Below the pieces are notes generated by a model. The model was not told where the DNA came from. It was given only the letters and a program-made list of their open reading frames with translations, and did not search any database. Both the position numbers and the translations under genes were made by a program. A stretch of DNA of 38,034 nt from a virus: positions 1-38,034 of the IMG/VR virus record IMGVR_UViG_3300020455_000038. One strand, 5' to 3'. Positions within the stretch are counted from its first letter, which is position 1, and each line of letters starts with the position of its first letter. Positions 1-38,034 of this stretch are shown here, one piece after another.

Positions 1-120
1 ATGCATTAGATTGAGTTAAGTAAGTTGATGATGCATTAGACTGCGTTAAATAAGTTGAAGATGCATTTGATTGCGTTAGATAGGTACTAGACGCAGAGGA
101 TGTTGTTAGATAATTACTTA
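1..120. repeat. Left copy of the terminal overlap
   Basis: These 120 bases equal 37915-38034 except at positions 38, 41 and 49. All three differences are synonymous in the fibre frame (Ser, Gln and Leu codons). Joining the two copies restores one open frame. The copy consists of four 30-bp fibre repeat units. It is probably the overlap of a circular assembly; a true direct terminal repeat, or slippage within a longer repeat array, cannot be excluded. Confidence 0.85.
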
Positions 121-1267
121 GGTCGCTATGGTTAGCAAGTCGAACCCAACTACCATTATGAGAAAATAGTCCGGCAGCTAACGAGTGATCATGTATGAAA
201 CAACCATGATATGTACTTGGATTTGGGTATGCGGTGCTATTTGCGTACATATTGGCATATAACATTTTGCCGGTTGTCGTAATATCATTGCTACCCATAT
301 CCAAATCACCGGTCATCGTACCGCCGGCAAGAGGCAATTTAGCAGCTATAGATGTAGCAGTAGTGGTAGCATAATTTGGGTCATCACCTAACGCTGCTGC
401 TAATTCATTTAAGGTATTTAAAGTTCCAGGAGCCGAATCCACAAGGTTACTAACCGCCGTATCCACGTATGCAGTACTTGCAATTCTAGTACTATTATTG
501 CTAGCACTCTGTGTAGGTACTGTTGGATTACCGGTAAAACTAGGACTTGCTAAAGGTGCATATGTAGCTGCTATTGTAGCCGTTGTAGAATAAGAACTAA
601 GATCAACTGTAGGCGTCTGCCAAGTAGGTGCAGATGTACTCCCATTTGACGTTATAACTTGGCCACTCGTACCATAATTTGTGCCACCTAGACCCCATGC
701 TCCATTCCCAGAACCACCGCCATTTATTCTAAACTTTTCCAGTCCATCGACTGCCATAACAATTCGGCTATTATTAGCTTGATTCATCCCATCAGCTAAA
801 AGCCACATTGTGCCAGATGCATCACCTTGCACTTGTACTACTGTACTACTTGGTGCAGTTGTATTTCTTAAAGTAATGACTGGGTCAGTAGATTTATAAA
901 CATCTATACCATCTACTTCAATTTCACTAACAAAAGTCGTTTTACCATTTTGGTCAGCTATTGCAGATCTAGATGCCGGTGATGTTATAAACACATCTTT
1001 AGAACCGGCTCCAAAATTTACTGCATTATTGCTATTACTACTTTCATAAACTGTAGTCCTGGTTAACGTACTATTACTGCTAGTCCATGTGCCTAAACCA
1101 GTTTCCCAATTACCACTTGCATCTGTTATAGCATATACAGTTGTATCCCCATCTGTTAACGCACTAGCAAATGTTTGGAAACCAGTTGAGTTTCCGGATA
1201 AAACCATATTTGTTGTGCCAGTTGTGGTACTGGTTTGCTTGACTCGATCTTTTACAGTAAAAGCCAA
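1..1267 (-). CDS. Tail fibre protein, N-terminal 422 residues (gene continues across the contig junction)
   Basis: The frame is open from a TTG codon at 1267 to the left edge and continues in frame at the right end of the window, ending at 36437. The whole gene would be 914 codons. TTG is chosen as start because AGGAG lies at 1274-1278, six bases upstream. The first residues (AFTVKDRVKQTSTTTGT, then TGFQTFASALTDGDTTVYAI) match the N-terminal module common on phage fibres and neck appendages, which attaches the fibre to the tail. Near residues 195-215 there is a GLGGTNYGTSGQVITSNG linker, seen again in the other half of the gene. Around residues 300-340 there is LPLAGGTMTGDLDMG, a phage fibre repeat. 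The left edge encodes decapeptide repeats (ASSTYLTQSN). It is the distal gene of the adaptor-fibre run. Confidence 0.85.
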   Translation of the reverse strand, partial: MAFTVKDRVKQTSTTTGTTNMVLSGNSTGFQTFASALTDGDTTVYAITDASGNWETGLGTWTSSNSTLTRTTVYESSNSNNAVNFGAGSKDVFITSPASRSAIADQNGKTTFVSEIEVDGIDVYKSTDPVITLRNTTAPSSTVVQVQGDASGTMWLLADGMNQANNSRIVMAVDGLEKFRINGGGSGNGAWGLGGTNYGTSGQVITSNGSTSAPTWQTPTVDLSSYSTTATIAATYAPLASPSFTGNPTVPTQSASNNSTRIASTAYVDTAVSNLVDSAPGTLNTLNELAAALGDDPNYATTTATSIAAKLPLAGGTMTGDLDMGSNDITTTGKMLYANMYANSTAYPNPSTYHGCFIHDHSLAAGLFSHNGSWVRLANHSDLSNYLTTSSASSTYLTQSNASSTYLTQSNASSTYLTQSNA

Positions 1268-1280
1268 ATTATTCTCCTAA

Positions 1281-1673
1281 TTAGGTAATACTTACTGAGA
1301 ACTGAGATGCTGCTATCTGTAGGATATCAGAACTCTGAATATCTTTACTATTTGTAAGGTTTGCATAGGCAATGAGGTTGCCCCCACTTTGGGCGTCAAA
1401 CACTCCGGCCGTAGCGACTGTACCCCAGTTTCCGGTAGCAGTTGGAAAGGTTATTACTGCGTTATTGCTAGCTATATTCCCAGACACAGTAAATGTGACT
1501 GTTTTTCTAGTATATCCATTGCCAGATATTTCTGTACCAGACGATGAATCTGTAGGTGCGTTTCCGCTTAAAAAAAGACCAATATACCACGCACTAGGTC
1601 TGGTAGCTGAACTTGTAGTCAGTAGCCAGGTCAAAACGCGATTTTCAAACGTATCGGTGAGGGCGTCCGCCAT
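1281..1673 (-). CDS. Small tail-fibre-type protein (Gp80-like family)
   Basis: The product is 130 residues. The sequence shows WYIGLFLSGNAPTD, then GTEISGNGYTRKTVTF, then VITFPTATGNWGTVATAGVFDAQSGGNLIAY. This is the recognisable pattern of the small phage tail-fibre proteins that share the layout 'GLF..APTD..GTE.SG.GY.R..VTF'. Role by family: a minor tail or fibre component; the precise position is unknown. The start has AAGGAG nine bases upstream. The gene lies between the adaptor and the large fibre, with 13 bases to the fibre start at 1267, so co-expression is likely. No signal peptide or membrane segment is visible. I am sure of the family resemblance and less sure of the role. Confidence 0.7.
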   Translation of the reverse strand: MADALTDTFENRVLTWLLTTSSATRPSAWYIGLFLSGNAPTDSSSGTEISGNGYTRKTVTFTVSGNIASNNAVITFPTATGNWGTVATAGVFDAQSGGNLIAYANLTNSKDIQSSDILQIAASQFSVSIT

Positions 1674-1674
1674 A

Positions 1675-2295
1675 TTAATAACTCCTTATTCTTAATTGTA
1701 AATTTGATGCTGAATAGCGTGTATTGTCGCTTTCTCCCATAATGCCATTTAGAGCATTTTGGTAAGATGTACCCCATACCGCCATTCTTTCATCATTTTG
1801 CAGATATGGAGATGCCTGGAGTAATGAACCAAATAAATAAATATCTGGACTCATAGTAATTAACCAATTGGTTTCATTTGAACTACTCAAAGCCGGTATT
1901 TTGGCATAATAGAGTATTTCTCCAGTATATGAGGAGCCTGGTGTAGGCCAGACCTCAATTAGGTTAGAAACATGAGAAAAGTATTCTGGTTTGCCCTGGC
2001 TATTAGAATTATCGTTTCTTAGCTTTGCAATTTCTTCCGGAGATGTTTGTTTCAATAAAGTAGCGTTATCATCATTAAGATGGAAACGTACTGTCTGTAG
2101 CCAGTCTGGTGGCGTTGCGCTATATTGCGTATCAATCAAAGCAGTTGCTTTTTCTTGTTGTTTGTAATGCCTTAATTCTCGATTTAATTGAGCCTCTGCT
2201 AGAGTAATAAAATCTGGAATTACGTTGGTTAAATCAGATCTATTTAGCCAGTCAGCAATACTTGCTTTTAAATTGGTAAAGTTATCTAACGCCAT
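1675..2295 (-). CDS. Head-tail adaptor / tail tubular A-like protein
   Basis: The product is 206 residues. The N-terminus (TNLKASIADWLNRSDLTNVIPDFITLAEAQLNRELR) is typical of the adaptor proteins that phage databases call Gp4/Gp7-like or tail tubular A. Later segments such as IEVWPTPGSSYTGEILYYAKIP and SPDIYLFGSLLQASPYLQND also fit that family. These proteins sit under the portal and join head to tail. The position after capsid genes and before fibres agrees. The start has an AAGGCGG-type site upstream and lies four bases from the preceding gene. The adaptor call is fairly safe; whether it corresponds to T7 gp11 or P22 gp4 cannot be told from sequence alone. Confidence 0.75.
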   Translation of the reverse strand: MALDNFTNLKASIADWLNRSDLTNVIPDFITLAEAQLNRELRHYKQQEKATALIDTQYSATPPDWLQTVRFHLNDDNATLLKQTSPEEIAKLRNDNSNSQGKPEYFSHVSNLIEVWPTPGSSYTGEILYYAKIPALSSSNETNWLITMSPDIYLFGSLLQASPYLQNDERMAVWGTSYQNALNGIMGESDNTRYSASNLQLRIRSY

Positions 2296-2298
2296 ATA

Positions 2299-2598
2299 TT
2301 ACAATCCGCCTTTCACTAGCAATTTTTTGTAATCTGGATCTCTTAGTTTTTTCTTGGCGTATTCCATGAATTCTTTGCTGCCCATTACTGCACCGCATTC
2401 TTTTTGCCATTGCTGACAAATAACTAATGGAATTTCACCAACATAACGCCATCGATAATCACCGGAATGATTTGGTAAAACTGTAGACAGTTCATGGTTG
2501 CGCCTTAAAATAGGCTCAACATCCTGGACTGTATTAATTGTTACATCACCGGTTTCTTTATCGGTTATTAACTTAGTCTTCAATTTCCCATGCCTCAT
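2299..2598 (-). CDS. Hypothetical protein in head-tail region
   Basis: The product is 99 residues, basic at both ends, with no membrane segment. I do not recognise a named domain. The order head gene, small protein, this protein, adaptor is common in such phages, so a head-completion role is a fair guess only. The ATG at 2598 gives a 26-base overlap with the upstream gene (ending 2573) and has no clear Shine-Dalgarno site. A TTG a few codons downstream is a possible alternative start. The C-terminus is lysine-rich (YAKKKLRDPDYKKLLVKGGL). Confidence 0.65.
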   Translation of the reverse strand: MRHGKLKTKLITDKETGDVTINTVQDVEPILRRNHELSTVLPNHSGDYRWRYVGEIPLVICQQWQKECGAVMGSKEFMEYAKKKLRDPDYKKLLVKGGL

Positions 2599-2812
2599 TA
2601 ATATTAGGTGTAGACTTATCGTCTGCCTTTAACCGGCCATTGCCATCCCTGGCTCTTTTTTTCTTTTTAGTTGTGGTGCCAATTTCACCCCAACCATTAT
2701 CAACAATGAGATCAGCCTCATCTTGCGTGACCTCAATTGTTTCACCCATGCCAGTCGCACGGCCGTTAAAAAACGGCCGGCGATCTGTGGTGATTTTCAC
2801 CTCAACTGTCAT
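2573..2812 (-). CDS. Hypothetical small protein downstream of capsid gene
   Basis: The product is 79 residues. The first half is a beta-rich stretch with IEVTQDEADLIVDNGWGE, a pattern seen in short phage head-completion-like proteins that carry a motif resembling the Ala/Asp-rich end of Ig or MuF-associated modules; this is weak evidence. A lysine cluster (TTKKKKRARDG) follows, then an acidic end (NEAWEIED). The start codon overlaps the capsid stop by one base (TAATG), which argues for translational coupling to the capsid gene and a structural role. No catalytic motif is visible. Confidence 0.65.
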   Translation of the reverse strand: MTVEVKITTDRRPFFNGRATGMGETIEVTQDEADLIVDNGWGEIGTTTKKKKRARDGNGRLKADDKSTPNINEAWEIED

Positions 2813-3777
2813 TATGATAAATCAGCTATAATACCATTAGCCTCTGACATAACGTACAGTCCAAATTCAACGCTCATTAGCTTTCTTTCGGCATGGCCGG
2901 TTCTAGCTAAATCACGCTGCTTTAAGGTTTGTAGATATCCAATTGTGATATATTCTGGATCTACAACATAAGCATCACGCGATCTGATGTGCCTTGAGGG
3001 AACAATAGAAAGGTCACCAAAATCGGACGCATAGACGCTCATACCTTGCTGAATTACCCCTTGATCAGCATCTTTATAAAGTTGCGCTGATCCAGAGAAT
3101 GCAGATATAGCTTGTTTGTTAGCTGATCCTACAACTACTGTAGTAGGCTCTGCACCGGCGTTCCAACAACTGGATATGACGCTTTTAAGTAAAGATTCAG
3201 ATATGGCTCTCATATTTCCAGTAGTCGCATCAGTTGCTGCTGCATTTGGATAACCATGCGTAGATGATGATAGCGTTGGATTCGCCCCACCGGTTCCGCG
3301 TGAAGTATTATCCTTGAGCCACGCCGGCATTCCTGGAGTCACTCTGGCTGCGGATGCGGTTCCCAGATTTGCAGCTTTATTACCGCAGAGTGAGGTTTCC
3401 ATATCGCGCTTTAGACTTTTTGTATGCAGTACAATTTGCTCTGCCATTGACTCTGCACGTCCGGCACCGACCACATTGTTGGAACTGTCGGAAACTTCCA
3501 CAACTTTGTCCGCAATTTCAGTCGTTGACTGAATACGCTTTGGTAACAAGGCTGCATCATTTCCAGGAGATGCCTCTCCTTCAACTACCTGGTTATTAGA
3601 TACTGCGGTAGCAAGTTCTATTTCTGGTGTTTCAAATAGAGTATTGGTTACTGTTCTAGTTTTCGCCATATTCATTAGCGGAAACTGGGTGGGTGAAATC
3701 ATATTAAGGACGTCTTGTAAGTCCTCTTTGATTGTAGTTGAGGCTACAGTTTGTAGCGTATTTGCATTAACTGCCAT
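2812..3777 (-). CDS. Major capsid protein (SU10-like, DUF5309 type)
   Basis: The product is 321 residues, a normal length for this capsid family. Recognisable features are an N-terminal DVLNMISPTQFPLMNMAKTR segment, a TEIADKVVEVSDSSNNV region, a CWNAGAEPTTVVVGSANKQ strand, and a C-terminal run with VPSRHIRSRDAYVVDPEYI and LARTGHAERKL. These fit the SU10 major capsid family (HK97 fold) rather than the T7 gp10 type. It forms the shell of the head. The start has AAGGAG six to seven bases upstream. It follows the scaffold gene directly, as expected. No N-terminal prohead cleavage site is obvious by eye. Confidence 0.88.
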   Translation of the reverse strand: MAVNANTLQTVASTTIKEDLQDVLNMISPTQFPLMNMAKTRTVTNTLFETPEIELATAVSNNQVVEGEASPGNDAALLPKRIQSTTEIADKVVEVSDSSNNVVGAGRAESMAEQIVLHTKSLKRDMETSLCGNKAANLGTASAARVTPGMPAWLKDNTSRGTGGANPTLSSSTHGYPNAAATDATTGNMRAISESLLKSVISSCWNAGAEPTTVVVGSANKQAISAFSGSAQLYKDADQGVIQQGMSVYASDFGDLSIVPSRHIRSRDAYVVDPEYITIGYLQTLKQRDLARTGHAERKLMSVEFGLYVMSEANGIIADLS

Positions 3778-3795
3778 TTCTAACTCCTTGTTTTA

Positions 3796-4755
3796 TCAGC
3801 CCTTTTGCTGGGATGCAGCTATTAGATAGGAAACTGCGTCTTGCTTGTTTCCAGATTTTTTAAATTGATCGAATGCATCTTTAGAAACGCGAGGATTAGT
3901 AACAGTTGAAGGTTTGCTACCGCTCTTGACCATTGGCCTAGCATTAGAAACCTTTTTTTCTGCAACGCCTTTTTTATTCTGCAATTGCTGCCATTTGGCT
4001 GCATCATGCAAAACTAATATTGCTCTATGATCCATAATGCTCCCTACCTCGTTTGACGTAAATCCATATTTCTTGCCGGCAGATACAAGGTCTTCACGCG
4101 CCGATTTTGCAGTTTCTTCTTTTGCAAAAATTGGCAAAGCAGCTTGCAACTTTGTAGCTTGCTCACTTAAATAATATTCTTGAGCCTTTTGTTGCTGCGC
4201 TTTCTTTTCTTCGTTTAGTTTGTCTTGCTCCGACATTAACCTAGATCTTGTTTCAATAGCCTCATCGTATTTGGCTTTTTTGATCTGGTATCCAATAGGA
4301 TCTGTCTCAAGTTCAGAAATATCTGGTTTCTCAATATCGACATTATTAAACTGCGCGGTATATTCTTTTAACTTTCCATCAAGTTCGGCTCTTTGCCTTT
4401 GAACTTGCTGATAAGCATCTTCCGCTTGTTTTCTAATAGTCGCAGTTTCTTGCATTCTTTTATTTAAATAGCCTTGCCCAGATGCCGATTGTTGGAGTTG
4501 AGAGAGTGTCCATTGTTGAACCTCACCATCTACTTTTACATCGTATAATGGTTCGGTTTCTTCTTGTGGTTCTTCAATCTCAATAGACGCCTGGTCTTCT
4601 GTACTATCTACATTGGTATCATCACCGGTTCCAATGTCTTCTACCGGTTCATCAATTGCCAATTCTTCTTCAACGGCGGTTTGATTAGTTTCTTCTTCAT
4701 TAACTAGTATTGACTTAGCTAAATCTTGTGCTTGTGAAGGATTTGTCTCGTTCAA
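3796..4755 (-). CDS. Scaffolding-like head protein
   Basis: The product is 319 residues. The N-terminal third is very acidic (repeated Glu/Asp/Thr). A VDGEVQQWTLSQLQQSASGQGYLNKRMQE segment follows, then a long charged coiled coil rich in Gln, Lys and Glu, and a basic C-terminus. This is the usual build of phage scaffolds, which line the prohead and leave before DNA packaging. The place between portal and capsid genes supports it. The start is TTG at 4755 with GAGG eight bases upstream; it overlaps the previous stop by four bases (TTGA). No protease motif is seen, so I do not call a fused maturation protease. Confidence 0.75.
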   Translation of the reverse strand: MNETNPSQAQDLAKSILVNEEETNQTAVEEELAIDEPVEDIGTGDDTNVDSTEDQASIEIEEPQEETEPLYDVKVDGEVQQWTLSQLQQSASGQGYLNKRMQETATIRKQAEDAYQQVQRQRAELDGKLKEYTAQFNNVDIEKPDISELETDPIGYQIKKAKYDEAIETRSRLMSEQDKLNEEKKAQQQKAQEYYLSEQATKLQAALPIFAKEETAKSAREDLVSAGKKYGFTSNEVGSIMDHRAILVLHDAAKWQQLQNKKGVAEKKVSNARPMVKSGSKPSTVTNPRVSKDAFDQFKKSGNKQDAVSYLIAASQQKG

Positions 4756-5012
4756 GGTGCATTCCTCTTCTTGGTTTCGGTTTTACGCTCGTTTATCACC
4801 TGGTCTGAAATTGCAGATACCAGTTCATACTCAAGCGCGGATAAAGCCAAAATAATCGAATGTACCTCTTCTCTGGTTTTCGTATCATCTTGACTACTAC
4901 TCAAAAATCTTTGGATTTGAGAATTCTTTACGGCCTCTACTGCATTTTTGTAGGCCGGATTATTTAATAATTGTTGTGCCTGGTCACTTTTAAGTTTTAA
5001 ATTATCGATCAT
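4752..5012 (-). CDS. Hypothetical small helical head-region protein
   Basis: The product is 86 residues, predicted helical by eye, with LLNNPAYKNAVEAVKNSQIQRFL in the first half and a lysine-rich tail (ERKTETKKRNAP). No cysteine, signal peptide or membrane segment is present. Its ATG overlaps the portal stop in an ATGA junction, and its own stop overlaps the scaffold's TTG start, so the three genes are tightly coupled. Small proteins at this place are often portal-associated or scaffold helpers. That is inference from position only. Confidence 0.7.
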   Translation of the reverse strand: MIDNLKLKSDQAQQLLNNPAYKNAVEAVKNSQIQRFLSSSQDDTKTREEVHSIILALSALEYELVSAISDQVINERKTETKKRNAP

Positions 5013-7087
5013 TGCACGGCTCCACCTGGTTGCCTCATGCCGGCTTGCATTTCCTTAATCTTTGCCTGGTCTAAAGCTATGCCATGCTTACTTAATAATT
5101 CCGCTGCTTTAATGACTAAATCTTGATCCATTCCATCACGTTTGAGGTCATCATCCATAGCGTGTTTCTGCATATCAGCTTGTAGCTTTGCCATATCTGA
5201 TTGCATCTTGGCTTGTGCTTTCATCTGTTCGCCTTGAACCATAGCCGTTCCAGGATCTATCGGCTTTGGCTGATTTGCTGCTGCTTGCTGCGCCATTTGC
5301 ATCATTTGAGCCTCGATTTCTGGCGTCATAGGCATAAAATATCTTTCACTATTGTGAATACCTACAGATGCAAGCATATCCGCCAAAGTGTTCCTAATCT
5401 GGCTTAGAGTCGTTATGCCATTGGTAGCACCATAAGTTTGATAGATTGTTTGCTGAATCTGTAACACTTGCTGCAAGGCCATAGATTTTTCTTCAGCTTT
5501 AGCAGTACCTAAACCAACATTAGTAATAAGATCAAAATCGATATTCCATACTCGCGGATCTATTGGAACATACATATTATTTAAACGTATCATTTCCGCC
5601 TTATCTGCGTTCTGTACTGTCAGACGCAAAATTAGCTTGAATAGAGTCTTAACTCCGCCTTCGGCTATGTTCCTGGCTATTGTTTCGATTTGGCCTTGTG
5701 CGGTGGCTACATGATGCGCTACGGCTTGCTTTGTAGTAGACTGTAAAGCATCTGGATTTAATCCCATGTTATTTTGAGCAATGCCTACTTTATTATCGCA
5801 TAATTGATCTAGATATTGTAAAGCACCTAAAGTTTGGCCGGCCGTAAATGGTATCGATAATGGAGTAACACTATTTGGAGTCCTTGCTCTGATAATGGCT
5901 CCTATTTCATTGTTAAGGCAGTCATCTAATGAGGCGTCTGGCGTTACTGTAAGCCTAGGCGTATTAACAAGAGCAACATTATCTAAAATAGATCTTAGAA
6001 TAGATGTTGCTGCATCCTGGTCAGATCTTAAACGCCCTACTACAGACTCACCAAAAACAGTATGCGGAATTGGATATGCCTCAAACAACGCAAATGGCAT
6101 TTGATCACATGGCATCATATCTAAAATTTTATAATCAGATCCACCTAATATAAATCGATGTAAAGACGCCTGGCCATTTTGATATGGATCTAGGCGCATA
6201 TATGCCTCTGTAATTAAGACTAGTTTTGAACTAGGATCTGTAGCATTAAAGTTTTCATCATGGTCAGTTGAATAACCAGACCTGGCATCTTTCTCTGAAA
6301 GATAGCTTGATGAACTTTCTGTTAATCCACCTAGATCCTTAACGTCATCAAAGGCAAACCCTTCATCAACTAAATCAGCTACACGTTTCTCAACGCGGTA
6401 TCCGGCTATATAACAATCATCAATACTTTTTGCTGATCTATTTATAAAGAATTCTTCCGGCAAAACTGGTTCAATAACAATTTCACCTTTTGTTGTTTCA
6501 CGGCTTACTTTGCAGTCGTGAATAAACCCTTCAACTTCGACCCCAGACTCTTGATCAAATTCCATAGTTGCAGTCTTAGTGTGTTCAAGAACTGTAATAT
6601 CATCCTGGGCAGAGATAAAATCAAAAGAGGTAGAGTCCAAATTGTTGTAAGTATATATTTTAGTTTTTGTAGCATTTGAGTAATAGACCTTTATTATTCC
6701 TAGAGATTTAATAAGAGCATCAGTAATCGCAGCGTCTAAAATTTTCATTCCGCCACATTGCCTAAATTTGGCATTTACGTATTCAGTACATTGTTGCGAA
6801 TTTGCAACATCTTCTGGGTTCTGCGGATGAAATTCTACCGGTGAATTAGTACTAAGGAAAACACGTAATAAACTTGGTTTTATTTGGTTAACGGCATCAC
6901 GGCATTTAGTGCTTACAACTTTTGATCTTCCCTCTTCGTGACCAATAGCGGTTTCACCATTATAATATTGCTGATTAAGTGTTCGTTCTGGTGCGATTTC
7001 ACTCTCAATAAAATCAACTGCGTCAGTAACTGCCCTGGATACAATATTCTGTATTTCAGTTTCAGTTAAAGGATTTAACTTGGCCAA
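5009..7087 (-). CDS. Portal protein
   Basis: The product is 692 residues, in the range for podovirus portals. The N-terminal region has TLNQQYYNGETAIGHEEGRS followed by KVVSTKCRDAVNQIKPSLLRVF, a stretch typical of these portals. The centre carries GESVVGRLRSDQDAATSILRS, and the C-terminal part has a Gln/Met/Ala-rich coiled coil. The portal is the dodecameric DNA channel at the head vertex and docks the terminase and adaptor. The start is TTG at 7087 with AGGAG eight bases upstream. A promoter candidate lies at 7134-7163. It heads the head-gene block: portal, small protein, scaffold, capsid. Confidence 0.88.
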   Translation of the reverse strand: MAKLNPLTETEIQNIVSRAVTDAVDFIESEIAPERTLNQQYYNGETAIGHEEGRSKVVSTKCRDAVNQIKPSLLRVFLSTNSPVEFHPQNPEDVANSQQCTEYVNAKFRQCGGMKILDAAITDALIKSLGIIKVYYSNATKTKIYTYNNLDSTSFDFISAQDDITVLEHTKTATMEFDQESGVEVEGFIHDCKVSRETTKGEIVIEPVLPEEFFINRSAKSIDDCYIAGYRVEKRVADLVDEGFAFDDVKDLGGLTESSSSYLSEKDARSGYSTDHDENFNATDPSSKLVLITEAYMRLDPYQNGQASLHRFILGGSDYKILDMMPCDQMPFALFEAYPIPHTVFGESVVGRLRSDQDAATSILRSILDNVALVNTPRLTVTPDASLDDCLNNEIGAIIRARTPNSVTPLSIPFTAGQTLGALQYLDQLCDNKVGIAQNNMGLNPDALQSTTKQAVAHHVATAQGQIETIARNIAEGGVKTLFKLILRLTVQNADKAEMIRLNNMYVPIDPRVWNIDFDLITNVGLGTAKAEEKSMALQQVLQIQQTIYQTYGATNGITTLSQIRNTLADMLASVGIHNSERYFMPMTPEIEAQMMQMAQQAAANQPKPIDPGTAMVQGEQMKAQAKMQSDMAKLQADMQKHAMDDDLKRDGMDQDLVIKAAELLSKHGIALDQAKIKEMQAGMRQPGGAVQ

Positions 7088-7133
7088 AAAGCTGCTCCTA
7101 ATTTTTTAAAGTTTAAAATACACTATGTGTGAC

Positions 7134-7163
7134 TTATATACTACAACTCTATCTACACGTTTT
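7134..7163 (-). promoter_or_regulatory. Candidate phage promoter upstream of portal
   Basis: On the minus strand the site reads AAAACGTG, 15 bases, TATATAA. The same two elements with the same 15-base spacing occur at 17723-17752. The TATATAA box would give a transcript start about 40 bases before the portal TTG. It sits in one of the few gaps of the late region, just behind the endolysin stop. It is inferred from the shared pattern only. Confidence 0.5.
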
Positions 7164-7645
7164 TAAAACCTGGAAACCTCATAATGTGGCATATCGCAGA
7201 AAATCTTTCTGCCTTCAGCCGACCTTTTTTGGCAGTAACTTATATAAGCAGATTCCATATTATCGTTCCATTCGCAAATATCTGGAACTGTCCAGGCACC
7301 GCCCCATTTAATGCCTATTTTCTTACCTAGATCGATAGCTGCTTGTTTCATTGCATCCGCTGCCTCATCGTACATATCGATTTCCCAACAAACGTCACCA
7401 TTATAGTAAATTACCAAATCCACGGCATGGCTAAAACCAGTAGCCTCTTGAATCAAATGTTTTGAATTCATCGTAAAACTCTTTTTTTCTGCGACTAATC
7501 TGGCTTGAGTTGTTTTATCTCTGACCCCACACGTCACACCGAAATCATGCTTACTATAGGTAATGGCCAGTTTAACTACTTTTACGAGTTCTGGATGTAC
7601 GCCTTCTAGGCGCGATAAAGATCTTTTGCTTAGTTTGAATGCCAT
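7163..7645 (-). CDS. Endolysin, peptidase M15 (VanY/T5-endolysin type)
   Basis: The product is 160 residues from the ATG at 7645, chosen because AAGGAG lies nine bases upstream; a longer reading to 7672 lacks a site. The sequence begins FKLSKRSLSRLEGVHPELVKVV and has GVRDKTTQARLVAEKKS, both typical of phage L-alanyl-D-glutamate or D-Ala-D-Ala peptidases. Predicted zinc ligands are His63 (SKH), Asp76 (HAVDL) and His154 (DMPHYEV). It would cut peptidoglycan stem peptides at lysis. The usual short link between WGG.W and D.PH is replaced by about 33 residues, an insertion in the active-site region. It is next to the holin gene. Confidence 0.85.
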   Translation of the reverse strand: MAFKLSKRSLSRLEGVHPELVKVVKLAITYSKHDFGVTCGVRDKTTQARLVAEKKSFTMNSKHLIQEATGFSHAVDLVIYYNGDVCWEIDMYDEAADAMKQAAIDLGKKIGIKWGGAWTVPDICEWNDNMESAYISYCQKRSAEGRKIFCDMPHYEVSRF

Positions 7646-7725
7646 ATTTTTTTGCTCCTTTGAATCTATCAATTGGTATCCGGCGTCCGCCTAGATAATT
7701 ATTTTGGTATCGAATTATGTGTATT

Positions 7726-8088
7726 TTATTTCCCTACTTTTTTGACGCGTTCATAGGATCTAAGTCCGGCTAATCCCAACATTCCAGTCAAAATTGGTAC
7801 CATCATGGAAACATCAACCTGGGGGATAATTACGCCAAAAGGCGCAGCTAATGGACTAACCAGGTAATTAATAACAAAGCCGGATAGACAGACATAAGCG
7901 GTAAGCGGACGCCAGGAACTTTGGAACCAATTTCCTTTAGCATCAGCCTCATTTACTTTGATTTGTGCCATAGCATTATTATGCGCTATCGTTGCAATAT
8001 CATGTGCTAATTTTCGTTTTAAATCTGCATCCGGTATTGCTTTATCCAAAATCTTTGCAACTGGCTCTAATAAATTAAATAAACTCAT
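7726..8088 (-). CDS. Holin, 3-TM superfamily (Holin_3TMs type)
   Basis: The product is 120 residues. An N-terminal amphipathic half (LEPVAKILDKAIPDADLKRKL) precedes GNWFQSSWRPLTAYVCLSGF, the hallmark of the phage 3-TM holin family. Two further hydrophobic segments follow (NYLVSPLAAPFGVIIP and MMVPILTGMLGLAGL) and the end is a basic YERVKKVGK. Holins make lesions in the inner membrane and release the endolysin, whose gene lies 80 bases downstream. The start overlaps the preceding nuclease stop in an ATGA junction. The family call is firm. Confidence 0.85.
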   Translation of the reverse strand: MSLFNLLEPVAKILDKAIPDADLKRKLAHDIATIAHNNAMAQIKVNEADAKGNWFQSSWRPLTAYVCLSGFVINYLVSPLAAPFGVIIPQVDVSMMVPILTGMLGLAGLRSYERVKKVGK

Positions 8089-8501
8089 GGTAATATCTCC
8101 TCAAGGCTATCTGCCCAGGTATTTTGCTCTAGATTGTCTTTAAGAAATTTGGCTTTTGCGAAACGCTTTGTAACTTGGCCGGCAATTTGGCTAATTGGCC
8201 TAAATATGACTCTTTCAATGTCTAAAGCCACAAATGCAATAACATCACAATGCTCTTTGGTTAATGGCTGCTTTCTTAAACCAAATGCAGTAAAAAACTG
8301 GTATCCTCTAGTTTTTCTACCATCTTTAGTTTTATATCTTGAACTTTTAACCTGGAGTCTAACTAGACCGGCCTCTTGTTTATCAACTGCTATATCAACT
8401 GTGCCAAGATTAATAATTTCACACTTTTCGCCCATTTTATGTAGGGCAGCAGCAGCTATAAATTCACCATGTTTGCCAGTCTCAAAATTTGTATTACTCA
8501 T
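8085..8501 (-). CDS. PD-(D/E)XK endonuclease-like protein
   Basis: The product is 138 residues. The N-terminus GKHGEFIAAAALHKMGEKCEIINLGTVDIAV, with Glu13 and Asp36, followed by LVRLQVKSSRYK (Gln-Val-Lys at about residues 50-52), is the core of a PD-(D/E)XK nuclease of the group I-intron or Holliday-resolvase style. Later it shows YQFFTAFGLRK and CDVIAFVALDIERVIF, strands also found in that family. A nuclease set between two membrane proteins of a lysis block is unusual. It could degrade host DNA or act in recombination. ATGA overlaps join it to both neighbours. Activity is inferred from motifs only. Confidence 0.7.
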   Translation of the reverse strand: MSNTNFETGKHGEFIAAAALHKMGEKCEIINLGTVDIAVDKQEAGLVRLQVKSSRYKTKDGRKTRGYQFFTAFGLRKQPLTKEHCDVIAFVALDIERVIFRPISQIAGQVTKRFAKAKFLKDNLEQNTWADSLEEILP

Positions 8502-8716
8502 TTTCTCATCGATTGCTCTATACGATCTAGCTTTTGGTTTATATCTTTGACATGATCTTTTATCTCTTTAATCTCGCGATCATGGGTTAAATTTGTTTGC
8601 TCAAACAATTTTTCCAATACTGTGATTTTGGTGTAATGTATTTGTTGTTTCTGGTGCATCCACCAAACAAAACCGCCGACCGGCAAAACAACATATGTCA
8701 TTACTTGCTCAATCAT
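8498..8716 (-). CDS. Small membrane protein with coiled coil (spanin- or holin-like)
   Basis: The product is 72 residues. One hydrophobic N-terminal segment (MTYVVLPVGGFVWWM) is followed by a charged helical tail with a heptad pattern (FEQTNLTHDREIKEIKDHVKDINQKLDRIEQSMRK). This build matches inner-membrane spanins or membrane-anchored accessory lysis proteins. There is no lipobox partner in a second frame, so a two-component spanin cannot be shown. It overlaps the nuclease gene downstream (ATGA) and the tiny zinc-ribbon gene upstream by eight bases. Confidence 0.65.
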   Translation of the reverse strand: MIEQVMTYVVLPVGGFVWWMHQKQQIHYTKITVLEKLFEQTNLTHDREIKEIKDHVKDINQKLDRIEQSMRK

Positions 8717-8792
8717 TTTTTTTTGTTTCTCTTGTGCATATATGACCTTCGCCTTCTATTATTTCTTTAAAACATCTTGGGCAAATCAGCAT
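8709..8792 (-). CDS. 27-residue zinc-ribbon microprotein
   Basis: The reading frame from ATG 8792 encodes 27 residues beginning MLICPRCFKE and continuing GHICTRETKKND. The Cys4-x2-Cys7 pair and the later His17-x2-Cys20 (HIC) could bind one zinc ion. It overlaps the gene before it by seven bases and the gene after it by eight, which favours real translation in a coupled run. The function is unknown. It was found by reading the frame directly, because it is short. Confidence 0.5.
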   Translation of the reverse strand: MLICPRCFKEIIEGEGHICTRETKKND

Positions 8793-8869
8793 TTTTTTCC
8801 CTTACCACTTAAATAATAAACTTTATTTTTTTGAAATAATTTATCTATTAAATTAATAAACCAATTCAT
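8786..8869 (-). CDS. 27-residue microprotein, amphipathic helix
   Basis: Starting at ATG 8869, this frame gives MNWFINLIDKLFQKNKVYYL and then SGKGKKC. The first 14 residues form an amphipathic or weakly hydrophobic helix and the end is basic. Its start overlaps the stop of the upstream membrane protein in an ATGA junction, and the next microprotein starts inside its last codons. It may be a membrane-active lysis helper, but nothing beyond context supports that. Its size makes the call tentative. Confidence 0.5.
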   Translation of the reverse strand: MNWFINLIDKLFQKNKVYYLSGKGKKC

Positions 8870-9066
8870 TTTTTACTCTCCGATTGACCTAGCCAAATAG
8901 CAAAACAACCGCTAAAGCAGCCAAAAATTATACTAGCAAAAGATGTTTGATTAATGGTTGGATCTGGCAAACTTATCATCCAGTTTGTTACATAAAAAGC
9001 CATGACTGTTATTGCCAACATCATCAGTCGCGGAATTATTCTCCAATTATCAAAAAATACGCTCAT
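8866..9066 (-). CDS. Two-TM holin-like small membrane protein
   Basis: The product is 66 residues from ATG 9066, chosen because AAGGAG lies about eight bases upstream and the start overlaps the previous stop as ATGA. The longer frame to 9114 would run inside the upstream gene. It shows two hydrophobic segments (RLMMLAITVMAFYVTNWMI and FASIIFGCFSGCFAIWL) joined by a short polar loop with SLPDPTINQTS, and a charged end (GQSESKK). This is the shape of small phage holins. With the 3-TM holin at 7726-8088 the phage would have two membrane lysis proteins; one may be an antiholin. Confidence 0.65.
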   Translation of the reverse strand: MSVFFDNWRIIPRLMMLAITVMAFYVTNWMISLPDPTINQTSFASIIFGCFSGCFAIWLGQSESKK

Positions 9067-9536
9067 GCTTGTTGCTCCTTCAAGTATCTTGCGAAAAAGA
9101 AAATTCCTAAACATCCCCCAATTAAAACAATGCTTAAAAGTACTATTCCTATTATTTGATATATCGTATCTCTGAATGCTGCCTTGCGTTGGATCTCCTC
9201 ACGAAACCGCTGACGCTCTTCAGCAATGGCCTTCTGCAAAGACTGCCATTGGCTCATTTTCCCATAAAGCATGAATACCTCTCTAAGGCGTTCTCGCTCT
9301 TGACGCAGTTCCTCTTGTTTAAAAAATTTATCAATGCCAGATGCCTCTGCGCCGGTTAGTTTAGAAAAGAAACTATTTTTTCTACGATTAGCTGCAAAAT
9401 TTAATTCTGCCTCTGCTTTTGCATATTTGGCTAATGAACCACCTAAAGAGCCTATATCCTTTCCGGCTTTGATAGCTGAAGAAATAGAAGAACTGGCTGC
9501 GGTTACGGCTGCTATCGCCGTCATAGGATCTATCAT
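9063..9536 (-). CDS. Hypothetical protein with helical middle and C-terminal membrane anchor
   Basis: The product is 157 residues. The Ala/Ser-rich N-terminus (MTAIAAVTAASSSISSAIKAG) is followed by a long Arg/Glu coiled coil with FFKQEELRQERERLREVF. It ends in one strong membrane segment (IYQIIGIVLLSIVLIGGCLGIFFFARYL). The N-terminal style recalls short proteins that accompany virion or ejection genes in similar phages. The tail anchor suggests a place in the inner membrane. It starts within the stop of the 718-residue gene (ATGA) and ends within the start of the holin-like gene, so it bridges the two groups. I do not recognise a named family. Confidence 0.65.
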   Translation of the reverse strand: MIDPMTAIAAVTAASSSISSAIKAGKDIGSLGGSLAKYAKAEAELNFAANRRKNSFFSKLTGAEASGIDKFFKQEELRQERERLREVFMLYGKMSQWQSLQKAIAEERQRFREEIQRKAAFRDTIYQIIGIVLLSIVLIGGCLGIFFFARYLKEQQA

Positions 9537-11689
9537 TGAGCCTCACCGGCTACCTGGTCTAAAACACCTTTCTTTTTACTTGTTGCTTTATTAGCTTTAT
9601 TTAATAATTTCTCACTTTCTTTTTTGGTCATTGCTACGGCTTTGTCATAAGAAGAAACAATTTTACCACCTAAATTATTAGCAACTGTTCCGGTAAATTT
9701 TGGGTCATAAACCATAAAGACAATATCTGGTCTTCCGCCGTTAAATTTCTTTAATGTTGGGTCATCGTAATCCCATCCTTTTGGCGCATATCGATCATCC
9801 CACTTAATTCTAGCAACTGGTCTAAATCCAGATTGCCCATACAAAAGAGGTAAAATAGTATCGATAGCATTTAACCAGGTGCCACCATTTTGGGTAGCTA
9901 CTTGTAAGGTTGAATAACTAGGTGCTTTTATTTGAGATTTTTTATTTTTTACGAGTGATGATATTTCGCCGTCTTGTTTTATCGCAAAACCTACAGACCC
10001 ATCTTCAGACATAAACAACTGACTGTTTTTATAATCGTCAGCTTTGTTAATATCCACCATGCCTGGAAACCTTGTAGTTTCTTTATTGGCATTACTTATT
10101 TTTACAAATTCTTTTGCTTGTACTTTAGTATTATCTAATTTGATCCAATTAGGTGTACTAATTAACCCATTGTGCGTTGCACTAACGGCAGTAGTAAATT
10201 CATTTGATGATTTGTATAGTTGGCCTTTTAGCCCCCCAGATCCTCGTATTCTTCCGGCGTCAACTGTATACCCTGGGATGCTAGGACTTGCAGATTCTCC
10301 ATAGCCAACGCGGAAAGGCGTGGTTCTTTCGTGGTAGAGTCTTCGCTGATAGAGGTTTTCAAGGACTTTTGCTGCATTGGTGAGGTCACCCTGGTTAACG
10401 GCTCCGCTGATTGTTGGGATTGACCTTGGGGATGCATTATTGATAAGTTTGTCAATTTGTTGTCCATAACCGGCTCCTCTCAATGGATCTGCGTATTTCG
10501 GATCTGTTAATAATACTGAAAAATCCGGAACATCAGCAATTATATCGTCTGTTATCTTACCAGTAGATAATAGTTCTTGAACTGTTTGTCCAGATATTCC
10601 GCCTTTTTTTCTTAATTCGTAAGCTGCTTTTGCCCAACTCCAAATATTTTCTTGTATGTTGCTAGGCTCAAATTTAACACCAGTTTCTTTAGTCAATTGA
10701 TCTGCTATTTCTCTGATAGCAGCCGTTTGCCCTAAATATCCGGCAGTTAACCCAGGATTTACTTTACCACCCTTTGCATACAATTGCTGATTTACACCAG
10801 ACGCGTTTGCCATCCAGGCATCTAATGTAACGGCGTCTAAATCACCAGTTACCGCCTTGCCAAAATTTTCTACCTTACCACCGCTTAAAACAATATCAGT
10901 AGCGTTTGGAGTCGATAATGCCGTAATAGCGTTATTCTTCCAGGCATCTAAAATAGAGTCTTCTCCCTTTTCGCCCTGGACTGATTCACCCATGATTTTT
11001 AAAATAGAGTTTTTATCTGTAGGTCTTCCGGCCTTTGTCCAATTTGCCCAGATATTAACAGTATTTTCTAAATTGCTTTGTACACTTGTTTGCGGAGATG
11101 TAGCAGACAATAACTTAGAAAATCGTATAGCATCATCACCTGGGAAAATACTTTTTAATGCTTTTGCACTATTTTGATACCACCCAAATTTTGGCATACC
11201 GGCTAATGCCATTGCCTTCATTTGAGGTTTATCTACAGAACCATAAGACCGCAATAATCCTTCATAGGATCTAGGCGTGATTTGGTTTAATTCATTTGTT
11301 CTTAAATAATTTAATACGCCTTGTTGTTGATTAGATATTTGATTAGTTGGCAGCATTGTCCTAATGCCGGTACTTATCCCTTTACCTATGCCTGGTATAA
11401 CTTCCAAAGCACCCAGGCCAATGTTAGCAACTGGTAAGATATAGTCCTTCCAATTTTGCGCGCGTCCGGTGTCTCTAAACCCTTCATTGATAGTAGCCAA
11501 GCCACCATAGCCGGTGAAATCCATAAGACCTATTTTTTGACTATTGGCATTACCGGTAAAGCCTTCTGCCAAGCGATACCCTTGACGCAAGTCATTCGCT
11601 AAACCCATTTTAGTAAATAGGTTAGCAAGTACGCCTTGAGTCTTTTCTCTAAAAGATGGGTTATACGCTTGGAGAGTAGCTTGAACCAT
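9533..11689 (-). CDS. 718-residue virion- or ejection-like protein, DUF7178-type middle, GNAT-like C-terminus
   Basis: Residues 1-105 hold a glycine-rich stretch (FTGYGGLATINEGFRDTG, LGALEVIPGIGKGI) like the start of some phage ejected proteins. Residues about 160-390 (FSKLLSATSPQTSVQSNLEN, VTGDLDAVTLDAWMANASG, IREIADQLTKETG) resemble the phage DUF7178-type domain. Residues about 560-690 (DGSVGFAIKQDGEISSLV, then YGQSGFRPVARIKWDDRYAP, GGRPDIVFMVYDP) look like an acetyltransferase (GNAT-like) fold found on the ends of phage proteins and polymorphic toxins. The start overlaps the upstream stop by one base (TAATG). The position between terminase and lysis genes gives no firm role. Domain names are from memory of sequence style. 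Confidence 0.7.
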   Translation of the reverse strand: MVQATLQAYNPSFREKTQGVLANLFTKMGLANDLRQGYRLAEGFTGNANSQKIGLMDFTGYGGLATINEGFRDTGRAQNWKDYILPVANIGLGALEVIPGIGKGISTGIRTMLPTNQISNQQQGVLNYLRTNELNQITPRSYEGLLRSYGSVDKPQMKAMALAGMPKFGWYQNSAKALKSIFPGDDAIRFSKLLSATSPQTSVQSNLENTVNIWANWTKAGRPTDKNSILKIMGESVQGEKGEDSILDAWKNNAITALSTPNATDIVLSGGKVENFGKAVTGDLDAVTLDAWMANASGVNQQLYAKGGKVNPGLTAGYLGQTAAIREIADQLTKETGVKFEPSNIQENIWSWAKAAYELRKKGGISGQTVQELLSTGKITDDIIADVPDFSVLLTDPKYADPLRGAGYGQQIDKLINNASPRSIPTISGAVNQGDLTNAAKVLENLYQRRLYHERTTPFRVGYGESASPSIPGYTVDAGRIRGSGGLKGQLYKSSNEFTTAVSATHNGLISTPNWIKLDNTKVQAKEFVKISNANKETTRFPGMVDINKADDYKNSQLFMSEDGSVGFAIKQDGEISSLVKNKKSQIKAPSYSTLQVATQNGGTWLNAIDTILPLLYGQSGFRPVARIKWDDRYAPKGWDYDDPTLKKFNGGRPDIVFMVYDPKFTGTVANNLGGKIVSSYDKAVAMTKKESEKLLNKANKATSKKKGVLDQVAGEAQ

Positions 11690-11790
11690 TACTTAAACAT
11701 CTTTTTCTTAGATGCTTTTTTCTTAGCCTTCTTGGCTGCTTTTTTTCCTTCTTTAGTATAAGGATATTTTTTACCTTGGACGTATGGCAC
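11689..11790 (-). CDS. 33-residue lysine-rich microprotein
   Basis: A GTG start at 11790 with AAGGAGC about eight bases upstream gives MPYVQGKKYPYTKEGKKAAK followed by a run of Lys and Ala ending in MFK. Such tiny Lys/Ala proteins with a 'GKKYPYT.EGKKAAKKA' pattern recur beside terminase or portal genes in environmental phages; this is from memory, not a search. Its start shares one base with the stop of the 43-residue gene, and its stop shares one base with the ATG of the 718-residue gene. It may bind DNA or the virion by charge. Confidence 0.6.
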   Translation of the reverse strand: MPYVQGKKYPYTKEGKKAAKKAKKKASKKKMFK

Positions 11791-11921
11791 TATCTTGCTC
11801 CTTTTTGTTGATAAACTTGAACTTTAACTTTTTTCTTTTTCTTTTTAGGTTTGAACATTTTATCGAATTCTTTTGACGCCTTGATCATTTCTTCTAACGC
11901 CGGATCTGTGTTTACTCTCAT
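11790..11921 (-). CDS. 43-residue lysine-rich microprotein after terL
   Basis: The frame from ATG 11921 encodes 43 residues. It begins MRVNTDPALEEMIKASKEFD, is helical, and then carries the block KPKKKKKKVKVQVYQQKGAR. Its ATG overlaps the terL stop (TAATG) and its TAG overlaps the GTG of the next microprotein. The unbroken chain of one-base overlaps through terL, this gene, the 33-residue gene and the 718-residue gene argues that all are translated. The function is unknown; the basic tail suggests contact with DNA or RNA. Confidence 0.6.
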   Translation of the reverse strand: MRVNTDPALEEMIKASKEFDKMFKPKKKKKKVKVQVYQQKGAR

Positions 11922-13327
11922 TAGACAACTCCTTGTAAATTTCGTCTTATTGGTTGGTTCCAGGAAAAATTTCCTCTTAATGCTATGGCATTGTCATGCG
12001 CTAGCGTTAAACAAACGGCGTCCGCCATATCTGGAGAATTAAGACCGCGTTTCTTCATGTCATCTTTAGATTCAGCTTTAGCCTTACCGGAAGATGTAAA
12101 ACTGTATTTAGTCGCAACCATTTGAGAAATTAGCTTGTCATCCTGGGGAATCTTACAATCTCTATTCTCTAAAAATGATTTTAATTTAAACCACAATTCC
12201 GCACGTAAATTTGTGTAATTGGTTTTCATAGCCGGTGACTCGCTGACATTAATCCCAATCGCCGGCAATCCCATTTCGCTTAATCTGTCTACACATCCGG
12301 CACCCACCCCAATAGCGTCAACAAAAACAACCTCTGGCTGATCACTTGGGTGCAAAGCATCATATTCAGATTTAACTGCACCACATAGCTGCATAAGGTC
12401 TAATCCTCGCCATGTTCTTACCTCTGTAATAGTATTCGATTTTCGTTTAGCTAATGCAGCCTGGTCATTGCCAAAACGCGCCGGATCTAATCCCCAGACA
12501 ATGCGTCCGCTTGGATTGTCTTCAATATCTCTTTTGGCTGCTGCCTCTGCTAAATGGAATGGTACAATTGTATCTGTATCTGTAACCGGAAATTCACCTA
12601 ATACACGTACTCGATATGCATTAGACTCTTCCCCATATCTTTCTGACATTTCTTTTACGAATTCTTCTGACACTAGTGGTGAATCTAAACATGACCATTT
12701 AGCGTTCCACCAATTGTGACTTTGAGAATTATGCGTATCAAAGAAAAATCCGCTGCTACGTGTCGGATTTGAAAATAATAAGGTATGCGCTTGCTTTGTA
12801 GACATACTACCACTAGCAGCCTCAAATATGGCCTCATTAATCGCACTTGCCTCATCCGCAATAAGCATAATACCAGAATTATCACCGGATACGTGTACAC
12901 CGGCTAACGCCTCTGGAGTTTCCGGTCTACTTACCCTGGCAGAAATAAATGCCTCACTAGGTGCAGCAGCTAACTCAATTCTATCCGATTTAACAGTCAA
13001 TAAATTTTTTAGAGTATCCGGCAATTTGTTAATATTCGATTTCGTTTCCGCCATCAATGCATCCCACAACTGGGAAGAACTTGGAGCCGTGACGAGAATT
13101 TTGACTGGTAATCTGGTCAGCAAAAACCAAAGCATTAACCAGGACGCCGTAGAACTCTTACCAGAGCCGTGGCCAGACCGGATCGAACATTTTCTTTCTC
13201 CGGCTGCAACGGCGTTCATTAAATTTGCCTGGTAGTCAAACGGCTTATAACCTAAAACTTCAGACACAAATTTAACTGGGTCATGCCGGTAAATTTTTAT
13301 AAAATCATAAAATGGATTAGTGGACAT
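11921..13327 (-). CDS. terL: Terminase large subunit (packaging ATPase and nuclease)
   Basis: The product is 468 residues. Walker A is CSIRSGHGSGKSSTASW (about residues 47-63). Walker B is IMLIADEASAI (about 148-158) with the catalytic Glu. The RNase H-like nuclease half has WGLDPARFGNDQAAL (about 276-290) with the first Asp, and VVFVDAIGVGAGCVDRL (about 330-346) with the second Asp. A late MADAVCLTLAH gives the third acidic site. It drives DNA into the head through the portal and cuts concatemers. The start overlaps the small upstream frame by 11 bases. The family call is firm; headful or cos mode cannot be told. Confidence 0.95.
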   Translation of the reverse strand: MSTNPFYDFIKIYRHDPVKFVSEVLGYKPFDYQANLMNAVAAGERKCSIRSGHGSGKSSTASWLMLWFLLTRLPVKILVTAPSSSQLWDALMAETKSNINKLPDTLKNLLTVKSDRIELAAAPSEAFISARVSRPETPEALAGVHVSGDNSGIMLIADEASAINEAIFEAASGSMSTKQAHTLLFSNPTRSSGFFFDTHNSQSHNWWNAKWSCLDSPLVSEEFVKEMSERYGEESNAYRVRVLGEFPVTDTDTIVPFHLAEAAAKRDIEDNPSGRIVWGLDPARFGNDQAALAKRKSNTITEVRTWRGLDLMQLCGAVKSEYDALHPSDQPEVVFVDAIGVGAGCVDRLSEMGLPAIGINVSESPAMKTNYTNLRAELWFKLKSFLENRDCKIPQDDKLISQMVATKYSFTSSGKAKAESKDDMKKRGLNSPDMADAVCLTLAHDNAIALRGNFSWNQPIRRNLQGVV

Positions 13328-13511
13328 ATTTCCCTCTCAAATGTGGGAATACATCAAGCAACGATTGATTTGTTGCGAACTCTAAAATAGCCGTTGTTTG
13401 GGTAGGATCTTCACAAGTGGAAACGACTGTAATATTATCGCCTTTTACCCCTAGCATGATGACCTCTTCAAATCCGCTATTCCTTACTTTTTCTAAATCA
13501 CTTTTGTTCAA
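13317..13511 (-). CDS. Hypothetical 64-residue protein between terS and terL
   Basis: I place the start at TTG 13511, giving NKSDLEKVRNSGFEEVIMLG and then DNITVVSTCEDPTQTTAILEFATNQSLLDVF. The frame stays open further upstream to 13604, but that part lies inside terS and looks like non-coding shadow. The choice gives a 14-base overlap with terS and an 11-base overlap with terL. No clear Shine-Dalgarno site is visible before the TTG, so re-initiation from terS is assumed. The beta-alpha pattern is that of a small regulator-like fold, but I do not recognise a family. Confidence 0.6.
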   Translation of the reverse strand: MNKSDLEKVRNSGFEEVIMLGVKGDNITVVSTCEDPTQTTAILEFATNQSLLDVFPHLRGKYVH

Positions 13512-13923
13512 TTGGCGGTGCCTGGCGCAAAGCTGATAAATGTAAATCGCCCACAGAAATTTGAATCTGCGGATGTTGTTTCTGGCCGTATGTGTCTGGG
13601 TCATTTACACCGGCTAGCCATCTACGAATGCCGGCTTGTTCTCTAGCCTTGGAAATCGCATTTGGGTTTTCTTCTACCTGGTCAATAATTTGTAATGCTT
13701 GCTCCGCATACGTTTCTCCGCGCTGCTTTTTAGCATTCTGGAGAGCCGTCCTATGCTCTGGCGTTTTATTCAATGTTGTTGATAGCAACTGACGGCTGAC
13801 TCCAAAATCTTTGGCAATGCTGCCTATTGTCATTCCATCTACAATTCTTTCGCAGATGGCCTCTATACCGCCTTTCTTAGCGATATCAGATAATAGTTGT
13901 CGTTTGATAGGTTGGCCGGCCAT
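13498..13923 (-). CDS. terS: Terminase small subunit
   Basis: The product is 141 residues. The N-terminal half has a helix-turn-helix (GMTIGSIAKDFGVSRQLLSTTLNK, about residues 30-54). The segment ALQNAKKQRGETYAEQALQI is next, then AISKAREQAGIRRWLAGVNDPDTYGQKQ, a pattern common in phage small terminases. It would bind the packaging start site and load TerL. The start has GAGAGG about seven bases upstream. The only long non-coding gap of the genome lies just upstream (13924-14245), which is where a packaging site or promoter would be expected. The gene order terS, small gene, terL is normal. Confidence 0.85.
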   Translation of the reverse strand: MAGQPIKRQLLSDIAKKGGIEAICERIVDGMTIGSIAKDFGVSRQLLSTTLNKTPEHRTALQNAKKQRGETYAEQALQIIDQVEENPNAISKAREQAGIRRWLAGVNDPDTYGQKQHPQIQISVGDLHLSALRQAPPIEQK

Positions 13924-13985
13924 TCGTTACCTCTCAATAAAATATGTGGCAATATTAACACATTGCAAATTGGCATAAAGTAATA

Positions 13986-13998
13986 TATCTACACGTTT
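13986..13998 (-). promoter_or_regulatory. AAACGTGTAGATA element, second copy
   Basis: The 13 bases are identical to 7150-7162, the upstream half of the portal promoter candidate. Here no TATATAA box is found at the 15-base spacing, though AT-rich sequence follows. It lies 63 bases before the terS start. It may be part of a promoter for terS or a site for a phage regulator. Confidence 0.35.
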
Positions 13999-14154
13999 AG
14001 AACTAAAAAAAATGTTTTGTCGGCCGGTGCATTTTATCCAGGCTAGCCCTAGAAAAAACGTCTACCCCCTGGGGGGGATATTTTGCCGGCAATCCCAAAA
14101 ACATAGCACCTCACAATCACCTAAGTCATTGATTTCATTAGATATGTACTGTCG

Positions 14155-14170
14155 CATAATGTACATTATG
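14155..14170. promoter_or_regulatory. Perfect 16-bp palindrome, likely operator
   Basis: The site is CATAATGTACATTATG, identical to its own reverse complement. It lies in the gap between the 77-residue gene and terS, about 230 bases upstream of terS. A perfect 16-bp dyad in AT-rich non-coding DNA is typical of a repressor or regulator binding site. Candidate binders in the genome are the LexA-like and winged-helix proteins. Confidence 0.5.
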
Positions 14171-14219
14171 TTACTTTTTTGATCGAAATGTCCTCGCGAG
14201 CGCGTTGTTGTCGTGCCGG

Positions 14220-14233
14220 TGCGTTCTCACGCA
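14220..14233 (-). terminator. Hairpin after the 77-residue gene, possible terminator
   Basis: TGCGT, TCTC, ACGCA forms a five-pair stem, and after a small internal loop GCC and GGC can extend it. It lies 13 bases beyond the stop of the gene at 14246. There is no U-run after it, so it may be a weak terminator or an RNA stabiliser. Confidence 0.3.
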
Positions 14234-14245
14234 GTCGGCGTCAAA

Positions 14246-14479
14246 CTAGTTCTCAATACGCCATAATCTGTAGTGACCAATTACACAGAATGGCGTTGCA
14301 TCTTTGCCACGGCATTTCTTAATGCTGCAACTCTTGTCACCATGTATGTGATACATCGTTTGTCTGGCACGGCTAATGTCTTTGATAGGCACAATGATAC
14401 TGTCACCTATCGCTAGATCAAAACATAATTCTTTGTATTTGCCACGTTCTGAGCCAGTAGGATACGCCCTACGACTCAT
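14246..14479 (-). CDS. Hypothetical 77-residue protein
   Basis: The start ATG 14479 (MSRRAYPTGSERG) is preferred to the ATG at 14485, because GGAAGG lies six bases before it and would touch the earlier ATG. The product is basic and beta-rich with three cysteines (YHIHGDKSCSIKKCRGK, then PFCVIGHYRLWRI). The opening ARQTMYHIHG and the closing YRLWRIE are reminiscent of short phage DNA-binding folds, but I cannot name one. It overlaps the DUF6378-like gene by 11 bases. It is the last gene before the non-coding gap. Confidence 0.6.
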   Translation of the reverse strand: MSRRAYPTGSERGKYKELCFDLAIGDSIIVPIKDISRARQTMYHIHGDKSCSIKKCRGKDATPFCVIGHYRLWRIEN

Positions 14480-14828
14480 GTTCATCCTTCCAGGCGTTCT
14501 TACCTAGGATAATGTCTTTAGCAGCGTCAGCGCGCTTTTTTACGCGGTCTAGATACAATCCAATACCTTGGTAGTTAATTATATCCTCTTTACTGTCTAC
14601 ATGATCCGGACTCTGAATTAGACGCCCTATCTTTTGTAGAGTCGCAAACATGACCGCATCTTGCGGAGTAAACCATTCTCCTGGTTTAATCTTGGTTTCA
14701 AACACTACGTTCATTAGATCCGCAATACGCCTATGATTGACCCAAGGATCTCCATAGTCTGCACCGCGTTCTATTACCTTGATAGCCTCATGTATTATCT
14801 TTGTTATTTCTTTATTTGCTTTGCTCAT
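14469..14828 (-). CDS. DUF6378-like phage protein
   Basis: The product is 119 residues from ATG 14828, selected because AGGAG lies seven to eight bases upstream. The segment IERGADYGDPWVNHRRIADLMNVVF, then EWFTPQDAVMFATLQKIGRL, and INYQGIGLYLDRV is the pattern of the DUF6378 family, small helical phage proteins of unknown function often found near nucleotide or recombination genes. The His and acidic residues recall the all-alpha NTP pyrophosphohydrolases, but the full metal-binding motif is not evident. It follows the SSB-tailed protein by ten bases. Confidence 0.65.
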   Translation of the reverse strand: MSKANKEITKIIHEAIKVIERGADYGDPWVNHRRIADLMNVVFETKIKPGEWFTPQDAVMFATLQKIGRLIQSPDHVDSKEDIINYQGIGLYLDRVKKRADAAKDIILGKNAWKDEHES

Positions 14829-14838
14829 TTTACCGCTC

Positions 14839-15324
14839 CTAAAATGGTATTTCATCGTCTATAAAATCTTCTGTAACTGACGCGCCTGGGAATTGCTTTT
14901 TGATCTCATGGAAACCAGTTGGTAATGCGCGTAACATCTCTTCTACTGATGCCATGACAATATCAGTCTTCCTGGGCAATTCTGCATCAGTCCTAACAAT
15001 GACATAGTCATATCCGGCATGACTAACTTGCCACTTTTCGCTAGGTATCTTCTTGGTACCTTTTTGCGTTAATTGCTCGTCTAGCAGCTTGTACGCCTTC
15101 AGCATGGCCAAACAATGCTTGTTGATGCTTACCGGATCTAATTTCTTAATTGCAGCTATCAGCAAGGCTCTTTGCTGCATAAACTTGTCTTTAAATCCTT
15201 TGTCACTCTCATCCAGGAAATTGCCACCATACATCCTGGTGATCATTTCTGATATTCGCGTAACCTTTTCGATAGCCTTCTTAGACCCATCGTTTAAATC
15301 TGTTAATTCTTTCATATAATTCAT
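14839..15324 (-). CDS. Recombination-linked protein with SSB-type acidic C-terminal tail
   Basis: The product is 161 residues. It is mainly helical with a short beta stretch (VSHAGYDYVIVRTDAELPRK). The last residues are DFIDDEIPF, almost the classic bacterial SSB tail (DDDIPF), which docks replication and repair enzymes. A fold for single-strand DNA binding cannot be seen by eye. With the YqaJ exonuclease nearby it may be the partner annealing protein or a mimic of the SSB tail. The start has GAGG six bases upstream. The leader carries three decamer repeats and a long hairpin (15335-15453), so control at RNA or DNA level is likely. Confidence 0.6.
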   Translation of the reverse strand: MNYMKELTDLNDGSKKAIEKVTRISEMITRMYGGNFLDESDKGFKDKFMQQRALLIAAIKKLDPVSINKHCLAMLKAYKLLDEQLTQKGTKKIPSEKWQVSHAGYDYVIVRTDAELPRKTDIVMASVEEMLRALPTGFHEIKKQFPGASVTEDFIDDEIPF

Positions 15325-15334
15325 AATAGCCTCT

Positions 15335-15364
15335 GACTGGAGATAACTGGAGATGACTGGAGAT
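15335..15364. repeat. Three tandem decamers (left set)
   Basis: GACTGGAGAT, AACTGGAGAT and GACTGGAGAT follow one another without gap, 11-40 bases before the start of the minus-strand gene at 15324. A second, looser set lies at 15463-15492, and a long imperfect hairpin lies between the two sets. They look like iterons or regulator sites. Confidence 0.7.
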
Positions 15365-15384
15365 TTTAGGCCGTACTGTCAGCC

Positions 15385-15453
15385 TTTCTCCCCAGTCGTT
15401 TCTCCCTAAGTGAAAATAAGCACTTAGGAGAGGAAACAACTGAGGTGGGGAAA
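15385..15453 (-). promoter_or_regulatory. Long imperfect hairpin in leader between two genes
   Basis: Arms 15385-15412 and 15421-15453 pair over most of their length. The top is a perfect eight-pair stem (CCTAAGTG with CACTTAGG) closed by an eight-base loop. Below it the arms TTTCTCCCCAGTCGTTTCTC and GAGGAAACAACTGAGGTGGG pair with a few bulges and one mismatch. It lies between the zinc-ribbon gene and the SSB-tailed gene, framed by decamer repeats. No U-run follows. An origin, attenuator or protein-binding RNA are possible. Confidence 0.55.
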
Positions 15454-15454
15454 A

Positions 15455-15637
15455 TCATAGCTGACTGGAGTTGTCTGGAGATGACTGGTGAAATGTACCA
15501 TGTGGATGTACCTCTTTATCACCATCTTTTGTCATCCCAATTTCTACCTCTGCCTTGAAACAATTGGCACATAAAATGATATGTTCATTAAACCGGTAGC
15601 CGACTGTTTCATCTTTCAAACAATGATCACATATCAT
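15455..15637 (-). CDS. 60-residue zinc-ribbon protein
   Basis: The product starts MICDHCLKDETVGYRFNEHI and has CANCFKAEVEIG, so Cys3-x2-Cys6 and Cys23-x2-Cys26 form a four-cysteine zinc ribbon. The C-terminus is polar (GTFHQSSPDNSSQL) and is encoded by part of the right-hand decamer repeats. Its ATG overlaps the stop of the LexA-like gene in an ATGA junction, so the two are co-translated. It may assist the neighbour in DNA binding. Zinc ribbons of this size occur in many phage early regions. Confidence 0.65.
   Translation of the reverse strand: MICDHCLKDETVGYRFNEHIILCANCFKAEVEIGMTKDGDKEVHPHGTFHQSSPDNSSQL
15463..15492. repeat. Three tandem decamers (right set, degenerate)
   Basis: GACTGGAGTT, GTCTGGAGAT and GACTGGTGAA continue the unit seen at 15335-15364. 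They lie inside the 3' end of the zinc-ribbon gene. The same unit therefore frames the hairpin on both sides, in the same orientation. Confidence 0.6.
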
Positions 15638-15840
15638 GGTAATGTAATCCCCCTGGTAGACCCATAAATTCGCTCTATGTAGCCTTTATCCAGTAAACTA
15701 TTGATCTTGGCATTAATGGTTTTTTTACTATAGCCGGTAGCCTCTGCTATTTCGCTATAGAGCGGACTCATTTGTTCTATCTGTATATATTGGCTGATAT
15801 ATTGATAGACGTCCTTCTCCGCTTGCCCATTAAACTGCAT
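15634..15840 (-). CDS. LexA-like winged-helix DNA-binding protein (no protease domain)
   Basis: The product is 68 residues. The pattern YQYISQYIQIEQMSPLYSEI, ATGYSKKTINAKINSLLDKG and YIERIYGSTRGITL matches the N-terminal winged helix of LexA-type repressors: helix, 'sP...EI', recognition helix, 'L..KGyI.R..G..RGI.L'. The autocleavage half of LexA is absent, so it would be a stand-alone regulator. The start overlaps the YqaJ gene by 11 bases. Possible targets are the nearby decamers and the 16-bp palindrome. It could control the recombination genes or a switch to late expression. Confidence 0.7.
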   Translation of the reverse strand: MQFNGQAEKDVYQYISQYIQIEQMSPLYSEIAEATGYSKKTINAKINSLLDKGYIERIYGSTRGITLP

Positions 15841-16822
15841 TCCAGTCCGCCTTTATTGTGAGCGTTTTCTGGCGTTCTTCTTTAGCCTCTTTAGCCGGTA
15901 TAATTCTTTCCGGCGTTGCTCTCGTTTTACGTATTGGCCAGGAAACTTTTGCAATTTCATTACCTAGATCATCAGTTAGGACGCCGGCCTTTTGTTCACG
16001 CATGATATCCATAATCATAGGCTCTAGTTCTTTTTTACGTACTGTCAGAGCCTTAATGGCTCTTTCAGCATCATAATACTGCTCGACTAGTTCCTTGGCA
16101 TCCCCATCGAAAATCATGGGTTCCTCATCCTCATTAACGCTGCCATATGTTCTAGCTGCACCGGCTGACGTTCTGGATGGATAAGGCGTATTGTTTTCTA
16201 CGCGGTGATAGAATTCTTTTGCAGCGGTTTGCACTCGCTTTAGGTAAATGGCATCTACCTCGTAAAAATAGACGATGGTTTGATTGCCATTATATCTGAC
16301 GGCTACCGCACAATAATCAAAACCGGCACACTTTGCTTGAACCATTGCCTGGCCTTTGCCTAACCACCAGGGAAGATCCTCATAGGGATAGCCTTGCCTA
16401 GTTTTTATCTCTAGACAAAATGGACTATTAATCTCCAGGCTTGTCTGCCCTTGTGGCAGCCTAATCTCCGGAAATACGTCTACTCTATTCGTTATAGTAA
16501 CAGACCCATTCTTTGGCGTTAATATCGCGTCTAATGACGCCTCAATGTCAGCCTCTTCCCATTTATAGACTTTGGTTATTTTATCATCTAGACCCAAGTT
16601 GAAGAAATCAGCCACTTGTTTAGCTACGATCCCTTCAGCCTCGTTACCCATAGCGAATAGTTCTAATAATCTTACATCAGTTATTTCCGCTTTTGGGATG
16701 CCGGCAATAGCCTCACATACATCATTAAATACATCATTAGGTTCCTGGTTTGGATGCTCGTTCATCACTACCGCGATGCGACTAGCACTACACTTCTTGT
16801 CAGAAGTAATCTTGCCTACCAT
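15830..16822 (-). CDS. YqaJ-type (lambda-exonuclease-like) recombination nuclease
   Basis: The product is 330 residues. The N-terminus MVGKITSDKKCSASRIAVVM carries the SAS-R motif of this nuclease group. A central acidic site (EASLDAIL, Asp98), LEIKTRQG (Glu138, Lys140) and GKGQAMVQA (Gln158) form the PD-(D/E)XK active site. The C-terminal third (about 230-330) is a charged coiled coil with AERAIKALTVRKKELEPMI, as in viral YqaJ proteins. It would resect double-strand DNA ends for annealing-type recombination with an SSB-like partner. The ATG follows directly after the TAA of the small membrane gene. The family call is firm. Confidence 0.85.
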   Translation of the reverse strand: MVGKITSDKKCSASRIAVVMNEHPNQEPNDVFNDVCEAIAGIPKAEITDVRLLELFAMGNEAEGIVAKQVADFFNLGLDDKITKVYKWEEADIEASLDAILTPKNGSVTITNRVDVFPEIRLPQGQTSLEINSPFCLEIKTRQGYPYEDLPWWLGKGQAMVQAKCAGFDYCAVAVRYNGNQTIVYFYEVDAIYLKRVQTAAKEFYHRVENNTPYPSRTSAGAARTYGSVNEDEEPMIFDGDAKELVEQYYDAERAIKALTVRKKELEPMIMDIMREQKAGVLTDDLGNEIAKVSWPIRKTRATPERIIPAKEAKEERQKTLTIKADWNAV

Positions 16823-17032
16823 TTATGGAGTCCAAGGATTTAAAGGTTGACCGAAATGAAGAAATATGTAACCTAAAGCGAATATAGACATAATTGCGAG
16901 TATGTCACCAATCACATTAAATAGGGGTAATAGGAATACTAGGACAAGGTGCGTCCTAGACAAGCATTGTTTGCCAACGTAGTATATATTATGCGAATAA
17001 AATCGTATGAAACTTCTTATATAATTTAACAT
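16823..17032 (-). CDS. Small hydrophobic membrane protein (start uncertain)
   Basis: The frame encodes up to 69 residues with a strong hydrophobic part (LVLVFLLPLFNVIGDILAIM and then SIFALGYIFLHFG), one or two membrane helices. Its ATG at 17032 would overlap the preceding 54-residue gene by 44 bases; a TTG at 16963 is a more compact start, but no good ribosome site is seen for either. The stop abuts the YqaJ start. It may be a host-membrane-directed early protein. Confidence is moderate because of the start problem. Confidence 0.45.
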   Translation of the reverse strand: MLNYIRSFIRFYSHNIYYVGKQCLSRTHLVLVFLLPLFNVIGDILAIMSIFALGYIFLHFGQPLNPWTP

Positions 17033-17153
17033 ATCTGCCCTTTTTTTGTTTGAGTTTTCCTTGTTTTATTGAGTCAAACATTGCCTGGTAAATACCTATT
17101 GTTGTAGTAATAAACAATATATCCCATTTTTGATACAATATATTGAATTTCAT
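16989..17153 (-). CDS. 54-residue basic protein with hydrophobic segment
   Basis: ATG 17153 overlaps the stop of the upstream gene in an ATGA junction. The frame gives MKFNILYQKWDILFITTTIG, then a short helix, then the basic stretch KQGKLKQKKGRYVKLYKKFH. One weak membrane segment is followed by a lysine-rich tail, a topology often seen in small phage membrane proteins. It overlaps the longer reading of the next gene. The function is unknown. Confidence 0.5.
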   Translation of the reverse strand: MKFNILYQKWDILFITTTIGIYQAMFDSIKQGKLKQKKGRYVKLYKKFHTILFA

Positions 17154-17686
17154 CGTACACCTCTAAAATCATAAGAAGGATTAAACGGCATCATTTTTGA
17201 ATCATTAGCTAGTATTTTTAGACGCCATGACAAACCTCTTAATGAGTCATAGATTGTATGCTGCTTTTCACTTAGTTTTATTTTTTTAGGTATTTTTTTG
17301 TAGTAGCTTGCTAATTTCTTAATCTCGCTTTTCCCACTATCAAAATGTTTAGTGTTTAATAATGGTATTACTACACGCGCCTCATCCGGTACTGCTATGG
17401 CTCCATATTCATGTGAAATATTTTGCCTAGCATGATCAGATAATCTGCAATGCATTTCGCGTAGAATAATTCCAAAAGATCTCAACTTTCCAATTAGTTC
17501 GGACTCCTCAATGTTGCCAATAAGAAATGATATATTAATCCATTGCTTAATCGCATAATCACATTGTTCGGTGCCACCTATTGGAACATGGACTCTAACC
17601 GCCCTAGGTGCGTAACCTACGTGAGAGTACGCACCATTAGACTCTAGAAATCGTCTTCTATGTTGGTATCTGTTTTCTTCATTCAT
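17150..17686 (-). CDS. Hypothetical 178-residue protein
   Basis: It has a basic N-terminus (NRYQHRRRFLESNGAYSHVG) and contains ISHEYGAIAVPDEARVVIPLLN and a lysine-rich block (LASYYKKIPKKIKLSEKQ). No catalytic motif, signal peptide or membrane segment is visible, and I do not recognise a family. The start lacks a clear Shine-Dalgarno site, but the promoter candidate at 17723-17752 would give a leader of about 30 bases. It leads a run of co-directional genes through YqaJ and the SSB-tailed protein, so it may be the first gene of that transcript. Confidence 0.6.
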   Translation of the reverse strand: MNEENRYQHRRRFLESNGAYSHVGYAPRAVRVHVPIGGTEQCDYAIKQWINISFLIGNIEESELIGKLRSFGIILREMHCRLSDHARQNISHEYGAIAVPDEARVVIPLLNTKHFDSGKSEIKKLASYYKKIPKKIKLSEKQHTIYDSLRGLSWRLKILANDSKMMPFNPSYDFRGVR

Positions 17687-17722
17687 AGTTAATCATTAGC
17701 ACATTAAAAAGTTATCTTCATG

Positions 17723-17752
17723 TTATATATTTGAACAGATTTCGCACGTTTT
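17723..17752 (-). promoter_or_regulatory. Candidate phage promoter upstream of recombination operon
   Basis: On the minus strand AAAACGTG is followed after 15 bases by TATATAA, the same layout as the site upstream of the portal (7134-7163). Both spacers also have GTT at the same offset. It lies in a 112-base gap, and a start just after the box would lead into the gene at 17686. Confidence 0.5.
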
Positions 17753-17798
17753 TTGATGGTTGACGCAACGATATCAATAAGTTAGGTCAAATTGTGTG

Positions 17799-18473
17799 TT
17801 ATTTTTCTGAACACATCAATTCATCTAAAATGTGATTATTGTGATTTTTAACAAATCTGACCATTTTAGAATTGTTGCCTTTCCGGAATTTCCAATTGGT
17901 ATATCTGAAAGTGCCATGTAACATTTGATCCCCTACTTTATAACAAAGCTGATTTTGGTGGTGATCTTTACATATTTTTGAAACAAACCATGTTTCTTCA
18001 ATGCACTCTTTAACTACTTGAGAAATCGCAGATCTAGTAATGTTGTAAATGTCATGTATTTCGGATTGTAGTGTCCACTTCCCTTTTAAGGTTTCACAAA
18101 TCATGTGGCATCCTATAATTCTTTTTTGAAGGGTGGATCTAAAATACGTGATCAATCTATTGTGTGCAGCATTTTCTGCATAATTCACGAAATTTTTATA
18201 GTTAAGTATTTCTAATTCCATCTCTAAAGCTGAAATCATATAGTCGTTTGTTTTGGAGTCTTTTATAAGTGTGTCTTCTTGGGTTAAGGTATATTCATTT
18301 GAGTTAGCCGTATCCTCGTTAGTTAAATCCCTTTTTTGCCCCTTCCAGTATTTTAATTGCTCGTTTAAAGTACCTTGTCTATTATCGGATTTGGCTATTT
18401 TGGTTTCGTTTTCTGGACTTGCCCCTTTTGGGTTGTCATTTAATCTATAGTCGTATGATCCGTAGTTATTCAT
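17799..18473 (-). CDS. Winged-helix-like DNA-binding protein
   Basis: The product is 224 residues from ATG 18473, chosen because AAAGGAG lies about six bases upstream; the frame further up has no site. The first 90 residues are polar and probably disordered (NDNPKGASPENETKIAKSDN). From about residue 95 a helical core leads to LQSEIHDIYNITRSAISQVV, a helix-turn-helix, then VSKICKDHHQNQLCYKVGDQM, like the wing of a MarR-type fold. It may be a repressor or a replication initiator. It overlaps the recombinase-like gene by eight bases. The DNA-binding call is fair; the specific role is unknown. Confidence 0.6.
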   Translation of the reverse strand: MNNYGSYDYRLNDNPKGASPENETKIAKSDNRQGTLNEQLKYWKGQKRDLTNEDTANSNEYTLTQEDTLIKDSKTNDYMISALEMELEILNYKNFVNYAENAAHNRLITYFRSTLQKRIIGCHMICETLKGKWTLQSEIHDIYNITRSAISQVVKECIEETWFVSKICKDHHQNQLCYKVGDQMLHGTFRYTNWKFRKGNNSKMVRFVKNHNNHILDELMCSEK

Positions 18474-19119
18474 CTTTTTCTCCTTTTTTGATGACAGATG
18501 AAATAGCAGATTTACTCCATCTTTCCTTTCCATAAAATGTCTTTACGTTGAGTTTCTCTAACCTGGCTGCAAGCTGAGATAACGAGAGAAGGCCATCAGT
18601 AGACTCTATTTTTCTAATGATTGGCAAGACTTTTTTTCTAAATGACGTAAAGTCATCTTTTCTTCTAGCCGATACATCCGGCCTTTTTTTGCCCCTTGGC
18701 GCGCCAAGTTTATATCCTTTTGCCCTACGTTCTGCCAGGCCGTGTCTGATGTTTCTAGAGCGTTCTCTATGCTCATACATAACAACCTCATATAGCATTT
18801 TAGTATGCTCTCTAGCATCAATCGGATTGCTCATATACTTTGAGTCTAAACCTACAAAACGTGGTCTTTTTTCTAGTAGAATAGTCAGCGCGACTAGCTT
18901 AGTACTTAGGTGCCTCATATCGTTTGTCACAATAGTAGCATCCTGGAATGCAGCGGAATTAATGCATTCTTCTAGCGTATAAAATCTCTCCTGGTTACGT
19001 TCAACATATGTTTCTATAAGTTTACCGCCATCCAGGAGAAAAATATCTACCGCCTCATAGTTGTATGGCTCATCTACGAAATGATAAGCCATAATTTTTC
19101 CGCGAAAATATTTAGGCAT
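18466..19119 (-). CDS. Serine-recombinase-like protein lacking catalytic residues
   Basis: The product is 217 residues. Residues about 58-145 (ATIVTNDMRHLSTKLVALTI, MLYEVVMYEHRERSRNIRHG, LAERRAKGYKLGAPRG) follow the second half of the resolvase catalytic domain and its long helix, and residues 175-212 (LSLSQLAARLEKLNVKTFYG, then KERWSKSAISSVIKK) follow the recombinase DNA-binding helices. The usual N-terminal Y.RVS with the nucleophilic Ser is not found, and the second Arg of DR..R is replaced. It is probably a DNA-binding derivative, not an active recombinase. The start has AAGGA four bases upstream and overlaps the previous gene by eight bases. Confidence 0.65.
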   Translation of the reverse strand: MPKYFRGKIMAYHFVDEPYNYEAVDIFLLDGGKLIETYVERNQERFYTLEECINSAAFQDATIVTNDMRHLSTKLVALTILLEKRPRFVGLDSKYMSNPIDAREHTKMLYEVVMYEHRERSRNIRHGLAERRAKGYKLGAPRGKKRPDVSARRKDDFTSFRKKVLPIIRKIESTDGLLSLSQLAARLEKLNVKTFYGKERWSKSAISSVIKKGEKDE

Positions 19120-19513
19120 TTTTCCTTTTTCTTTTTTCTCTACTTTCTAGAATGGCTAATTTAATACTTTCATTTTCAGCCTCTAAACTATCCCTTTTAC
19201 ATATTTCATCATTTTTCATATGAAATAAATAATCTTCTCTCATGTCCTCATATTTTTTTCTAAATACGGCTCTTTCATGGGATGTATAAATTAGGCATTG
19301 GTAAAGTTTATTAAAACTAATCCCTATGCTTTCATCTCTGTTATAAAAAAGAAAATCAGTATCATCATAGGCTAAATGATGTAACGTCACAAATCGATGC
19401 TTGCCATCATTAGAATAATAATAAATTTGCCTACCTATTAATTCATGTAAAACCTTTTTACCGGTTATACACGCATCAAATCTAATTTCATCGTTCATAC
19501 TATGTTGCGTCAT
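19112..19513 (-). CDS. Hypothetical 133-residue protein
   Basis: ATG 19513 is taken as start because AAGGAG lies ten bases upstream; an earlier frame to 19573 runs inside the previous gene. The product contains ACITGKKVLHELIGRQIYYY and VTLHHLAYDDTDFLFYNRDE, a small beta-rich fold, then a long helix with ERAVFRKKYEDMREDYLFHM and a basic end (ESREKRKRKNA). I do not recognise a family. It overlaps both neighbours by a few bases and belongs to the leftward early run that begins at 20149. Confidence 0.6.
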   Translation of the reverse strand: MTQHSMNDEIRFDACITGKKVLHELIGRQIYYYSNDGKHRFVTLHHLAYDDTDFLFYNRDESIGISFNKLYQCLIYTSHERAVFRKKYEDMREDYLFHMKNDEICKRDSLEAENESIKLAILESREKRKRKNA

Positions 19514-19796
19514 TGATTTCACTCTCCTTCCATGTGTTTCCATTAGCAATTGATTTTTTTCCTTTACCGCCAATAAGCAAATATTGCTTGCCCTCTTCCG
19601 GTTTATTTTCTTTTAAAACTTCCCAATCAAAACCATTGTCAGTCATCTTTATAACTTTACCGGTTTTTTCAGATTCAATTCTGACAGTCACAAACTTGCC
19701 ATACTTTTCAGCAAGCCAGGTATTCAACTCATCAACGTTATCAAGATGCTCTTTATGTGATAAGCTGCCGTCTAAATTTACCTTATGAACTATCAT
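19500..19796 (-). CDS. Hypothetical 98-residue protein
   Basis: The product has DNVDELNTWLAEKYGKFVTVRI and then a beta-rich half (KVIKMTDNGFDWEVLKENKP, QYLLIGGKGKKS). It is soluble with mixed charge. No family is recognised. A GGGAG ribosome site lies about eight bases before the ATG, directly after a seven-pair hairpin at 19815-19832 that may affect expression. It is the second gene of the leftward operon from the control region. Confidence 0.6.
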   Translation of the reverse strand: MIVHKVNLDGSLSHKEHLDNVDELNTWLAEKYGKFVTVRIESEKTGKVIKMTDNGFDWEVLKENKPEEGKQYLLIGGKGKKSIANGNTWKESEINDAT

Positions 19797-19814
19797 TTTT
19801 TTCTCCCAAAGTTG

Positions 19815-19832
19815 TGGGGGATTTCTCCCCCA
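19815..19832. promoter_or_regulatory. Seven-pair GC-rich hairpin between two early genes
   Basis: TGGGGGA, TTTC, TCCCCCA is a perfect stem with a four-base loop; in the minus-strand RNA the loop is GAAA, a GNRA tetraloop. It lies after the stop at 19835 and just before the ribosome site of the next gene. No U-run follows on the minus strand. On the plus strand TTTT follows, but no plus-strand gene precedes it. It may be a processing or stability element. Confidence 0.55.
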
Positions 19833-19834
19833 TT

Positions 19835-20149
19835 TTATGATATTAAAATTTCGTCTGTTTTTTGAATAATTCTAAAACTCGCAATAGTATTAGCAATAAT
19901 TTGATTTTGTTCTTGAGACAAAGAATGTATCCCTCTGTCTTTAATATCCATTGTGTCTAAATAATTTCTTCTAAGTTCAGCAAATTTACACAATTCTATT
20001 TGTAAATCTCCAAGATCATCAAATACTCTGTAGACAGATTTGATAGTTGATAATTCTAATTTATCATCTTCTCTTTTTACCAACTTTAGACCTAAATTAT
20101 TTGCCTGGCCTTCTGCACAATACTCATAAACACTTAATTCCTTTTCCAT
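19835..20149 (-). CDS. Hypothetical 104-residue protein, first leftward gene
   Basis: The product starts MEKELSVYEYCAEGQANNLG and is mostly helical (VYRVFDDLGDLQIELCKFAE, SLSQEQNQIIANTIASFRII). There is no membrane segment and no known motif that I can name. It is the first minus-strand gene beyond the palindromic control region, with its start 34 bases from the edge of the palindrome. A -35/-10 pair in the palindrome (20192-20219) points towards it. As an immediate-early gene it may encode a host-takeover or regulatory protein; that is inference from position. Confidence 0.6.
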   Translation of the reverse strand: MEKELSVYEYCAEGQANNLGLKLVKREDDKLELSTIKSVYRVFDDLGDLQIELCKFAELRRNYLDTMDIKDRGIHSLSQEQNQIIANTIASFRIIQKTDEILIS

Positions 20150-20182
20150 TTTCTAACTCCTAATAACCTTTTGTTTAACTAA

Positions 20183-20237
20183 CGTATTACTAATATAGTA
20201 TCGTATTTTTAAAATACAAGAGTATATTAGTACTACG
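20183..20237. promoter_or_regulatory. 55-bp near-perfect palindrome in divergent control region
   Basis: Outer arms 20183-20197 (CGTATTACTAATATA) and 20223-20237 (TATATTAGTACTACG) pair at 14 of 15 positions. Inner arms form GTATTTT-T-AAAATAC at 20203-20217 with no mismatch. Both share one centre, base 20210. It lies between the divergent genes at 20149 and 20262. The latter encodes a ribbon-helix-helix protein, a class that usually binds such symmetric, repeated sites cooperatively. A self-regulated operator is the likeliest reading. Confidence 0.7.
20192..20219 (-). promoter_or_regulatory. Candidate sigma70-like promoter towards the leftward early operon
   Basis: The minus strand reads TTGTAT, 16 bases, TATATT. 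It lies wholly within the palindrome, so a bound regulator would block it. The symmetric TATATT at 20223-20228 on the plus strand may serve the rightward operon, but no good -35 was seen for it. Confidence 0.45.
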
Positions 20238-20261
20238 ATGCAACTTTTTTAGGACAATAGT

Positions 20262-20456
20262 ATGACTAAGTATAAGCAGCAACATATTTATCTCAATGAA
20301 AACATTGTTTTAGAGTTAAAAGTTATTGCAAAAGAAGAACGTCAAAGTATTAGCAGAATATGTGAAAATGCTATTATAGATTTAATAAAAAGACGCAAAA
20401 AACGAAAAACCAGGATTGAAGAAATAGCCGATTTGGCAAGAGGTCAAAATGGTTAA
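20262..20456 (+). CDS. Ribbon-helix-helix regulator (Arc/CopG type)
   Basis: The product is 64 residues. TKYKQQHIYLNENIVLELKV forms the ribbon strand and first helix, and SISRICENAIIDLIKRR the second helix, the layout of RHH regulators. A very basic tail (KRRKKRKTRIEEIADLARGQ) follows. It would bind DNA as a dimer of dimers. The AGGA ribosome site lies about eight bases before the ATG. It is the first gene of the only rightward operon and sits 24 bases from a 55-bp palindrome, so it probably controls both directions. The call rests on pattern and setting. Confidence 0.75.
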   Translation: MTKYKQQHIYLNENIVLELKVIAKEERQSISRICENAIIDLIKRRKKRKTRIEEIADLARGQNG

Positions 20457-20775
20457 TAGAAATAAAAGACGAGGCTACGAGTTAGAAAAAGAGGTGCAAG
20501 ATTTTTTTCGTGAAAATGGTGTACCGGCCAAAAGAGTTTTTGGATCTGGAGCCTTTAAGGCAGCTAGTCCAGATCTAGAAGGTGACGTCAGAATTTTAAA
20601 TTATCTTGTTGAATGTAAACGCCGGAAGGATGGATTTAAAAATCTGTACTCCTGGCTAGCACATGATAACGCAGATTTTTTGTGTTTGAGGTCAGACAGA
20701 AACCCAAGGCTCTGGGTTTTACGAGAGCCAACATTACTCAAATTTTTAAAAAAGGAGTTCAAAAATAATGAGTGA
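20449..20775 (+). CDS. Hjc-like Holliday-junction resolvase / PD-(D/E)XK nuclease
   Basis: The product is 108 residues. RRGYELEKEVQDFFRENGVP carries the N-terminal Glu, VFGSGAFKAASPDLEGDVRI the acidic motif (Asp42, Asp46), and LVECKRRKDG the E-x-K motif (Glu55, Lys57). The C-terminal WLAHDNADFLCLRSDRNPRL and LWVLREPTLLKFL close the fold. This is the standard order of phage resolvase-like nucleases. It would resolve branched DNA before packaging. The start lies eight bases inside the regulator gene, and the stop overlaps the SSB-like gene. Confidence 0.75.
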   Translation: MVNRNKRRGYELEKEVQDFFRENGVPAKRVFGSGAFKAASPDLEGDVRILNYLVECKRRKDGFKNLYSWLAHDNADFLCLRSDRNPRLWVLREPTLLKFLKKEFKNNE

Positions 20776-21304
20776 AGAAGAAGAAATATTCGCAAGTAGT
20801 TCTGACTCTAGTCAGTATATAAGTTGGAAAGCTAGAGATAAAAAATGGAAATCAAATGGCAATGAGGTATCAGCTAAAAATATTGCCTTAGATTTTTCAA
20901 CCTTAAAAACTGGATGGGGCATTTGGCCAGAAGGCCAAGCCATCACCTGGACGTTTGGCAGCAAGCCATCTCAACTACCTCAAAAACCAACTGATCAGCA
21001 TAAGCAAGGTTTTTATATTGAGGCTTATGTTGAGGAAGATAAACAGATGACCAAAAAAGTTTGGTCTAGCCTGGCATTTGGTGAACGTGAATCTATCCGG
21101 CTAATGCATAAGCAAGTCATTGGAACCATTAAAGACAATAAAGGCAAAATAGCGGTTTTTACAATTGATGGTGCTAATGAAACTATGAAAGTTGGCAAGG
21201 GTGACACTTGTACGGCTAAATGCACTTTTAAAGGTTGGTCAGCTAAACCAAATGAAGAGGTAGAAGATACCTCTAGTGATGATCCAATTTTTGACATTGA
21301 TTAA
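20768..21304 (+). CDS. SSB-like single-strand DNA-binding protein
   Basis: The product is 178 residues. The N-terminal 20 residues are acidic and serine-rich. The core is beta-rich with aromatic residues (YISWKARDKKWKSNG, KTGWGIWPEGQAITWTFGSK, FYIEAYVEEDKQMTKKVWSS), fitting a single-strand-binding barrel. The end (VEDTSSDDPIFDID) is an acidic tail with a hydrophobic core, as in SSB proteins. It lies between the resolvase-like and primase/helicase genes, the usual place for a phage SSB. AAGGAG lies before the ATG. Assignment is by composition, tail and context; no signature motif is decisive. Confidence 0.65.
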   Translation: MSEEEEIFASSSDSSQYISWKARDKKWKSNGNEVSAKNIALDFSTLKTGWGIWPEGQAITWTFGSKPSQLPQKPTDQHKQGFYIEAYVEEDKQMTKKVWSSLAFGERESIRLMHKQVIGTIKDNKGKIAVFTIDGANETMKVGKGDTCTAKCTFKGWSAKPNEEVEDTSSDDPIFDID

Positions 21305-23160
21305 TGATTGAAAAATACGCCAAAGAAATAGCAATTAAAATTCTGGGTGAGCCGAATAAAAAACTGTCTCGCCCAGATGAATTGCGCTATGGGTCTTTTG
21401 GATCTTTATCCATAGACACAAAAAAAGGCGTGGTATTCGACCATGAAGAAAATATAGGCTATGGCCTTGTCGATCTTATTAAGAAACATGGCCATGATCC
21501 TAAAACTTTTTTAGATGATATGGGCATTAATGATAAAAAGCCGGAAATCTCTAAATCTTATGAGTATTACAATGCGGATGGCGAACTAGTCTATGATGTT
21601 GTCCGCCTAGAGCCGAAATCCTTCCGCCAGAGGCGCAAAACGCCGGCCGGAATGGTATACGGCCTAAAAGGTATTACGCCCCTTCCCTACAACTTAAAAT
21701 CGCTCCTATTGGATATCGACATGGTCTTTATATGTGAAGGTGAAAAAGATTGTGATCGATTAAAAGAAATGGGATTAGTTGCAAGCTGCAATAGCGGTGG
21801 TGCCGGTAATTGGCAAAGCTGCATTAATAAATATTTTGAAGGCAAAGAAATAATTATTTTGCCAGATAATGATGAACCAGGAGAAAAACACGCCAAGCTA
21901 GTTTCTGAACAATTGCAAGGCATAGCTGCGTCTATTAAGATTTTAAATTTACCGGTAAAAGAAAAAGGTGATGTTTCAGACTGGATTAATGCCGGTGGTA
22001 CATCTGGTGAATTAATTAAGTTAGCAAAAGACGCAGAAACAAATGAACCAACGCAGCCATTTCAATCATTTAAATCTATAGATCCATTTTCTTTACCAAC
22101 TAGGGATTTTATATACGGCAAATGGATACGTAAATTTTGCAGCCTTACCATTGGCCAGGGCGGACTAGGTAAAAGTACACTTGTTCAAACAGAGGCTATT
22201 GCAATTGCTACCGGTAGAAATATTTTGGGAATCCAACCAAAATCTAGAGCAAAAGTTTGCTATCTAAATGCTGAAGATCCATTGGAAGAAACATTAAGAA
22301 AATGTCTAGCTATATGCCAGGCATTTGATATTCCGCAGAAAGAATTAGAAGGTTATTTATTTTTATCATCTGGAAGAGATGAAGACCTTACATTAGCAGC
22401 CGGTATAAATGGAGAGATCCAAGAGGCAAATTTTCAAAGAATTCAAAGGTTTTGTGCAGATAATGAAATTGACGTATTAATATTAGATCCGCTAGTAAAT
22501 TTAATAGATAATGCCCCAGAAACGAATGAGGTTTTAGCCGGCGTTATCAAAAGGTTATCAAGATTAGCTGATGAAGGTAAAGGGATGTCAGTAGAAATTG
22601 TGCATCATACACGCAAAACAAACAACCAGGACGTCACTATTGAGAGTTCTAGAGGTGGTAGTAGCCTCGTAAATGGAGTCCGCTATGGAAGGTTCCTTGT
22701 GCCAATGGACGCTGATACCGGTGTTAAAAGTGGCGTAGATAATCATTTAAATTTTTTTCGCGTTGAAGATGGAAAGAATAATCTGACTCCACCAGATAAA
22801 GCTAGATGGTTTGAGAAATCTGCGGAGCAATTAGCTAATAGTGATTTTGTTGCCGTTGTTAAACCTTGGAAATATCCGGATGCTTTCGATGGAATTACAA
22901 AAGAAATGGCGCGTAAAGTACAGATACTATTAGACCAGGCAGATCCACCCAAGAGAGAGAATATAAGAGCCGGAGAATGGGGCGGAAAGATAGTCGCTAG
23001 TGTTTGTGACCTGGACGTAAATAATAAGAGCCACAAGTCAAAAATTTCTACTATTATTAAAACCTGGATAGATACAGATGTTTTACAGATTGTAGAAGAA
23101 TATGACTCAACCCATTCAAGAAATGTAAAATGTCTAAGATCTGGGTCTAATAACTTATGA
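21304..23160 (+). CDS. TOPRIM-RepA type primase/helicase
   Basis: The product is 618 residues. The TOPRIM part is about residues 139-215: VFICEGEKDCDRLKEMGL with the Glu, and IIILPDNDEPGEKHA with the DxDxPG-like acidic pair. The RepA/DnaB-like ATPase follows from about 265: LTIGQGGLGKSTLVQTEA is Walker A, IDVLILDPLVNLIDN is Walker B, and VEIVHHTRKTNNQD and SSRGGSSLVNGVRYGRFLV are further motifs. An N-terminal zinc ribbon is missing, so primer synthesis is uncertain. It would open DNA at the fork. No phage DNA polymerase is encoded, so the host replisome must be used. The start overlaps the SSB-like stop by one base. Confidence 0.85.
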   Translation: MIEKYAKEIAIKILGEPNKKLSRPDELRYGSFGSLSIDTKKGVVFDHEENIGYGLVDLIKKHGHDPKTFLDDMGINDKKPEISKSYEYYNADGELVYDVVRLEPKSFRQRRKTPAGMVYGLKGITPLPYNLKSLLLDIDMVFICEGEKDCDRLKEMGLVASCNSGGAGNWQSCINKYFEGKEIIILPDNDEPGEKHAKLVSEQLQGIAASIKILNLPVKEKGDVSDWINAGGTSGELIKLAKDAETNEPTQPFQSFKSIDPFSLPTRDFIYGKWIRKFCSLTIGQGGLGKSTLVQTEAIAIATGRNILGIQPKSRAKVCYLNAEDPLEETLRKCLAICQAFDIPQKELEGYLFLSSGRDEDLTLAAGINGEIQEANFQRIQRFCADNEIDVLILDPLVNLIDNAPETNEVLAGVIKRLSRLADEGKGMSVEIVHHTRKTNNQDVTIESSRGGSSLVNGVRYGRFLVPMDADTGVKSGVDNHLNFFRVEDGKNNLTPPDKARWFEKSAEQLANSDFVAVVKPWKYPDAFDGITKEMARKVQILLDQADPPKRENIRAGEWGGKIVASVCDLDVNNKSHKSKISTIIKTWIDTDVLQIVEEYDSTHSRNVKCLRSGSNNL

Positions 23161-23360
23161 ATAAAAAAATAGCTGAAGAATTCGCATTAAAACCTATTAC
23201 TCCATCAAAATCATATTTTACAATAAATCGATGGACTAGGAAAAGTTTCTTGGAATGGAAAAAGAATGAAAATCGTAAGGCCAAATCCAGTCGCAAGAGC
23301 CATGCTGAAAAATCGACAGTTCAAGCAGCAAACAATTCCCAACAAGAAGAAAATAACTAA
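23157..23360 (+). CDS. Hypothetical 67-residue basic protein
   Basis: The product begins NKKIAEEFALKPITPSKSYF and has TRKSFLEWKKNENRKAKSSR, then a Gln/Asn/Glu-rich end. The helical, highly basic middle suggests nucleic-acid binding. Its ATG overlaps the primase/helicase stop in an ATGA junction, so it is likely translated with it. No family is recognised. It is followed by a hairpin at 23391-23431. Confidence 0.6.
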   Translation: MNKKIAEEFALKPITPSKSYFTINRWTRKSFLEWKKNENRKAKSSRKSHAEKSTVQAANNSQQEENN

Positions 23361-23390
23361 AAGATTTACCAATAAGCAATTGATAAAAAA

Positions 23391-23431
23391 GGCGCAACCT
23401 ACATGAAAAAGGTAAAAGAATAGGCTGCGCC
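23391..23431 (+). terminator. Eleven-base hairpin after the rightward operon
   Basis: GGCGCAACCTA (23391-23401) pairs with TAGGCTGCGCC (23421-23431) at ten of eleven positions, with a 19-base loop. It lies 30 bases beyond the stop at 23360. No U-run follows directly, so it may be a processing element rather than a simple terminator. A second short stem with TTTTT (23451-23466) lies just downstream but overlaps a possible small gene. Confidence 0.4.
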
Positions 23432-23447
23432 AGGGAGAAAAAGGTAA

Positions 23448-23579
23448 ATGGAGGATACCTCTTTTTGTTATTGCAAACGGCCACAGACAAGGCCGGTTAG
23501 CGGAAAGTGGCAAAAAATGTATATACAAGAATTACCACTCGTTAGACCCATTAATGAATTAAATAATCACAGTAAGTGA
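23448..23579 (+). CDS. Possible 43-residue protein with CxC motif
   Basis: A GGGAG site at 23433-23437 lies about ten bases before ATG 23448. The frame encodes MEDTSFCYCKRPQTRPVSGK followed by WQKMYIQELPLVRPINELNN and HSK. The Cys-Tyr-Cys and the basic, proline-containing middle look like a real small DNA- or protein-binding peptide rather than random codons. It is the last frame of the rightward run and faces the convergent genes. It overlaps a possible stem-loop, so the same DNA may instead be a terminator region. The evidence is moderate. Confidence 0.4.
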   Translation: MEDTSFCYCKRPQTRPVSGKWQKMYIQELPLVRPINELNNHSK

Positions 23580-23595
23580 CCAACAATCCGCAAAC

Positions 23596-23668
23596 AAGAT
23601 AAGTTTAATAAGTTATTTAAAAAATAATAGGTGAATGTAAGTAAGCTATTAGGTATCCAACTTATCTT
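23596..23668. terminator. Ten-base inverted repeat at the convergent end
   Basis: AAGATAAGTT (23596-23605) and AACTTATCTT (23659-23668) are perfect inverse copies 53 bases apart. Inside them TAATAG and CTATTA form a second pair. The right arm lies within the last codons of the minus-strand gene ending at 23649. The place where the two transcription directions meet suggests a two-way terminator, but the loop is large. Confidence 0.35.
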
Positions 23669-23855
23669 CAGAACCAGGCAATATCTGACAAAATGGTCTT
23701 GCCTGGAAAACTCTTGGGTCATTTAAAGCAATTCTAGCCTTTGTATTAGTCCATTCAAAACAAGCCTCTTTTGTATTTAAAGTTTGTTCACCAGTAATGA
23801 CTATACAACTCTGGGCATAGGGCGCGCTGCACAATAATATGATAGGTAGCCACAT
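23649..23855 (-). CDS. 68-residue secreted protein with signal peptide
   Basis: MWLPIILLCSAPYAQSCIVI is a short signal peptide with a likely cleavage after AQS. The mature part is about 52 residues with three cysteines (Cys17, Cys32, Cys56) and contains TGEQTLNTKEACFEW and ARPFCQILPGSEDKL. It would be exported to the periplasm. Its ATG overlaps the stop of the 678-residue ejection-like gene (TAATG), so it is the last gene of the late operon. Superinfection exclusion or a lysis role are possible; neither is shown. No lipobox of normal form is present. Confidence 0.6.
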   Translation of the reverse strand: MWLPIILLCSAPYAQSCIVITGEQTLNTKEACFEWTNTKARIALNDPRVFQARPFCQILPGSEDKLDT

Positions 23856-25891
23856 TATTGCGCGCCTTGTTCTGGATTCATTATACCAGTTACACCGGCG
23901 GACGTTGCTCCTACATTACCGCGAACCATATATTTAGCTATGGTATCTATTTCTCTGCCATCGACCATATTATTAAATTTTCCATCCATTAATCTCTGTG
24001 CGACCTCTGGCCTTCGTTCAGTTAAGAATTTTGCTATTAATTCAAACTGACTATCAGACATTCCATATTTACGCCCAAAGAGTGCTTTAATGCTTTTAGC
24101 TACTATATCAATCCCTAGACCGGTAGCATCACCATATTGCATCCTTTGCGCGCCACCCCTCATTTCATCTACGGCTGAATTTAAAGCACCAACATTGCCA
24201 GTATCTTTAGCCGTAATACTGTTAGACAATAATCGATCATTTGCAGCGATTGCGCCTTCACTCTCTTTAAGTCTTTTTAATAATTGGTTTAACTTACCTT
24301 CTGGATATAAAGTTTCTAATAATTTGTACTCTTTAGTAGATGGGTCATTTAATTTTTTAATAAATGATTTTCTAGTAGCACCGGCTAATTTTTTATTTAG
24401 TTCATTTTGCAATCCAAATTGGTAATATTTCTTTACTAAATTTACAGAGTTTTCATCATATTTAGACGCATTCTTAATAGCTTGCATATATTCATCAATA
24501 AATTTATCAAAGTTTTGTTTACCAAAAATATTTTTAGTACTATCAAAACCTTCTTTGGCTAGGTTTGTAATATATGCTGAATCTCTCGCTACTTTTAAAT
24601 CTGGTGATTGAGTATTAATTTCGCCTTTAAGGTCTGTTTCTAAATCCTTAAAACCACTTTGAATTTCAGTCCTCTTTTTTCCCAAAGCCGGCTCTGCCTC
24701 ATCACTTAAAACTTTTCTAATTGTTTCAGCCTCTTTAAGTGTAGGCGTTCTGGTATATGTTATATCACCATTCTTAGATATTTGTATTAGAGGTGTTTTA
24801 TTTTTAGTCGCAAGTTTAACGGCCTCATTAAGGTTATTAGCTAATCTATTAACTAAATCTACTGACATTGTCATGCTAGCCTTAACGCCTTCACCGGCTA
24901 ATGGATTACCTTCGTATGCTTTTTCGTATGTTTTATTTAGGTAATTAGTAATGTCATTATTTAGTAACCTAACTGTGGATTCCATATTTTCTGGAATAAC
25001 AGTTCCAGTAGGCGTTGTACCTAAAGCATCATTTGCTTTAAACGCATCATAGTTTGGCATACTAGCTAAGTCACCTTTTGTCTGTGCGTCTAAATTAGAA
25101 GTAGTTTGACCAACTCTTGCAGTAGTTGATTTTGTTAATACATCTCTAGCACCTGGTGAACGTATAGCAATCATTGCTGCTAGGTCACGCATTGCATCAG
25201 ACATTTCTATAATTGGTATTTTATTTTGCACAACATCCATTAAAAATTGGTCTGGAGTTTTATTGGCTTTCGCTGCGTAATACTCTATTTCTTTAATTGC
25301 CTTTTCACCTAATTTATCTAGGTCATTTCTATTAAACCATTTTCTAAGTCTGCCCAGATAACTTATTCCTTTACCAATTACTGCCCCACCGGCTGAACCA
25401 CCTAGACCCAGGATAGCACCTAGTTGCGCGCCAAATTTTCCGCCTTCTGTTCTTTGCCCAGGTTCAGATCTTCCGGCTCCTTCAATAAAACCAAGGCCGG
25501 CACCTTCTCCAGATAGAGTAGCTGCACCAGTTAGCCATCTAAAAAATGCCGGTGCGGATTTTACTGTACCCATAACTGTTTTATATAAAGCAGTACCTGG
25601 AATCATAACCGCCGGATTAGTCATAGTTCCGGCTGCTTGACCGCCCATATATTCAACTGGGAATCTGTCTTTAAGATCTTGATGTTTTTTTTCTAGATTG
25701 CCTAATTCTTCTCTATATTCTGGAGAGTCAAAACTACCGGCTTTAATTCTTGCTTGTAATTCTTGTGGCCAACCTAATCCCCATCCATCAACGTATCCCA
25801 TAATAGACGCGTCTAAACCAGTATTATTTGCATAGACGTCAATCAAACTTTCTACGTTTTTTAAATCTAAGTTAACATTCATTTTGCTCAT
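23855..25891 (-). CDS. Large internal virion / DNA ejection protein
   Basis: The product is 678 residues. The N-terminal 60 residues are soluble (YVDGWGLGWPQELQARI). Residues about 85-185 are glycine- and alanine-rich with hydrophobic stretches (GQAAGTMTNPAVMIPGTALY, GAGLGFIEGAG, GAILGLGGSAGGAVIGKGIS), as in ejection proteins that cross the envelope. The rest is a long helical, charged region ending in a glycine-rich tail. The position after the lysozyme-like and ejection genes fits a set of three internal proteins as in T7 or P22. No enzyme motif is seen. It ends by overlapping the small secreted protein gene. Confidence 0.7.
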   Translation of the reverse strand: MSKMNVNLDLKNVESLIDVYANNTGLDASIMGYVDGWGLGWPQELQARIKAGSFDSPEYREELGNLEKKHQDLKDRFPVEYMGGQAAGTMTNPAVMIPGTALYKTVMGTVKSAPAFFRWLTGAATLSGEGAGLGFIEGAGRSEPGQRTEGGKFGAQLGAILGLGGSAGGAVIGKGISYLGRLRKWFNRNDLDKLGEKAIKEIEYYAAKANKTPDQFLMDVVQNKIPIIEMSDAMRDLAAMIAIRSPGARDVLTKSTTARVGQTTSNLDAQTKGDLASMPNYDAFKANDALGTTPTGTVIPENMESTVRLLNNDITNYLNKTYEKAYEGNPLAGEGVKASMTMSVDLVNRLANNLNEAVKLATKNKTPLIQISKNGDITYTRTPTLKEAETIRKVLSDEAEPALGKKRTEIQSGFKDLETDLKGEINTQSPDLKVARDSAYITNLAKEGFDSTKNIFGKQNFDKFIDEYMQAIKNASKYDENSVNLVKKYYQFGLQNELNKKLAGATRKSFIKKLNDPSTKEYKLLETLYPEGKLNQLLKRLKESEGAIAANDRLLSNSITAKDTGNVGALNSAVDEMRGGAQRMQYGDATGLGIDIVAKSIKALFGRKYGMSDSQFELIAKFLTERRPEVAQRLMDGKFNNMVDGREIDTIAKYMVRGNVGATSAGVTGIMNPEQGAQ

Positions 25892-25902
25892 GGTGGTGCC
25901 TA

Positions 25903-27525
25903 TTATTGTTGTATTATAAATTTATCGAATTCATCCTTATTGCCGGCTTGTAATTCTTGTTTGTAAAGTTGTGACATAATATCGAATTTTGCAGCATCAT
26001 CTAATGTTCGCCATGTTGGCAAAATAGAAGATTCAGAGTCTTCTAGCCATTGTTCAAATTTATCATAATCTAATTGATCTGATGTAAATGGCACATCTAG
26101 TTTTACATCCTTAGTCTGGTTTATATCATTACCAAAATCTTTAGTAATTTTAGTTAAGTCAGTATATTGCTCTTCATTTAATCCATAACGTCTAACAAAA
26201 TTTTCAGCATTTAAATTGTATGCCTCTGCCTTTTTTAAGTAATGATCATAAGTAGCCTCATAACCTATTTTAGATTCATCATAGGTTTGCTTTGCAGAAT
26301 TAACTATGCCGGCTCTTTGTTCTGCGGTTAGATTCACCTCGCCAACTAACAACGCATTATATAAACTTGCAATTCTTGTTGGGATGTTACCAATGTTTTG
26401 AGCCATAGCAAGTTCCCCTTTATTAACAGTACTTGTTGGATCTAGCATTTTCATAAAAGTATAAACTATAGCAACATCACCGCCTTGGCTTGGTTTTCTA
26501 GCATTACCTAAAATTGTTCTTAATGCGTCTGCCCTACCATAAAACTTTTTAACTGTGTCATGCTTATCAAATTCACCGGCTAGTTTTATCTCTGTATTCA
26601 TTACTAGCTTTCTTTCATCATTCATCATTTTCACAATGTCTGAATATTCTGCCCCACCGGCAGCAGCGGTAGCTAACATATTTTTTAAAGAACTATCCGG
26701 AAGACCATTAACCATTTGCATCATAGCATTCTTCTGTACTTGCAATAATCGCTTTTCTTCTCTAGCTTTTTTACTTTCCATGAGAGATAAAGACAAACTC
26801 TGATCTGGCTTATAGCGCATACTATTTGCCCATAGACGCAAATCATCAGAAAAGTTTGGGTCACCCATCATATCTCTGATTTTACCTATAAAGTTTTTTG
26901 ACTCTGGTTTTTTTCCATTAACTGTAACTTGATCTAATCTAGTGTCTCCGCCTTCACCGGTATAATAACCATAAATATCCATTGCCAAATTCATACGATC
27001 TTTTGTAGATCTTCCAAATTGATTATATCCTTTACTTGGGTCACTTGGATCTACAAGCCAACCGCCAGATCTTTCAAATCTTTTATCAAATAATCTAGCC
27101 ACAGATTCTGGGTTTTTACCGGCCATTATTTCTTCAAAATATCTGGCAGCAATTGCGTCTTTGTATGGACTACTTGGATTTCCTTGCTCAAAGATAAATT
27201 TTAATTGCTGATCTACTAAACCCATTTCTGGATTAGCTGATTGAAACTTTCTAAAGTTATCTAACCGATCATTTCTTAACTGCAACAAGCCAAAAGCATT
27301 TTCATCTTGATTTATAATGTCTGGGTCAAAACTACTTTCAATACCAATATTCCCCATAATACCGGCGGTCTGTATTGGACTATTAGTTAAAGAATTTAGA
27401 CTCTGCCAAATTTGATCAGTTATTTCATTTGGCGTAAAGGATCTATAAGGTTGATATACCAATTCGTTACTCCATGCATTTGTAGTTAAGAATAATAATA
27501 TGAGCCATATTTTTAAAAGTTTCAT
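25903..27525 (-). CDS. Tail-lysozyme-like virion protein with signal peptide
   Basis: The product is 540 residues. It begins MKLLKIWLILLFLTTNAWS, a clear signal peptide. Residues about 45-150 contain SPIQTAGIMGNIGIESSFDP, NAFGLLQLRNDRLDNFRKF and VARLFDKRFERSGGW, the pattern of phage tail lysozymes with the catalytic Glu in GIESSF. The remainder is helical (FVRRYGLNEEQYTDLTKITK). It would open peptidoglycan during DNA entry. A Sec signal on a virion protein is unusual and suggests either periplasmic delivery late in infection or a second use at lysis. The start lies close to the preceding stop. Confidence 0.75.
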   Translation of the reverse strand: MKLLKIWLILLFLTTNAWSNELVYQPYRSFTPNEITDQIWQSLNSLTNSPIQTAGIMGNIGIESSFDPDIINQDENAFGLLQLRNDRLDNFRKFQSANPEMGLVDQQLKFIFEQGNPSSPYKDAIAARYFEEIMAGKNPESVARLFDKRFERSGGWLVDPSDPSKGYNQFGRSTKDRMNLAMDIYGYYTGEGGDTRLDQVTVNGKKPESKNFIGKIRDMMGDPNFSDDLRLWANSMRYKPDQSLSLSLMESKKAREEKRLLQVQKNAMMQMVNGLPDSSLKNMLATAAAGGAEYSDIVKMMNDERKLVMNTEIKLAGEFDKHDTVKKFYGRADALRTILGNARKPSQGGDVAIVYTFMKMLDPTSTVNKGELAMAQNIGNIPTRIASLYNALLVGEVNLTAEQRAGIVNSAKQTYDESKIGYEATYDHYLKKAEAYNLNAENFVRRYGLNEEQYTDLTKITKDFGNDINQTKDVKLDVPFTSDQLDYDKFEQWLEDSESSILPTWRTLDDAAKFDIMSQLYKQELQAGNKDEFDKFIIQQ

Positions 27526-27528
27526 TCA

Positions 27529-28248
27529 TCACGCCGGTGTCCCAGGAAACATGAAAGGTAATACAGAATACTCACCACTAAAAAATGGACTGGCTAAGTA
27601 ATCAAATATTCCATGATTTCTGGTTGCAGTCGTTGTTGTAGCTTGTGGCATTCCGCTCACAACTTGTGAAAGAAAACCTAAATTTGCTGCCGGCTGATTA
27701 ATGTAATTCATAAATTGTTGCTTGCCGGCATCAATTAGTTTCTGGTTCATTCCTTGCTCTATCATCCCACGCTGATATGCTTTGTCATCCGCAGCCGTTC
27801 CTAATCCATAGGCTGACATACCTAAATTAGCTAGACTGCCGGCACCGGCCATATTTGCCTGGTTAGCAGCTAAGTTTGCGTTGTTCATTGTGTTAAACTG
27901 ATTGACGGCTGCATTGTATCCCTGGTTGTTTAAATTAGCGGACATATCGCCTACCGCTCTCATATACTTTTCATTAGTAAGAGCGTCATTTACCCCATGT
28001 CTACTACCACCATAGGCTGATGCATTTGTGGCAGCTAGCTGACCGGCATTAATAGCATTTTGCCTAGCGTCTGACATAGTAGACATAGTATTGTCTATGA
28101 CGTTCTGCGTGTATGGGTTCATAAAAGGACTAAGGTTAGCCTGGTTAAATTGCATGGGTTGATATGCCATTGCATTCCGATATGTTCCGGCTGCATCTTG
28201 CATTCCTTGAGTCGCAGTTTGATATATATTATTTCCGGCTCCGGCCAT
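27529..28248 (-). CDS. DNA ejection / internal virion-like protein
   Basis: The product is 239 residues, rich in Ala, Asn, Gln and Met. LSPFMNPYTQNVIDNTMSTM and ATNASAYGGSRHGVNDALTN are the recognisable parts; the 'FMNPYTQNVID' and 'GGSRHG' pattern recurs in podovirus internal proteins placed before lysozyme-like genes. A long helical middle (YNAAVNQFNTMNNANLAANQ) follows and the end is hydrophobic. It would leave the capsid with the DNA. The start has AAAGGAG about eight bases upstream. The family role is by pattern and neighbours. Confidence 0.7.
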   Translation of the reverse strand: MAGAGNNIYQTATQGMQDAAGTYRNAMAYQPMQFNQANLSPFMNPYTQNVIDNTMSTMSDARQNAINAGQLAATNASAYGGSRHGVNDALTNEKYMRAVGDMSANLNNQGYNAAVNQFNTMNNANLAANQANMAGAGSLANLGMSAYGLGTAADDKAYQRGMIEQGMNQKLIDAGKQQFMNYINQPAANLGFLSQVVSGMPQATTTTATRNHGIFDYLASPFFSGEYSVLPFMFPGTPA

Positions 28249-28259
28249 ATGAATCTCCT

Positions 28260-28949
28260 TTAATCAGTTGGATGCCAACCGCCTGGCGAATTAAACGCGG
28301 ATGTTGGGTCATTATAATAATCTTTGTCAGCTTGTGTTTGTTCTGGGTAATCGTAACCACCGCTTATCCAGTCAACAAAATCACCTACTGGACTATAAGA
28401 GGTATTTAAGGTTGTCGGATTTTGGTTGCTATTCCCAAATAACATACCCCCATCAAACATATCCGGTGTATTGCCATGATTTGGGAATGGGTCATCCTCT
28501 CTCATTGAGGTTCCCACACCGGCAGTAGCTGCATTCATTACTCCCCCAGTCGATGCAGCACTAGGGATGCTAGCATTTACCGGTTGAGTCTTTAATCCAA
28601 ATGGGTCATTTTGTAGGTCATCTATTTTCTGTATAAGATCTGGATAATTTGTTCTGGCTCTTTCCATTTCAGACACATACATAGGATAGCTGCTATACCC
28701 CATTACCCCATCAAAATTTTGAGCCTCTGGTAATGAACTTGTCATTGGTGTTAATCCTAAAGCAGTTCTGCTAGCATTAAGACCTTGATCACCGGCTATC
28801 ATGCCACCAGTTTTAGCAGCTAGATCTGCCCCCTGGTAAGGCATATAAGGTCTTACACTTTTCCTGGCTAATGTAATTGCGTCTGCAATACCTTTCTCCA
28901 TTTCCGGTGTAAAATTTTGAGTTGTGGTTTCACCACTACCTTTGCCCAT
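28260..28949 (-). CDS. Virion-associated protein upstream of ejection genes
   Basis: The product is 229 residues. The first 35 residues (KGSGETTTQNFTPEMEKGIA, DAITLARKSVRPYMPYQG) resemble the start of virion proteins that precede ejection proteins in similar phages. The rest is low-complexity and polar with many Pro, Gly, Asn and Tyr. The end (DKDYYNDPTSAFNSPGGWHP) looks unstructured. No catalytic motif is found. It may be a minor internal or tail protein. GGAG lies before the ATG. Confidence in coding is high from context; the function is uncertain. Confidence 0.65.
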   Translation of the reverse strand: MGKGSGETTTQNFTPEMEKGIADAITLARKSVRPYMPYQGADLAAKTGGMIAGDQGLNASRTALGLTPMTSSLPEAQNFDGVMGYSSYPMYVSEMERARTNYPDLIQKIDDLQNDPFGLKTQPVNASIPSAASTGGVMNAATAGVGTSMREDDPFPNHGNTPDMFDGGMLFGNSNQNPTTLNTSYSPVGDFVDWISGGYDYPEQTQADKDYYNDPTSAFNSPGGWHPTD

Positions 28950-28950
28950 A

Positions 28951-29301
28951 TTATATCTCCTTCACTATTGTTTGATGTAGTGGCTTAAAGCCTTTAAATA
29001 CTCTTGCCCATCCTCTGCGACCAGAAATGGTAAACCTTGTGCATCCTACCATTTTGCCAAATTCCTCAACGCTATCATGCATATCTTTAAGCGTTTTAAG
29101 ATTGCCACCGCCCAGGAATATATTAAGGCATTTAAGCTGCGGATAACTGATAATCTCTGTAACCAGGCAAGCATCTTCGGCCGGCCATAGTTGTAGCTTT
29201 TTTTGTTTGATCCCTTTGACAACATCAGCATAATTATGTGTACCACCGCTATACTCCAATGCTCCTTCTATCCAATCTTTACATCGTTCTAATTCATTCA
29301 T
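28951..29301 (-). CDS. GNAT-fold internal virion-type protein (T7 gp13-like style)
   Basis: The product is 116 residues. The parts LERCKDWIEGALEYSGGTHN, LQLWPAEDACLVTEIISYPQ, LNIFLGGGNLKTLKDM and GCTRFTISGRRGWARVFKG match a widespread phage family with acetyltransferase-like fold, found among internal virion genes. The place between tail hub and ejection genes agrees. Whether it is an enzyme is not known; the acetyl-CoA loop is not obvious. It overlaps the 69-residue gene by four bases. The family pattern is clear to me; the exact family name is from memory. Confidence 0.65.
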   Translation of the reverse strand: MNELERCKDWIEGALEYSGGTHNYADVVKGIKQKKLQLWPAEDACLVTEIISYPQLKCLNIFLGGGNLKTLKDMHDSVEEFGKMVGCTRFTISGRRGWARVFKGFKPLHQTIVKEI

Positions 29302-29507
29302 ATCGCCGTTGCTGAAAGCACCCCTAAATTTGAAACTGTTAAACTGTACCTGGTACCATTTGGACTACTTAAAATTAGACGTTCAGATCCGGCTACTTCT
29401 AAATCTTGCCTTTTCTTTCTGTTTAATAAATCCGCAGACTCGATCTCTCTATTACGCTCTGTTTCTATTGTGGCGTCATAATCTAATGGTGGCGGTTGTA
29501 AATTCAT
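29298..29507 (-). CDS. Hypothetical 69-residue tail-region protein
   Basis: An N-terminal helical part (LDYDATIETERNREIESADL, LNRKKRQDLEVAG) is followed by SERLILSSPNGTRYSLTVSN, then LGVLSATAI. The second half is a beta motif that recurs in small virion proteins next to the tail hub in related phages. Its ATG follows the hub stop directly. Role unknown; probably a minor tail component. No membrane or signal segment. Confidence 0.65.
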   Translation of the reverse strand: MNLQPPPLDYDATIETERNREIESADLLNRKKRQDLEVAGSERLILSSPNGTRYSLTVSNLGVLSATAI

Positions 29508-31787
29508 CTATCTTCTGCCCCCTGGGATTGCATTAATTCTAAATTGACCTACACGCCAATCACCAGAAACATTATTAATTTTCATACGAACCTCACGGCC
29601 TTGGAATCTGACAGATGTAGGGTTACTTAGCGAATACGCCCCATGAGATGTTTCAGCCCCATTTGGATAAAACCTGGTTTTAAATTCAGCGTTAACCTGG
29701 CCTTGTGTTTGTTCATCTGGAATGATTTTATTAACGTGCATAATCTGTTCACCATTCCCCATCTGAAGAGTGCCAGTTTCTGCATAAGGTACTTGGCTAT
29801 CTCTCTCTTCCCCTACCTCATGCTCCAACAACATATACTCACTTTTTACTAATAGAGCCTTATTATATGTTCCTAATTGTTGGGATGCACTATTACCGGC
29901 ATTGTGATTAGTTTCACTACTAGCCGTAGAAAACTTTACGTATCCGCCGGTTATAAATCCTGGCTGCGGTGGGTTTGGTGGACTAGCTGCCAACTCAACA
30001 TCTATAATTTTATTATTAGTAACACTTGGGTTTGTTCCCCCACCACCGGCCGGATTTCTTACCCCTAGATAAGACGCCTTAATTTCTGCCCATGATACTT
30101 GTGGTGGAACGAAATATGAGGCTAAAGCTATCCCAAAGCTAATGCCAGAATAACTGTTAAGATTTCGTACAACTGTACACGTTAGTAGCTTTGTGTAGGT
30201 ATTAGCAGTTTCAGCGGTATATACAGTATTACTAGATCCGCCATCTCCACTAATTTGAATAACCTCACTAACATTATTGCCATCAGCATCTAGTCCGCCA
30301 ATAGACACAGTATACAGAAGACCAGAACCCACACTATGGACAGAGTCATATCTATAACGTAATGTCTGAGCCGGAAATTCAACGCTATTATATACATTGC
30401 TTGAACTAGTCTCGACTGCCAAGTAACCCATATAGCTATGACCTACAGATGCAGCGTTTAACAAGTCTAGATTATTATTGCCGGTGAAGAATGCCTTATA
30501 GCTAGCAAAGGTGGTGCCAGTACCATATCCAAGTATCGTATGATACTGGATGATATAGTTTCCTACATCTGCAACATCTGGGTCAACATTTGAGTCAACA
30601 AGTGCTTTGACAGACATTCTGCCCCTAGCATGATTATTATCAAAATTCTTACCAGTTGCATGAATAGGTAGTTGGAATATTCCGGCATCGATACCACACG
30701 TTCTGGAAATAGAACCAATGCTCCAAGTATTGTTTGCATAATTCCAACTTACGTATCGATTATTTTCATTGCTATCGCTTGTTGGATAATACCATATAAC
30801 CTCATCATATTTTGTATTTTTTACGGCTGCAATTTTAGATGCCTGGCTAAAATTTAATTCACTAAACACATGGTCAGATACATCACATTTCAACTCCTGG
30901 ACTCTACCACCGCTAAAGATATGGAAACCACTTTGCCCCATCCAGACTACACCCATGTCTAGTTCTACTGCTGCCTGGGCAGAAAATATTCCGCATGATG
31001 ATCCTACCTTTTTAATACTATGTACAAATGGTAAACCAATATATGTAGCCGTATGGGCATCCTGGTCAGTCAGTATTAAAATGCCACCCCTAATAATTTC
31101 AGCGCATTTAATGGTGCCTTGTGTTTCTAGTCCAATATTACCGGCTTGGTTTGTAGCACTACTAGACCAGGATGTTATGTCCTCTTGGTCAGACCAGTAG
31201 ACAGTTCTTGTTTGAAATGCGAATAGAAATCTCTCATTACTTACAATTATACTTTTAACACTAGTAGGCGCAGATGCATGAACAATACTAGCCACATTAG
31301 TACTATTTAAATTCCATTCATATACTTTCCCATCATCTGGGTTATTTGCGATTAGCTTTTCACCAAATGTTGAAAACGACCAGGATGTTGCGTCTTGCAA
31401 TATTGATGATGTATTTATTGGGGGCGTACCATAGGTAGAATTTGAGTAAAATCCAGATCCATATCCAGTCATACCGGCTGCATCCGCCCTACCAGTCACT
31501 AATCCACTTGGTGTAATGTCTAAAGTAATATTATTAGCCAAAACTACAAATAAATGCTGATAGGTACCGCAAGCTATATACCTAGTACCGGTATTTGATT
31601 TCCAAGCTATTAATCCTCTAATAGGGTCATCAAAAGCGCGACCTAATCTATTTCTCCACCCACCTACTGGTTTTAAAATAGAGTCATGCCACCTAACTAA
31701 ATTAGAGTCTTTCCATCTTCCGGCAGCCTCTAAGTTAGTACCATTCTTAAATAATCCAGGTTGTATATTTAATGGTATTAATGCCAT
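29508..31787 (-). CDS. Tail hub / stabilisation-type protein
   Basis: The product is 759 residues, beta-rich. The N-terminus (LNIQPGLFKNGTNLEAAGRW, KDSNLVRWHDSILKPVGGWR) is the recognisable opening of podovirus tail stabilisation or nozzle proteins. Blade-like repeats follow (ATSWSFSTFGEKLIANNPDD, TRTVYWSDQEDITSWSSS, GIFSAQAAVELDMGVVWMGQ), like a propeller. The C-terminal part (VNAEFKTRFYPNGAETSHGA, VRFQGREVRMKINNVSGDWR) packs as a closing domain. It would form the lower tail ring that carries fibres. The gene starts one base from the fibre-like gene upstream. The call is by N-terminal pattern and size. Confidence 0.75.
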   Translation of the reverse strand: MALIPLNIQPGLFKNGTNLEAAGRWKDSNLVRWHDSILKPVGGWRNRLGRAFDDPIRGLIAWKSNTGTRYIACGTYQHLFVVLANNITLDITPSGLVTGRADAAGMTGYGSGFYSNSTYGTPPINTSSILQDATSWSFSTFGEKLIANNPDDGKVYEWNLNSTNVASIVHASAPTSVKSIIVSNERFLFAFQTRTVYWSDQEDITSWSSSATNQAGNIGLETQGTIKCAEIIRGGILILTDQDAHTATYIGLPFVHSIKKVGSSCGIFSAQAAVELDMGVVWMGQSGFHIFSGGRVQELKCDVSDHVFSELNFSQASKIAAVKNTKYDEVIWYYPTSDSNENNRYVSWNYANNTWSIGSISRTCGIDAGIFQLPIHATGKNFDNNHARGRMSVKALVDSNVDPDVADVGNYIIQYHTILGYGTGTTFASYKAFFTGNNNLDLLNAASVGHSYMGYLAVETSSSNVYNSVEFPAQTLRYRYDSVHSVGSGLLYTVSIGGLDADGNNVSEVIQISGDGGSSNTVYTAETANTYTKLLTCTVVRNLNSYSGISFGIALASYFVPPQVSWAEIKASYLGVRNPAGGGGTNPSVTNNKIIDVELAASPPNPPQPGFITGGYVKFSTASSETNHNAGNSASQQLGTYNKALLVKSEYMLLEHEVGEERDSQVPYAETGTLQMGNGEQIMHVNKIIPDEQTQGQVNAEFKTRFYPNGAETSHGAYSLSNPTSVRFQGREVRMKINNVSGDWRVGQFRINAIPGGRR

Positions 31788-32636
31788 TTAGAACGCCCAT
31801 GCTTTTACTATTAATGCCCATTTGCCTATTGCTCCACCATTCGTATATCCGGCATTACCACTTATTTTTGAAGGAAGGTGATAGTAACCAGTTCCGCCAT
31901 AATAGAGTCTTAATTGTGTAGTGTTCCCACTTTCAACAACTACATAAGGGATACTATTTGTATCTGCGAAATGATCTTGCCAATGTATTATATCGCCGGC
32001 AGAATATCCTAAATCAGCGGACGTACATTTAAATAATATCTGGACAATATCCGGTGCTACAGATGTAGAACTGGCACCAGTATGACTGCCTTTTGCTTTT
32101 AGATTATGAGTTAAAGTTGCGTATGTATTTGCTGAAGGTGTCATATCTCCGGATGTGTAGACACGCGGTATATAGCCTATTGTAAATAATATACTTTCAG
32201 ATTTAGTATAATAAGCAGCGTTACTACCAGTTACATTTCCTATTGCCGTATTAACATAGCTTTCAGTAGCGTAACCACTTAAACTACCGCCGGCATTATC
32301 ATCAGCAAATTCTAACCCAGTACCACCGCTATTAACTTTTAAAACTTGTCCACTTGCGCCTATGCTTGATGGCGTATCACTAAAATCTAAAATTGATGGA
32401 GTCGCAAATTCTGTAGCATTAGCAGCGTTATTAACTCGTAATACTTGTTTAGCCGTACCTAAACTATTTGGCGTATCTGTTAGATTAGAAGAAACTACGC
32501 TTGTAGGTACAGAGTCTGAAACAGTTTTAATTGTTGAATCGATAGTATCTAAACCGGTATTTATTGTTGTTCCCCAGGTGTTTTCTGATCCACCTACATC
32601 CGGTTTGGTTATGTTATAATTTGTTGTATTTGCCAT
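31788..32636 (-). CDS. Tail fibre-like protein with KP-x-VGG-SEN-WG module
   Basis: The product is 282 residues. It opens ANTTNYNITKPDVGGSENTW and GTTINTGLDTIDSTIK, a frequent N-terminal motif of phage fibres. Two copies of a linker follow (DTPNSLGTAKQVLRVNNAAN and DTPSSIGASGQVLKVNSGG). The C-terminal 140 residues are a beta-rich domain (HNLKAKGSHTGASSTSVAPD, IVQILFKCTSADLGYSAGD) that is likely receptor-binding. AGGAG lies before the ATG. It is one of several fibre genes in tandem, so host range may be spread over several proteins. Confidence 0.7.
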   Translation of the reverse strand: MANTTNYNITKPDVGGSENTWGTTINTGLDTIDSTIKTVSDSVPTSVVSSNLTDTPNSLGTAKQVLRVNNAANATEFATPSILDFSDTPSSIGASGQVLKVNSGGTGLEFADDNAGGSLSGYATESYVNTAIGNVTGSNAAYYTKSESILFTIGYIPRVYTSGDMTPSANTYATLTHNLKAKGSHTGASSTSVAPDIVQILFKCTSADLGYSAGDIIHWQDHFADTNSIPYVVVESGNTTQLRLYYGGTGYYHLPSKISGNAGYTNGGAIGKWALIVKAWAF

Positions 32637-32647
32637 TTTGTCTCCTC

Positions 32648-33430
32648 TTATGCAGCTTTTTGGAAAGGCAAGGTATTAGTCCAGGTTTCAGTTGGTTTTG
32701 ATATTGTTGACCAAGGTGTATTTGGCGTAGTAATCTCTGTCCAATTTTCAGTAATATCTGGCTCTTCTTCCCAAAATTCTCTACCAGTCACAGTTACAGT
32801 TGTTTGAAAATTAGCAGCAATAATTCCAGATCTTATTGCAAAAATTGGGGCATCGATTGTTGTTGATATTGCTGCGGATGATTGCATTGCAAATTGAGCA
32901 AATGCATTTGTTAAACATATTGAAGAAATACTAGCTGCTAAATTTAATGGCCGTATTCTTAATATAGATCCTTGTACTGTACTTGTTGAAACATTAGGTA
33001 CGGCTATTTCTCTTATTCTTGCAGAAGATAGACTTACAGATGTTTGAGAAACTGCGTCTACCTCTATTAGCCTTAAAACTTGTGAAACCATTGCTAATGT
33101 AGTTTGAGAAACTGCATTAACTGGAGCAAGTCTTATTCTGTTAGCATTAACTGTTACAAATGTATTATCAAACAATGATGCATTATCTAGTCTTACTCTT
33201 CTAGCTGCTATAGATGTACCAGTTTGAGATTGTAGACTAGTAGACGCAAAAGTAACTCTGTTTACGTCAGATGTTAATGATGACTGTATTCCAAAATTCG
33301 CGACCGCTTTACGTGTAACACTTATAGAGCAAGTAACATGAGATTGCAGATGTGGATGCAATGCTGCTTGTTTAAGTGATCCACCTAAAGATGCATAAGG
33401 TGATTGAGAATATGAGGAAATACCATACAT
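32648..33430 (-). CDS. Repetitive beta-rich virion protein
   Basis: The product is 260 residues. MYGISSYSQSPYASLGG opens it. Residues about 80-165 hold four repeats of about 20 residues with a shared ending, for example VNANRIRLAPVNAVSQT, MVSQVLRLIEVDAVSQT and LSSARIREIAVPNVSTS. The end carries Trp/Thr repeats (EEPDITENWTEITTPNTPW, STISKPTETWTNTLPF), a pattern I associate with environmental phage virion proteins. It is probably a fibre-base or decoration protein. No catalytic residues. It is placed between two fibre-type genes. Confidence 0.65.
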   Translation of the reverse strand: MYGISSYSQSPYASLGGSLKQAALHPHLQSHVTCSISVTRKAVANFGIQSSLTSDVNRVTFASTSLQSQTGTSIAARRVRLDNASLFDNTFVTVNANRIRLAPVNAVSQTTLAMVSQVLRLIEVDAVSQTSVSLSSARIREIAVPNVSTSTVQGSILRIRPLNLAASISSICLTNAFAQFAMQSSAAISTTIDAPIFAIRSGIIAANFQTTVTVTGREFWEEEPDITENWTEITTPNTPWSTISKPTETWTNTLPFQKAA

Positions 33431-33432
33431 AA

Positions 33433-33777
33433 TTAGACGTCAGTTCCATCCTTAAAAGGGTCAATTGTTTTTAAATACTGATAACACTTGCCCACAAAAT
33501 TTGAGGCTGATTGATTATCGATTTCTGTAATATTAACTGCCAACCATTTACCAGTTACAGTTGGCTCACTAACTTTACTATCCTTAGATGGGAAACCTAA
33601 GATCTGTAGTTTAACAATCCAGTCTGCATCCTTTAATGGGTCATGGTCTGCATTGTTTTCTTTGTATCTAATAATTATTATATCAGCTATTCTATGGTAT
33701 GTATTTTCTACTTTTATTCCTATGCAATGCTGATAATTAACATTGTCTAAAGCCTCTGTAGTTTTTTCTATAGCCAT
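33433..33777 (-). CDS. Hypothetical 114-residue protein in fibre cluster
   Basis: The product contains VNYQHCIGIKVENTYHRIAD, DADWIVKLQILGFPSKDSKV and ASNFVGKCYQYLKTIDPFKD. It is a soluble alpha/beta protein and no family is recognised. Its ATG overlaps the stop of the S74 spike gene (TAATG), which suggests a partner such as a spike-associated chaperone or structural link. This is inference. Confidence 0.6.
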   Translation of the reverse strand: MAIEKTTEALDNVNYQHCIGIKVENTYHRIADIIIIRYKENNADHDPLKDADWIVKLQILGFPSKDSKVSEPTVTGKWLAVNITEIDNQSASNFVGKCYQYLKTIDPFKDGTDV

Positions 33778-34973
33778 TAGTCTTTCCTTTTACACTCGCA
33801 AATATCATTTTCTAGTTCTTTAACTCTGGCACTTAATTCTTTTACCGCGTTAATTAATGGGTAGATAAATGCATCTTCATGCAGTTCTCTTACTCCCCAT
33901 TTGTCTTTTGAATAGCCTTGGAAACTATCTATATTTAAATCAGCTAATGCTTGTTCCACATCTTGTGCAGCTAGACCTACTCTTTGGCCTTTTCTGTTTC
34001 TTAAACCAGTAGGTAAATCATCATCAGCCTCGCATCTATAATCTGGCTTTAGATGTTTTAATTCATCATCGTTAGAGTCTATTTCTTTATAGGTTTTATA
34101 TTCAAAACTTATTGGGTCTAGTTTCTCAATAAAATCTAATCCTATGGTTGTCGTACCAATATTTTTCTTAACTCTTATATCAGATGATGCTGATGCCCAT
34201 GTACTATTCCCAGACCCATCTGATGTAATTTGCTGACCATTTGAACCGGTACCAGTTGGGAGTTTATACGTTTCTGCTATTTTAACTACTGCACTAGTAT
34301 TACCTAATGATATAGAATAATCCTGGAAAGAATTTATTTGGTTTCCAAAACAATAAGCTGCCTGGTGATCACTCCTAGCCTGGTATCCTAAAGCAACGCC
34401 CCATGCCTTATCAGTATGCCCATAGGCTCCAAAAGAATAATGCATATTACCATTTGCTCTTGCTCCATAAAGAGAACTTTTGCTTTGATTTGAAAAGCCA
34501 TTACCCCAGTTGCCATTAGCATTACCGGATTTACCACAAGCAAAATGCCCTTCTCCGCCGTGTATTCCGCATTGGTCACCTATGGCAAAACTATACCCAT
34601 TTCCAGTATTAACTGTACTGTCATGTCCAATAGCCACAGATCTGGGTTGAGAACTACCTACAGTTGGAGCGGTATATGAATTATAGTTACCGCCAATTGT
34701 ATTTTCGTCATAAAGATTTAAAACTGATCCAGATTGTACAGTTGACCATTGGAGTCCGCCATTTTGGTATTCCAAATATTGCCCATTAGATCCAGAATTT
34801 GAAATATCTAGTTTTGCCTCTGCTATAGTGTCATCTGTAATCATGGCGTTTGTAATGACGCTATTTGCAATAGTTGTTGCACCATCTCCACTAGAAGTTA
34901 CATGACCGCTATGATTAGGATGCGTATAATTTATAACTGGTTGTGTAAGTTTTGATTTTCCTATGTAACTCAT
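33777..34973 (-). CDS. Tail spike with C-terminal peptidase S74 chaperone
   Basis: The product is 398 residues. The N-terminus YIGKSKLTQPVINYTHPNHS, GHVTSSGDGATTIANSVITN is an anchor shared with the 241-residue protein upstream. The middle (residues about 95-260) is Gly/Asn-rich with SFAIGDQCGIHGGEGHFACG and FSFGAYGHTDKAWGVALGYQ, like a trimeric YadA-type or beta-helix stalk. SSDIRVKKNIGTTTIGLDFI starts the S74 domain, with the Ser and Lys five residues apart that cut the chaperone off. It ends in a coiled coil (LINAVKELSARVKELENDIC). It binds and perhaps modifies the host surface. Its start overlaps the gene upstream (ATGA). Confidence 0.85.
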   Translation of the reverse strand: MSYIGKSKLTQPVINYTHPNHSGHVTSSGDGATTIANSVITNAMITDDTIAEAKLDISNSGSNGQYLEYQNGGLQWSTVQSGSVLNLYDENTIGGNYNSYTAPTVGSSQPRSVAIGHDSTVNTGNGYSFAIGDQCGIHGGEGHFACGKSGNANGNWGNGFSNQSKSSLYGARANGNMHYSFGAYGHTDKAWGVALGYQARSDHQAAYCFGNQINSFQDYSISLGNTSAVVKIAETYKLPTGTGSNGQQITSDGSGNSTWASASSDIRVKKNIGTTTIGLDFIEKLDPISFEYKTYKEIDSNDDELKHLKPDYRCEADDDLPTGLRNRKGQRVGLAAQDVEQALADLNIDSFQGYSKDKWGVRELHEDAFIYPLINAVKELSARVKELENDICECKRKD

Positions 34974-35368
34974 TTTGGATGCTTGTCCTTTACTGCTTTA
35001 ATTTTAGCTGCCATTTCTGTAGGAAAAACGCCGGCATGATATAGAGCGTCTAACTGATCTCCAATGTAGGGATATTCCATGCGTCTTTGTTCATGGACTG
35101 TATCTAAGGAACTAGGTTCTGGATGCTTTGCATTATATGCGTCTGCGTCAAAGGTAGCGGTCTTTTCAGATTCATTTATCGTTACGCAAGAAAAATCAAA
35201 ATTATTAAGTTGTTTTTCAGTTAAGGTAATTGTAACTGGGAATTGTGTTAAATCTTGTCCATTAGAATGTTTAGGAATTATAGAGGCCGGATTACCATCC
35301 GCGTCAGTCATTACATATGACCATTTAGAATTTTCTCTTTTAAATAATATTATTTTAAATTCTGCCAT
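34970..35368 (-). CDS. Fibre-assembly-like protein (XkdW-like end)
   Basis: The product is 132 residues from ATG 35368 (MAEFKIILFKRENSKW), chosen because GGAAAG precedes it and it follows the previous stop by one base; a start at 35380 would lie inside that gene. The C-terminus RRMEYPYIGDQLDALYHAGV, then FPTEMAAKIKAVKDKHPK matches the ending common to XkdW-like and fibre-assembly proteins. It may help fold the adjacent fibres. The family end is clear, the function less so. Confidence 0.65.
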   Translation of the reverse strand: MAEFKIILFKRENSKWSYVMTDADGNPASIIPKHSNGQDLTQFPVTITLTEKQLNNFDFSCVTINESEKTATFDADAYNAKHPEPSSLDTVHEQRRMEYPYIGDQLDALYHAGVFPTEMAAKIKAVKDKHPK

Positions 35369-35369
35369 A

Positions 35370-36095
35370 TTACTTTCCATAAATCATATGCGCTTGAGAT
35401 GCAGCGTGTTTTACTAAATACCAAGTACTAGATGCGGATGTGAATACACCAGACGCGGTGCAGTAGAATCCATAATTATACTTATATCCCCAGGTTCTAA
35501 ACCAGGGAGTGTCTTCACCTAAGTTTCTTAATTGCACCCAAAAAGGTGATTTACTTGCCCAACCGCTACCGCTAGTTCCCATAGGCAAACCTTGATGAGA
35601 ATTGACAGATTTGGTTGCACCATTAAAGCTAAATGCCCAACTAGATTCAAAAGCATAACCTTCGATTGCTACACCAGATGAACCGGCAGAATTTGTAGAT
35701 ACACCCCATGCAGATCGATCATTGCCACCACTACCAACATTTTGACTATGGTAAAATAAAATAGCATCAACATCAGTATAGGCAGATATGTCATAAGTAG
35801 TACCACCGGCGTGACTGCCACTTTGTGCGTTAGTATCGTTGTGTTCTTCAGATACTATAGTCCAACTACTACTACCACCGCCTCCACTTGGAGCCTCCCA
35901 GGTCATACCACCAGTATTACCAGATCTGGCTACTAAAACATGACCATCTGTCGGTGAGTTACTACATTTTAAATTAGCCTCATCTATTATATTATCAGCA
36001 ATGGTAGTTGCTCCATCTGCTACTGATGTTACCTCACCAGAGTGATTAGGATGCTGATAAAATATTGGACTTTCACCGATGTAACCTATACCCAT
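35370..36095 (-). CDS. Tail fibre-like protein sharing an anchor with the S74 spike
   Basis: The product is 241 residues. GIGYIGESPIFYQHPNHSGE and VTSVADGATTIADNIIDEAN form an N-terminal anchor like that of the S74 spike. A glycine-rich linker (TWEAPSGGGGSSS) leads to a beta-rich C-terminal domain with many aromatics (VDAILFYHSQNVGSGGNDRS, FWVQLRNLGEDTPWFRTWGY, KYNYGFYCTASGVFTSASS), likely receptor-binding. No S74 domain is present. The start overlaps the previous stop (TAATG). The shared anchor suggests the two proteins use the same socket on the tail. Confidence 0.7.
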   Translation of the reverse strand: MGIGYIGESPIFYQHPNHSGEVTSVADGATTIADNIIDEANLKCSNSPTDGHVLVARSGNTGGMTWEAPSGGGGSSSWTIVSEEHNDTNAQSGSHAGGTTYDISAYTDVDAILFYHSQNVGSGGNDRSAWGVSTNSAGSSGVAIEGYAFESSWAFSFNGATKSVNSHQGLPMGTSGSGWASKSPFWVQLRNLGEDTPWFRTWGYKYNYGFYCTASGVFTSASSTWYLVKHAASQAHMIYGK

Positions 36096-36427
36096 TATGT
36101 TTGCTCCAAAACACTAACAAATGCATCAGCCGATGATGATGCACTTGAATAACCAAAAATATAATCGGATGCCTCTAAGACGATTTTTTGATCTCCGCCG
36201 ACAACTACTAAACTACCACCGGCTAATACTGGTGCATCCTTAACTATAAAGTACGATGCTCCGGCAGAATTATCATGTACCTTAATACTAACTGTTATAC
36301 TGCTTGAAGTTGTATTAGCCATTGTCAATCCAATAACAGTTGATGTTGTGCTTGATGGACAGTTATAAATAGTCGTATTACTTGTGCTTATACTTGATGT
36401 ACCTTTATTCTTAAATGCATTCGCCAT
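36095..36427 (-). CDS. Small fibre-associated beta protein
   Basis: The product is 110 residues. ANAFKNKGTSSISTSNTTIY and STVIGLTMANTTSSSITVSI, then KVHDNSAGASYFIVKDAPV, and VVVGGDQKIVLEASDYIFGY form a single beta domain. This pattern (a small 'KN.....T..T.IY..P..T' protein) occurs beside large fibres in many phages. It may cap or connect the fibre. AGGA lies shortly before the ATG. It sits directly after the end of the junction-spanning fibre. No enzyme feature. Confidence 0.7.
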   Translation of the reverse strand: MANAFKNKGTSSISTSNTTIYNCPSSTTSTVIGLTMANTTSSSITVSIKVHDNSAGASYFIVKDAPVLAGGSLVVVGGDQKIVLEASDYIFGYSSASSSADAFVSVLEQT

Positions 36428-36436
36428 TATAAATTC

Positions 36437-38034
36437 CTATCCACATTGAAAAGCTAAAGCCGTTGCGTCTGAAACTGATATTCCACTACCACCACCGCCA
36501 CCGCCAGAAACTGTCTGCCAGGAAGGCGCAGACCCAGAACCATTTGATGTTAATACTTGTCCGCTAGATCCGTAATTTGCTCCGCCCAAACCCCAAGCTC
36601 CATTTGCTAAAATCCTTAATCTTTCGGCAGAACTATCACCATCATTAGAGCCATTATAAAATTCTAATTGACCACCAGAGCCTCTTATTTCTAAATCATT
36701 TCCGGCTAGCCTAACTATCCCTTTATAAGTGTCTGATTGATTTAATTGTATAGCCGGAGATGCAGAACTTCTAATTTCAAGCCTTTCTTCTGGTGTATTT
36801 GTACCCACTCCTACATTGCCACCAGATTTTACACTTAAACAATCAGAACCATTATTTTCATGTATTATAAAATTACTAGAATTTGCTTTTAGCCACCATT
36901 CTGATGTACCACTTCTTTGAAACTCAAGCATATAATCAGAACTAGTACTGTTTAAAGTAAGTTGACCAGTTGCATTACTTGTAAACACACCTTTAGTAGC
37001 ACCTATGGTTGTTGCATTAGTTATTTGATTTGAGTTGGCATCTAATGTGCCACCAAGTTGCGGTGTTGTATCATCAATAAGATCATTCATTGATCCGCCA
37101 CCGCCGGATGAAACAGTTCCCCATGAAACAGTTCCAGATCCATTAGTTTGTAGTACCTGGTTTGCAGCACCATCAGCGGTTGGAAGAGTAAAAGCATTAG
37201 CCACAGTAATAGCACCAGTCGAGGCTACTTTAAGTAATTCAGAGTTAGAATTATTCTTAAAAACTATAGGATTAGTGCCTTGCTGAATCTTAAAGATTGT
37301 CTCATTGCTCGCATGGTACATATAGAAATCGTTGCCAGTTCCTAAAGCAATTGTCGTATTATCATCTGCCTTTAAAATATTACCGGCTGAATACCAAACA
37401 AGATTACTATTATTTCCGTTTAATTGAAAATCTATGCCGTAGTTATTCGCGCCATCAAATGTAAACATTGAGTCTACATGGACATTTGCTGAATTATTAA
37501 ATGTTACATTTCCGGTAAAAGTACCACCGCTAGTCGGCATTCCACTTGAACCACCACTAGCAGTTTGCCAAGTAGGTGCGGAACTAGAGCCATTAGATGT
37601 TAATACTTGACCACTTGTACCATAATTTGCTCCGGATAATCCTATCTGCCCAGATGAGCCAATTCTAAATTTTTCAGAGTTTCCACCAGTTTTAAAAATC
37701 ATATCACCGGTGTAACTAATATTGCCGTGATCTGTATCACCGCTATGTCCCATATTTATTTGGGCAAGTGTTCCATTACCATTGGAATTCCCTAGATTAA
37801 TTACACCAGTTGTCGATCCAGAGCCATGATTTATTGTTATATCACCGGTAAATGTACCACCGGTTTTTGGCATATATGTAGAACTTGCATTGGATTGAGT
37901 TAAATAGGTACTAGATGCATTAGATTGAGTTAAGTAAGTTGATGATGCATTTGATTGCGTTAGATAAGTTGAAGATGCATTTGATTGCGTTAGATAGGTA
38001 CTAGACGCAGAGGATGTTGTTAGATAATTACTTA
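36437..38034 (-). CDS. Tail fibre protein, C-terminal part (continues from the left edge)
   Basis: This is the other half of the fibre starting at 1267; the frame is open from the right edge to the stop at 36437, and an internal ATG at 37873 (MPKTGGTFTGDITIN) is not the true start. At the edge lie decapeptide repeats ASSTYLTQSN. TGGTFTGDITINHGSG and TSGGTFTGNVTFNNSA are fibre repeats. The linker NYGTSGQVLTSNGSSSAPTW occurs in several copies. The last part (TPEERLEIRSSASPAIQLNQ, LEIRGSGGQLEFYNGSNDGD) is a beta-helix end, and the protein stops at ALAFQCG with no S74 domain. With the left portion the protein has 914 residues if the ends are joined at the overlap. Confidence 0.85.
   Translation of the reverse strand, partial: SNYLTTSSASSTYLTQSNASSTYLTQSNASSTYLTQSNASSTYLTQSNASSTYMPKTGGTFTGDITINHGSGSTTGVINLGNSNGNGTLAQINMGHSGDTDHGNISYTGDMIFKTGGNSEKFRIGSSGQIGLSGANYGTSGQVLTSNGSSSAPTWQTASGGSSGMPTSGGTFTGNVTFNNSANVHVDSMFTFDGANNYGIDFQLNGNNSNLVWYSAGNILKADDNTTIALGTGNDFYMYHASNETIFKIQQGTNPIVFKNNSNSELLKVASTGAITVANAFTLPTADGAANQVLQTNGSGTVSWGTVSSGGGGSMNDLIDDTTPQLGGTLDANSNQITNATTIGATKGVFTSNATGQLTLNSTSSDYMLEFQRSGTSEWWLKANSSNFIIHENNGSDCLSVKSGGNVGVGTNTPEERLEIRSSASPAIQLNQSDTYKGIVRLAGNDLEIRGSGGQLEFYNGSNDGDSSAERLRILANGAWGLGGANYGSSGQVLTSNGSGSAPSWQTVSGGGGGGSGISVSDATALAFQCG
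37885..38034. repeat. Five 30-bp tandem repeats coding for decapeptides
   Basis: Units start at 37885, 37915, 37945, 37975 and 38005. In the minus frame they encode variants of ASSTYLTQSN. The last four units equal the four units at the left edge. The unit at 38005 is the most divergent. Array length may be wrong in the assembly, because short reads cannot count such units. Confidence 0.8.
37915..38034. repeat. Right copy of the terminal overlap
   Basis: This is the counterpart of bases 1-120, with differences at 37952, 37955 and 37963. Removing one copy gives a circle of 37914 bases in which the fibre frame is continuous (2745 bases, 915 codons with the stop). Confidence 0.85.

Follow-up and report, generated by a model that had tools for sequence, protein, structure and literature searches.

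The locus raises the question of what a long imperfect palindrome does between two divergent genes, one of which encodes a small ribbon-helix-helix (RHH) protein. We addressed it within the window, by which we mean the whole 38,034-nt stretch of DNA that was analysed, and by comparison with loci from relatives. The palindrome sits between the starts at 20149 (minus strand) and 20262 (plus strand). Its arms, 20183–20209 and 20211–20237, pair at 23 of 27 positions around base 20210; offsets 1–7 all pair (inner 7/7), as do 14 of the 15 offsets from 13 to 27 (outer). This is the top symmetry for 27-bp arms in the entire window (runner-up, 17). None of 2,000 shuffles of the 113-bp gap reached 23 (best, 20), Markov shuffles of the whole window gave maxima of 17–18, and a separate inverted-repeat score of the region beat 60 of 60 shuffles. 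A preliminary description of this DNA had reported both the nested symmetry and its place in the only divergent gene pair, and both are reproduced here: 20149(−)/20262(+) is the sole divergent junction between substantial ORFs. Phage records held no DNA match to the region.

The region could act as RNA, as a hairpin, attenuator or terminator instead of a protein site, since a hairpin is predicted on both strands (−17 kcal/mol; z-scores −3.8 and −3.2). Such folding is, however, expected of any DNA palindrome. There is no Rfam match and no terminator-like site at the palindrome, the inner stem is broken in the relative L003, and the arms in relatives are short, with spacers of 12 or 22–23 nt. 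We therefore regard an RNA-level element as very improbable. Elsewhere, between two minus-strand genes at 19814–19833, the plus strand carries a strong G-C hairpin (GTGGGGGATTTCTCCCCCAT) followed by a T-rich tail.

The rightward gene had been described as an RHH regulator, and both profile and fold agree. Its 64-residue product matches Arc-like repressors of the PHROG collection (E 3e-5) and misses the curated threshold of Pfam RHH_3 (16.8 bits, cut-off 21.6). An AlphaFold model built on an alignment of 19 relatives (pLDDT 89) is extended over residues 1–12 and helical over 13–26 and 30–62; the predicted fold thus shows the layout of the RHH (MetJ/Arc) superfamily, a ribbon strand at the N-terminus and then two helices, in about 45–60 residues. 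The model is of a monomer, and the RHH strand pairs only in the dimer. Foldseek places RHH proteins first among PDB entries, with a probability of 0.99 although E is only about 0.1; CopASO, StnY, CdbA and CopG are best and Arc is lower down. Phage records held no protein match, genome contigs searched with the RHH family returned nothing, and we found no paper in the open-access literature describing an RHH protein in this slot.

The RHH gene opens a block (20262–23360) that is the sole group of large plus-strand genes. The other large ORFs are on the minus strand, among them the leftward unit and the head, portal, terminase, endolysin and tail genes. The features of the locus are collected in Table 1.

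Table 1. Features of the divergent locus, and the corresponding small gene of phage CRP-823.
Feature	Position	Strand	Remark
Degenerate serine-recombinase-like protein	18469–19119	−	phrog_125, E 1e-3
104-aa protein, first gene of the leftward unit	19835–20149	−	No assigned function
Imperfect palindrome, candidate operator region	20183–20237	.	55 bp, centre 20210
Outer arms TACTAATATA / TATATTAGTA			Include TACTA 20188–20192 and 20228–20232
Extra TACTA box, left arm	20188–20192	−	Kept in L003
Leftward sigma70-like promoter TTGTAT-16-TATATT	20192–20219	−	Common to relatives
Putative left operator box TAGTATCGT	20196–20204	+	Family consensus TAGTACCRT
Putative right operator box TTAGTACTA, read inward	20227–20235	−	Family consensus AYGGTACTW; 31 bp from left box
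RHH regulator, putative autorepressor, 64 aa	20262–20456	+	Shares 8 nt with next gene
PD-(D/E)XK / Hjc-like endonuclease, 108 aa	20449–20775	+	
OB/SSB-like protein, 178 aa	20768–21304	+	Function suggested by position and weak fold matches
Toprim + AAA primase-helicase, 618 aa	21304–23160	+	
Last small ORF of rightward operon, 67 aa	23157–23360	+	
CRP823_12, 53-aa 'hypothetical protein'	3316–3477 of L370		RHH-like by eye

The 178-aa protein is beta-rich, and its OB/SSB-like label is given on weak grounds. The top PDB match of its model is a phiC31 integrase–RDF fusion (9teh_I; E 0.012, probability 0.97, TM only 0.35), notable with a recombinase-like gene nearby. The leftward unit contains that gene, several small proteins of no known function and a RecE-like nuclease. 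Relatives of the degenerate serine-recombinase-like protein occur at loci L060 and L095, and L034 has a clearly matching recombinase in its leftward operon. The ends of the window (1–82 and 37886–38009) carry the same kind of 30-bp tandem repeat, adjoining tail-fibre genes; the record may be circular, or the assembly may have broken off within the repeat at its ends.

It is common for an RHH antitoxin gene to lie ahead of its toxin gene and overlap it, and for the antitoxin to bind a palindrome in its own promoter, and the RHH and endonuclease genes might on that ground be read as a type II toxin–antitoxin pair with an autoregulatory operator. This is extremely improbable. The downstream gene encodes a nuclease of the Hjc/PD-(D/E)XK kind, is a constant member of a replication operon of four genes and matches no toxin family, and all antitoxin and defence families fell under the cut-off.

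That operon recurs in relatives, which we gathered by searches with the endonuclease and primase families and surveyed by script. An RHH gene directly precedes the endonuclease gene at 52 loci, equivalent to about 42 distinct contigs because the two family searches overlap. At all 52 an SSB-like gene comes next and a primase(-helicase) gene is present, and at 44 the longest upstream ORF, chosen by a crude rule, lies on the opposite strand (the other eight gave a plus-strand ORF). The same RHH–endonuclease–SSB–primase operon is found on a 34.6-kb contig in a metagenome-assembled genome, Gammaproteobacteria MED581 (NZJB01000003.1; L333), probably a phage contig binned with it. At 27 other loci the slot holds a Cro-like HTH gene, with a divergent upstream ORF in 27 of 27. 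The divergent ORFs of 15 non-RHH loci comprise 11 with HTH and S24 domains (CI-like), two with HTH only (L071 and L075) and two with neither (L066 and L110). In a quick endonuclease tree, with long branches that include the window's and with the labels of ten rows assigned manually, a single branch (SH-aLRT 95) has the RHH type on one side.

Roseobacter phage CRP-823 has a comparable early region, with a divergent start, a 53-aa gene and then a PD-(D/E)XK gene related to that of the window. Its genes for a single-stranded DNA-binding protein and a primase/helicase come later, with extra genes between, unlike the window. The 53-aa protein matches the RHH family profile weakly and has no Pfam RHH match, and no profile link was detected between the SSB-like gene of the window and the CRP-823 SSB. 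The cultured roseophage group with this CRP-823-like early layout is reported to be without an integrase in almost all members (PMC12629253).

These comparisons bear on the earlier proposal that the gap is a switch setting the replication genes against the other operon. Such a two-state switch would pit the RHH protein against some unrecognised regulator encoded leftward, the two competing at the region as Cro and CI do. Phages that have a CI-like S24 repressor on the divergent side do carry a Cro-like gene in this slot, and the small uncharacterised proteins and the recombinase-like protein of the leftward operon might include such a partner. However, the leftward proteins tested gave no match to CI, S24 or HTH_3, so that the divergent HTH + S24 gene of a Cro/CI pair is absent among them, and the slot gene is RHH, not an HTH Cro. 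No integrase family was matched among the window proteins scanned (some small ORFs lay outside the scan), and the near absence of integrases from the cultured phages of similar early layout points the same way. We consider the switch unlikely. A negative-feedback repressor is the simpler reading, because no second regulator was recognised in the leftward genes tested.

In the RHH subfamily with the ribbon QQQLYLS, the gap holds a pair of boxes, TAGTACCRT...AYGGTACTW, whose starts are 21 or 31–32 bp apart and whose distance to the RHH gene is nearly constant. Of 11 non-redundant subfamily relatives, 10 score 15–18 of 18 for this dyad and L032 scores 14; these scores are descriptive because the consensus came from the same loci. 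The window was left out of the derivation. Its boxes, TAGTATCGT (20196) and TTAGTACTA (20227), score 15/18 at a distance of 31 bp; 8 of 400 shuffles did as well, and this is one of only two such box pairs in its 38 kb. At 38 loci with a related endonuclease and other regulators the score never exceeds 14. The RHH set (15 loci, four without a dyad) scores higher than these (Mann–Whitney p 3e-5), the consensus having been derived from the very subfamily loci scored.

The boxes are tied to a leftward promoter. The −35/−10 pair that had been noted inside the palindrome, TTGTAT at 20219–20214 and TATATT at 20197–20192 with 16 nt between, scores only 7.5, under the threshold of the promoter scanner, but is common to relatives. 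There it takes the form TTGTAA or TTGACA, 17 nt and a TATATT-like −10; L003 and several others have TTGTAA, and TTGTAW-16/17-TATATT is the shared form that includes the window. When the window is aligned with relatives, the two boxes are in register together with both promoter elements, whose plus-strand letters are AATATA for the −10 and TACAA for the −35. Moreover, a 44-bp promoter–operator profile made from seven relatives locates the block at 20192 in the window; one of 500 local shuffles was as good, and an unrelated stretch elsewhere in the window has a marginally higher score. No convincing rightward promoter was found. Because the boxes lie in register over a shared leftward promoter, the palindrome region is most likely the RHH operator.

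The family dyad is centred at about 20215.5 in the window, as opposed to 20210 for the palindrome. The centre at 20210 therefore describes a second, window-specific symmetry, to which TACTA (20188) and TAGTA (20228) contribute as well; on sequence, the protein may use either of the two. The one close relative that we found, L003 (RHH protein 97% identical; 94–97% protein identity across the RHH operon), bears on its importance. Five differences separate the two in 201 bp, four of them within the palindrome. Two fall at already mismatched pairs, two break pairs among the inner seven, and none touches the 14 paired outer positions; with four changes only, the sparing of the outer pairs is suggestive at best. 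The family-dyad score of L003 is 14/18, equalled by 60 of 400 shuffles of its own sequence and so not clearly better. The nested palindrome is thus not supported as the functional unit: what relatives have in common is a pair of separate boxes, and L003 has lost part of the inner symmetry. Symmetry is kept in relatives as far as the boxes of one subfamily are concerned and lost in the inner arms, and the paired changes in both arms that might have been expected are absent from the four palindrome differences between L003 and the window.

The box pair is also confined in its distribution. No clear dyad of this kind is seen in the RHH relatives L004–L006, L060, L095 and L132, nor in the subfamilies around L258 and L274; hence either the operator has changed in these relatives or the motif is restricted to one subfamily and the window. 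By eye, the gap of some dyad-less relatives contains different repeats (ACATCTA, spaced by about 21 bp; TTATGCAA/TTGCATAA). Direct repeats close to ACATCTA, again about 21 bp apart, lie upstream of the RHH gene in L258, L264, L265, L267, L282 and L297 and are a possible subfamily-specific operator. Box counts elsewhere in the window are near chance, giving no additional operators. A scan of the collection for the window's arms, TACTAATAT-N-ATATTAGTA, found at least 119 stretches; among the matches listed, none adjoins a relative of the RHH gene, and they are chance occurrences in AT-rich DNA, evidence neither way.

RHH proteins can serve as centromere or copy-number proteins, and genes for a primase-helicase and an SSB-like protein adjoin the palindrome, which could in principle be a replication origin or a partition-like centromere bound by a ParR/Omega/CopG-like RHH protein. 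Against this, no ParA-like ATPase was recognised among the proteins scanned, there is one site and no iteron array, and in relatives the boxes track a promoter. An origin or centromere is thus quite improbable.

Taken together, the position of the site, its overlap with a promoter and the RHH fold are best explained by an autoregulatory repressor that acts at an operator shared by the divergent units, and a symmetric site overlapping a promoter beside the regulator's own gene is what the window has. On sequence grounds we hold it likely, with good confidence, that 20183–20237 is the operator of the adjoining 64-residue protein, serving negative feedback and leftward repression. That the protein binds there, that it represses and in which direction it acts are what we infer from this arrangement. 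RHH dimers would insert their two-stranded ribbon into the TAGTA-type boxes at 20188–20204 and 20227–20235, with Q6, H8 and Y10 the probable contact residues by analogy with Arc. Since the boxes are about three helical turns apart they would lie on one face of the DNA, where dimers, perhaps linked via the long second helix, may bridge or coat the DNA between them. Protein bound in this way would mask the promoter of the leftward unit, TTGTAW-16-TATATT, along with the DNA immediately preceding the RHH operon. This would place the RHH–endonuclease–SSB–primase operon under negative feedback and repress the early genes on the left, braking early transcription in the manner of Cro or Arc. Such an autoregulated brake is likelier than a two-state switch because no CI-like gene was recognised among the leftward genes tested. 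Of the preliminary interpretation, the RHH gene beside a putative symmetric operator, the divergent units and the replication genes on the right survive; the nested unit and the switch were put too strongly.

Known systems share parts of this arrangement. In phage P22, Arc and Mnt are small RHH proteins encoded beside a symmetric operator that overlies promoter elements, and the window resembles them in just this. It differs in a protein that falls below the Pfam RHH cut-offs, in boxes separated by two to three turns of the helix and in the place of its RHH gene, at a replication operon and not an antirepressor locus. Both P22 proteins are RHH repressors (PMC3325190). The lambdoid Cro gene likewise is first in a replication operon, with a divergent neighbour and an operator between, and phages with related endonucleases have Cro-like HTH genes in the matching slot; the window departs from it in having RHH instead of HTH, no recognised CI partner and one site region as against OR and OL. 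The repressors CopG and CopASO are among the nearest solved folds, but their plasmid copy-number or toxin–antitoxin context is missing. SvtR and AvtR, RHH proteins of viruses, are documented repressors of the promoters of their own genes, AvtR protecting about 100 nt between two promoters (PMC5569661). These proteins of archaeal viruses are alike in being viral RHH autorepressors and unlike in working with archaeal transcription machinery and, for AvtR, in being a tandem double RHH.

This type of control is well understood; the phage family hosting it is previously undescribed. A regulator and its probable operator can now be named for uncultured marine phages whose early control lacked description, and they offer an example in which an RHH protein takes the place that Cro has in phages with related endonucleases. 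We propose, tentatively and at somewhat less than even confidence, that in these widespread uncultured, probably lytic marine phages an RHH family in the Cro position reads helically phased box pairs, two or three turns apart, as a CI-less early brake, with box sequences specific to each subfamily and a single exchange of regulator type relative to the Cro-keeping phages. Relatives whose boxes lie 21 as against 32 bp apart provide a natural experiment on cooperation between small RHH dimers across turns of the helix.
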